Assembly: GCA_947167995.1 (NCBI GenBank)
Contig: CAMVKS010000021.1
Location: 1 to 44,793, forward strand
Source of the DNA: an uncultured Prevotellaceae bacterium
GTDB taxonomy: Bacteria; Bacteroidota; Bacteroidia; Bacteroidales; Muribaculaceae
Direction: 5' to 3'
Length of the DNA stretch: 44,793 nt
Shown: positions 1-44,793 of the stretch, piece after piece
Position numbering within the stretch: the stretch's first letter is position 1
How the letters are laid out: the number at the start of each line of letters is the position of its first letter
Translations under genes and position numbers: made by a program
The notes under the pieces: model-generated
Database searches by the model: none
Told to the model about the DNA's origin: nothing
Seen by the model: only the letters and a program-made list of their open reading frames with translations

Positions 1-100
1 TCATAATATTTTTTATCAAAACAACCTTCAGAGTGCTTTCGCACTTCTTATTGGACCTTTCATTGTTTTGTCTTTTTTTTCTTTTTTCTAAAAATAGTTG

Positions 101-108
101 TATTTTTG
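101..108 (+). promoter_or_regulatory. Probable -7 element of the BspA-like surface gene
   Basis: TATTTTTG matches the Bacteroidota -7 consensus TAnnTTTG. No clear TTTG is found 19-22 bp upstream, so only half of the promoter is convincing. Its position places transcription start near base 115. This rules out the upstream in-frame start at base 33 and supports the ATG at 174. Confidence 0.5.
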
Positions 109-173
109 CGATTATTTGTTTAAATTCGCAATCTAAACAACCAATTACATTACAAACCATAAATCATACAATT

Positions 174-2732
174 ATGAAAAAGATTCTACTATTGCTTGTG
201 GCTCTGTTTGCCACTTCCACCGTTTGGGCTGCGGACTTCATCACCGACGTGATGGTGATTGGTGGCTCGAAAAGCGAGGTGAACAGCCTTAAGACCACTT
301 ACACCAATCAAGGCTGGACGGTCATCGACCAGGACCTGAATGCGGGTTGCGGCTCAGGCAGCGACTACATCTACATGCTCTACAAGACGGGTAGCAACAC
401 CAGCCAAGATGCCGGTGCGTTTATCACCGACTTCTATATCAGCACCGAAAGCGGCACAGTCCCCGACAATGTCATCTACAATGGCCGTACCTATACCATT
501 GTGCCTTGCGATGGTAGCACCTATTTCAAGAACAACAAGGGTGACCTTAACAGCCACTGCGGCTCGGGCAGCGCCTACATCCACCTCTATTACTGCAAGG
601 ATGACAATGTTAATTACAGGTCCAGCGCCGTCACTTCCATCACCTTCAACGACACCCAGAGCGGGGCAATAGGAGAGAGTGGCAGTGACACGGGCTATGA
701 CCTCAACGCCGGTTGCGGCTCGGGCAGTGCCTATATCTACATGCACGCCGCCACCGCCGCAAAGGGTTGGACCGTCAGCACAAACTCCGACAACAGCGAG
801 TGCAACATCACGGGGTATCAAGGCACTAAGACCAACAAGACCTCTATCACCGTACCACTCTATATTGACGGCGCGCAGGTGGCAAACTTCGATGGCCCGG
901 TATTCAGTGGGTTCACCAAACTTGAGACTCTGGCTTTCTATGACAACACCATAGTCAGCCAAATGCCGACGATGCAGGGCTGCTCCATGTTCAAGCATGT
1001 GAAAACCGGCAACACCAACGACAAGACTCCGACTTCGATGACAAGCATCACAGCTTCGGCCTTCGTGGGCACGGTCATCGAAAATATCACGCTCACATCG
1101 GTCACCAGTGTTGGTGCCAATGCGTTTCAGGGATGCGGAACACTGAATAGTGTGATATTTAATAAATCGGGTGTCACGATTGGTGATGGCGCGTTCTCTT
1201 TCATTGTAAAAGCAGGAGGCGCAATGTGCCAAGTCACTTATCCAGGCTCAATTGATGACTGGAACGGCATGATGGTCATGTGCTCGCCAAGCTTGGTTGT
1301 TAATGGCGGAAGCGGCAGCAACACATGGTCTTGCGGTTGGTGCGGCGGAGGTTCCTCAAGCAGCTATAACCGTCTCTTCTGGACGCTCGATGCTGCCGGG
1401 CAGCTGAAAATAGATTGTGCCGACAACAGTTGGTCAAATCATCCCACCGACCAGGTCATTGTTTACCAAAAATGGACTAAAAATCTTGTGAAATCGCTCA
1501 CTTTAGAGCATGTTTACTCTTTAGGAGTGCAGGAATTCACCAATTATGTCAATCTAAAGAATGTGTATATCAACCCCACTTTGCATTCCATAGGCAATAG
1601 CGCTTTCTCAGGTTGTAATACTTTGACAGATATTTGGTTCGACGGCACACAGTCGCAGTGGGCCGCTGTGGAGAAGGGGAGCAGCTGGAAGCCCAGTGCC
1701 ACCAAGGAGCACTGGCGCTGCACCGTGACTTTCAATGCCAACGGACATGGCACCGATCCTGCTTCTCAGACCCTTTGGAGCGACTATGACAAGGCAACAG
1801 AACCTACTCCACCAACTGCCACTTTATACGTCTTCCGCGGCTGGTTCACCGAAGCAGAATGCATCAACCAGTGGGACTTCAACACGGTAGTTCCTGGCGA
1901 TATGACACTTTATGCCAAATGGGACGCACAATACACCTTCGATAGCGAGACTGGCGAATTGAAACTCCTCTGTGGCGAGTTCAACAAGGACAACAAGTGG
2001 GGCAGCGATGTACCACCTATGGAAGTAAAGAGCGTCACCGCCACCAATGAAGTAAGCTTCACCGGCAACTGCTGGCAGCTGTTCTACGATTTCTATTATT
2101 GCGAGAGCATGGATCTTAGCAGGGTAAACACCAGCAATGCTACCAATACGGGCTTTATGTTCCAGTATTGCGCGAACCTTACCTCGCTTGACCTTTCGGG
2201 TTGGAACACTTCCCGTGTCACTGAAATGCGCGGCATGTTCTACAACTGCGGAAGTCTTTCCACGCTCGACATCTCGGACTTTAGCACAGCCAACGTTAAA
2301 GACATGAGATATATGTTCTCTTACTGCTATAACTTGAATACTATCTATGTTGGCCCAGAGTGGAGCACCGTGAACGTCTCCCAATCAGATGACATGTTCC
2401 GTTCCTGCCAGTTACTGAAGGGGGGCATGGGCACTGCCTACGATGAGAACCACATTGACAAGGAATATGCCCGTATCGATGGCGGCGCCGACTGCCCCGG
2501 CTATTTCACCGACAAGAATGCCATGGTGGTGGTGCCTTGCGACGTGGATGGCGATGGATATGTGACAACGGTTGATATCACCGCCATCTACAACTACCTG
2601 CTCAGCAGCGACGAGACCTACATCTCCACCAGCGACGTGGACGGCGACGGCTTCATCACCACAACAGATATCACAGTGATTTATAATATACTGTTAGGAA
2701 GCAAAGGAGGAGTCTCTTCAGAAGACAATTAA
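174..2732 (+). CDS. Secreted BspA-like repeat protein with N-terminal beta-prism-like repeats and C-terminal dockerin
   Basis: An 852-residue secreted protein, probably surface-exposed and binding. The start at 174 is chosen because it begins a clean signal peptide (residues 1-20, MKKILLLLVALF...VWAA); the reading frame is open back to base 33 but that part precedes the promoter. Residues 21-192 hold three copies of a DLNxxCGSGSxYIy motif (about 54-66, 124-136, 176-188), which resembles the three-fold MABP beta-prism. Residues ~205-560 carry irregular BspA-type (LRR_5) repeats. A Listeria-Bacteroides (InlB B) repeat covers ~570-645 (TFNANGHG...GWFTE...LYAKWD). Several 26-residue DUF285-type repeats follow at ~650-795 (MDLSRVNTSN, LDLSGWNTSR, LDISDFSTAN). 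The C-terminus has two dockerin-type calcium loops (DVDGDGYVTTVDI and DVDGDGFITTTDI). No enzyme motif is seen. The domain calls are by eye; adhesion or scaffold binding is an inference. Confidence 0.8.
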   Translation: MKKILLLLVALFATSTVWAADFITDVMVIGGSKSEVNSLKTTYTNQGWTVIDQDLNAGCGSGSDYIYMLYKTGSNTSQDAGAFITDFYISTESGTVPDNVIYNGRTYTIVPCDGSTYFKNNKGDLNSHCGSGSAYIHLYYCKDDNVNYRSSAVTSITFNDTQSGAIGESGSDTGYDLNAGCGSGSAYIYMHAATAAKGWTVSTNSDNSECNITGYQGTKTNKTSITVPLYIDGAQVANFDGPVFSGFTKLETLAFYDNTIVSQMPTMQGCSMFKHVKTGNTNDKTPTSMTSITASAFVGTVIENITLTSVTSVGANAFQGCGTLNSVIFNKSGVTIGDGAFSFIVKAGGAMCQVTYPGSIDDWNGMMVMCSPSLVVNGGSGSNTWSCGWCGGGSSSSYNRLFWTLDAAGQLKIDCADNSWSNHPTDQVIVYQKWTKNLVKSLTLEHVYSLGVQEFTNYVNLKNVYINPTLHSIGNSAFSGCNTLTDIWFDGTQSQWAAVEKGSSWKPSATKEHWRCTVTFNANGHGTDPASQTLWSDYDKATEPTPPTATLYVFRGWFTEAECINQWDFNTVVPGDMTLYAKWDAQYTFDSETGELKLLCGEFNKDNKWGSDVPPMEVKSVTATNEVSFTGNCWQLFYDFYYCESMDLSRVNTSNATNTGFMFQYCANLTSLDLSGWNTSRVTEMRGMFYNCGSLSTLDISDFSTANVKDMRYMFSYCYNLNTIYVGPEWSTVNVSQSDDMFRSCQLLKGGMGTAYDENHIDKEYARIDGGADCPGYFTDKNAMVVVPCDVDGDGYVTTVDITAIYNYLLSSDETYISTSDVDGDGFITTTDITVIYNILLGSKGGVSSEDN

Positions 2733-2815
2733 GGACAAAAGTTTGTTGCACTAGACAGTGTTTTATTAAGGACAATTGCCGCAGGAACCATACTCGTTGG
2801 GAGGTCAAACAAAAA
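2733..2815 (+). repeat. Copy A of an ~80-bp repeat inverted relative to copy B at 9792-9875
   Basis: Starting one base after the surface-protein stop codon, this stretch matches the reverse complement of 9792-9875. The best cores are TAGACAGTGTTTT, TTAAGGACAATTG and CGCAGG, followed by ACCAnACTC and CAAACAAAAA. The match is imperfect, with small indels. Each copy lies in the sense orientation of its neighbouring transcript: a 3' untranslated region here and a 5' leader at copy B. Confidence 0.75.
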
Positions 2816-2896
2816 GGTGGAAGGTGGAACGAGGAACGTGGAAAGTGGAAGGTAGCGACTCTTCCCTCTCAACTCTCAACTCTCACCTCTCACCTT
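2814..2896. repeat. Purine-rich then pyrimidine-rich low-complexity inverted tract
   Basis: A run of GTGGAA/GGTGGAA units is followed, after a short centre, by CTCTCAACT units. The two halves are partly complementary, so the transcript could fold into a long imperfect stem. A 61-codon open frame (2776-2961) crosses it, but its composition follows the repeat and it is not called as a gene. Confidence 0.55.
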
Positions 2897-2908
2897 ATAT
2901 AATAGGCA

Positions 2909-2939
2909 AAGCCACCTCGGCATCGCGTCGAGGTGGCTT
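2909..2939 (+). terminator. Hairpin, probable terminator between convergent surface-protein genes
   Basis: Perfect 11-bp stem AAGCCACCTCG / CGAGGTGGCTT around a 9-base loop. There is no strong U tract on either side, so efficiency is uncertain. It lies between the + gene ending at 2732 and the - gene ending at 3026 and could serve both. Confidence 0.55.
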
Positions 2940-3025
2940 CTGGGTGTTACTATATAAATAATATGTAATCTGAGACTTTCAGATTATCGGGAGAGGCCTG
3001 CAAGCCTCATCCCAAAATGGAAGCA

Positions 3026-6000
3026 TCATTTGATTATTGCTTTCACTGAACTAGTAGTGCCGTCGGTGTAGCGGGTGACGATGATGTTCATGCCGCTGAA
3101 TGGGCGGTCACTAACTTGTCCAGCCACGTTAACAAACTGGCGGCTCTCGACAGTCTTGCCGTTCTCGACAATAATGCCTTCGATGCCTGTGGCGTTGTCA
3201 ACGTTAATTGTCAGTTTCATATATTGGGTCTTGCCCTTCTGGGTAGCGCCAATAATCATCGCACGACCGCTGTTATTGACCTTGGCATCGATGTTGAGCA
3301 TGCCATCGGCACTAACTGTGATGTCGATGCCCTCGCTCTCGATGTCGAGCAAAGCAGGAACACCAGCGGCAGGAGTAACCTCGCCCAGGTCTTCAAGGAT
3401 ATAGGTCACTGTTGAGCCGTCCTCGTCGAGAGTAAAGAACTCACCGAGGTCGAGGCTCCAGTTGCCAACCTTGTAGGTGCGAGATTCCTCGGCAACAAGG
3501 TCGCGCTCGCAGTTGAAGTCGTCGAGAGCGAAGTAGGCTGCGGTATTCAAACCATACTGACCCTTATCACTGCCATCAAGCAGGAAGCGCACCTTAGCAA
3601 CCTTGCCCAGAGAACGGAGGTCCATCCACTGCCAGGTGTCAAGGATGTAGTGGTCAAGAGCATTGTCGCTGCGATAGTCGGCGAGATAGAAGTCGGTGCG
3701 AGCAGTCTCCTCGTCGTCGGCATCAAATCCCACTGCGGTGAGCTTGAACCACGAACCCTGTGAGAATGCGGTTGCAAAGCCGTCGCCCACTGCCATGCCG
3801 TTGTAGGCATAAGCATTGTTGCTCACATACACACCATTCAAGTTGTCTCCGTCGGTGCTGTTGGTAATCTCGATGAATTGACCCTCGGGGAAGGCAATTG
3901 AGAAGTTGCTCGAGCCGTTGTGGCCCTCGCCCACTACGCTGTGCCACTGGTCATTGAGAGATGCATAGTTGGTTGCAGTCTCGTTACTCAGTGAGTAGCC
4001 ATACCAGTAGTTGTAGCTTGGCATTGCACCGTTGTTGAAGTAGTAAGAACCGCTGTAGAAGCCGTCCTCAACCATCGATGCTGTAGTTGGGTCATAAGCC
4101 CAGTGGCTCTCGTCATCAAGGTAGTTGTCGTCCATCGATGCTGTCACTGCCTCGCCCAGCACGCGCACGCCAGTCTTGGCGGTTACGGTCTGTCCGTCGG
4201 CACTGGTCACCGTGAGACGATAGCCATAAGAATATTCAGGAGTAACATTGAGAGTTGCCTCATTGCCCACTACCTCATTCATCTGGTCGCGCCACTCATA
4301 GGTGTAAGGCTCGTCGCCGCCAGCCACTACAGGAGTGATGATAGCGGTCTCGCCAGCATTGATTGTGGCAGCCACCTTGTTGAGAGTAGCGGTCAATGGC
4401 TCGATGTGGCGCAGAGTGGTGAACTCCTCGGTCTCGACCACGTCGCTCTCCTCGCCAAGTGGGCTCACTACCATGAGGTAAGCCTTGTAGGTGGTGTTTG
4501 GAGTAAGGTCGGTGAGGTTAGTGTTCACCTCGGTATCGGCAGTGATGTCGACGCCCTCGGTCTCCTTGAGTTGGTCGGCAGTCACGCTCTTGAGCATTGG
4601 TGCTCCAGAGGGTTCGTCGCCAACAGTCTCAACCATGTAATAGAGCTTGCCGCCCACGCTCCACTTGCTCTTAACTGTTGCAGTGGTCTCGGTGATGTCG
4701 TTAACGGTTGGGTAACCCTCGGCAATCTCGGGTTTCTCGACTACAACCTCGGCAAACTCGTAAGCACCGATTGTTGGTGTCTCGGCATTGCGCTGCTTGC
4801 CGTCGGCATCGGTGGTGATGAAGTCGACAGGCACACCGGCGTTAAGGTTGCCAGCGCTGAGCAGATGGTTGTCGATGTCGCTCATGAACTCGGCCTGCTC
4901 GGCAATGTTGCCTTGCTTGTTGTTGAGGCCGTTGAGGTCGTCGATAGTTGCTGCATGGTTCTCGAAGAGAGTTCCCGATGCAGCATAAACTGCGTTGTTG
5001 GTCATAATCAACGCCTTGGCGTCGTCGGCGCTGTTGATGTAGGCAAGTTTGCCGTTAGTGGTGAAGTTTTGCAGCAAGTTGTTCTGCATCTTCATTCCAG
5101 TGTAACGGTTGCCGCTGCCGGCAGTGTAGTAAACATAGCCGTTGCTACCACTCACGCGCACTGTGTTGTTGTAGAACGCGATGTTTTTAGAGTCGGCAGT
5201 CACTTGCAGACCAGCAACACTGCTGCTTGAGGCGTTGGTGATAACAATACTGTTGTTGTAAACAAGGATAGGATTATCAGCGCTTTGGCCCTCACAACCC
5301 TGACGCATGTAGATACCCTGCGAGTAGTAGGTGTGAGTGTGGGTAATCACGTTGTTGCGAACTATCATACTACCAGAGTTGCGGTAGATGTCCATCGAGT
5401 TGTAGCCAGTAGCGGTTGATGTGCTCTGGCTGATGTTGTTGTTCTCGATAAGGGCGTTGGCAACGTCGGTGATATAGATACCCTTGCTGCGAGGCTCAGA
5501 TATCTTGTTATTGGTAATTACATAGTCGAGTGCGTCGGGCACAGCAACTGGACCAGGACCAGTGAGGCCCATTGCGATGTAGCCACCATAGAATTCATTG
5601 CCATCGATGGTGAGGTAGTCATTGTTCATGCCACCCTTGTCTTCCAGAGTGCCCACATTCTCGGTCTTGAACAAGTTCATGCCGCTGTAACCGCTGGTCA
5701 CGAGCTCAGCCTTGAGGTAAGAGTCCTTGAGGGTGAAGTGGCGGCTCTGGTTATAGATGTGGATGGCGTAAGGATAAGACTGGCTCTGTGGGATGAAGCT
5801 CATGCTCTCGAAGCTCACCCAAGGAGTGGTCTCAACAAATACCATACCCTTCTTGAGCTCGCCATAGGCTGGAGCGCTGTAACCGCCACCGGTGATAATC
5901 ACCTTGCTGCGGTCACCACTCTTGCTCACGAAGGTAACGGTGTTCTGCTCGCTTGTGCCACGCACCTTGCTGATGACGATGTTCTCGGCATAAGTGCCGT

Positions 6001-9000
6001 CCTCAACCTCGAAACGTACTGCGCCCTCCACGCCATTGGCCATGGCAGCGGTAGCGGCAGCAAATGTTGGGAAGTCGGCATCGGCGCTTGAACCAATCAC
6101 GTAGGTGCCCTTGATACCAGCAACCACCTCGCGCTCGGCGTTTGTGCCAGTTACCTCAATCACGTTTTCGCCTTGAGCAACCTCAAGCACTTGTGCGTCG
6201 AGTTTGTTGCCAGTGACAGCATCGTCAGCAACGTCGTAGGTGAGCCACAGATAGTAGTCACCGTTGTCGCTGATTTCGATTGGAGTGTCGAGAGTCAAAA
6301 CGTTCTCGCCATCGGCAACTGTGGTGAGCGATGCCACTGGATTAGCGTCGCTGAAGTTGGCAGTGTGGTTGGTGTAATAGAGCTTAGCAGCAGTGATGTC
6401 GCTCACGCTTGTGGTACCAGCTGTCGTGAACTTCACACTGTTGATGGTGATAGGCTCCTTGTCGCCGCTCACGGTGACTTTGAGCTGTTGCATCAGCGCG
6501 TCACTCATGCTGCGGTTCACGTCTTCGCTAGTGGCAGTAGCCTCAACGCTCTCGATAGTAAATGGAGTCTTCTCGTGCAGTGAAACTGCGATAGCCCATC
6601 CGTCGAGGGTTGTAGCTGTAGAGTTGCCCTTATAGTAAACGGTGAGAGAGCCATCCTCGGCCTTGCTCACAAGGTTGGCAGGACCTGTAGTGGTCGAGTA
6701 CTTGTTGAGCAGGTTGTCGTCGTTGACCTCCTGACCGTTGTAAACGTACATGTTGCCTGAGCCAATCGAGAATGTGCCTTGAGTGTTAAGTTCAACAGCG
6801 CTGTTCTCACGGCCAGGAATGAAGGTGACGGTGCCTGTAAAGCCCTTGCTGACTTTGCCGTCGGGACCTCCGTCGTCGTAGAACATAAGAGGATTGTTGA
6901 CAACAATCACGTTGTTGCCTTCCTCAAGCAGATAGATGTACTTAACCACGCGCACGCCTTCGGGATCACCATTCTCAACAGTGGTGACAGTGCCGGCGGC
7001 ATCGGTGATTGAGAGGAGCTTGGCGTCGACTTGAGCCTCGGCCTCGGCGTCGGCTTTTACGTCAACGGTTACCCAGAAGTAGTTCTTGCCCTCGGTGAGC
7101 TCACGCTCGCCAGCGATAGAAACCTCGCTTTGTGCAGGATTCTCAACGTTGCCAAACTCTATTGCAGTAGCAAAGTCGTTGGTGTTGTTGTAGAATACGC
7201 TAACCTTGTTTACAGCAGCCTCATTGCCCTTGAGGTCAAGAGCGACGTTGTTGATAGTGGCGGTGCTGAGAGTGCCCTCGGTCTCGACTACGAAGTCGAT
7301 GAGCTGGGCATTGCTGGCGCCAGGAGCGAGCACGTCGGTGCTGGTCTGGTTAACTGTCACTCCGCTAACTGTCATGTCATGGTTCTGGAAGGGCTGCACG
7401 GTGGCGGTCCAACCGGTGCCGGCATAGTAGCTGCTCGTTGTCTTAGGATTGAAGCGGATGGTGAGTGAACCATCGGCGCTCTGAGAACGGAGCACGGTGC
7501 CAGGACCAGTTGAGCTCTGGCTTGCGTCTTGCAGGCTCCACAACAGGTTGGCGTTATTGATTTCGGTGCCACTGTAAATCTCATAGACGGCTTTGGTGCC
7601 GTAGCTTGAGTTTGAGTAGTATACGTCAAACGCCGAGAAGTCGATTTGTGCCACGGTGCCTGCCTCAGCAGGGGTGAAGGTGACAATGTAGTCGGCATCT
7701 ACGGTCTCATACTTGCCGCTGTAGCCCTCGGTGTTGGTGAATGTCCAAGGACCACTGATGACGTGGCTGTGCGAGCCTTGAGTGGCACGGCACACGTTGT
7801 TGACGGTGCGGGTTGCACTAACTGCAGTCTCGGGAGCCTGGGTGGTCTCGCCCACAAGCACATTGTCGAGCGACAGAGTGATTTGCTCACCATTCTGTGC
7901 GTTGTCGTTGAGGTCGAGCACTACAGCCACATAGTTATGCCCCTCGATGAGTTCCTTTTCGCCAGTGATAGCGATGCTGGTGCCAGTAACATCCACCTCA
8001 CCAAATGGATTGGTAGTTGCGAACTCGTTCTTCTTACCTAAATAATAAGCGCGTGCGCGCGCGATGTTCTTTGCATCGGCAGCAGTGAGATTGATACCCT
8101 TGAGGCTTAATGGATTGGCTGTGTTGTCGGTTTGAACGTCTATCACAAGCATTTGTGCGTTGGTGTCGCCAGCGGCAACGGTTGCGGTCGACGCTGCCTC
8201 GCCGGTAACCCCAGCAAGAGTCATGTCGCCTGGCAGGAACTGGCTAACCAGTGCCTCCCAACCGCTCTTGGGATAACCTGCTGTGCTCTTGAGGTAGACG
8301 GTGATAGAACCGTCGTCGGCAGTAGATTTCACGATTTCGGGCTCATCGAGTAGGGTAGTGATGAGGTTCTCCTCGTTAACCTCTCGGCCGTTGTAGAACT
8401 TGAACACGTCGTTGTAGCCAACGGTCGAAGTGTTGAACAGGTCGAGTTTCGAGAAGTCAATCTTGATAGCATTGCCCTCGGTAGCAGGAACAAAGGTGAT
8501 TTGTCCTTCAAAGCCTTGAGTGATATTGCCATCCTTGCCGCCGTCGTCATAGAAGTTGTAGGGCACGTCGCCCACAGTGATGACTTGTGGAGTGGTGGAG
8601 ATGAGCGCGATAGCAGGTTTTGCCACTTCCACTGGAGTGCCAGCGGTGAAAGGAGTCACGCCACTGGGCATGCCTGTGGTGGCAATCTTGGTAATCTCAA
8701 TTGCAGCCTTTGCGCCAGGAACAGCCTCGCCCAGGAACTCACCAGCAATCGAGAACTTGTTGATGCCCTCGGCCAGTGGTTGGTTCAGGGTGAAAGTGTA
8801 GCCGTCGCCATCGGCAGCCACTGTGGCATCGAGTGCTGTAGCGCTCTTGAACGAAGGCTGCGAGCCTGCATAGAGGCGCAACTGCGTTGGGTCGATAGCG
8901 TCCTCATTGGTTGTAGCCTTGAACGAGATGCCAGTCACATTGTCTGCATTCATCACGCCGGTGGTGGTAACCTCGGCGGTAGCGAAATTGATTGCCTCGG

Positions 9001-9604
9001 TGGCGGTGGTTGATGCAGTTACGTTCTCGTAGTTGCTCGAAGCACCAGTCACAGTCATGTCTTCGAGGGTGATACACTTAACTGTGCCCTTCCAGCCGTC
9101 ACAGGCTTCGGCATAACGGTAAAGATAACCCACAGAGATGATTCCCGAGGCATCGGTGGCAGTGTAGGTCTTGTTTTCATAAGTGCCGTCGAGCTTCTCA
9201 AGCACATTGCCCTTGGGTAGTGTGGAGCTTGCGGTCACGCCACTTGTTGATGTAGCATAGCTGAACGAGCCATCGGGATCGGGGTCGCCAGCATACACGT
9301 TCACGTAAGCAGGCCACGATGCACCGTCGTTGCGCACGTCAAGTCTCTCGAAGGTAAGCTGGATTGCTTTTCCCTCGGCAGGCTTGAACACGGTGAGCGA
9401 CTGCGAGTTGTTGCTGCTCGAAGACGAGATTCCCTGATAACCATTCATGTCGTAGAAGGTTATCACCTCATCGGCAGCAACCTCGATGGTCTGCTTACCA
9501 AATTGCAGCTGATTGACAGTGCGGTCGGCACGCGCAGGCAGTGCCATTGCGGCGATAGCAACAATCAGCGCAAAAGTCTTGGAAAGTAAACTTAGTTGCT
9601 TCAT
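3026..9604 (-). CDS. Giant secreted surface protein: alternating CUB-like and BNR-associated-like modules, beta-helix, DUF4465
   Basis: A 2192-residue secreted protein with a signal peptide at 1-26 (ends ALPARA). Four CUB-like modules (about 35-185, 340-460, 612-740, 895-1010; recurring FYDDGGxDG and GSLTVY motifs) alternate with four modules resembling the BNR-associated N-terminal domain (about 190-330, 462-600, 742-880, 1015-1160; recurring RELTEGKNYFWV). Residues ~1168-1610 look like a right-handed parallel beta-helix with many N-N-x-I turns. Fibronectin-III-like (~1625-1730) and PKD/Ig-like (~1735-1825) segments follow, then DUF4465 (~1835-2040; contains SYYFNNG and YFALDDF). The C-terminus (GMNIIVTRYTDGTT...KAIIK) resembles a type 9 secretion sorting tail and closely matches the end of the 34555-37518 product. 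Beta-helix folds occur in polysaccharide lyases and adhesins; no catalytic residues could be assigned. The nearest upstream promoter found is the one driving the cobalamin riboswitch. Confidence 0.8.
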   Translation of the reverse strand: MKQLSLLSKTFALIVAIAAMALPARADRTVNQLQFGKQTIEVAADEVITFYDMNGYQGISSSSSNNSQSLTVFKPAEGKAIQLTFERLDVRNDGASWPAYVNVYAGDPDPDGSFSYATSTSGVTASSTLPKGNVLEKLDGTYENKTYTATDASGIISVGYLYRYAEACDGWKGTVKCITLEDMTVTGASSNYENVTASTTATEAINFATAEVTTTGVMNADNVTGISFKATTNEDAIDPTQLRLYAGSQPSFKSATALDATVAADGDGYTFTLNQPLAEGINKFSIAGEFLGEAVPGAKAAIEITKIATTGMPSGVTPFTAGTPVEVAKPAIALISTTPQVITVGDVPYNFYDDGGKDGNITQGFEGQITFVPATEGNAIKIDFSKLDLFNTSTVGYNDVFKFYNGREVNEENLITTLLDEPEIVKSTADDGSITVYLKSTAGYPKSGWEALVSQFLPGDMTLAGVTGEAASTATVAAGDTNAQMLVIDVQTDNTANPLSLKGINLTAADAKNIARARAYYLGKKNEFATTNPFGEVDVTGTSIAITGEKELIEGHNYVAVVLDLNDNAQNGEQITLSLDNVLVGETTQAPETAVSATRTVNNVCRATQGSHSHVISGPWTFTNTEGYSGKYETVDADYIVTFTPAEAGTVAQIDFSAFDVYYSNSSYGTKAVYEIYSGTEINNANLLWSLQDASQSSTGPGTVLRSQSADGSLTIRFNPKTTSSYYAGTGWTATVQPFQNHDMTVSGVTVNQTSTDVLAPGASNAQLIDFVVETEGTLSTATINNVALDLKGNEAAVNKVSVFYNNTNDFATAIEFGNVENPAQSEVSIAGERELTEGKNYFWVTVDVKADAEAEAQVDAKLLSITDAAGTVTTVENGDPEGVRVVKYIYLLEEGNNVIVVNNPLMFYDDGGPDGKVSKGFTGTVTFIPGRENSAVELNTQGTFSIGSGNMYVYNGQEVNDDNLLNKYSTTTGPANLVSKAEDGSLTVYYKGNSTATTLDGWAIAVSLHEKTPFTIESVEATATSEDVNRSMSDALMQQLKVTVSGDKEPITINSVKFTTAGTTSVSDITAAKLYYTNHTANFSDANPVASLTTVADGENVLTLDTPIEISDNGDYYLWLTYDVADDAVTGNKLDAQVLEVAQGENVIEVTGTNAEREVVAGIKGTYVIGSSADADFPTFAAATAAMANGVEGAVRFEVEDGTYAENIVISKVRGTSEQNTVTFVSKSGDRSKVIITGGGYSAPAYGELKKGMVFVETTPWVSFESMSFIPQSQSYPYAIHIYNQSRHFTLKDSYLKAELVTSGYSGMNLFKTENVGTLEDKGGMNNDYLTIDGNEFYGGYIAMGLTGPGPVAVPDALDYVITNNKISEPRSKGIYITDVANALIENNNISQSTSTATGYNSMDIYRNSGSMIVRNNVITHTHTYYSQGIYMRQGCEGQSADNPILVYNNSIVITNASSSSVAGLQVTADSKNIAFYNNTVRVSGSNGYVYYTAGSGNRYTGMKMQNNLLQNFTTNGKLAYINSADDAKALIMTNNAVYAASGTLFENHAATIDDLNGLNNKQGNIAEQAEFMSDIDNHLLSAGNLNAGVPVDFITTDADGKQRNAETPTIGAYEFAEVVVEKPEIAEGYPTVNDITETTATVKSKWSVGGKLYYMVETVGDEPSGAPMLKSVTADQLKETEGVDITADTEVNTNLTDLTPNTTYKAYLMVVSPLGEESDVVETEEFTTLRHIEPLTATLNKVAATINAGETAIITPVVAGGDEPYTYEWRDQMNEVVGNEATLNVTPEYSYGYRLTVTSADGQTVTAKTGVRVLGEAVTASMDDNYLDDESHWAYDPTTASMVEDGFYSGSYYFNNGAMPSYNYWYGYSLSNETATNYASLNDQWHSVVGEGHNGSSNFSIAFPEGQFIEITNSTDGDNLNGVYVSNNAYAYNGMAVGDGFATAFSQGSWFKLTAVGFDADDEETARTDFYLADYRSDNALDHYILDTWQWMDLRSLGKVAKVRFLLDGSDKGQYGLNTAAYFALDDFNCERDLVAEESRTYKVGNWSLDLGEFFTLDEDGSTVTYILEDLGEVTPAAGVPALLDIESEGIDITVSADGMLNIDAKVNNSGRAMIIGATQKGKTQYMKLTINVDNATGIEGIIVENGKTVESRQFVNVAGQVSDRPFSGMNIIVTRYTDGTTSSVKAIIK

Positions 9605-9791
9605 AGTTAATTAATTATGTTAATAAAAACGTCATTTCACTCTACCCTCGGTGAAACGACGAAACAACATGAAGCAAGGTGGAGTGCCCTGACGGGCAGA
9701 AATCCTCCAAATCTGAAACAAATCAAACAAATTCAACAAATTAAAACAAATCCAACAAAGAATTATTTTGTTGTTCTTGTCAGGCTTTGTT
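9605..9791. other. Leader region with A/T-rich degenerate 9-10-bp repeats and small hairpins, no gene
   Basis: No plausible coding frame on either strand. Bases ~9717-9765 are a run of degenerate AAACAAATC-like units, followed by TTTTGTTGTT-like units that are partly complementary. Nearer the giant gene there are short hairpins such as TTTCAC / GTGAAA (about 9644-9663) and the GCCC / GGGC pair around 9690-9700. On the - strand this would be the 5' leader of the giant gene. Confidence 0.6.
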
Positions 9792-9875
9792 GTTTTTGTT
9801 TGTCCCACAGTGAGTGTGGTGCCTGCGCCAATTGTCCTTAAACAAAACACTGTCTAATGCCAAATAATTTTGTCA
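9792..9875 (-). repeat. Copy B of the ~80-bp repeat (inverted to copy A at 2733-2815)
   Basis: Read on the - strand it contains TAGACAGTGTTTT, TTTAAGGACAATTG, GCGCAGG and ACCACACTC, aligning with copy A through its whole length with a few substitutions and one- or two-base indels. Unlike copy A it keeps a small CCACA / TGTGG hairpin. It sits between the cobalamin riboswitch and the giant surface-protein gene. Confidence 0.75.
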
Positions 9876-9953
9876 TTAGTTGTCTTTTAAAAACAGCGTA
9901 AACCTGCAATGTGTTCCTGCCCTAATTCCACGAGAGCACGAAAAGTTTTTAAC

Positions 9954-10163
9954 GATAACGAGGCAGGTCTTCTGGCTCATTCCCATCGCTCGCCTTGGGG
10001 CCTTCCCACAAGCCTTAGGCTTGCAGTGGCCGAGATTTCAGGAAAAATCGGCAAGCGACAATTGTGAGGGAAAATACAGCAGCGGGTTCTGCCCAGGATT
10101 CTCACCTGTGTTCCCTTTTCAGCCAGCAGTGGAGCGGGTGCTCATGCTGGCCACCACATTATC
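9954..10163 (-). promoter_or_regulatory. Cobalamin (adenosylcobalamin-type) riboswitch
   Basis: Read on the - strand this has the hallmark order of the cobalamin riboswitch: AAAAGGGAACACAGGTGAGAA, then AATCCTGGGCAGAACCCGC, then CTGCTGTA, later GCCACTG, GGGAAGGC, and the 3' B12-box GAGCCAGAAGACCTGCC. A closing P1 helix is visible: GATAATG at the 5' end (10163-10157) pairs with CGTTATC at the 3' end (9960-9954). In Bacteroidota such switches normally repress btuB-type transport or cobalamin-synthesis genes. Here the next sense gene is the giant surface protein, starting 349 bases further on, and no cobalamin gene is seen in the window. Any regulation of that gene is an inference. Confidence 0.92.
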
Positions 10164-10169
10164 ACGGTG

Positions 10170-10201
10170 CAAAGGTAGTGCTTTTTTAGGTCTAAGACAA
10201 A
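10170..10201 (-). promoter_or_regulatory. Promoter of the cobalamin riboswitch transcript
   Basis: On the - strand: TTTG (10201-10198), 20-bp spacer, TACCTTTG (10177-10170). This is a full match to the Bacteroidota sigma-ABfr consensus. Expected transcription start falls at about 10163-10165, exactly at the first base of the riboswitch P1 helix. Confidence 0.82.
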
Positions 10202-10221
10202 TTTTTCAATCACTTATTGTG

Positions 10222-10263
10222 ATAATAAAAAATCGGACAAAAGAAATTGTCTCTTTTATCCGA
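10222..10263 (-). terminator. Rho-independent terminator of the cstA/barrel-protein operon
   Basis: On the - strand TCGGATAAAAGA pairs with TCTTTTGTCCGA (one U-G wobble) and is followed by a TTTTTT run. Its arm TCGGACAAAAgAA recurs in the duplicated terminator at 19726-19831. It separates the upstream operon from the riboswitch promoter. Confidence 0.8.
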
Positions 10264-10288
10264 CTGATGTCAAATGAGATGTGATGTA

Positions 10289-10903
10289 TTAAAAACGGAA
10301 TCTCACACCGCCATGTATTAGTCCTTGCTCTCCGAAACCAAGTTCGGCAAATCCACGAACATTGCGGTTTCCTGCTTCGGCTCCTATGAGAGAAACCTGG
10401 AAGTTGAAGAAGTCGTTTCCACTGGAGTCTTTGCTGTAGTTTCCATCGGCATCTTTGCCTGTTGTCGAGTAGTTGGCATGAGTGTAGCCAGCTCCGAGCT
10501 TGGAATATAGTCCCCAGTTTTGTTTCCTAAGCCAATTGAATTTCACCGCCGGCATTATGGTGAAGTAGTTGGATGTGCGCTTGCCAGTAATTTGTTCGCC
10601 TTGCACGACATCTTCTTTGTGATGGTTGTAAACCCCTATACCGCCAACACCAATCAATGGCGTGACATGGTAAAAATACTCGGCACTGAAAGGTCCTACG
10701 AACTTGGAGTTCTTATATCGTGCCCCAAACATGGCACCCACCACCTCGGAAAAAACATCGAGGCAATTGCTTGAGTTTATGGCACCATAAGCTAACGCTA
10801 ATTCATTCTTAGGCTCATCGTTGGGGTCAAAGTCTTGAGCCTGCAGGGTTTGTGTTGTGCAAAAAATTAATGCAGCAACAACAATTAAGAAATTTTTTAG
10901 CAT
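10289..10903 (-). CDS. Outer-membrane beta-barrel protein (porin-like, small)
   Basis: A 204-residue protein starting at the ATG at 10903, chosen because it opens a good signal peptide (MLKNFLIVVAALIFCTTQTLQAQ); the frame is open further upstream but that part overlaps the preceding gene. The body alternates short aromatic/glycine-rich strands (FTIMPAVKFNWL, GLYSKLGAGYTHANY, GFAELGFGEQG) and ends GGVRFRF, with the terminal Phe typical of outer-membrane barrels. It resembles small 8-stranded barrel proteins of Bacteroidota; the ligand is unknown. The start is 5 bases after the stop of the CstA-like gene, so the two are almost certainly co-transcribed and may act together at the envelope. A strong terminator follows. 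Confidence 0.75.
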   Translation of the reverse strand: MLKNFLIVVAALIFCTTQTLQAQDFDPNDEPKNELALAYGAINSSNCLDVFSEVVGAMFGARYKNSKFVGPFSAEYFYHVTPLIGVGGIGVYNHHKEDVVQGEQITGKRTSNYFTIMPAVKFNWLRKQNWGLYSKLGAGYTHANYSTTGKDADGNYSKDSSGNDFFNFQVSLIGAEAGNRNVRGFAELGFGEQGLIHGGVRFRF

Positions 10904-10908
10904 AGTGG

Positions 10909-12339
10909 TCAAATAATTTGTTGAACAATAAAAGTAAGGCTCACTGCAGTCATGAAAATTGCTGGTATGAGAGTGACCCAGTAGCATTTTTTCTTTCTAT
11001 AGAGGTAGATGGTAATAGTCCACAGGGTAAACACCGAGAGTGTCTGGTTGGCCCATCCAAAATATTGCCACAGGGCATTGAAGCCGTTGGGCGAAGCCAG
11101 TTGCCAGATGAGAAGCATCAACACTGCTGCAAACATGGGCACAGCTATCATCAGTCGCTTGATAATGGGCTTTTGGTCAAATTTCAAGAAATCGGCAATG
11201 ATTAGGCGCGCGCTGCGCAATGCAGTGTCTCCACTGGTGATGGGAGCCGCAACCACACCAAGCATAGCCAGTATGCCACCCGCCACGCCAAGCCAGCTAC
11301 TGCACACGAGTTTCACCACAGCTGGAGCGTTAAAGTATTGAATGAGTGTCTTGCCGTCGGTATTGCCCACTTGATTCAGAAACTCGTTGACAGCATCGGG
11401 AGGCAGCACTTGTTTCCAACCGGCACTATAGAAGAACCACGATGAAACCGCTGCCCAAACGAGAGCCACAAATCCCTCGGTAATCATCGAGCCGTAGAAC
11501 ACTGGACGCCCTAACTTCTCGCTCTTGAGGCATCGTGCCATGAGAGGACTTTGAGTGGCATGGAAGCCACTGATTGCACCACAAGCGATGGTGATGAACA
11601 TTGCGGGGAAGATTGTATTGGCTTTGAGATATTCCTTCATGCCAAGCAGGTCATGCCCGTTGTCGACTTGCGAGGTCATCCATGAGTCCATGTTGCCTAT
11701 GTTCCACACCTCAGGAATGTGAGGCATCTTGATGAGCAGGCACACAAACAGACCTATCGCCATGAATATCAGCGCAATGGCAAATACTGGATAAATCTTG
11801 CCTATAATCTTATCGATGGGTAGTAGGGTGGCAATGATGTAATAAATGAATATTACAACAAACCACATTATCTCATTTCCTCCAATTCCGGCAAGTATCG
11901 AGGCCGGACTGTAAACAAACACCGCGCCCACCATCAACAGCAGCAACATCGAGAACACCAGCATGATAATCTTAATGGTGTTGCCCATGTACTTGCCCAC
12001 AAGCTCGGGCAGACCAGCGCCATCGTGGCGCAGTGACAGCATGCCGCTGAGGTAGTCGTGAACCGAGCCGGCAAAGATGCATCCTATCACAATCCACAAG
12101 AAGCTCGCCGGACCAAACCACGCACCCATGATGGCACCAAAGATGGGGCCCGTGCCGGCAATGTTGAGAAACTGGATCATAAACACCTTCCACGTGGGCA
12201 TGGCTATGTAGTCAACTCCGTCGGGATGGACGAGGGCAGGGGTCTTGCGGTCGTCGGGGCCGAAAATGCGTTCTATCACGCGACCATATATCAGATAGCC
12301 CAAGACAAGGGCTGCGATGCTTATTAAGAAAGAAATCAT
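10909..12339 (-). CDS. cstA: CstA family carbon-starvation protein, short form (inner-membrane transporter)
   Basis: A 476-residue, strongly hydrophobic protein with about a dozen membrane segments. The N-terminal block (FGPDDRKTPA, GVDYIAMPTW, FLNIAGTGPIFGAIMGA, GSVHDYLSGM, LRHDGAGLPELVG) is characteristic of CstA/BtsT, a family of peptide or pyruvate uptake systems induced on carbon starvation. Enterobacterial CstA is about 700 residues, so this is a short version; the ending looks natural rather than frameshifted. The start is set at the ATG at 12339, because an upstream in-frame TTG (12369) lies inside the -7 element. It is the first gene of a two-gene operon with the barrel protein. Substrate is not deducible from sequence alone. 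Confidence 0.85.
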   Translation of the reverse strand: MISFLISIAALVLGYLIYGRVIERIFGPDDRKTPALVHPDGVDYIAMPTWKVFMIQFLNIAGTGPIFGAIMGAWFGPASFLWIVIGCIFAGSVHDYLSGMLSLRHDGAGLPELVGKYMGNTIKIIMLVFSMLLLLMVGAVFVYSPASILAGIGGNEIMWFVVIFIYYIIATLLPIDKIIGKIYPVFAIALIFMAIGLFVCLLIKMPHIPEVWNIGNMDSWMTSQVDNGHDLLGMKEYLKANTIFPAMFITIACGAISGFHATQSPLMARCLKSEKLGRPVFYGSMITEGFVALVWAAVSSWFFYSAGWKQVLPPDAVNEFLNQVGNTDGKTLIQYFNAPAVVKLVCSSWLGVAGGILAMLGVVAAPITSGDTALRSARLIIADFLKFDQKPIIKRLMIAVPMFAAVLMLLIWQLASPNGFNALWQYFGWANQTLSVFTLWTITIYLYRKKKCYWVTLIPAIFMTAVSLTFIVQQII

Positions 12340-12366
12340 AGAAAGTTTTTTTATTGATTTGAGTGG

Positions 12367-12374
12367 CAAAAGTA
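12367..12374 (-). promoter_or_regulatory. Probable -7 element for the cstA operon
   Basis: TACTTTTG on the - strand fits TAnnTTTG; no clear -33 TTTG at the right distance. The implied leader is very short (about 20-25 bases), which fits the ATG at 12339 as start. Confidence 0.45.
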
Positions 12375-12454
12375 ATAAAAAAAATAATAATCTTTCCTTT
12401 TTTATTCAAAAAAAGAATCCTTAAACTGTCTTGAAACTAAAATTCGGCACATAA

Positions 12455-12486
12455 TTTGCATGGATGTTAATGTTTAGCTACATTTG
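12455..12486 (+). promoter_or_regulatory. Promoter of the EcsC-like gene
   Basis: TTTG (12455-12458), 20-bp spacer, TACATTTG (12479-12486): full Bacteroidota consensus. The start codon at 12544 gives a leader of about 50 bases. Confidence 0.75.
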
Positions 12487-12543
12487 CGACAAAAAACACA
12501 GGTTTTGTCGGACCTTTATTAATAATCATTACAACGAGATATC

Positions 12544-13350
12544 ATGTCAAACGAGATCACAATATGGAACAAGGTGATGAGCGCAGCACTCAAATTGCCG
12601 GGAGTTGCCGTCGACCGCGAGAAATTTTTAAGAAGTGCCTTGAAGGATTACTGTGTGGGTTCTCACATCAACGCTGCAATCGCTAATGGGACTGCTGGTG
12701 TTGTGCCTAATAAGGTTCTTGACAAGCTGGCGACTAATATCATCAAGTCGCACACCAAGAAGGTTACTATCCTCTCGGCAGCTATGGGGGTGCCGGGCGG
12801 TTGGGCTACGCTTGGCACAGTGCCCAGCGACATAGCGCAGTTCTATTATCACGTTTTTGTCGTGGCTCAAAAGCTTGCCTATATCTATGGTTATCCCGAC
12901 ATGCGCGATGAGAACGGCCATCTGTCACAAGGTGCCTGCAATTTGCTCACCGTCTTCGTTGGCGTGATGACAGGTGTGGCAGTGGCTGCAAAAACTCTGC
13001 AAGAACTTGGCAAAAGATTGCAGCGTGAGTTTCTCAAAAGGCTACCGGAATATGCGCTCTCCAATGGTGTTTTGCAGGTAACGGTAAGGAAGATTGCAAA
13101 GAAGGTGGGAATGGAAATCTCGAAGAATGGCATCTCCGAGGGGTTAGGAAAGGTTATTCCAGTGGTGAGCGGTCTCATCTCGGGTGCTCTCACCTACAGG
13201 ACATTCAAGCCGCAGGCGCAACGCTTGGGTTTTGTGTTGCACAATAGTATGCTACAACTGCCACAACACAGCAGTGCCAGCCCGGATGGAATGGTTGAGA
13301 ATGTCGACTATCAGGAACTCCCCCCCGACTTGCCATCCAAGCAGCAATAG
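12544..13350 (+). CDS. EcsC family protein (function unknown)
   Basis: A 268-residue protein without signal peptide. The arrangement is that of the EcsC family: a helical N-terminus, a glycine-rich stretch (AAMGVPGGWATLGTVPSDIAQ, residues ~79-99) followed by FVVAQKLAYIYGYPD, a small hydrophobic segment (LLTVFVGVMTGVAVAA), and a C-terminal KVIPVVSGLISGALTYRTF. The biochemical role of EcsC proteins is not established to my knowledge; membrane association is likely. The gene has its own consensus promoter and a following terminator, so it is a single-gene unit. The family call is by memory of the pattern and is the uncertain part; the gene itself is secure. Confidence 0.65.
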   Translation: MSNEITIWNKVMSAALKLPGVAVDREKFLRSALKDYCVGSHINAAIANGTAGVVPNKVLDKLATNIIKSHTKKVTILSAAMGVPGGWATLGTVPSDIAQFYYHVFVVAQKLAYIYGYPDMRDENGHLSQGACNLLTVFVGVMTGVAVAAKTLQELGKRLQREFLKRLPEYALSNGVLQVTVRKIAKKVGMEISKNGISEGLGKVIPVVSGLISGALTYRTFKPQAQRLGFVLHNSMLQLPQHSSASPDGMVENVDYQELPPDLPSKQQ

Positions 13351-13396
13351 CACATCTGCCACAATTAGTGACAAATGATGTTCTCGCAATCTTTTA

Positions 13397-13440
13397 CCGC
13401 CAAATCTTGTTTATAGGTTGCATTTGGCGGTTCATGTTTT
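13397..13440 (+). terminator. Terminator after the EcsC-like gene
   Basis: CCGCCAAAT (13397-13405) pairs perfectly with ATTTGGCGG (13422-13430), followed after a few bases by TTTTT. It ends the single-gene unit before parE. Confidence 0.7.
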
Positions 13441-13528
13441 TAGTCGGTTAATCGTGATTGGAACATTGATTAGGTATTAAATAACTATAAAAAGGGTAGT
13501 GAGTAATTTTTTATTGGAAAGAATTATG

Positions 13529-13536
13529 TAACTTTG
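13529..13536 (+). promoter_or_regulatory. Probable -7 element upstream of parE
   Basis: TAACTTTG fits TAnnTTTG. At the -33 position only an A/T-rich TTTT is present. It would drive parE and probably coaD and the S41 protease gene. Confidence 0.45.
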
Positions 13537-13608
13537 CAATTTGAGACTAATGGCGCGTGGTTTCGATAGAAAAAAGATATAAGCGTCCCACTATTTACAC
13601 AATAATTA

Positions 13609-15561
13609 ATGGCTCAAGATTTAGAACTACAAGATAATAATCAACCACAGGGCAGTGACTTTGGAGGATATGAGAAACTGGTGACGCTCACCCCTCGTGA
13701 GCACATCAGGTTGCGTCCCGGAATGTACATTGGCAAGCTGGGCGACGGCTCACAGAGTGATGACGGTATTTACGTCCTCATGAAGGAGGTTATAGACAAC
13801 TCTATCGATGAGTTCAACACTGGCTTCGCCAAGCCACGCATCGATATCACTGTAGAGGAAGGCAAAGTTACCATACGCGACTATGGTCGTGGCATTCCCC
13901 TCGATCAAGTGAAAGACGCATCAAGCAAGATGAACACTGGCGCCAAGTACGACACCAAGAACTACAAGCGCTCAGTTGGTCTTAACGGTGTGGGCATCAA
14001 GGCGGTAAATGCCTTGTCGTCAAGCTTCTTCATCCGCTCGGTTCGTGACGGCCAATGCTCGGCTGTGACCTACAAGGAAGGCCTCGTTGAGAAAGAGACC
14101 GGCATCATTGCTGCCAACCCCGACGACGAGAACGGAACACTCGTGGAGTTTGTCCCCGATGGCACCATCTTCAAGAACTATGAGTACCGCGACGACATCA
14201 TCGAGGTGATGATCAAGAACTACTCGTTCCTGAATACCGGCTTGTCGCTTTACTATAATGGCAAGCGCTACCACTCGCGCAACGGCCTCAGCGACCTGGT
14301 GAACGAGAACATGACCAACGACCCGCTCTATCCGCTCATGCACTTCACCGGCGACGACATAGAGGTGGTTATCACCCACGCGGCACAGATGGGCGAGGAG
14401 TTCTACTCCTTTGTCAACGGGCAGCACACCACTCAGGGCGGCACACACCAGAGCGCATTCCGCGAGGCGTTGTCACGCACCATAAAAGACTTCTACGGCA
14501 AGAACTTCGAGTACAGCGACATCCGCAACGGCATCGTCGCCGCAATCAGCATCAAGGTAGAGGAACCAGTGTTTGAGTCACAGACCAAGATAAAGCTTGG
14601 CTCCAGCGTGATGTGGAAAGATGGCCCCACCATCTACAAGTTCATCAACGACTACATCAAGAAAGAGCTCGACAACTACCTGCACAAGACCCCCGAAACA
14701 GCCGATGTACTGCTCAAGAAGATTCAGGAAAACGAGAAAGAGCGCAAGGCGATAGCTGGCGTGACAAAAGTCACACGTGAGCGCATGAAGAAGGCTGCAC
14801 TGCACAACGACAAGCTGCGTGACTGCCGTGTGCATTACAACGACAATCGTGGAGACCGTCGAGAGGAGACATGCTTGTTTATCACCGAGGGCCTCTCGGC
14901 GAGCGGTTCTATCACCAAGATTCGGGATGTCCAGACTCAGGCGGTGTTCTCCTTGCGAGGTAAGCCTCTCAACACATTCGGGGTAGCTCCTGCTGTGGTT
15001 TACAAGAATGAAGAATTCGGCTTGCTTCAAGCAGCGCTCAACATTGAGGACGGTATCGACGGCCTGCGTTACAACAAGGTGATTATCGCCACCGATGCCG
15101 ATGTCGACGGCATGCACATCCGCCTGCTCTTGCTCACCTATTTCTTGCAGTTCTATCCCGAACTCGTCAAGACCGGGCACCTCTACATTCTTCAGACACC
15201 GCTGTTCCGAGTGCTCAACCGCAAGGATGCCAAGCGCAAGAGCCGCAGCGCAGGACGTGAGGCCAAGAAAAACAAGGTTGAGACCTACTACTGCTATAGC
15301 GACGAAGAGCGCGTGGCGGCTATCAACAAGCTTGGAGACAATGCCGAGATAACACGATTCAAAGGACTTGGTGAAATCTCACCGGAGGAGTTTGTCGACT
15401 TCATTGGCCCTGAGATGCGTCTCGACAAGGTGAAACTGCGCAAGGAGGACAATGTGAAGCAACTGCTCACGTTCTTTATGGGTAAGAACACAATGGAGCG
15501 ACAGAATTTCATTATTGACAACTTAGTTATTGAAGACGATGAAGACATCACAGTGCACTGA
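13609..15561 (+). CDS. parE: DNA topoisomerase IV subunit B (type IIA, ParE/GyrB family)
   Basis: A 650-residue type IIA topoisomerase ATPase subunit, which with ParC decatenates daughter chromosomes. The N-terminal GHKL ATPase is clear: [18 protein letters not shown] (~32-49), [10 protein letters not shown] (ATP/Mg binding), [10 protein letters not shown] and the glycine-rich lid [15 protein letters not shown]. The transducer and TOPRIM parts follow, with TEGLSASGS (first acidic TOPRIM residue) and the metal-binding [13 protein letters not shown]. The C-terminus [12 protein letters not shown] matches the conserved end of the family. GyrB normally reads EGDSAGG at the TOPRIM start; the EGLSASGS variant here is what I expect of Bacteroidota ParE, so I prefer ParE to GyrB. 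No parC is seen in the window. The 3' end overlaps coaD by 23 bases. Confidence 0.88.
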
Positions 15562-16039
15562 CGGTAAAAGAATTGCCATGTTCCAAGGGTCGTTTGACCC
15601 GTTCACTCGTGGGCATGAGTCGATAGTGCTCAGGGCGTTGCCACTATTCGACGAGATTGTGGTGGCCGTAGTGAGCAATATCTCAAAAAAGCCTTTTATG
15701 AGTCTCGAGAACAGGCTGGACTTCATCAAGCAAGTGTTTGCAGGTGAGCCACGAGTGCGAGTTGTGGCTTCATCGGGTCTCACTGTCGATGTGGCACGCG
15801 AGGTTGGGGCTACATGCTTGCTACGAGGAGTGCGCATGATACAAGACTTCGAAAACGAGATGCACATGGCCGAGATCAACCGCAGGCTGAGCGGTATCGA
15901 GACTGTGCTGCTCTACACTCTTCCCGAGTACAGCCACATCAGCTCGACAATCGTCAGGGAGCTCTATGCTTATAAACAAGACATCAGTTCTTATATTCCG
16001 CAAAATAGCCTTCAAAATTTACTGGGCAAAATAGAATAA
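15539..16039 (+). CDS. coaD: Phosphopantetheine adenylyltransferase
   Basis: A 166-residue enzyme of the usual length for CoaD, which joins ATP and 4'-phosphopantetheine to make dephospho-CoA, the penultimate step of coenzyme A synthesis in the cytosol. The nucleotidyltransferase signature is [12 protein letters not shown] (the TxGH form of HxGH), with [21 protein letters not shown] and the C-terminal ISSTIVRE. The start is put at the ATG at 15539, giving a 23-base overlap with parE and therefore likely translational coupling; the later Met at IAMFQG would remove an N-terminal tail and is a real alternative. The parE-coaD-S41 protease order looks like a single transcription unit. Confidence 0.9.
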
Positions 16040-16070
16040 CAATCACGATAACAAACAATACATCAAAAAT

Positions 16071-17720
16071 ATGAAAAAATTTGCTTTTACTTTATGTTTA
16101 TTACTGGGAATAGCATTGTTGCTTGGCGCTCAACGTCGAAGCAACAATAATTCGATGCAGAAACTGCTCAATGCGCAGTATGCAATCTCCAATTTTTATG
16201 TAGACACGGTCAATAATGACCAACTTATCGAAGAGGCTATCAGAGGAATGCTTGAGAGTTTGGACCCACATTCTACTTATACCGATGCCAAGGAGACTAA
16301 AGAGCTGGAAGAGCCCTTGCAGGGTGAGTTCAGCGGTATCGGCATTCAGTTCAATATGAAGCAGGACACTCTGTATGTGATTCAGACTATTGTTGGCGGT
16401 CCATCCGAGAAAGTAGGAATTCTGGCAGGTGACCGCATTGTCACCGTCAACGATACTGTCATTGCCGGCGTCAAGATGAAGAACAGCGACATCATGAAAC
16501 GACTGCGTGGCAAGAAGGGCACCAAGGTAACAGTTCAAGTTAAGCGTGGGAACAACCCCGAGCTCATTACTTTCCGAATCACTCGTGACAACATCCCTCT
16601 TTACAGCGTGGATGCTGCCTACATGATTGACGGCAAAACCGGTTATATCCAGATTTCACGCTTCGGTGCCAAGACTCACGAAGAAATGGTTGAGGCCATC
16701 GAGAAACTCTTGGATCAGGGAATGAAGCAGCTCATCATCGACCTGGGCGACAATGGAGGTGGATATCTCAACTCGGCAGTCGACATGTGCAATGAGTTCT
16801 TGAACCGCAATCAGCTCATAGTTTACACTCAGGGAAACAACTCTCCACGTCAAGATGCCAAGGCCGATGGTTTCGGCAACTATAAAGACATGAAACTTGT
16901 GGTTATCGTTGACCAGTTCTCGGCTTCGGCAAGCGAAATTTTCTCGGGTGCCATGCAAGACTGGGACCGAGCTGTAATTGTGGGTCGTCGCACCTACGGG
17001 AAAGGCTTGGTGCAACGCCCATTCCGCTTTGACGATGGCTCGATGATGCGACTCACAGTGGCTCGATACTACACTCCATCGGGACGATGCATCCAGAAGC
17101 CTTACACTAAGGGCGACAAAGAACATTATGAAGAGGACCTGCTCGATCGTTCTAAAGAAGGTGAATATTTCCACATCGACAGCATTCAGTTCAACGATTC
17201 ACTCACCTATAGAACGCTCAAGAATGAGCGCATTATCTATGGCGGTGGCGGTATCATGCCCGACGTTTTCGTTCCGCTCGACACCACAGAGAACAGCAAG
17301 TACTACCGCGACATGTTGGCTAAGGGCGTCATTAACCAGTTTGCTGTTGACTATGTCGATAAGAATCGTGAACGCATCAAAACGGAATATACCGATGTTC
17401 ATGACTTTGACAGGCGTTTCTCGCTTACCGAAGACGACATGAAGAACTTCATTGCCATGGGTGAGCGTGACAAGGTTGCCTATAACGACGAGCAGTACAA
17501 AATAAGCGAGAATCTCTTAAAGACTGTACTTAAGGGACTGATTGCTCGAGATGTCTTTGCCGATCCAGGAGCCTACACAATCATCATCAATCACCGCAAC
17601 AAGGACGTGCAAGAAGCTCTGAGAGTGATTAACGATGACAAACTCTACAACTCGTTGCTCCAGCATGGCAACACCGAGTATGATAGACTGGCTCGAGAGC
17701 GACAAGCCAAGAAGAAATAA
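16071..17720 (+). CDS. S41 family C-terminal processing peptidase with PDZ domain
   Basis: A 549-residue periplasmic serine protease with signal peptide (MKKFAFTLCLLLGIALLLGA). The CtpA/Prc order is present: a short helical domain, a PDZ domain (~85-175; FSGIGIQF, GPSEKVGILAGDRIVTVND), then the tail-specific protease domain with the catalytic serine in FSASASE and the catalytic lysine in TYGKGLVQ, near GSMMRLTVARYYTPSGRCIQ. Such enzymes trim envelope protein C-termini, for example lipoproteins or penicillin-binding proteins. The C-terminal ~150 residues are a helical extension usual for Bacteroidota members. It starts 31 bases after coaD and is followed by a strong terminator, so it is the last gene of the parE unit. 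The natural substrate is unknown. Confidence 0.9.
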   Translation: MKKFAFTLCLLLGIALLLGAQRRSNNNSMQKLLNAQYAISNFYVDTVNNDQLIEEAIRGMLESLDPHSTYTDAKETKELEEPLQGEFSGIGIQFNMKQDTLYVIQTIVGGPSEKVGILAGDRIVTVNDTVIAGVKMKNSDIMKRLRGKKGTKVTVQVKRGNNPELITFRITRDNIPLYSVDAAYMIDGKTGYIQISRFGAKTHEEMVEAIEKLLDQGMKQLIIDLGDNGGGYLNSAVDMCNEFLNRNQLIVYTQGNNSPRQDAKADGFGNYKDMKLVVIVDQFSASASEIFSGAMQDWDRAVIVGRRTYGKGLVQRPFRFDDGSMMRLTVARYYTPSGRCIQKPYTKGDKEHYEEDLLDRSKEGEYFHIDSIQFNDSLTYRTLKNERIIYGGGGIMPDVFVPLDTTENSKYYRDMLAKGVINQFAVDYVDKNRERIKTEYTDVHDFDRRFSLTEDDMKNFIAMGERDKVAYNDEQYKISENLLKTVLKGLIARDVFADPGAYTIIINHRNKDVQEALRVINDDKLYNSLLQHGNTEYDRLARERQAKKK

Positions 17721-17730
17721 TTGAAACAGT

Positions 17731-17785
17731 AAAGGAATTAAAGGAGACCAAAGTTTGCCGCTCCTTTAATTCCTTTTCTTGTTTT
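17731..17785 (+). terminator. Strong terminator ending the parE-coaD-S41 unit
   Basis: Perfect 16-bp stem: bases 17731-17746 (AAAGGAATTAAAGGAG) pair with 17761-17776, loop of 14, followed by TCTTGTTTTG. Confidence 0.85.
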
Positions 17786-17816
17786 GTCAAATCTATACCT
17801 TCAATTTTAGAAAACC

Positions 17817-19733
17817 ATGGGACCGGGAATGAGGGGAGGCGGTGGTTATCGCCGAAACCAAGGAACAGCTAAGATGCCTCCAGGAGGACTCAAGACTGCT
17901 GGCAGGCTGCTCAAGTTGATGCTGAGCAGCTACAAGTGGTCGTTGCTGGTGGTTGCGATTTGCATCTTGGTGACAACGGCAACAACGTTGATTTCAACAC
18001 TCTTCACGCGCACACTCATCGACGATTATATAGCCCCGTTGAGCGTTGAGGCCCATCCCGACTTCGGGCCGCTTGCTGTAACTCTCTTCAAGCTTGCCGC
18101 TGTGTTGCTGGTGGGAGTGGCTTGCTCCTACCTCAATAGCCGGTTGATGATAAACGTCAGCCAGGGAATGTTGCTGAAGCTACGTGAGCAACTGTTTGAA
18201 CACATGGAATCCCTGCCCGTCAAGTTCTTTGACCAGAACTCCCATGGCGATGTGATGAGTGTTTATACCAACGATGTCGACTCCCTGAGGCAGATGGTGG
18301 GCAACAGTCTGCCTAATGTCTTCAGCTCTTTGATTACCATTGTGGCAACTCTCTCGAGCATGTTTGTGCTCAACTGGCAACTCACATTGCTCACTATTGC
18401 TCTTACCACAGTGATGGTGTTTACCACCAAGTGGCTCGGTGGGCGCTCGGCGATCTATTTCAGGCGTCAGCAGAATGATATGGGGGCAATGAACGGATTT
18501 GTGGAAGAAATGCTCACTGGACAGAAGGTGGTAAAGACTTTCTGCCATGAAGACGAGGCTTTGGAGCAGTTTGAACAGCTCAATGAGAGCCTCAGAGACA
18601 GTGCATGCAATGCCAACAAAGTCGCCAACATTGTGATGCCCATAAATGGAAATCTCTCAAACCTCATCTATGTCACATGTGCAGCAGTGGGAGCTATGGT
18701 CGCATTGGGTGGGGGAGGACTCACGGTGGGAACTCTCGTGTCGTTTCTTACTCTGATCAAGAACTTCACACAGCCTGTGTCGCAGGTGAGCAACCAGGTC
18801 AACAGTGTGGTAGCTTCTTTGGCTGGTGCCGAGAGGGTGTTCAATGTAATGGATCAGACAAGTGAGGATGACAGCTCAGCAACAGTCAAACTCGTGAACG
18901 TGGAAGAGAGCGACGACGGGACGATGACCGAGACACAAGAGTTCACTAAGTCGTGGGCATGGAAGAAGCCTGTACAAGGTGGCTTTGAACTTGTGAAGCA
19001 GCAAGGTGAGGTCGACTTCTCTTGTGTGGATTTCGGATATGTGCCCGAGAAACAGGTGCTCTTTGACATCGACCTCGACACCGATGCAGGCCAGAAGGTG
19101 GCATTGGTGGGAGGGACAGGAGCAGGAAAGACCACGATCACCAATCTCATCAATCGATTCTATGATATTCAAGACGGTGAGATTCTATATGACAACATTC
19201 CCATTAAGCAGATTTGCCGTTCCGACCTGCGTAGAAGCTTGGGGATGGTGCTGCAAGAGACACATCTCTTTACAGGTACTGTGATGGATAATATTCGTTA
19301 CGGAAGGCTCGATGCCACCGACCAAGAATGTATCGATGCGGCAAAGCTTGTTCATGCACACGATTTCATCTCGCGTCTGGCTCATGGATACTACACGATG
19401 CTAACTGCCGACGGAGGCAACTTGTCGCAAGGTGAAAGGCAGCTCATCGCCATAGCACGCGCCGCTGTCGCCAATCCTCCCGCACTCATCCTCGATGAGG
19501 CCACAAGCAATATCGACACTCGAACCGAGCGCATGATACAGAAAGGAATGGATTCACTCATGGATGGACGGTCTACTTTTGTCATTGCACACAGGCTCAG
19601 CACAGTGCGTAATGCCGACATCATTGTTGTCATGGAAAAAGGACGAATCATTGAACAGGGCAATCACGACGAACTGATAGCTCGACAAGGACGTTACTAC
19701 CAGCTCTACACAGGCAACGGTATCACCGACTGA
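17817..19733 (+). CDS. ABC exporter (ABCB/MsbA type, fused membrane and ATPase domains)
   Basis: A 638-residue half-transporter expected to work as a homodimer in the inner membrane. After a glycine-rich, basic N-terminus it has six membrane segments (~40-320) including the conserved LPVKFFDQNSHGDVMSVYTNDVDSL region. The ATPase domain (~395-630) has Walker A GGTGAGKTT, Q-loop VLQETHLF, signature LSQGERQLIAIARA, Walker B ALILDEATSNID and H-loop IAHRLSTV, all intact. An acidic insert (EESDDGTMTE) lies between membrane and ATPase parts. Exporters of this class move lipids, peptides or drugs; the cargo cannot be told from sequence. The stop codon lies inside the first copy of a duplicated terminator. 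Confidence 0.88.
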   Translation: MGPGMRGGGGYRRNQGTAKMPPGGLKTAGRLLKLMLSSYKWSLLVVAICILVTTATTLISTLFTRTLIDDYIAPLSVEAHPDFGPLAVTLFKLAAVLLVGVACSYLNSRLMINVSQGMLLKLREQLFEHMESLPVKFFDQNSHGDVMSVYTNDVDSLRQMVGNSLPNVFSSLITIVATLSSMFVLNWQLTLLTIALTTVMVFTTKWLGGRSAIYFRRQQNDMGAMNGFVEEMLTGQKVVKTFCHEDEALEQFEQLNESLRDSACNANKVANIVMPINGNLSNLIYVTCAAVGAMVALGGGGLTVGTLVSFLTLIKNFTQPVSQVSNQVNSVVASLAGAERVFNVMDQTSEDDSSATVKLVNVEESDDGTMTETQEFTKSWAWKKPVQGGFELVKQQGEVDFSCVDFGYVPEKQVLFDIDLDTDAGQKVALVGGTGAGKTTITNLINRFYDIQDGEILYDNIPIKQICRSDLRRSLGMVLQETHLFTGTVMDNIRYGRLDATDQECIDAAKLVHAHDFISRLAHGYYTMLTADGGNLSQGERQLIAIARAAVANPPALILDEATSNIDTRTERMIQKGMDSLMDGRSTFVIAHRLSTVRNADIIVVMEKGRIIEQGNHDELIARQGRYYQLYTGNGITD

Positions 19734-19831
19734 CTCCAAAATCGAACAAAAAGAACCGTCCCCTTTGTCTGATTTTTCCGACTGACTCCAAAATCGGACA
19801 AAAAGAACCGTCCCCTTTGTCCGATTTTTTG
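19726..19831 (+). terminator. Tandemly duplicated 52-bp terminator
   Basis: Two direct copies with a 52-base period (19726-19777 and 19778-19829) each contain CCGACTGACTCC and a hairpin AAAATCGGACAAA / TTTGTCCGATTTT followed by T-rich sequence. Copy 2 has a perfect stem; copy 1 has a G-U pair and an A-C mismatch. The exporter's TGA stop is within copy 1. The upstream arm matches the terminator at 10222-10263. Confidence 0.85.
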
Positions 19832-19843
19832 TTTTGAGAGAAA

Positions 19844-19878
19844 AAAGCAGGACTCCTGAATTTCAGAAGTCCTGCTTT
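19844..19878 (-). terminator. Terminator of tRNA-His
   Basis: On the - strand AAAGCAGGACT pairs with AGTCCTGCTTT and is followed by TTTCTC. It begins at the encoded CCA end of the tRNA, so termination occurs immediately behind the gene. Confidence 0.8.
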
Positions 19879-19880
19879 GG

Positions 19881-19955
<75 letters not shown>

Positions 19956-19973
19956 ATTTTTCAATTGCGACTG

Positions 19974-20004
19974 CAAAGATAGATGTTTTTTTTGATTTGT
20001 GCAA
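19974..20004 (-). promoter_or_regulatory. Promoter of tRNA-His
   Basis: On the - strand TTG (20004-20002), 20-bp spacer, TATCTTTG (19981-19974), just upstream of the tRNA 5' end. Confidence 0.75.
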
Positions 20005-20097
20005 CACTTTTGGGCGTTTTTTGTGAGTTTTTGGAAAAAAACGAGATGAAATAGGAATGATTGACCAAGAATCCACATCAATACGATGAGGTTGTCT

Positions 20098-20145
20098 AAA
20101 CACTGCCATGTGTTTATGAACAACTTTGAGGCAGTGCTTTTTATT
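20098..20145. terminator. Hairpin downstream of nagA
   Basis: AAACACTGCC (20098-20107) can pair with GGCAGTGCTTT (20130-20140). The T run (CTTTTTATTT) follows it on the + strand, whereas nagA is on the -, where only TTTAG follows. It is therefore a plausible but imperfect terminator for nagA. Confidence 0.45.
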
Positions 20146-21312
20146 TCAAATTTTCTCTTCGAGGTTTACTCTGTTGCCCATGCAATATACCGCTTTGAGC
20201 TTGATGTCGTTGTCGAGAAGCAGTATGTCGGCATCTTTCCCTCTCTGTAGCGAGCCTTTTCGGTCGTATACTCCCATGATGCGTGCCGGAGTCTCGGCAA
20301 CCATTCGGCAAGCGTCTTGAAGAGGTATGTCGGCAAGGTGTACTGCGGTGGCAATGAGTCGGTCCATGGTAGCAATACTTCCTGCCAATGCCGAGCGGTC
20401 GGCAAGCTTGCAGACTCCATCTTCAATGATTACACGCGGGTCGAATGCCTTGTGGCTGTCGCTGGCAGCTACAGCCAGTGCATCGGTTACCAGAGCGGTC
20501 TTCTCCACTCCCTTCATGTGATAAACGAGCTTGAGCAGGGTGGGAGGCACATGGATACCGTCGGCAATCATCTCAACCGTCATGTTTTCCATCAGGTATA
20601 CCGCCTCTACTGTACCAGCATGCTTGAACTCACGCACATTGTGGAACCCTGGCATGCCGTTATAGAAATGTGTGGCATGTGTGTAGCCGGCATCGTAGGC
20701 CAGTTTTACATGGTCAAACTCTGCTGCCGTGTGGGCGATAGAAGGAAGCACGCCCTTTCTCGTTAGGTAGGGTCCCATTTCTATGGCACCTGGCAGTTCG
20801 GGTGCCGAGTCCCATCTTTTGATGGAATTGAAATCTTCGACAACATGATGATATTCGTTGGGGTCGGGTAGTCTTATCAATTCAGGCATTTGAGCCCCGG
20901 CTTTGAGGGGGTTGAAATAAGGTCCTTCAAGATGCAGTCCCAGCACACCGCTGAATGGGTCCTCGATGAGTTCATCGCATGTGTGTGCCGCCGCTTCAAT
21001 CATTGGCAATGTTGACGACGACAATGTGGGGAATATGGAGGTGGTTCCATGTTTCCTGTGAGCAATAACGGCTTTGATAAATGCCTCTTTATTGCCTTCC
21101 ATGAAGTCGCATCCACCACCACCATGGCAATGCAGGTCGATGCCACCAGGCACCACATACATTCCTAATGCGTTGATAGCGGTCTCGGCACGAGGCTCTA
21201 TGTTGCTGTTCTTCCTGATCTCTACTATGCGAGAGTCCTCAAAGAGCAGCGAGCCATCGTTTATCCACCCCGATGGAGTGAGAATCTGACCATTATATAT
21301 CTGAGTTAACAT
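20146..21312 (-). CDS. nagA: N-acetylglucosamine-6-phosphate deacetylase
   Basis: A 388-residue amidohydrolase of normal NagA length. It removes acetate from N-acetylglucosamine-6-phosphate to give glucosamine-6-phosphate, feeding host glycan or recycled peptidoglycan sugars into glycolysis or cell-wall synthesis. Landmarks: GMYVVPGGIDLHCHGGGG (metal-binding region), GLHLEGPYFNP (metal Glu), SIAHTAAE and THATHFYNGMPG (metal His residues and substrate loop), EMIADGIHVPP, and the catalytic Asp in LVTDAL. All expected residues are present. It stands alone with its own promoter; no nagB or transporter is adjacent in this window. Confidence 0.93.
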   Translation of the reverse strand: MLTQIYNGQILTPSGWINDGSLLFEDSRIVEIRKNSNIEPRAETAINALGMYVVPGGIDLHCHGGGGCDFMEGNKEAFIKAVIAHRKHGTTSIFPTLSSSTLPMIEAAAHTCDELIEDPFSGVLGLHLEGPYFNPLKAGAQMPELIRLPDPNEYHHVVEDFNSIKRWDSAPELPGAIEMGPYLTRKGVLPSIAHTAAEFDHVKLAYDAGYTHATHFYNGMPGFHNVREFKHAGTVEAVYLMENMTVEMIADGIHVPPTLLKLVYHMKGVEKTALVTDALAVAASDSHKAFDPRVIIEDGVCKLADRSALAGSIATMDRLIATAVHLADIPLQDACRMVAETPARIMGVYDRKGSLQRGKDADILLLDNDIKLKAVYCMGNRVNLEEKI

Positions 21313-21357
21313 TGGTTGGTGTGATGCGCGTTTTTATGGGTTTTATTTTTATCATCA

Positions 21358-21390
21358 CAAAGGTAATAATATTTTTTTAATAAAATACAA
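21358..21390 (-). promoter_or_regulatory. Promoter of nagA
   Basis: On the - strand TTG (21390-21388), 22-bp spacer, TACCTTTG (21365-21358). The spacer is at the long end of the accepted range. Confidence 0.6.
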
Positions 21391-21465
21391 AAAATAAGAA
21401 AATAATCTATAACAAGTGTGAATTGAGGCGGTATATAAGCCAACTTCTTGTCTTGATGGCAAGAA

Positions 21466-22665
21466 TTATGGTCTACTTGATGTTTTCAGGCATGAGATGG
21501 AGCAGAGCAAGGATGCTGCAATGAGAGGAAGGAATGCCATGTTGGGCACCTGGAGTGAGCTTAGCCAGATAACAGCTGTGGTTAAGATGAGAATGATGTT
21601 CAAGCAGTGCCCCCACAGTAGCATGCGGCCCATTTTTTTGAACCAAGGCAGTATCGATAGCAGCAACAACAGCGGATGCAGCCACAGGATGTTGTAATTG
21701 GGCATCACGGCTTCATGGGTAGAGATGAATTCTATAAAGAAGACGATGCATCCGGCCAGGCCGGCGACGAGGAAGAAGATGGAGTAGTACCATCGAGTGT
21801 TTTTCCCTTTTCTCAGGTCTATCACTGTGATAACGATAGACAGAGCCAGCACTATCAATGCCATCGTCATGGGAGTGAGATACCATGGAGTGGGTGGGGC
21901 TACTATGCCGTTGTCGCTTCCTGGTTGGAGAATTGTGCGTCTCGACACAAGCGGTACTGGCTGGCCATCACGCATCACAACGGCACTGTCGAGAGCGTGC
22001 ATGAGGAATAGTGGGACAAAGGTTTGGGTGCGCGAGTCCATCACTGTGTCGCAGGCTGCACCGAGCACGAGGTCTATTCCAAACTGTTCCCATGGATAGT
22101 TGCGAGTGTAGTGAGTCATAACCTGTCGCAGGGTTTTGCCCACAATGTAGTGGCACTTGTCAAAGTCTATGGGGTGTCCTAAAGCGTTTTCTATCACGTC
22201 GCGTGGTCGTGTGGCGCAGTTGTCGCTGAAATGACGATAACGGTACTCACGATTTTCGGGCCTTACGTTCCAAGCCAGGGCATCCCACACCTTTTGGGTC
22301 TGTTCGGGGGTGAGATTAAGTTCTTGTTGAACTCTCTTGCGGCCATTTTTTATGCCGCTGTCGTGGTTGGGGGGCATGATGGCGCACAGGTAGTCGGTTT
22401 CTCCCATGATGTAACGCATGATGAAGCCCGGAGAGTTGAAGTCAAACACACCATAATTGATATAGTAATTTCCGGTGGAGTCGGAGAGTAGTATCTCGCT
22501 GTGTCCAAACACCTCAAAAATCTCATCACCGGGGTAGAAGGTGATAAGGCTCACCTTGATGGGGTGTGATGTGGCATTTGCCGAGTCGGCTTTTGTCTCT
22601 TGTGCCGCCGCAAATGATGCTGTGAGCACGATAAATGTCAATAATAATAGATGGCGTGTCCTCAT
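21466..22665 (-). CDS. DUF4105 (Lnb N-terminal periplasmic-like) membrane protein
   Basis: A 399-residue protein with signal peptide (MRTRHLLLLTFIVLTASFAAAQ). Residues ~35-240 match the DUF4105 pattern: VSLITFYPGDEIFEVFGHSEILLSD, YYINYGVFDF, FIMRYIMGETDY, and RYRHFSDNCATRPRD with the conserved Asn-Cys reminiscent of a cysteine-protease-like fold. The C-terminal ~140 residues carry about four membrane segments with few loops, so the domain probably faces the periplasm from the inner membrane. Function is unknown. It starts 4 bases after the ABC-F stop codon, so it is the second gene of that operon. Confidence 0.8.
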   Translation of the reverse strand: MRTRHLLLLTFIVLTASFAAAQETKADSANATSHPIKVSLITFYPGDEIFEVFGHSEILLSDSTGNYYINYGVFDFNSPGFIMRYIMGETDYLCAIMPPNHDSGIKNGRKRVQQELNLTPEQTQKVWDALAWNVRPENREYRYRHFSDNCATRPRDVIENALGHPIDFDKCHYIVGKTLRQVMTHYTRNYPWEQFGIDLVLGAACDTVMDSRTQTFVPLFLMHALDSAVVMRDGQPVPLVSRRTILQPGSDNGIVAPPTPWYLTPMTMALIVLALSIVITVIDLRKGKNTRWYYSIFFLVAGLAGCIVFFIEFISTHEAVMPNYNILWLHPLLLLLSILPWFKKMGRMLLWGHCLNIILILTTAVIWLSSLQVPNMAFLPLIAASLLCSISCLKTSSRP

Positions 22666-22669
22666 AATC

Positions 22670-24541
22670 TTATTCTTCTTTTTCGCTTAACTCGAGCCAG
22701 CGCATCTCTTTTTCTTCGAGTATCTCTTGTATCTCGTTGTATCGTGCGCTCTTGGCGTCCATGTCGGTTATAACTTTACCGCTGGCAAACAAAGTGTCGA
22801 GTTGTTGCTTCTCGTTAGAGAGTTGTTCTATTTCAACATTGAGTTGCTCGAGTTCTCGTTTTTCTTTGTAAGAAAGTTTGAGCGACTTGTCGCGCACGTT
22901 GTATTGCACCTTTTCTTTAGGTTTGGCATTGGCACGTGCCTCTTTGGCGGCAAGTTGGTCATGATAGTCTTTCCATGCGCGATATTCACTGTAGTTTCCT
23001 GGGAAATCCTTGACAATGCCATTGCCCATGAATACGAAGGTGTGGTCAACAGTGCGGTCCATAAAGAAGCGGTCGTGGCTGACGATAATGACGCATCCGT
23101 TGAACTTCGACAGGTAGTCCTCTAAAATCTCGAGAGTGGAGATGTCGAGGTCGTTGGTGGGCTCGTCGAGGATGAGGAAGTTGGGCTTGCCCATGAGCAC
23201 CATAGCTAAATATAGTCGTCGTTTCTCGCCACCGCTCAATGTGTGGATGTACTTCTGTTGCTCGTTGTTGTTGAAGAGGAAGAGGTTGAGAAACTGTGCC
23301 GCCGTGTAATGTGTTTTCTCGTCAAAGACGATATACTCGGCAATGTCTCGCACTGCATCGATGACCTTCTTGCTCTCGTCAAGCTCGATGCCCTCTTGGC
23401 TGTAGTAACCAAAGCGTAATGTCTTGCCCAGCTCAAAGTGCCCGCTGTCGCATGGCACCTCACCGAGCAATAGTTTTATGAAAGTGGATTTTCCCACTCC
23501 GTTGTCGCCCACGATGCCAAGCTTCTCGTAGCGCGCAAAGGTGTAGTCGAAGTCTTTGAGAATCACCTTGTCGCCATAGGCCTTGCAAACATTGTGGGCA
23601 GTGAATATTTTCTTGCCTATGTAGGCCGACTTGACATTGAGCTTGACGTCGCCTCGGTCTCTGATCCCCCGGGCACGCTCCTTGAGGTCATAGAACGCGT
23701 CGATGCGGTATTGTGCCTTGTGCTGGCGTGCCTGTGGCTGCCGGCGCATCCATTCAAGCTCGGTGCGCAGCAGGTTGCGGGCTTTCTCGACCTGTGCATT
23801 TTGTGCCTCGATGCGCTCGGCTCGTTTCTCGAGATAGTAGTTGTAGTTGCCATCATAGGTGAATATCTCTTGCTGGTCCATCTCGATGATGCGGGTGCAG
23901 ATGTTGTCGAGGAAGTATCGGTCGTGAGTGACCATGAGCAGCGTCATGTTGCTGCGCTTGAGGTAGTTCTCAAGCCACTCAATCATGTCGATGTCGAGGT
24001 GGTTGGTTGGCTCGTCAAGGATGAGCAGTTGTGGCTCGTCGATGAGAATCTTGGCGAGTGCCACACGCTTGATTTGCCCGCCGCTTAGCTCGGTCACTGG
24101 TTGGTGGAAGTCGGCAATTTTCAGTTTTGTGAGAATCTGCTTGAAGCGGTCCTCATAGTCCCAAGCGTGACAGGTGTCCATTTCCTGAATGGCAGCAGTC
24201 ATGGCGTCGGGGTCGGCAGTCTTGACCGCATGTTCATAGTTCAGCACGGCGGTAGCTGCAGGGTTTTCGTCTTCGAGACAAGCGTCTATGACAGTTTTCG
24301 CTCCTTTGAAAGATGGTGCTTGCTGTAGATATCCAATGCGCAAGTTGTTGCGGTAGATGATGGAGCCGTCGTCGGGGGTATCGACCCCTGCCAGCAAGTT
24401 CAGCAGTGTGCTCTTGCCAGTTCCGTTCTTGGCGATAAGACCCACCTTGTCTCCCTCGTCAAGCCCGAAAGAGATGTCGCCAAAGAGCAAGTCATATCCA
24501 AATGACTTGGTCAAATTCTCAACTTGCAGTATTACTCCCAT
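22670..24541 (-). CDS. ABC-F ATPase (Uup-like), ribosome-associated
   Basis: A 623-residue soluble protein with two ABC ATPase domains and no membrane segments, the mark of ABC-F proteins that act on the ribosome rather than in transport. Domain 1 has AKNGTGKSTLL, LSGGQIKRVALAK and LLILDEPTNHLD; domain 2 has GDNGVGKSTF, LSGGEKRRLYLAMVL and FLILDEPTNDLD. The linker (~240-300) is long and basic, and the C-terminal ~90 residues form a charged coiled coil (KEKRELEQLNVEIEQLSNEK), as in Uup. A housekeeping role is more likely than antibiotic protection, but sequence alone does not decide. First gene of an operon with the DUF4105 gene. Confidence 0.88.
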   Translation of the reverse strand: MGVILQVENLTKSFGYDLLFGDISFGLDEGDKVGLIAKNGTGKSTLLNLLAGVDTPDDGSIIYRNNLRIGYLQQAPSFKGAKTVIDACLEDENPAATAVLNYEHAVKTADPDAMTAAIQEMDTCHAWDYEDRFKQILTKLKIADFHQPVTELSGGQIKRVALAKILIDEPQLLILDEPTNHLDIDMIEWLENYLKRSNMTLLMVTHDRYFLDNICTRIIEMDQQEIFTYDGNYNYYLEKRAERIEAQNAQVEKARNLLRTELEWMRRQPQARQHKAQYRIDAFYDLKERARGIRDRGDVKLNVKSAYIGKKIFTAHNVCKAYGDKVILKDFDYTFARYEKLGIVGDNGVGKSTFIKLLLGEVPCDSGHFELGKTLRFGYYSQEGIELDESKKVIDAVRDIAEYIVFDEKTHYTAAQFLNLFLFNNNEQQKYIHTLSGGEKRRLYLAMVLMGKPNFLILDEPTNDLDISTLEILEDYLSKFNGCVIIVSHDRFFMDRTVDHTFVFMGNGIVKDFPGNYSEYRAWKDYHDQLAAKEARANAKPKEKVQYNVRDKSLKLSYKEKRELEQLNVEIEQLSNEKQQLDTLFASGKVITDMDAKSARYNEIQEILEEKEMRWLELSEKEE

Positions 24542-24562
24542 TGCTTTTTTATAAAATCAGTG

Positions 24563-24570
24563 CAAAAATA
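24563..24570 (-). promoter_or_regulatory. Probable -7 element for the ABC-F operon
   Basis: TATTTTTG on the - strand, 22 bases before the ATG; no good -33 element seen. Confidence 0.4.
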
Positions 24571-24603
24571 GTAAAAAATGATATTATCAGCATTAATGTG
24601 GAA

Positions 24604-24642
24604 AGAAAAAATACTGCCAGCCTCAATGTTTGGGGCTGGCAG
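24604..24642 (-). terminator. Terminator of the frd operon
   Basis: On the - strand CTGCCAGCC pairs with GGCTGGCAG and is followed by TATTTTTTC. It lies 27 bases after the frdB stop codon. Confidence 0.85.
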
Positions 24643-24669
24643 CTTTGCTGGTTTGTAGAGGTGCAACGG

Positions 24670-25425
24670 TTAGTCGCTGCACTTAGCGCAGATGTACTCG
24701 CGGTTGAGGCGTGCTATGTTGCTCAACTTGATGTTCTTGGGGCACTCGGCTGCACATGCACCAGTGTTGGTGCAGTTGCCAAATCCCAGCTCGTCCATCT
24801 TTTGGAGCATGGCTTTCACGCGCTTCTTAGCCTCGGCTTTACCTTGTGGAAGGAGAGCAAACTGGCTCACCTTGGCCGAAACGAAGAGCATTGCCGAACC
24901 GTTCTTGCATGCTGCTACACAGGCGCCGCAGCCAATGCAGCTTGCGCTGTCCATAGCCTCGTCGGCTGCCACCTTGCTGATGGGGATGGCGTTGGCATCC
25001 TGGGCACCGCCGGTGTTGAAGCTCACGTAACCTCCAGCTTGCTGAATCTTGTCGAACGCGTTGCGGTCAACCATCAAGTCCTTGATAACGGGGAATGCTG
25101 CCGAGCGCCAAGGCTCAACAGTGATGGTCTCTCCATCCTTGAAGCGGCGCATGTAGAGCTGGCATGTAGTAGCTCCAGTCGCGGGTCCATGAGGATGACC
25201 ATTGATGTATAGCGAGCACATACCGCAAATTCCCTCGCGGCAGTCGTGGTCGAAAGCGATGGGCTCTTCACCACGCTCAACGAGTTGCTCGTTGAGGATG
25301 TCGAGAGTCTCGAGGAACGAGGTGTCGGTAGGAATGTCCTGCAACTCATAGGTTACAAATTCACCCTGCGCCTGAGCGTTAGCTTGGCGCCAAACTTTCA
25401 GTTTAATATTAATATTTGTTTCCAT
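24670..25425 (-). CDS. frdB: Fumarate reductase / succinate dehydrogenase iron-sulfur subunit
   Basis: A 251-residue electron-transfer subunit linking flavoprotein and cytochrome b. The start is at [10 protein letters not shown] (25425); an upstream in-frame Met would place repeat sequence in the protein. Cysteines for the [2Fe-2S] cluster are at 62, 67, 70 and 88 (CREGICGMC...C), and the ferredoxin-like half has [11 protein letters not shown] and [15 protein letters not shown] for the [4Fe-4S] and [3Fe-4S] clusters. In anaerobic Bacteroidales the complex works mainly as fumarate reductase, hence the symbol; sdhB is equally used. It is separated from frdA by an inserted four-helix-bundle gene, and an 8-bp repeat array ends 10 bases before its start codon. 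Confidence 0.92.
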
Positions 25426-25435
25426 ATCTGTAGTG

Positions 25436-25468
25436 GACAAGTAGACAAGAAGACAAGAAGACAAGAAG
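25436..25468. repeat. Array of four 8-bp repeats (GACAAGAA) next to the frdB start
   Basis: GACAAGTA then GACAAGAA three times, exact 8-base period. On the frd mRNA it reads TTCTTGTC repeated and ends 10 bases upstream of the frdB start codon. It is nearly complementary to the array at 25901-25936 on the other side of the inserted gene. Confidence 0.85.
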
Positions 25469-25484
25469 CATGAGAGGACTTCTC

Positions 25485-25877
25485 CTAATCAGTTTCTACT
25501 TCGCTTTTATCAAGTTCTTTTTTCTTGTTATTAGCCAGAGCGGTTGCCATTCTTATTATTTCATGAATTTGACTAGTGAGATGGTCAAAATCATTTCCAT
25601 TTATTAGTCCAATTTCATGACAAATAATGAGTTGTGTTTCGATCTCAGCAGCTGACCCAATAGCGATATATAAAAAACGTATAAGATCTTTCTTGGAGCC
25701 ACGTCCATTTCCTTCGGCAATATTAGAAGGAATGGAAACTGCTGCGCGTCGAAGTTGGGATGTTAATCCAAACATTTCATCTTTTGGAAAAGCCCTTGTG
25801 ATAAGATAAATGTCCTTCACAAAACTAATGCTTTTGCTCCAAACTTGCAGATTTTTATGTATTGGATAATCGGCCAT
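25485..25877 (-). CDS. Four-helix-bundle protein, 23S rRNA intervening-sequence (S23/IVP) family
   Basis: A 130-residue, all-helical protein. The family pattern is clear: [47 protein letters not shown], then [17 protein letters not shown] and a last helix. The [10 protein letters not shown] and SIPSNIAEG motifs are diagnostic. The same fold occurs in proteins encoded by intervening sequences in 23S rRNA and in Avd accessory proteins of diversity-generating retroelements, which bind nucleic acid; the role of free-standing members is unknown. It sits between frdA (67 bases) and frdB (59 bases), in the same direction, framed by complementary 8-bp arrays, so it looks like an insertion carried on the frd transcript. 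No reverse transcriptase is present. Confidence 0.88.
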
Positions 25878-25900
25878 ACCAAACTAATTGCCAGGGAACC

Positions 25901-25936
25901 CTCTCGTTTTCTCGTTTTCTTGTTTTCTTGTTCTCT
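25901..25936. repeat. Array of 8-bp repeats (TTTCTTGT/TTTCTCGT) after the frdA stop
   Basis: About four units with an 8-base period, reading ACAAGAAA and ACGAGAAA on the transcribed strand. It begins 8 bases after the frdA stop codon and is in inverted relation to the array at 25436-25468; paired units match at 7 of 8 positions. Confidence 0.8.
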
Positions 25937-25944
25937 AAATAAAA

Positions 25945-27951
25945 CTAGTTCTTGTAATTTCTGGTTTGTACCTTAATTGCCTCGTAGTGTAGTGGCTCTT
26001 TGATGAGCGATGGTGCCTTGGTGTCGTCGCCGTTGTATTTCCAGCAAGCAACATAGAAGAAGTTCTCGTCGTCGCGCTTGGCTTCGCCTTCCTCGGTCTG
26101 GTGCTCCTCACGGAAGTGTCCACCGCAAGATTCCTCACGGTTCAAGGCATCGTAGGCGATGAGCTCGCCCATGGTGATGAAGTCGCGCAGGCGGAATGCC
26201 TTGTCAAGCTCGATGTTCATGCCCTCTTGGTCACCGGGGATAAAGAGGTTGGTCTCGAACTCCTTGCGCAGCTCTTTGATTTTCTCAAGAGCGGTCTCAA
26301 GGCTTTCCTTGGTGCGACCCATGCCCACATAGTCCCACATGATGTTTCCAAGCTCCTTGTGGATTGAGTCAACCGAGCGGTTGCCCTTGATGTTCATGAG
26401 GTTGTCGAGTTCGGCTTGCACGCGCTCCTCGGTCTCCTCAAACTCTGGCAGGTCGGTAGAGAATCTGGGCACTGTGATCTGGTCGCTCAAGTAGTTTTGG
26501 ATGGTGTAGGGTAGCACGAAGTATCCGTCGGCAAGACCCTGCATCAGTGCCGAAGCACCCAGTCGGTTAGCGCCATGGTCGCTGAAGTTGCACTCACCAA
26601 TGGCAAAGAGGCCCTTGATAGAAGTCTGCAACTCATAGTCAACCCAGATGCCACCCATGGTGTAGTGGATAGCTGGATAAATCATCATTGGGTTGTAGTA
26701 CTTCACGCCGTTGATCTCGCTTGCGAGCTCGCCAGGATTCACGTCGGTGATTTCCTCATACATGTCGAAGAGGTTGCCGTAGCGCTGGCGCACCACATCG
26801 ATGCCCAAGCGGTTGATTGCCTCACTGAAGTCGAGGAACACAGCTTGACCGGTGTTGTTCACGCCGTAGCCCTTGTCGCAACGCTCCTTGGCGGCGCGGC
26901 TGGCCACGTCGCGTGGAACGAGGTTACCGAAGGCTGGATAGCGGCGCTCGAGGTAGTAGTCACGTTCCTCTTCGGGAATGTCGCTGCCCTTGATTTGGCC
27001 GGCTTGCAGTTTCTTGGCATCCTCTATGTTCTTTGGCACCCAGATGCGTCCGTCGTTACGGAGCGACTCACTCATCAGGGTGAGTTTTGACTGCTTGTCA
27101 CCGTGGCGTGGGATGCAGGTGGGGTGAATTTGAACGTAGGCAGGGTTAGCGAAGTAAGCACCCTTGCGGTAGCAGGCCATAGCGGCACTCACGTTGCAGG
27201 CCATTGCGTTGGTCGAGAGGAAATAGGTGTTGCCATAGCCACCGGTGGCGATTACCACAGCATGGGCGGCAAAGCGCTCGAGCTTGCCGGTGACGAGGTT
27301 CTTGGCGATGATGCCGCGAGCGCGACCGTCGATGATAACCACGTCGTGCATCTCGTAGCGGTTGTAGCTCTTGACGTTGCCCATCTCAATTTGACGGTTG
27401 AGCGACGAGTAGGCGCCCAGCAGCAGCTGCTGGCCGGTCTGACCCTTGGCGTAGAATGTGCGGCTCACCTGTGCGCCACCGAATGAGCGGTTGGCGAGCA
27501 AGCCACCATATTCGCGTGCGAAGGGAACACCTTGTGCCACGCACTGGTCGATGATGTTGTTGGAAACTTCGGCAAGGCGGTAAACGTTGGCTTCGCGAGC
27601 GCGATAGTCACCACCCTTGACGGTGTCGTAGAAGAGGCGGTAAACCGAGTCGCCGTCGTTTTGGTAGTTCTTGGCTGCATTGATACCACCTTGCGCGGCG
27701 ATAGAGTGGGCGCGGCGTGGTGAGTCTTGAATGCAGAAGTTCATCACCTTGAAGCCCATCTCACCCAGGGTGGCAGCGGCGCTGGCACCAGCCAGGCCAG
27801 TACCCACGACGATGATGTCGAGGCGGCGCTTGTTGGCAGGGTTCACAAGTTTTTGATGAGCCTTATAGTTTGTCCATTTCTCAGCTACAGGTCCCTCAGG
27901 GATCTTAGAATCGATAACTGGCTGAGCAACGTTGTTCTTGTTTTCTTCCAT
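25945..27951 (-). CDS. frdA: Fumarate reductase / succinate dehydrogenase flavoprotein subunit
   Basis: A 668-residue catalytic subunit that interconverts fumarate and succinate on a covalent FAD at the inner face of the membrane. Landmarks: FAD-binding [12 protein letters not shown] (~48-60), the FAD-linked histidine in [14 protein letters not shown] (His82), VIATGGYGN, the substrate-side [12 protein letters not shown], the catalytic region around [23 protein letters not shown] and [12 protein letters not shown], and [21 protein letters not shown]. Length and motifs fit the Bacteroidota/epsilon type that pairs with a dihaem cytochrome b. It starts 38 bases after frdC. In the intact operon frdB would follow directly; here the four-helix-bundle insertion intervenes. 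Confidence 0.94.
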
Positions 27952-27989
27952 TGTTGTAATAATTTTTAATGATTAATTACTCAGCTTGA

Positions 27990-28676
27990 TTAAATCATGT
28001 CGCCAATGCAGGGACAGCTGTCGGTCGCAAACTTGATTGTGAGAGCAATAGCCTCAACGGCGAAGAGCAGCATCACGATAGTAGCCCACCACCATCCGAT
28101 GCATTTCCAGCGGTTGATCCACTTGTCGTTGTTCACACCAATCGACTGGAACGCGCTCCAGAAACCGTGGGTGATGTGGAACCAGATGGCGCAGAAGCCA
28201 ATGAGGTAAACTGGGAGAACCCACACCTGGCTGAAGGTTGCTTCGAGAGCCTCGGAGCCAGAGAGGACATCGCCGTCGGTGATTTCGGGCAGCTGCATCT
28301 TGGCCCAGAACTGTGCGAGGTGAAGCACCAGGAAGCACAGCACGATGAGTCCAAGCACAAACATGTTTTGCGAAGCCCACTCCACGCTCTTGGGGCGAGC
28401 AGTGACAGCATAGCGGTCATTGCCACGTGCGCTGCGGTTTTGCAGCGTGAGGATGAAAGCGTAGATGATGTGAATCACAAAACCTGCGGCAAGCACCAGG
28501 GTACCGAGCAGCGCATACCAGTTGGCACCGAGGAACTCGCACACAGCCTCATAGGCATCGAGCGAGATGACTGCTACTGCGTTCATCAGTGCATGGAATG
28601 TTAAGAATAGGATAAGGAAAAGGCCGGTGACACTCATCACCACTTTCCTTCCTACCGAAGATTTAAATAACCACAT
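27990..28676 (-). CDS. frdC: Fumarate reductase / succinate dehydrogenase cytochrome b subunit
   Basis: A 228-residue integral membrane protein with five hydrophobic helices, the membrane anchor and menaquinol site of the complex. It begins MWLFKSSVGRKVVMSVTGLFLILFLTFHALMN, typical of the Bacteroidota cytochrome b558 family; histidines in helices (FHALMN, FVIHIIY, LVLHLAQFW, IWFHITHGFW) are candidate haem ligands. First gene of the frdC-A-(insert)-B operon, driven by a full consensus promoter. Confidence 0.92.
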   Translation of the reverse strand: MWLFKSSVGRKVVMSVTGLFLILFLTFHALMNAVAVISLDAYEAVCEFLGANWYALLGTLVLAAGFVIHIIYAFILTLQNRSARGNDRYAVTARPKSVEWASQNMFVLGLIVLCFLVLHLAQFWAKMQLPEITDGDVLSGSEALEATFSQVWVLPVYLIGFCAIWFHITHGFWSAFQSIGVNNDKWINRWKCIGWWWATIVMLLFAVEAIALTIKFATDSCPCIGDMI

Positions 28677-28768
28677 AGTTGATTTGAATTTAGTTATTAA
28701 TTGATTTATTTAATTAGTTATCAATGCGATATGTGGCACACGCCTTGGGCATGAACCGAATTAAAGTG

Positions 28769-28799
28769 CAAATTTACCATTTTTTGGCGTGATGTGCAA
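28769..28799 (-). promoter_or_regulatory. Promoter of the frd operon
   Basis: On the - strand TTG (28799-28797), exactly 20 bp, TAAATTTG (28776-28769). The leader to frdC is about 85 bases. It diverges from the promoter at 28827-28858. Confidence 0.82.
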
Positions 28800-28826
28800 C
28801 CCGTGAAACGAAAAACTTTATTTGTA

Positions 28827-28858
28827 TTTGTATTTTGTAAATATTAATATTATTTTTG
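28827..28858 (+). promoter_or_regulatory. Promoter of the small secreted protein gene
   Basis: TTTG (28827-28830), exactly 20 bp, TATTTTTG (28851-28858), 36 bases before the start codon at 28895. Only 27 bp separate it from the divergent frd promoter. Confidence 0.78.
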
Positions 28859-28894
28859 CACTGAAAATAAAGGTCAAAAATATATAGTATTACT

Positions 28895-29089
28895 ATGAAA
28901 AAAGTATTATTACTTCTTATGCTCATTGCGATGTGCTTGCCGTTGATGGCAGAACAACGCACCGCAAGCGAGGCTCAAAATGTGGCAAGTAATACTTGCG
29001 AACTTACACCTAAAAGGTGGGTTGATGCTTTGGTTGGCGTCTATATCGTAGTCGCCGACGGCAACTACTTCAAGGTTGTTGTTAGATAA
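28895..29089 (+). CDS. Small secreted protein of unknown function (64 residues)
   Basis: A clear signal peptide (MKKVLLLLMLIAMCLPLMA) is followed by about 45 residues with one cysteine, ending VGVYIVVADGNYFKVVVR. I recognise no family. The ending WVDALVGVYIVVADGNYFKVVVR faintly resembles the short Bacteroidota tail 'GIYIVNGKKVVVR', so this could be a leftover sorting tail or a stand-alone exported peptide. It is supported as a gene by the consensus promoter 36 bases upstream and by the signal peptide. The lipoprotein gene starts 10 bases after its stop, so the two are probably co-transcribed. Confidence 0.65.
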   Translation: MKKVLLLLMLIAMCLPLMAEQRTASEAQNVASNTCELTPKRWVDALVGVYIVVADGNYFKVVVR

Positions 29090-29099
29090 CTTGATTTGT

Positions 29100-29864
29100 A
29101 TGAATATTAAATGGATATTACTTGGTGTCATACCCGTGGCTCTCATGGGGTGTGGCACCAAGTCTTTGTTTGTCAACGATGCCGATGTTGTGGCAGTGAG
29201 CCATGTCGAGGCTGCTGGCAAGAAATTAATGGTTATGACACCGGTGGGCGACGCTAAAGTGCGTTTCGTCAGCCACAAGCAGCGTGGCTTCGGCGGTGCG
29301 CCAAACATCGACAGCACCGCCATAGCCCTCAACGTAGCGGCGGCATTCACGTTGGACATCGAGTCGATGGACGTGTGCGGTGACCATGTGGTCGAGGGCG
29401 AGCGCATCAGGGGTTATGACGACGCCACAGCCACTGGCCACATGCTCATCGCCGGCAACAAGGTGTCGATAGCCTCCAATGAGCGCCTTCAGCAGTCGAT
29501 GCGCGAGGCGGTCGACGGCAGGGGTTACCTGTTCCAGCAATGTCTCATCGTCGAGGACGGTAGGGGAGAGGTGGAGCACATTCCGCAAGCCATTCGCGAC
29601 CGCAAGGCACACATCATCTACAGGGCCGCCTGCGTGATGCACGATGGAACATTTGCCATTGTCCAGGGCGACGAACCCATGTTCTGCGGTGAGTTTATCG
29701 ATGCCTTAGTTGCACTCGGAGCCCAGCAAGCCCTCTACCTCGATATGGGGACCTGGGCGTGGGGATGGGTGCGACCAAAAGGCAAGCCCACCAAGGAACT
29801 CTCTGAGCACTTCTTCAACACCCGCTTCCAGAGCAACTGGCTGCAAATAGTGAGGTGTAACTGA
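29100..29864 (+). CDS. Lipoprotein, possibly phosphodiester-glycosidase-like (NAGPA/DUF2233 type)
   Basis: A 254-residue lipoprotein; the start at 29100 gives MNIKWILLGVIPVALMGCG with a lipobox cysteine, whereas the longer frame overlaps the preceding gene. The C-terminal third reads like the phosphodiester glycosidase fold: a strand with FAIVQGDEPM, then FIDALVALGAQQALYLDMGTWAWGW, where family members have a lGA-x-xALyLDgG motif. Central residues include DSTAIALNVAAAFTL and several aspartates. The fit is partial, the usual N-G-G loop is not obvious, and the protein is short for the family, so function is only suggested. Confidence 0.6.
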   Translation: MNIKWILLGVIPVALMGCGTKSLFVNDADVVAVSHVEAAGKKLMVMTPVGDAKVRFVSHKQRGFGGAPNIDSTAIALNVAAAFTLDIESMDVCGDHVVEGERIRGYDDATATGHMLIAGNKVSIASNERLQQSMREAVDGRGYLFQQCLIVEDGRGEVEHIPQAIRDRKAHIIYRAACVMHDGTFAIVQGDEPMFCGEFIDALVALGAQQALYLDMGTWAWGWVRPKGKPTKELSEHFFNTRFQSNWLQIVRCN

Positions 29865-29910
29865 TATATAAATTGGTGCAAGGAAAATAATTGTATACAG
29901 TCATAAAATA

Positions 29911-29944
29911 AATCATCCTGCTCTGTTGCCAAGGCAGGATGATT
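29911..29944. terminator. Bidirectional terminator between lipoprotein and amidase genes
   Basis: AATCATCCTGC (29911-29921) pairs perfectly with GCAGGATGATT (29934-29944). TGTTTGTT follows on the + strand and TATTTTATG on the -, so it can serve both convergent units. Confidence 0.75.
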
Positions 29945-29966
29945 TGTTTGTTATCAATTCTCAGTT

Positions 29967-32564
29967 TCAGTGGCTCACGGCGACATGATGGGTTGATACC
30001 TGGTCGCCAAAATACACTTTCAACAGGTAGTTGCCACTGTTGATGCTTGAGACATTAACATAGTTGCCTCCGTTTCGCACTACGAGGTTGCCGCTCATGT
30101 CATATAGCTCCACGCCCTGGATGTAGCCTGGTGCGCTCGCCATGATGTAGTCGCTCGAAGGAATGGGCCCCACTTTCACATTGCTCTTGGTAGCAGGCTC
30201 TTGCGTGGGTGTGATGTATGGTGCTGCATGGGTGCTTCCGAGCAGCACGTCATAAACGGCTGTGATGTCGGCAGCTGTGATGTTTCCGTCGCCATTCATG
30301 TCGCCATTGACAATGTGGCTGTCGTCGTTGTTGAGCAGGAAGTTATAAAGCTCGGTGATATCGGCAGCAGTGACCATTCCGTCACCGTTCACGTCGCCCA
30401 GTACCCACGATTTCTGCTTCTTGAGCAGGTTGTCGAGCTTGATGGTAGCACTCCATATTGGGTCGTCCTCATCGCTGTCGGTTTCTATTTTCACGATCTT
30501 GTAGGTCTTGTCGCGATTAAGTTGCCCCTTACCAGAGATGTATCTCCATCCGTGGAAGTCGATTTTGCCGAAATCGATATAAACGTTCTCTTGGCTCTCG
30601 TCGGTGCTGCGGAGAAGCACTTTGAGGTATAAGTTGCTCATGTCACCAAAGACGTGCATTGATAGCTCATCATTGCCATTTATTGTGAAATCATTAAATG
30701 AGGTGCTGGTGATGCCTGTTGCCAGCGTCACGGGGTCGTTAATCTTGATTTGCAACGACTTGCTGCCAAAGAGTCGGTCGGTCGATGCACTCAAAGTTGC
30801 TTCGGTATTCACCGAGACATCCACTATCGAGAATTTGGTGGCGTCCTCAAAGTCTTCGATAACTGTGGCGTCGGGTTTCTCTTCGCCGGCATCGACTGCG
30901 GTGAACTTGTGAACGATTGCTTCGGGCAGATGGATTCCTGCCGTGTCGCTCATCTCCTTGTAGATGGTGAGGGTATATTGCTGTCCAGGAACCATTGTGG
31001 AGGCGACTGGGATGCGGATGAATCCGAATGGGTCGCCAGCCTTGCCGGTCTTGGTGTTGCGGCGATTGTAGGTGAGCGCGTTGCCGTCGTTGTCGGTGAG
31101 CACTATCTTGTCGTAGTAGTAGCTGTTGTTGAGCATTGAGTCGGTGCGCAGCTCTATGGTGGCAGCCTTGTAGTGCACCTTGTCGCCCTGGTGGGGGAAG
31201 ATGTCGATAACCTCAAGATACTTGCGGTAGGTGGTCTCGAACTGCAAGATGAAAGGCTCTTGCATCCTCATTCCTCCACCATGCTCGGCTGTGGTGTCGA
31301 GAGTCACCGTGTAGTGCGTGTTCACCTCGTAGGCATCTTTTGGCTCAAAAATCATGCGGTAGTTGCTGTCCTCCCAGCGGAAGTCGCCTTCCACTGCTGG
31401 CTCAATGTGGAATGCGGCCTCGGTCGCCTCGGTGTTCATGTCCCAGTTGAACTCAAGAACGACGGGGGTGTTGGCCTTGAGTGGTGCATCGCCTTCGTTC
31501 CACACTGGCGAGTAGTTGATTACCTCGGGCGGGGTCTCGCGTAAGCGTGCCAAGTCGAAGTTGCAGTAAGTTGAGTGGTTGGCCTGAATGGTCACCTGCT
31601 TGGTCTGTGAGAAGTAGTGTTCTTGCTCCACCCTGATTTTGTAGGTGCCCGGATCGAGCATCTTGAAGGCATATATGCCGTTGTAGAGGTCGTCGGTGTA
31701 ACATGTGTCTATGGGAGTATCATTCATGTCGAGCAGGATGACTGTGGCGTTGCTCACAGGCTCGCGGTTGTCGTCGCCAAACATGATAAAGTCGTTCAGG
31801 ATGCGTGGCATGCGGTTGTCGCGTATATTACCGGCAACACAGCCTTTTCCAAAAAAGGAGTAGCCGAAGTAGTCATCGGCACCAAGCGAGAAGTTCCAGC
31901 CCTCCATCCAGCAGTAGTTGTCGTTCATAAGGCGGTAGGTCTCGGGTATGTAGTCGTGGAACGAGCCTTCGCTCAGTATTGACACTGCGTGGTTGCCGCG
32001 AAGCACTCCCAGTCCCGCATTGTTCCAGTCGGGGTAGAAGGTGAAGTCGCCGGCAATCTGATAGCTGCTGGTCCACACGGCAGCTTGGTTTTGCTGCAGT
32101 CGCTCCATGAGTGTGCTGGCGAGCACGTCGCTATTTGTAATCACGGGAGCACCTGTGGGGCCTCGATAGAGCCCCAAGATGTGGTTGCGCCGTTGTGGCA
32201 CACCGGTGGCGTTGCTGTGTATGGCATAGAAAATGTCGGCACCACTGCTGTTGCACAGTGCCACAATGGTCGAGAGAGCAAGATCGCTGCTGGCGTCGTT
32301 GGTCACGCGCGACATGCTTGTGGTGTAGCCCTTGGCGCGCAGACAGTTGTTGAGGGCAAAACCTTTCTTGAGGTTGGAGTTCGACTCCCAGTAGCCTGCT
32401 GTGTCGCCTGCTGCGAAGGGATAGATGACCACGTTTCGATCGTCGCTCTCGTGACCGCCGTGCCCTGGGTTGATGTAGACGTGTGGCATGTACTGGGCTC
32501 TCGCTATACTGGTCGCTGCTACTGCAACCATCATCAATGCTATGGTAAAGAATATCTTTTTCAT
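29967..32564 (-). CDS. Secreted N-acetylmuramoyl-L-alanine amidase-like protein with Ig-like, dockerin and C-terminal sorting domains
   Basis: An 865-residue exported protein; signal peptide 1-23 (ends SIARA). Residues ~25-230 match zinc amidase type 3: INPGHGGHE (His35), a second ligand in YWESNSNLK (Glu60), IFYAIHSNA (His116) and SILSEGSFHD (catalytic Glu), predicting cleavage between muramic acid and the stem peptide. A carboxypeptidase-regulatory/CNA-B-like segment (~270-345), Big_5-type Ig domains (~350-560), and a carbohydrate-module-like region (~570-715) follow. A dockerin with two loops (DVNGDGMVTAADI, DMNGDGNITAADI) precedes a ~75-residue type-A-like type 9 secretion tail (GVELYDMSGNLV, INSGNYLLKVYFGD). 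Expected location is the cell surface or medium, so the substrate may be peptidoglycan of other cells. Second gene after the beta-propeller gene (20-base gap). Confidence 0.82.
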   Translation of the reverse strand: MKKIFFTIALMMVAVAATSIARAQYMPHVYINPGHGGHESDDRNVVIYPFAAGDTAGYWESNSNLKKGFALNNCLRAKGYTTSMSRVTNDASSDLALSTIVALCNSSGADIFYAIHSNATGVPQRRNHILGLYRGPTGAPVITNSDVLASTLMERLQQNQAAVWTSSYQIAGDFTFYPDWNNAGLGVLRGNHAVSILSEGSFHDYIPETYRLMNDNYCWMEGWNFSLGADDYFGYSFFGKGCVAGNIRDNRMPRILNDFIMFGDDNREPVSNATVILLDMNDTPIDTCYTDDLYNGIYAFKMLDPGTYKIRVEQEHYFSQTKQVTIQANHSTYCNFDLARLRETPPEVINYSPVWNEGDAPLKANTPVVLEFNWDMNTEATEAAFHIEPAVEGDFRWEDSNYRMIFEPKDAYEVNTHYTVTLDTTAEHGGGMRMQEPFILQFETTYRKYLEVIDIFPHQGDKVHYKAATIELRTDSMLNNSYYYDKIVLTDNDGNALTYNRRNTKTGKAGDPFGFIRIPVASTMVPGQQYTLTIYKEMSDTAGIHLPEAIVHKFTAVDAGEEKPDATVIEDFEDATKFSIVDVSVNTEATLSASTDRLFGSKSLQIKINDPVTLATGITSTSFNDFTINGNDELSMHVFGDMSNLYLKVLLRSTDESQENVYIDFGKIDFHGWRYISGKGQLNRDKTYKIVKIETDSDEDDPIWSATIKLDNLLKKQKSWVLGDVNGDGMVTAADITELYNFLLNNDDSHIVNGDMNGDGNITAADITAVYDVLLGSTHAAPYITPTQEPATKSNVKVGPIPSSDYIMASAPGYIQGVELYDMSGNLVVRNGGNYVNVSSINSGNYLLKVYFGDQVSTHHVAVSH

Positions 32565-32584
32565 AATATATTAATGTGTTGCAG

Positions 32585-33475
32585 TTATTCGTTAATGTCT
32601 ATTGTTATCATTGTGAGATTGCCGTCGATAGTGGTATACACTATCTTGCCGCCACCTGATGTGGGTTGCATAGTCATCGAGGTGCTCGGGGTTAGCTCTT
32701 GACGGAATGTGCCGTCGGCCTTAAGGAGTAAAATCTGCGACGAGGTGAACTGGTAGCCGTCGTCGGTTGCATTCTGTGCCACGATGTAGTCGTTGTTATA
32801 CCAGCATGGCATCTCGTAGTTGCCCAATTGTGCGAGTACTTTGCCCTGGAGGTCGGTTATGATGATTCCGGTTCCTGCTGCAAAGAAGGCAATCTTGTCG
32901 CCGCCTGGAGAAACGCTCGACCACAAGTAACCGGCATAGCTCTCGACGGGAGTGTACCGGTTTTCCTTGCCGTTGACTGTCACCACCAGCTGCGAACCTG
33001 TGGTGTAGACGCTGGTGCCGCGGTTGGGCGATGTGGCAAAGGTGTGGCGCTCGCCGTTCATGGCCATGCCGGCAGTGCCTGTCTCGAGATGAACAGCGCC
33101 ATGTTGAGCCTCGAGCACCACCTCGTTAGCTTTGCGATTGAGGTCATAACGGCGCCCGGTGCGGTACACGAGGTGGTCTTGCTTGTTTACCTCGCTGGTG
33201 ATGTAATACACATTGCCGTTGGCACTCCATTTGGCATCGATGCCAGCACCGTTCAGGTTGCTCACAGTTGTTATCTGCTGGGTGTCAATGTCGAGCATTT
33301 TGAGGCCATTGGCATCAACATCGCTATAAAGCAACTTGTTGCCGCTTGCACTGAGGGTGGGGTAGAATGCTGGTTCTGCATCTTGGAGCAGCCGGGTCGT
33401 TGACGTTATCGTCACCTGTTGAGCACTGCACATCAATGCAACACTCGCCATGAGTGTTAAAAGTGTTTTTCTCAT
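32585..33475 (-). CDS. Exported WD40/TolB-like beta-propeller protein
   Basis: A 296-residue protein with signal peptide (MRKTLLTLMASVALMCSA) and five or six propeller blades visible as repeated 'x-S-x-x-G-x-K/L-x-Y' strands: YPTLSASGNKLLYSD, AKWSANGNVYYIT, WSSVSPGGDKIAFFA, MPCWYNNDYIVAQ, MQPTSGGGKIVYTT. This is the PD40/TolB type of propeller, usually a protein- or peptide-binding surface in the periplasm. It is upstream of the amidase in the same operon (20-base gap) and has its own consensus promoter, so it may act with it. No catalytic residues assigned. Confidence 0.78.
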   Translation of the reverse strand: MRKTLLTLMASVALMCSAQQVTITSTTRLLQDAEPAFYPTLSASGNKLLYSDVDANGLKMLDIDTQQITTVSNLNGAGIDAKWSANGNVYYITSEVNKQDHLVYRTGRRYDLNRKANEVVLEAQHGAVHLETGTAGMAMNGERHTFATSPNRGTSVYTTGSQLVVTVNGKENRYTPVESYAGYLWSSVSPGGDKIAFFAAGTGIIITDLQGKVLAQLGNYEMPCWYNNDYIVAQNATDDGYQFTSSQILLLKADGTFRQELTPSTSMTMQPTSGGGKIVYTTIDGNLTMITIDINE

Positions 33476-33526
33476 TGTGTAAAAGTTTTATTTTGATAGT
33501 ATTTTTAGCTGTAATGTATCTTTTTG

Positions 33527-33558
33527 CAAAGATAAGTACAAAAAACGAAAATTGCAAA
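33527..33558 (-). promoter_or_regulatory. Promoter of the beta-propeller/amidase operon
   Basis: On the - strand TTTG (33558-33555), 20 bp, TATCTTTG (33534-33527): full consensus, about 50 bases before the start codon. Confidence 0.8.
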
Positions 33559-33591
33559 TTGTTGTCCTCGGCGTGGGTTAGTTCATTGTGA

Positions 33592-33622
33592 TTTGTGTTA
33601 TATCTAAAAAATATTACCTTTG
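33592..33622 (+). promoter_or_regulatory. Intact promoter in front of the fumarase remnant
   Basis: TTTG (33592-33595), 19 bp, TACCTTTG (33615-33622). The -7 element and following CATT are the same as upstream of the intact fumarase gene (37673-37684). The remnant is therefore probably still transcribed. Confidence 0.7.
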
Positions 33623-33666
33623 CATTGTTGAAATATATTGAATAAATAATATAACCGTTTTTTGTT

Positions 33667-33856
33667 ATGGCTAACACTCCTGAGTTTAGCCCCCATGTTC
33701 CAACTTGGGGAAGACAAAACCGAGTACTACCTTCTTACCAAGGACCACGTGAGCGTGGGTGACTTTGAAGGCAAACCAATCTTGAAAGTAGAGCCTGAGG
33801 CACTGACCAAGCTCGCCAACGCCTGCTTCCGCGACGTGTCGTTCATGCTTCGCCGC
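33667..33856 (+). pseudogene. 5' fragment of a second class I fumarase gene, frameshifted and truncated
   Basis: The start ATG and the following ~190 bases align with the first ~65 codons of the intact fumarase at 37724. A 5-base deletion after GAGTTTA shifts the frame; after it the other frame reads [20 protein letters not shown], then [19 protein letters not shown] and [12 protein letters not shown], as in the intact protein. Homology stops at the last CGC. By hand alignment about 83% of bases match, and most differences are at third positions, which suggests the two copies diverged while both coded for protein. So this is the remnant of a full second fumarase gene rather than a recent partial copy. 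Confidence 0.88.
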
Positions 33857-33902
33857 CTCCCACATCGTTGAGGAAGCGCACTATATCATTTACTTTTACC
33901 AT
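33852..33902 (-). pseudogene. 5' fragment of a DUF2027/Smr-type gene
   Basis: On the - strand an ATG at 33902 opens [17 protein letters not shown], which matches the N-terminus I know from Bacteroidota DUF2027/Smr-domain proteins (M-K-V-G-D-x-V-R-F-L-N-x-V-G-G-G). Homology then stops exactly where the opposing fumarase fragment begins; the two share GCCGC at 33852-33856. The frame continues only two codons into fumarase antisense before a stop. A possible -7 element TAACTTTG lies upstream (33963-33956). Confidence 0.72.
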
Positions 33903-34325
33903 AATCTCATCTTTTTATAAACTTGATGTGTCACTATTGCCAGCAATAGCGACCGCAAAGTTACACATATTTTCCGTAACTCCCGCCTGTCGCTGTTTTT
34001 TTAGACATAAGAACATAAGAAACATAAGTTTCGCAGCATTCGCAAAATTCGCCGTTCTTGTATATTGGCAGTATAATAATTCGCAAAACTCGCCACATTC
34101 GCCGTTCTCGAAACAGCAACTTTCGCCACTTTCGCCGTTGGCACTTGTCGTTCATTTTGTCAGATTCACCGATAAAATTGCCCTATCCATCATTTGAACC
34201 TACCACAATCAATTAACCTAAAACAATTCTATTAACACACTGATTAATAAACAGATATTTTTAATAATTTTATTAACTTTTTCACCTTTATTTTATATCT
34301 TAAACACACTTTAACCTTAAATTTC
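33903..34325. other. Gene-free region with TTCGC-type low-complexity repeats
   Basis: Past the possible -7 element of the DUF2027 remnant (33956-33963), bases ~34027-34140 contain many spaced copies of TTCGC/TTCGCC (for example TTCGCAAAATTCGCCGTTC and ACATTCGCCGTTCTC). The remainder to 34325 is A/T-rich with no convincing gene on either strand. Confidence 0.55.
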
Positions 34326-34356
34326 TTTGCCAGACGACCGAAAAGACATACCTTTG
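34326..34356 (+). promoter_or_regulatory. Promoter of the 987-residue secreted protein gene
   Basis: TTTG (34326-34329), 19 bp, TACCTTTG (34349-34356). It predicts an unusually long leader of roughly 190 bases, which contains the 10-bp repeat at 34431-34470. Confidence 0.72.
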
Positions 34357-34430
34357 CAATTGATTGTGCACTAGGAGCCATCGTGATTACATAATTATTT
34401 ATGCAGTTTACAAGGACGCAATAATCATAA

Positions 34431-34470
34431 CACGAGCCTATGCGAGCCTATGCAATCCTATGCACCCCTA
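34431..34470 (+). repeat. Four direct 10-bp repeats in the leader of the 34555 gene
   Basis: CACGAGCCTA, TGCGAGCCTA, TGCAATCCTA and TGCACCCCTA follow each other with an exact 10-base period, with a decayed fifth unit (AGCAGTTATG). The period equals about one DNA helical turn, so a protein-binding array is possible; an RNA-level role is also possible. Confidence 0.6.
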
Positions 34471-34554
34471 AGCAGTTATGCATTAGCGCAATCACACGGA
34501 GGAACGACTTTTTAGAAACATTAATTATTATAGTCAAACTTAAAAAACATTAGT

Positions 34555-37518
34555 ATGAGAAAAGTATTCTTAATTGTGACGGCATGCCTCATGGCCTGCG
34601 TCACACAAACTGCTCGGGCCTACGAGTACGTCTTCGACATGTCTCAGGCTTTGAACCCTGAGAATATTGACAAAACCAACAAAAGGATTGCGATGAAGCA
34701 AAAGACCTCTTCTGGAAAAACAATTTATTTTTATATAACCTATTCAGAAGACCAAGCGACCTCAGCAGCCTTGTTGGATCAATGCTACATCGATGATAAA
34801 GGCCGTTTAGCTCTTGTCATGGGAAAAACTGATATTGCTATTAAAATAACATGCACAGACAAGATAAACCAAGTGCAATTTGGCAAGATGGATTGTTTGC
34901 TCAATGGCGCTCCCAATGACGGTGATTACCAGTTTGGTAACGAAGTTAACGGTATTAGTGATTTCGCTGGTATTGGTTCAACCGACAATTATTTCATTGC
35001 TGGACAAAGTAGTTCAGGTTTTACCACGACTGGCGCCACGGCTGGAACTTCTTTCACAACCAGTATTCACTACAACAATGACCAGCGCACCTGGTTCATT
35101 GGTCCTCAAGTGATAGTACGCACTGAACCTATTACTCTTGAAGCCTTGACTCATGCCGACCATAATGTGAAGCATCAGTACCACACAATAGACCACGACC
35201 TGGTAGGTGTTGGTGTTCGCCAGTTGTATGCTCAAAATGGTAAAAACCCTCAAACTTTCCTTATTGCTCGCAGCGTTTTGCCAATCAGCAATGAGTACAA
35301 GCACCAGATGGCCGAGGGCAAGACTCTCTTGAGAGATGCCAATGGAAATGTTCCTTCTTGGGCAAATCCCGAGACTCCACAATATGCGTGGATTGGACTT
35401 AAGATAGACAATCCAGAGGAATATGTAGGCCATCAGTTCAGTGGCGTGCGTGGTATTTATGTCTATGATGACGGTTTCGATTATAACCTGCTTCGTTACA
35501 ACCCTGTGATGGAAGTGATAGGAACCCCCACTATTAAGAAAGACGCCGAAGGCAATAAGATTGAAGTTGGCACACAGCTTAACACCTATAGCTGCGCCAA
35601 TCTTTCGGAACAGGATCAGAGTGAGTTCTTCTTTATGGAACCCCGTCTGCTTGAGATTTGCAACGTTGTTGACATCATGCGTAGCGATGACCAAAAGATT
35701 AATGTTCCTGACCGCACGGCAATCCTTCCTGACGGAATGAGCGAGAACATCTATGTTGATAACAACATTACAGGTCATGCTGGTATTACTGACCGCTCTT
35801 ACAATATGTGGTCAAAATGTGATATGGAAACGTTTGGAGTCAGCCAAGAGCATGAGGCTCTTGCCCAAGCATGGAGAATGCGCAACAAGGTTTATCATGT
35901 TGATGGCGGCCTGATAGTGGCTTCAGCTTTCCAAGACAATGCTTATCCACTTGATATTCCTAATACTGTCTATGAGAACTTTGGTAGTGCTGGCATAGGC
36001 ATGCACATTCAGGGTGAAGCCAAATTAGATCAGTATGCCGAGGACATGTGGGTTGGAAATGGTGACTACTGGAGCCGCTATAACTTTGCCCAGAACAAGA
36101 ATGCTTATCGCAATGACCTGAAAATCACTGTATATAATCCCGCTCTGAAATTTGAAGGCATTGGCAATCTTGAAATTCAGCGTTGCGACCATGAGGGTAA
36201 TTACCTTAAAACTGTTGGAACTATTGAGCAAAATCAATGGGTTCCTGGAACATTTACCGTTCATTATGCTGATGCAGCCAAAGAGGCTGTGAACGATGAG
36301 GGATTGAAACAAATTCTAACACCTGTTTATGCCGATAACAAGCAATATGACTTGCAATGGGGTACTGAAAAAATCATGGGACTCAGCGACATGTTCTACA
36401 GCGATGAAATGACCAGCCGTGAAGCTAATACAGCTCTTTATCCTGGTTTCCAATATCGAGTTGTGCCGGCTGAGGGCAACAATAACACGAACTTCAAATG
36501 CGTAGTTAGCTTCGCTCCAGTTTTCAAGACTAACGAAAACGTTGTTACCCGTGCTAAATATAGCCAAGCTGAGGTTGATGGCGACATCAATAATACACTT
36601 AAGGAAAATAATGAAGCAGAGATTACATTCTCGCCCAATATGGTTAAGGATATGACTGAGTATCGTGTTCTTAAGGGAGTTGCTGATGCAACAACTGGCA
36701 GTGCTTTTGAGAAAATTGCTCACGGGGCAATTAACGTTGATCAGAATGGCCTTATGAACCCAGTTTTCACCGACCAGATTGTAGATGGCACAGTGTATGT
36801 TCCTGAGTTATACACAGAGTATAACGATAACACCTACGGTTGCTACAAGCAGAGCGTGAGTGATGCTTCAGTAGATATAAACAAGAGGAGCCAAACGGCT
36901 TCGGTCCTCCTTAATTCAAACGGCACCCGTTATGTTCAAGCCATTCTTGACCTATCGTCAATCATCAATAATACTGATAAGGATTCTCGTTACTTGGTGA
37001 GAGTGTGGCGTCAAGTAGGCAATGGCGAAAAAGTATTGCTCAATAATGAACCAGAAAAAGTAGGTGGAAACTATGTTGGTGAGGGTTATGACTGGCAAAC
37101 CAACTACACAGGCCTTGAGTTAATGGGCATGAGTGCTTATGATTATGCTAAGGAACGAAATCCTAAAGCCTTTGAACTCCATGACACCTTCCTGGTGCAT
37201 GACCTAAGCAGCAGCCCTAGTGGAGCACCACATTTAATGGCTGACGACGACAATGTTACTATTGAACAAGTTAACTACTATGTTACACTTTATGTTAAGG
37301 ATGATGCATCGGGCAAGTACTATGTCAAGACCGCTAAGATTAGCCTCGATGAGCAAATTCCTACTGCAATCACCACCATCACTAGTGGAGCACAGGTAGA
37401 GAGTGTACGCTACTACAACACTATCGGTGTTGAGAGCAGTGAACCCTTCAAGGGCGTGAATATTGTGGTGACCCGCTACAGCGACGGTACCACAACTACT
37501 ACTAAAATGATTAGGTAA
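34555..37518 (+). CDS. Large secreted protein of unknown function with C-terminal sorting-like tail
   Basis: A 987-residue protein with signal peptide (MRKVFLIVTACLMACVTQTARA). I do not recognise a family. The sequence is rich in Asn, Tyr and Asp, has few Cys, and looks all-beta with repeated short 'PEL/PLYTEYND' loops. The end (VRYYNTIGVES, then GVNIVVTRYSDGTTTTTKMIR) is closely similar to the last ~45 residues of the 3026-9604 product, so both probably use the same export route. Wording such as LVRVWRQVGNGEKVLLNNEP and VTLYVKDDASGKYYVKTA suggests Ig-like modules near the C-terminus. Codons are visibly more A/T-ending than in neighbouring genes, hinting at different ancestry. It is a single-gene unit with its own promoter and terminator, lying between the fumarase remnant and the intact fumarase. 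Confidence 0.78.
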   Translation: MRKVFLIVTACLMACVTQTARAYEYVFDMSQALNPENIDKTNKRIAMKQKTSSGKTIYFYITYSEDQATSAALLDQCYIDDKGRLALVMGKTDIAIKITCTDKINQVQFGKMDCLLNGAPNDGDYQFGNEVNGISDFAGIGSTDNYFIAGQSSSGFTTTGATAGTSFTTSIHYNNDQRTWFIGPQVIVRTEPITLEALTHADHNVKHQYHTIDHDLVGVGVRQLYAQNGKNPQTFLIARSVLPISNEYKHQMAEGKTLLRDANGNVPSWANPETPQYAWIGLKIDNPEEYVGHQFSGVRGIYVYDDGFDYNLLRYNPVMEVIGTPTIKKDAEGNKIEVGTQLNTYSCANLSEQDQSEFFFMEPRLLEICNVVDIMRSDDQKINVPDRTAILPDGMSENIYVDNNITGHAGITDRSYNMWSKCDMETFGVSQEHEALAQAWRMRNKVYHVDGGLIVASAFQDNAYPLDIPNTVYENFGSAGIGMHIQGEAKLDQYAEDMWVGNGDYWSRYNFAQNKNAYRNDLKITVYNPALKFEGIGNLEIQRCDHEGNYLKTVGTIEQNQWVPGTFTVHYADAAKEAVNDEGLKQILTPVYADNKQYDLQWGTEKIMGLSDMFYSDEMTSREANTALYPGFQYRVVPAEGNNNTNFKCVVSFAPVFKTNENVVTRAKYSQAEVDGDINNTLKENNEAEITFSPNMVKDMTEYRVLKGVADATTGSAFEKIAHGAINVDQNGLMNPVFTDQIVDGTVYVPELYTEYNDNTYGCYKQSVSDASVDINKRSQTASVLLNSNGTRYVQAILDLSSIINNTDKDSRYLVRVWRQVGNGEKVLLNNEPEKVGGNYVGEGYDWQTNYTGLELMGMSAYDYAKERNPKAFELHDTFLVHDLSSSPSGAPHLMADDDNVTIEQVNYYVTLYVKDDASGKYYVKTAKISLDEQIPTAITTITSGAQVESVRYYNTIGVESSEPFKGVNIVVTRYSDGTTTTTKMIR

Positions 37519-37550
37519 TTTTTTCTCAGAATAAATTTTTTGTTGTCTCT

Positions 37551-37589
37551 GGTTGCGGGCTGGGTTAAGTTCGCAACCATATTTTTTTT
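37551..37589 (+). terminator. Terminator after the 987-residue protein gene
   Basis: GGTTGCG (37551-37557) pairs with CGCAACC (37572-37578), followed by ATATTTTTTTT. Confidence 0.8.
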
Positions 37590-37672
37590 GCGGCCTGCTG
37601 ATTTGCCCCCTCAGTTGCTCTGTGGTGAGAAATAAAACTTGAAGATTTCTGCCATAGTTTTAAAATAATGTG

Positions 37673-37680
37673 TACCTTTG
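37673..37680 (+). promoter_or_regulatory. -7 element of the fumarase gene
   Basis: TACCTTTG fits TAnnTTTG; the -33 position (around 37649-37652, TCTG) is weak. The start codon follows 43 bases later. Confidence 0.55.
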
Positions 37681-37723
37681 CATTATCAATTCAACAATAA
37701 CTATAACACATTAAAATTATATT

Positions 37724-39370
37724 ATGGCAACTACTCCCGAGTTTAAGTATGCTCCCATGTTCCAGCTGGGACCCGACAAAACCGAGTATTATCTGCTCAC
37801 CAAGGACTATGTGACCGTGAGCGAGTTTGAAGGCAAACCAATCCTGAAGATAGAGCCCGAGGCCTTGACCATGATGGCCAACGCGTGCTTCCGCGACGTG
37901 TCGTTCATGCTGCGCCGTTCGCACAACGAGCAAGTGGCAAAAATTCTGAGCGACCCCGAGGCAAGCGAGAACGACAAGTATGTGGCTCTCACTTTCCTGC
38001 GCAATGCCGAGACATCGGTAAAGGGCCAGCTGCCTCTGTGCCAGGACACCGGCACTGCTATCATCCATGGAGAGAAGGGACAGCAAGTGTGGACTGGCTT
38101 CTGCGATGAGGAAGCCCTCTCGCGCGGAGTTTTCAAGACCTATACCGAGGAGAACCTGCGCTACTCGCAGAACGCTCCTCTCACCATGTTTGACGAGGTG
38201 AACACCCGTTGCAACCTTCCTGCTCAAATCGACCTCGAGGCCACCGAGGGCATGGAATACCGCTTCTTGTGCGTGACAAAGGGTGGCGGCAGCGCCAACA
38301 AGACCTACCTCTATCAAGAGACCAAGGCTCGCATCCAGAACCCTGGCACACTCATCCCATTCCTGGTGGAGAAGATGAAATCGCTGGGCACAGCGGCTTG
38401 TCCTCCTTACCACATCGCCATCGTGATTGGTGGTACAAGTGCCGAGAAGAACCTGCTCACCGTGAAGCTGGCCTCTACTCACTACTATGACGAGTTGCCC
38501 ACCACTGGCGACGAGACAGGCCGTGCCTTCCGCGACATCGAGCTTGAGAAGCAGTTGCTTGAAGAGGCGCAGAACATAGGGTTGGGTGCGCAGTTCGGTG
38601 GCAAGTATCTTGCTCATGACGTGCGTGTGGTTCGCTTGCCACGTCACGGTGCCAGCTGCCCTATTGGTCTGGGCGTGAGCTGCAGTGCCGACCGCAACAT
38701 CAAGGCCAAAATCAACCGCGACGGCATCTGGATTGAGAAACTCGACGACAACCCTGGTGAGCTCATTCCTGCCGAGCTGCGCGAAGCTGGCGAGGGCGAT
38801 GCAGTGAAAATTGACCTCAACCAGCCCATGAGCGAGGTGTGCAAGATACTGAGCCAGTATCCCGTGAGCACCCGCCTGAGTCTTAACGGCACTATCATCG
38901 TGGGCCGCGACATCGCTCATGCTAAAATCAAGGCTCGTCTCGACGCTGGCGAGGGCATGCCACAGTATCTCAAGGATCATCCCATCTATTATGCAGGTCC
39001 TGCCAAGACACCTGCCGGCATGGCTTGCGGCTCGATGGGCCCAACCACTGCAGGGCGCATGGACCCCTATGTGGATGAGTTCCAAGACCACGGCGGCAGC
39101 CTCATCATGCTTGCCAAGGGTAACCGTTCGCAAGCCGTCACCGACGCCTGCAAGAAGCATGGTGGTTTCTACCTGGGCAGCATTGGCGGACCAGCAGCCA
39201 TCTTGGCGCAGAACAATATCAAGAGCATTGAGTGCGTTGAGTATCCCGAACTTGGTATGGAAGCAATCTGGAAAATTGAAGTGGAAGACTTCCCTGCATT
39301 CATCCTCGTCGACGACAAGGGCAACGACTTCTTCAAGCAAATCAAGCCACGATGCCCCATGTGTAAATGA
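37724..39370 (+). CDS. fumA: Fumarate hydratase, class I (iron-sulfur)
   Basis: A 548-residue oxygen-sensitive [4Fe-4S] hydratase that interconverts malate and fumarate, directly upstream of fumarate reductase in the reductive branch to succinate. The N-terminal alpha domain includes [14 protein letters not shown] (a cluster cysteine) and [17 protein letters not shown]; further cysteines lie in [13 protein letters not shown]. The C-terminal beta domain has the turnover motif [23 protein letters not shown] (~425-447) and [24 protein letters not shown]. Length and order match the single-chain FumA/FumB type. It is a single-gene unit. An eroded 5' copy of a homologous gene lies about 4 kb upstream. 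Confidence 0.94.
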
Positions 39371-39389
39371 TTTCACACCTTCATGATAA

Positions 39390-39429
39390 AAAACCGCAAG
39401 ACTCCCAAGCCTTGCGGTTTTATTTTTTC
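39390..39429. terminator. Bidirectional terminator between fumarase and murA
   Basis: AAAACCGCAAG (39390-39400) pairs with CTTGCGGTTTT (39411-39421), with ATTTTTTC following on the + strand and TTTATCATG on the -. It ends both convergent genes. Confidence 0.82.
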
Positions 39430-39442
39430 TTGAAAAAACGAT

Positions 39443-40753
39443 TTACGGTACTCGTGTTATCTTTGCTCCAAGGGCATTCAGGCGCTCTTCTATCCTGGAG
39501 TAGCCACGGTCTATCTGCTCGATGTGCCCAATGTGGCTCACTCCATCGGCACTCATTGCGGCAATGAGCATTGCTATTCCGGCGCGAATGTCGGGCGACA
39601 CCATTTTCTTGGCTCTCAGGTGTATCTGGTGGTCGTGACCAATAACGACAGCTCGGTGAGGGTCACACAGAATTATCTGGGCTCCCATGTCGATGAGTTT
39701 GTCGACAAAGAACAGACGGCTTTCAAACATCTTCTGGTGGATGAGCACGCTTCCCTTGGCCTGAGTCGCCACAACGAGCAACACGCTCAGCAGGTCGGGA
39801 GTGAGACCTGGCCAGATGGCGTCGGCAAGAGTCAAGATAGAGCCATCCATGAAGCGGTCAATCTCATAATGACTGTGCTGGGGGATGTACATGTCGTCGC
39901 CACGTTTCTCTAATGTCAAGCCCAGGCGTCGGAAGCTGGTGGGGATTATTCCCAGGTTCTTCCACGACACATTTTTGATTGTGAGCTCACTACCTGTCAT
40001 CGCTGCCATGCCAATGAAACTGCCCACTTCGATCATATCGGGCAGGATAACGTGATGCGCTCCATGCAACTGGTCTACGCCGTCGATGGTGAGCAGGTTG
40101 GAGGCTATGCCCTCGATGTGTGCACCCATCTGGTTGAGCATGCGGCACAACTGCTGGATGTAAGGCTCGCAAGCCGCATTATAGATGGTGGTTGTGCCAT
40201 GTGCCATCACGGCAGCCATTATAATGTTGGCGGTACCAGTCAATGAGGCTTCGTCGAGTAGCATGTAAGTGCCTTTGAGTCTGCCATTGGATTCAAATTT
40301 ATAGGCTTGTCGTGCTTCATCAAACGAGAATGTCGCTCCCAGGTTGCTCAGACCTCTGAAATGCGTGTCAAGCCTGCGTCGCCCAATCTTGTCTCCTCCC
40401 GGGGTGGCGTAGAACATCTTGCCCATTCTGGTCAATAGGGGTGCGATTATCATCACCGAGCCACGCAGCTTGTTGCACTGCTCCATAAAGGTCGGGCTCT
40501 CAATGAAATCGTGGTCGATGTGCTGGGCCTTGAAACTATAAGTGCTTTCACCTTTTTTCTCTATCGTAACCCCCATGTCGCCGAGCAACTTGATGAGATT
40601 GTTCACATCAAGGATGTCGGGGATGTTCTCAATCACTACCTCTTGGGTAGTGAGAAGTGTAGCGCATATCACTTGCAAAGCCTCGTTCTTTGCACCCTGG
40701 GGGGTAATCTCACCACTCAGGCGGTGATTACCTTCTACTATGAATGATGCCAT
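39443..40753 (-). CDS. murA: UDP-N-acetylglucosamine 1-carboxyvinyltransferase
   Basis: A 436-residue cytosolic enzyme transferring enolpyruvate from PEP to UDP-N-acetylglucosamine, the first committed step of peptidoglycan synthesis. Catalytic Lys22 and Asn23 are in GAKNEA; RGSVMIIAPLLTRMG and GGDKIGRRRLDTHFRGLSNLGA follow. The loop position that is cysteine (Cys115) in E. coli is Asp here (Asp121 in PGGDKIG); in other bacteria this change keeps activity but prevents fosfomycin from forming its adduct. The C-terminus is regular. It starts 16 bases after murB and forms a murB-murA operon. Confidence 0.93.
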   Translation of the reverse strand: MASFIVEGNHRLSGEITPQGAKNEALQVICATLLTTQEVVIENIPDILDVNNLIKLLGDMGVTIEKKGESTYSFKAQHIDHDFIESPTFMEQCNKLRGSVMIIAPLLTRMGKMFYATPGGDKIGRRRLDTHFRGLSNLGATFSFDEARQAYKFESNGRLKGTYMLLDEASLTGTANIIMAAVMAHGTTTIYNAACEPYIQQLCRMLNQMGAHIEGIASNLLTIDGVDQLHGAHHVILPDMIEVGSFIGMAAMTGSELTIKNVSWKNLGIIPTSFRRLGLTLEKRGDDMYIPQHSHYEIDRFMDGSILTLADAIWPGLTPDLLSVLLVVATQAKGSVLIHQKMFESRLFFVDKLIDMGAQIILCDPHRAVVIGHDHQIHLRAKKMVSPDIRAGIAMLIAAMSADGVSHIGHIEQIDRGYSRIEERLNALGAKITRVP

Positions 40754-40769
40754 TGTGCTTGTTTATTTT

Positions 40770-41780
40770 CTAAATGTAGTTTACTTCGGGATAAATGTTG
40801 ATTTTAAACGTGTCGTAAACACTTTGTTGGATAAGACTGGCGAGCTCCATGATGTCGCTTGAAGTGGCGTGGTTTTTGTTAACGATTATCAACGGCTGCT
40901 TCTCGTAGACAGCAGCTCCACCGTGGCACTTTCCTTTCCACCCGCATTGTTCTATGAGCCATGCTGCGGGAATCTTGATTTGTTTCTCGTCGATGGCGTA
41001 GTGTGGAACCTCGTGATGGGTTGCGGCTATGTCATTGAATAGTTCAATGGGAACCACAGGATTTTTAAAGAAACTGCCTGCACTGCCCAGCTGGTCGGGC
41101 TCAGGCAGTTTCGACCGGCGTATGGCTATCACCGCATCGCGAATGTCTTGCGCCGATGGAGTGTGGGGCAGTGCCTTCAAGTCTTGCAGCTGTCCATAGT
41201 CTAAATGTACCACTGGGGTGACCGAGAGCTTGAACACCACTGCTGTGACAACATATTGCCCGCGCAGCTTGTTCTTGAAGACGCTCTCGCGGTAATGGTA
41301 TTCACATTGGCTCACGTGAAACACTCGTCGTGAGCCAGTTGCAATTTCTATTGTCTCCACCTCTTGAATGATGGATTCAACTTCCACACCATAGGCTCCT
41401 ATGTTCTGCACTGCGGCGGCACCCACTTCGCCTGGGATGTGAGAAAGATTCTCGCTGCCGTAGAAGTTGTTCTGGGCCATCTGGGCACAGAAGTCGTCCC
41501 ACACTACACCGGCTCCAACTCTCACAACAACCTCTCGCTGGTTGCGCATGACAATCTGGGTGAACTTGATGCTGGAATGCAGCACCACACCCTCGAAATC
41601 CCGGGTGAAAAGCAGGTTGCTTCCTCTGCCTATGTGGAGGATGGGTCTGCCTGCTATTTCTCGCAAAACCTCCTTGAGCTCATCCACTGTGTCATAGGTG
41701 ATGAACTGTTGAGCTTTGACATCAATACCCATGGTGTTGTGCCCGAGCAGGGAGTAATTGTACTGTTTTGATATAGGCAT
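40770..41780 (-). CDS. murB: UDP-N-acetylenolpyruvoylglucosamine reductase
   Basis: A 336-residue flavoenzyme that reduces the MurA product to UDP-N-acetylmuramic acid using NADPH. FAD-binding motifs are HIGRGSNLLF (~50-59) and GVVWDDFCAQ, LSHIPGEVGAAAVQNIGAYGVE; the catalytic serine is in GSAGSFFKNPVV, and the type I C-terminal region (IPAAWLIEQCGWKGK, GAAVYEKQPLIIVN) is present. Its partner murA follows directly, so consecutive steps of cell-wall precursor synthesis are co-transcribed. Confidence 0.94.
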   Translation of the reverse strand: MPISKQYNYSLLGHNTMGIDVKAQQFITYDTVDELKEVLREIAGRPILHIGRGSNLLFTRDFEGVVLHSSIKFTQIVMRNQREVVVRVGAGVVWDDFCAQMAQNNFYGSENLSHIPGEVGAAAVQNIGAYGVEVESIIQEVETIEIATGSRRVFHVSQCEYHYRESVFKNKLRGQYVVTAVVFKLSVTPVVHLDYGQLQDLKALPHTPSAQDIRDAVIAIRRSKLPEPDQLGSAGSFFKNPVVPIELFNDIAATHHEVPHYAIDEKQIKIPAAWLIEQCGWKGKCHGGAAVYEKQPLIIVNKNHATSSDIMELASLIQQSVYDTFKINIYPEVNYI

Positions 41781-42116
41781 AGTCTTTTCTATAGAATAAT
41801 CAGTAAGTTCTCTTGTCTACAAATGTTGTTTCGATTTAGGACGGCAAAATTATATAAAAAAATGTTATCACCCTATTTTGTAACATGTTTTTTTGAATAA
41901 ATTACCGCAATTTGAGTGTTTGTGAACAATCTTGCACACATTGTGTGTTCTGTTCTCTTTTGAGATTTCTTGCTTGTCATAAAGTCTTGAGAAAGTATTA
42001 TTTTTGGTAAAAATGCGGTCAATTGAAAATTAATTACTATTTTTGCAGATTGAATTAAAGCAGGGGGTATCCTGCTATTTTTTGAGTTGAAAAATAAAAA
42101 CTAAACAGTATAAATA
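41781..42116. other. Divergent promoter region of murB-murA and the penicillin-binding protein gene
   Basis: On the - strand TAATTTTG (41852-41845) is a likely -7 element for murB, without a clear -33. On the + strand TATTTTTG occurs twice (41999-42006 and 42038-42045) as candidate -7 elements for the PBP gene. At 42059-42076 AGCAGG / CCTGCT forms a small hairpin followed by ATTTTTTG, which resembles a terminator inside the PBP leader. No gene is seen. Confidence 0.5.
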
Positions 42117-44546
42117 ATGGCAAATCAAAGCAGAGAAGCTCGTAACAACAAGATTATCAAATGGATGTGGCGTGGTTTAGCATTGTTTTTCATTGCTTTA
42201 TTATTGGTGTTCTTCCTCATCTATAATGGCTTTATAGGATATATGCCTCCTGTGGCCCAGTTGAGGAATCCAACCGATAACTTTGCTTCCACCATGTTGA
42301 CACGTGACAAGGTGCCCATGGGTAAAGTGTTCCAGAGCAAGGGCAACCGTTATTTTGCGGAGTTCAAAGAGCTGCCCGAGAATCTGAAGAACGCGCTCAT
42401 CGCAACCGAGGATGAGCGTTACCGCGACCATTCGGGCATTGATGCCACCGCGATTGGACGCTCGGTGATAAAGCGCATCATCCTGGGTCAGAAGGAAGCC
42501 GGTGGAGGTAGCACCATCACCCAGCAGCTTGCCAAGCAGCTCTATTCTCCCTCGTCGAGAAACATCTTTGAGCGTGCTCTTCAGAAGCCCATAGAGTGGG
42601 TGATTGCCATGAAACTCGAGCGCTATTTCACCAAGGATGAGATAATGCAGATGTATTTCAACCAGTTTGACTTCTTGAACAATGCCGTGGGCATAAAAAG
42701 TGCCGCCTATGTCTACTTTGGCAAGGAAAGCCCCAAGGATTTGAACCTTCAGGAGTCGGCCCTGCTGGTGGCAATGTGCAAGAATCCATCCTATTATAAT
42801 CCCCGCCGTTATCGTGAGCGTGCCATGAGACGACGCAATCTTGTTCTTGATAAGATGGCTCAGGCAGGTTTCATATCTCAGACCGAATGTGATATAGCCA
42901 AGAAGAGCGATATCGACCTCTCGAATTATCATGTTGTGACACAGAGTGGAGGCATTGCCCCCTATGTTCGTGAGGAAATCAAGCGCATGATGATGGCCAA
43001 GCGTCCTGTCTATAGCGACTACCCAATGTGGAACAAGCAGGCGTTCTTCGACGACTCTATCCAGTGGGTTGACAATCCATTGTACGGCTGGTGCACCAAG
43101 AACCGCAAGGCCGATGGTACACCTTATAATATCTATACCGACGGATTGCAGATTATAACTACCATCGACAGCCGCATGCAAGAATATGCCGAGAAAGCTG
43201 CCGAAGAGCATATGAAAAAACTCCAGAGTGGCTTCTGCTCTCGTCCAGGTCGTGACCCTTATGCCAACAGTGGTCTCCCCAAGAGTGTTCAAAAACGTCT
43301 GTTGATGAATACCATCCGCAACTCGGCTCGTTATCGTGCACTCAAAGCACAGGGCTTGAGCGAGGATCAAATCTTGGAGAATTTCAAGAAGCCACAGCGA
43401 CTGACCGGAATATATGACCCCATCAATGGCGACTCTACAAAGCAGAGCACCATGACCATATCTCCGCTCGACTCTTTGAAGTTTGCCAAGAACATATTGC
43501 GCTGCGGCATGATGTCGATGGAAGCTGCGACAGGTGAGGTGAGAGCCTATGTGGGCGGTCCCGATTTCAACCATTTCTCTTACGACATGGTGTCGGTGGG
43601 ACGTCGTCAAATTGGTTCTACAATGAAACCTTATCTTTACTCTCTGGCGATGGAATGTGGTTACAATCCTTGCGACCAGATATCTAACGCTCGGGTTAAT
43701 ATCAACGGTTGGAGTCCACGCGGTGGCGGTGGCGGTGGTATGCTCACGCTCAAACAAGCACTCACATCGTCCAACAATACCTGTGCCGCGCGTCTTGTCG
43801 ACCTTCTCAAGGTTACTAATCTTATCACTATGTTGCATAACTATGGACTCACCAATCAGTTCGATACCGTTGCGCCGTTGTGCTTGGGTTCGTGCGAGAT
43901 TTCGGTTAGGCAGCAGGTGAGCGGTTATTCCGTTTTTGCCAACAAAGGCATCAGGAGCGACCCGATGTTTGTCAAGTGCATCAAAGACCGTTACGGTAAC
44001 ACCATTGCCGAGTTCAGCCCACGACAGAAAGAAGTCATCAGCGAGCGCTCGAGCTATTGCATGGTCGATATGCTCAAGAATGTAATCGCCAGCGGTACTG
44101 GTACCAGTGCAAGAAATTATGTGGGAAGCATTGAGATGGGTGGTAAGACCGGTACTACCAACGACAACATGGACGGATGGTTCATGGGATTCACACCGCA
44201 ACTTGTCACAGGTGTGTGGGTTGGTGGTGAAGAGCGCTACATCCACTACAATGGTGTAGGAGCTACTCAAGCATTGCCCATCTGGGGCCTCTATATGAAG
44301 AGGGTTATCAACGATCCAGAGCTCACTTCACGCTATGGTTATAGTGCCGATGCCAAGTTCGGAATCCCCGACGACTTCGACTATTGCGAGCGTCCTAAGG
44401 GAATGGCGCCACGCAATAATGATGCGATGGGTAGCGGCGGAGCAAGACGAGCCGGCGGTGTTGCTCCGGCACAAGGCGGTGGCACAAAAGCCGTGCGACG
44501 CGAGGATCCGCATCCTGCCGAGGCTATGAAGGGAGCATTTGATTAA
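42117..44546 (+). CDS. Class A penicillin-binding protein (PBP1A type): glycosyltransferase and transpeptidase
   Basis: An 809-residue bifunctional peptidoglycan synthase anchored by one N-terminal membrane helix (~19-37). The GT51 glycosyltransferase domain has ATEDERYRDHSG with catalytic Glu98, and GGSTITQQLAKQLYSP, then KPIEWVIAMKLERYFTKDEI. The transpeptidase domain has the serine motif GSTMKP (SxxK), SSNN (SxN) and GGKTGTTND (KTG), all intact. The C-terminal ~60 residues are a low-complexity Gly/Ala/Arg-rich tail. It polymerises and crosslinks glycan strands in the periplasm and is the target of beta-lactams. It diverges from murB-murA, so three cell-wall genes share one intergenic region. 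Confidence 0.94.
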   Translation: MANQSREARNNKIIKWMWRGLALFFIALLLVFFLIYNGFIGYMPPVAQLRNPTDNFASTMLTRDKVPMGKVFQSKGNRYFAEFKELPENLKNALIATEDERYRDHSGIDATAIGRSVIKRIILGQKEAGGGSTITQQLAKQLYSPSSRNIFERALQKPIEWVIAMKLERYFTKDEIMQMYFNQFDFLNNAVGIKSAAYVYFGKESPKDLNLQESALLVAMCKNPSYYNPRRYRERAMRRRNLVLDKMAQAGFISQTECDIAKKSDIDLSNYHVVTQSGGIAPYVREEIKRMMMAKRPVYSDYPMWNKQAFFDDSIQWVDNPLYGWCTKNRKADGTPYNIYTDGLQIITTIDSRMQEYAEKAAEEHMKKLQSGFCSRPGRDPYANSGLPKSVQKRLLMNTIRNSARYRALKAQGLSEDQILENFKKPQRLTGIYDPINGDSTKQSTMTISPLDSLKFAKNILRCGMMSMEAATGEVRAYVGGPDFNHFSYDMVSVGRRQIGSTMKPYLYSLAMECGYNPCDQISNARVNINGWSPRGGGGGGMLTLKQALTSSNNTCAARLVDLLKVTNLITMLHNYGLTNQFDTVAPLCLGSCEISVRQQVSGYSVFANKGIRSDPMFVKCIKDRYGNTIAEFSPRQKEVISERSSYCMVDMLKNVIASGTGTSARNYVGSIEMGGKTGTTNDNMDGWFMGFTPQLVTGVWVGGEERYIHYNGVGATQALPIWGLYMKRVINDPELTSRYGYSADAKFGIPDDFDYCERPKGMAPRNNDAMGSGGARRAGGVAPAQGGGTKAVRREDPHPAEAMKGAFD

Positions 44547-44592
44547 ACCTCCCGCCGATAATAGGTCATTTTTTTCATCACACACATAATCG

Positions 44593-44634
44593 ATGGTGGT
44601 GTGTCAAAATGTTCAGTTTTTGGCACACCACCAT
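44593..44634 (+). terminator. Terminator-like hairpin after the PBP gene
   Basis: ATGGTGGTGTGTCAAAA pairs with TTTTGGCACACCACCAT over about 17 bp with one G-U pair. The following sequence (TGTTAAATG) has only a weak T run. Confidence 0.65.
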
Positions 44635-44704
44635 TGTTAAATGGGTGAAAATATTGGCAGCTTTGTTAAATTATGTTTAAAATCTACCGATTCTGACTAT
44701 TTAT

Positions 44705-44735
44705 TTTGTCGGTTTGCGAAAAAGTAGTAATTTTG
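44705..44735 (+). promoter_or_regulatory. Promoter of the initiator tRNA gene
   Basis: TTTG (44705-44708), 19 bp, TAATTTTG (44728-44735), 11 bases before the tRNA 5' end. Confidence 0.78.
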
Positions 44736-44746
44736 CAGTCGCAAAT

Positions 44747-44793
44747 CGCGGGGTGGAGCAGTGGTAGCTCGTTGGGCTCATAACCCAGAGGTC
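44747..44793 (+). tRNA. tRNA-fMet (initiator, CAT anticodon), cut by the window edge
   Basis: CGCGGGGTGGAGCAGTGGTA and GCTCGTTGGGCTCATAACCC match the bacterial initiator tRNA: an unpaired first C, a GGG/CCC anticodon stem and a CTCATAA loop (anticodon CAT). The variable loop begins (AGAGGTC) and the T arm lies beyond the end of the window. Confidence 0.92.

Follow-up and report, generated by a model that had tools for sequence, protein, structure and literature searches.

The gene behind the cobalamin riboswitch on this contig probably encodes a giant, secreted, B12-capturing protein and is repressed by B12, a reading to which we give a probability of about 0.8. The window, the whole stretch of DNA analysed (44,793 nucleotides), is an entire contig (C21) of genome G000 (2.93 Mb, 96% complete). 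Sequence comparison establishes that a complete riboswitch with its own promoter stands directly before an open reading frame with a DUF4465 domain, and that the arrangement is conserved in the genus and outside it. The riboswitch, the promoter before it, the 2192-residue giant as the next minus-strand gene and a repeat copy in the leader had all been recognised in a first-pass annotation of the window and hold (Table 1). Its further statement, that no B12 gene stands behind the switch, falls: the puzzle dissolves because the giant itself carries a DUF4465 domain. Most likely, the cell makes this large protein at low B12 to catch the vitamin.

Table 1. Features of the window discussed in the text
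Feature	Position	Strand	Basis
Giant protein, 2192 aa: CUB-like, BNR_assoc_N, beta-helix, DUF4465, C-terminal tail	3026..9604	-	ORF and Pfam
C-terminal tail, aa about 2130-2192, T9SS-like	3029..3217	-	by eye
DUF4465 domain, aa 1863-2030	3515..4018	-	Pfam, PDB matches, model
Right-handed beta-helix block, aa 1150-1640, type A of two	4685..6157	-	Pfam, model, comparison
Terminator-like stem-loop (CGTCGTTTCAC/GTGAAATGACG, 9661-9630) and T run (9629-9622)	9622..9661	-	sequence, folding
Dispersed repeat in leader, probable insertion	9790..9895	-	missing in several close relatives
P13-L13 hairpin, loop CGUGG at 9932-9928	9918..9938	-	sequence and covariation
Cobalamin riboswitch aptamer (RF00174)	9945..10173	-	covariance-model match
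Aptamer loop L5, CCCG, proposed kissing partner of L13	10083..10086	-	sequence and motif comparison
Bacteroidetes-type promoter TTTG-N20-TACCTTTG	10170..10201	-	reading of sequence
Terminator-like hairpin 3' of upstream gene	10231..10265	-	sequence

The riboswitch and the DUF4465 protein behind it

The aptamer gives a full-length match to RF00174 (model positions 1-189; 96.3 bits, gathering threshold 31.5 bits; E 6.8e-23; cmscan of Infernal over the window). The boxes of its promoter, TTTG at 10198-10201 and TACCTTTG at 10170-10177 with a spacer of 20 nt, were called by the Bacteroidetes promoter consensus. In 62 of the 67 genus riboswitches a TAnnTTTG box stands by the start, compared with 0.6% of 45-nt windows drawn at random from the same loci, and the two-box pattern is complete (spacer 17-22) in 17 of the 67. 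The gene upstream of the riboswitch (10289-10987, minus strand) is closed by a terminator-like hairpin.

In the giant, Pfam finds DUF4465 (PF14717) at 175.1 bits against a cut-off of 25 (E 2.3e-51), three stretches of BNR_assoc_N, a weak CUB match (22.8 bits) and a beta-helix match just under the cut-off (25.3 versus 25.9 bits). Against the PDB, the DUF4465 part has matches to six distinct sequences, including BtuJ1 (9fct, 9qpm), BtuJ2 (9i2l) and the B12-bound 9hmu. Its AlphaFold model (mean pLDDT 91.5) has the augmented jelly-roll fold of the DUF4465 family, and a fold comparison with the PDB gave nine matches at E <= 0.001, every one a DUF4465 protein, with 9hmu at the top (TM 0.80). Excerpts of two papers (PMC13398666, PMC12751083) report that eight distantly related DUF4465 proteins bind B12 and that HI-loop Tyr245 and DE-helix Tyr146 of BtuJ1 are B12 contacts. 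Tyr2024 and Tyr1932 of the giant align with these two. The model was made from an alignment of 41 giants, namely the window's, the 39 complete ones described below and L149, which has an intact domain stretch and is kept outside the 39 by a reading frame broken in the assembly. Tyr2024 and Asp2028 are kept in 41/41 and Thr2021 in 37/41, and the DE-helix position 1932 holds Y in 33, the window among them, W in 7 and V in 1. The window's domain appears to be of BtuJ type, a family reported to bind B12, and we predict binding here as well.

BtuJ1 and BtuJ2 of Bacteroides thetaiotaomicron (BT_1491 and BT_1957; DUF4465/IPR027828) share with the giant the fold, the tyrosines of HI-loop and DE-helix and riboswitch control, and several of the giant's relatives likewise have a neighbourhood of B12-uptake genes. 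In that species, according to excerpts of PMC12751083, riboswitch-controlled operons are repressed by B12, and structures of BtuJ have been solved. The BtuJ proteins are lipoproteins of about 250-300 residues in crystals, whereas the 2192-residue giant has, by eye, a signal peptide and no cysteine near its N-terminus, for which reason we file it as a DUF4465 protein rather than a BtuJ. It also adds CUB-like, BNR_assoc_N and beta-helix parts, and in most cases its gene comes first after a riboswitch of its own. The closest solved structure, D5EK51 of Coraliomargarita akajimensis (9hmu; 34% identity over the alignment), is a 26.9-kDa protein from another clade. Our verdict, on these comparisons, is that the giant appears to be a modular variant of a known riboswitch-controlled DUF4465 protein.

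DUF4465 is described as a B12-binding domain in two papers of 2025 and 2026 (PMC12751083, PMC13398666), whose excerpts give small sizes for its members. In the literature searched, mainly titles and the openings of abstracts, we came across no account of a DUF4465 protein of giant size under riboswitch control. Here the domain sits in a protein of ~2,200 residues whose riboswitch is kept across Muribaculaceae, Prevotellaceae and beyond, and because the switch is kept across families, very large extracellular proteins may be involved in the competition for B12 in rumen and gut. For Xylanibacter ruminicola KHP1, an excerpt of an RNA-seq study with B12 (PMC11575231) places many of the most strongly changed genes near its four cobalamin riboswitches. 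A B12 riboswitch likewise precedes a gene of uncertain function at ppe2 of Mycobacterium tuberculosis (PMC11260477, in excerpt), whose protein family and host are unrelated to the giant's. The case also illustrates that a gene's function can be suggested by a riboswitch seemingly without a relevant gene.

Linkage of riboswitch and giant across genomes

A profile search with an alignment of eight giants yielded 58 named loci, the closest of them in Muribaculaceae, Prevotellaceae, Porphyromonadaceae or Bacteroidales MAGs, many from ruminants. The giant of G004, from the window's genus, is 46% identical to that of the window. With open-ended loci and L149 excluded, there remain 39 complete giants in named Bacteroidales genomes, each with a DUF4465 match. 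A cobalamin riboswitch lies within 520 nt upstream in 32 of the 39 and farther upstream on the same strand in five (L155, L171, L168, L184 and L188). Infernal, run over all 39 loci (33 directly, the other six through the same contigs in genus genomes), gives RF00174 matches in 37 and finds no riboswitch in the available flanks of L182 and L185, both Porphyromonas. These two Porphyromonas giants keep DUF4465.

Of the five more distant switches, three are separated from the giant by genes of uptake type: L168 has a periplasmic binding protein there, L188 a TonB receptor and DUF5074, and the contig of L171 in G012 shows the order riboswitch-TonB receptor-DUF5074-c1-giant. In L184 the intervening gene, of 352 aa, gives no Pfam match. 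The giant of G016 precedes a second run, riboswitch-DUF4465-c1-btuB-like. At 35% protein identity the arrangement is still kept in Prevotella pectinovora and Xylanibacter muris. As a control we took partial homologues without DUF4465 that share the CUB/BNR or the beta-helix part (L191-L201), and these gave 0/11 RF00174 matches. Because 37 of 39 giants have the switch and none of the 11 DUF4465-less homologues does, we conclude from the sequences compared that the riboswitch travels with DUF4465 giants and that the linkage is old. The comparison supports one of the two explanations offered in the first pass, namely B12 control of a surface protein.

Among the 25 genus genomes searched we found 67 riboswitches; the filters were stricter in this search, and weak riboswitches may be missed. 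The first gene behind the switch is a btuB-like TonB receptor (cluster c9) in 22 cases, a member of a second receptor-like cluster (c26, assigned by eye) in 10, a member of the surface-protein cluster c1, which includes Dockerin and DUF5074 proteins, in 13, a giant in 8 (one cut by a contig end), a smaller DUF4465 protein in 5 and another gene in 7; the remaining two riboswitches run into a contig end with no next gene. G000 itself has, elsewhere, a B12-receptor-like TonB gene with its own riboswitch. A BtuR/CobO adenosyltransferase comes first behind the switch at L127 (G020:C12; by Pfam), L088 (G002:C163) and L104 (G009:C25; both by cluster), and a membrane transporter-like protein at L120 (G018:C20; by eye) and L097 (G006:C17; by cluster). 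The locus of one relative also has an Rfam match to FopS, a Bacteroidetes small RNA family (L161:3211-3279, plus strand).

The leader and its mode of control

The ATG of the giant lies 340 nt past the end of the Rfam match, whereas the 22 btuB-like genes of the genus begin 4-40 nt after the aptamer. This long leader looks like an expression platform. With a terminator-like stem-loop before the ATG, it looks, as had been argued at first pass, unlike simple blocking of the ribosome site.

Directly 3' of the aptamer stands a hairpin, P13, with a CGnGG loop. In cobalamin riboswitches L5 is UCCCG and has L13 as its kissing partner, according to excerpts of PMC10653944, which guided our placement of L5 at CCCG. 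This was a second try: the GGUGxxAAUCC loop had been taken for L5 and was rejected when no covariation with L13 was found there. In the window, CCCG and CGUGG are complementary in sequence and would form 4 bp if U9930 bulges out. Across 40 giants L5 is CCCG in 39 and L13 is CGnGG or CGGG in 36, one of which (L178) was scored CGGG where a CGUGG hairpin is likelier; a recognisable L13 is missing from the leaders of four. The P13 stem is paired in 160/160 cells, with 34 double changes, in 32 chosen distinct hairpins, a percentage flattered by a register that was picked by pairing and equal loop length. Its covariation score is 0.655, versus 0.306 in shuffles. The 32 come from 39 distinct hairpin strings, of which seven that lack a stem or differ in loop length were left out; the 39 also drew on ten short c26 leaders, from which one resulting string was dropped.

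The two loops were also compared over 97 riboswitches, five of whose rows are mis-anchored. Where L5 is CCCG, the leader has CGnGG in 53/59. With L5 CGG the leader has CCG[TG] in 17/17 and CGnGG in 0/17, with ACCAC(G) it has CGGG in 5/5, with CCUG it has CAGG in 7/10 and CGnGG in 1/10, and with ACCG it has CGGU in 1/1. These tallies are motif counts over the first 75 nt of leaders of related sequences, with no formal statistic, and the background of such short motifs in the 59 CCCG leaders is CAGG 19, CCG[TG] 16 and CGGT 8. This count takes in six riboswitches of the genus that the box pattern had missed and that are left out of the strict terminator scan described below. Operons of the genus differ in L5 with a matching leader motif (CCCG/CGnGG, CGG/CCG, CCUG/CAGG, ACCAC(G)/CGGG), and in most btuB-like cases complementary bases are swapped between aptamer and leader, on motif counts.

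Before the start codon, a stem of 11 bp is followed by a T run (TTTTTATT, 9661-9622) that stops 17 nt 5' of the ATG, and similar hairpins occur in the leaders of close relatives. For 38 of the 40 giant leaders, two shorter than 150 nt being left out, the strongest local fold within the final 95 nt was compared with shuffles. Five or fewer of 100 shuffles match it in 24 of the 38 (mean z -2.47), and among 22 other long leaders the same holds for 4 (mean z -1.16); the window's own fold has z -2.04 (4/100 shuffles), and 14 of the 38 show no significant fold by this test. A strict scan, which asked for a T run immediately 3' of a stem close to the ATG, was positive in only a minority of the 40 giant leaders. 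RNAalifold gave a weak consensus for the last 80 nt of 18 leaders (-1.45 kcal/mol; six pairs, four with a double change). A candidate antiterminator, GGAACA/UGUUUC, has 6 bp in the window, with a duplex energy reached by 21/200 shuffles. Among 33 giants tested, two were at <=10/200 shuffles, and most pairings were no better than shuffled flanks; we keep this one as a guess.

Together, P13/L13 and the stem-loop with U-run before the ATG suggest B12-dependent transcription attenuation, which we infer on mixed evidence. The termination step in particular is tentative, since only a minority of leaders passed the strict scan. With ample B12, the aptamer would bind it, L5 (CCCG) would kiss L13 (CGUGG) and P13 would be held closed, and the stem-loop with its U-run just before the ATG would then end transcription. 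When B12 is scarce, P13 would open, GGAACA on its 3' flank might base-pair with the UGUUUC at the terminator's foot, and transcription would run on into the gene. The product, probably exported by type IX secretion, would reach the cell surface, where DUF4465 on a long multidomain arm would capture B12 for uptake of the BtuB/BtuG type. A repressing transcriptional riboswitch, that of P. megaterium metE, is described in excerpts of PMC10653944 and shares with this one the L5 CCCG, an L13 with CG-GG, P13, a terminator and a possible antiterminator on the 3' side of P13. The giant's L13 differs from that model by one extra base (CGnGG) and its leader is 340 nt long; here the device is predicted from sequence.

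The beta-helix block, secretion and alternative readings

The beta-helix block is modelled as a right-handed beta-helix with pLDDT 91. Its nearest folds are GH136 lacto-N-biosidases and PL6 lyases (TM <= 0.58), which make a glycan target plausible. Over aa 1201-1551, 13 close sequences fall into two types, A (n=8, 83-99% identical) and B (n=5, 70-90%), with 44-50% identity between the types; aa 301-501 and 1701-1951 of the same 13 sequences are without this split. Between L154 and G000, DNA identity is 92-98% per 100-codon step over aa 1001-1700 and 69-85% outside it, but 90-91% in two bordering steps. Because identity is high over this stretch and lower elsewhere, we read the beta-helix shared by L154 and G000 as a recent exchange. 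On this sequence pattern, types A and B are exchanged among species and the giant is a mosaic protein. An exchangeable beta-helix beside a conserved vitamin-binding domain makes its ligand and the reason for its variation testable.

The C-terminal tail of the window's giant gives no Pfam T9SS match at 0.001. In the giants of five relatives, Por_Secre_tail passes the cut-off in L182 and L188, falls short of it in L184 and is not found in L179 and G015. SprA of the T9SS is encoded in G000. The same genome encodes, side by side, two proteins of methylmalonyl-CoA mutase, a B12 enzyme, and a search for CbiC (corrin-ring making) found none in this 96% complete assembly. Because the mutase is present and CbiC absent, the organism is a B12 user that probably has to import corrinoids.

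The main rival to transcription attenuation is control of translation, in which the leader would hide the ribosome-landing region by pairing UUGUGUU-type bases with AACAUAA around the stem-loop. We regard this as a real possibility, if the less probable mode: several predicted folds show an outer pairing round the hairpin and the AT-rich start region, 14 leaders have no significant fold before the ATG, and the L5-L13 device is also found in translational cobalamin switches, according to excerpts of PMC10653944. On the other side, the 11-bp stem followed by TTTTTATT, with its counterparts in close relatives, fits a terminator, and the btuB-like genes of the genus, so close behind their aptamers, look more translational and differ from the giant.

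Two further alternatives concern the protein. The giant might be mainly an adhesin or glycan binder that B12 merely regulates, with a DUF4465 domain that no longer binds the vitamin. CUB-like, BNR_assoc_N and beta-helix parts do make up most of it, and the beta-helix resembles carbohydrate-active folds; conservation of the DUF4465 contact residues in all or nearly all of the 41 giants, and a switch that accompanies giants with the domain and not partial homologues lacking it, make this reading unlikely. Least credible, and contradicted by the comparison, is a chance neighbourhood, the other explanation offered at first pass, in which loss of a transport gene left an orphan riboswitch and the giant came to lie behind it. 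The repeat copy in the leader would fit such a history, yet the riboswitch is directly upstream in 32 of 39 giants, including those of P. pectinovora and X. muris, relatives without the repeat keep the order, and the B12-receptor-like TonB gene of G000 has a riboswitch of its own. B12 capture by a B12-repressed giant remains our preferred reading. As a tentative and rather speculative extension, the Bacteroidales giant may be a "B12 trap" in which a conserved B12-capturing domain is combined with an exchangeable beta-helix targeting cassette, the two discrete types being swapped by recombination; B12 starvation would then bring out a surface arm that holds a glycan or a neighbour and harvests B12 there.

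The leader repeat matches 2717-2814 (plus strand) at 80% and 74%, the copy there being also delimited as 2722-2815. It is ~100 nt long and intergenic, with five matches in G000, itself included, and is common to G000 and L145. L144, L148 and L160 are without it, and the distance from B12 box to ATG is ~220 nt there versus ~360 nt; for these reasons the repeat is probably a later insertion. The first-pass annotation had proposed looking at which gene follows the switch in close relatives, and these three keep the arrangement, which rules out that the repeat joined gene and switch. Three of the five repeat matches are clustered near a contig end (G000 contig C83:8074-8371). The gene at 33-2732 (plus strand) is convergent with the giant and has a copy of the leader repeat behind it; it encodes a surface protein with BspA-type leucine-rich repeats, a Listeria-Bacteroides repeat and a dockerin.
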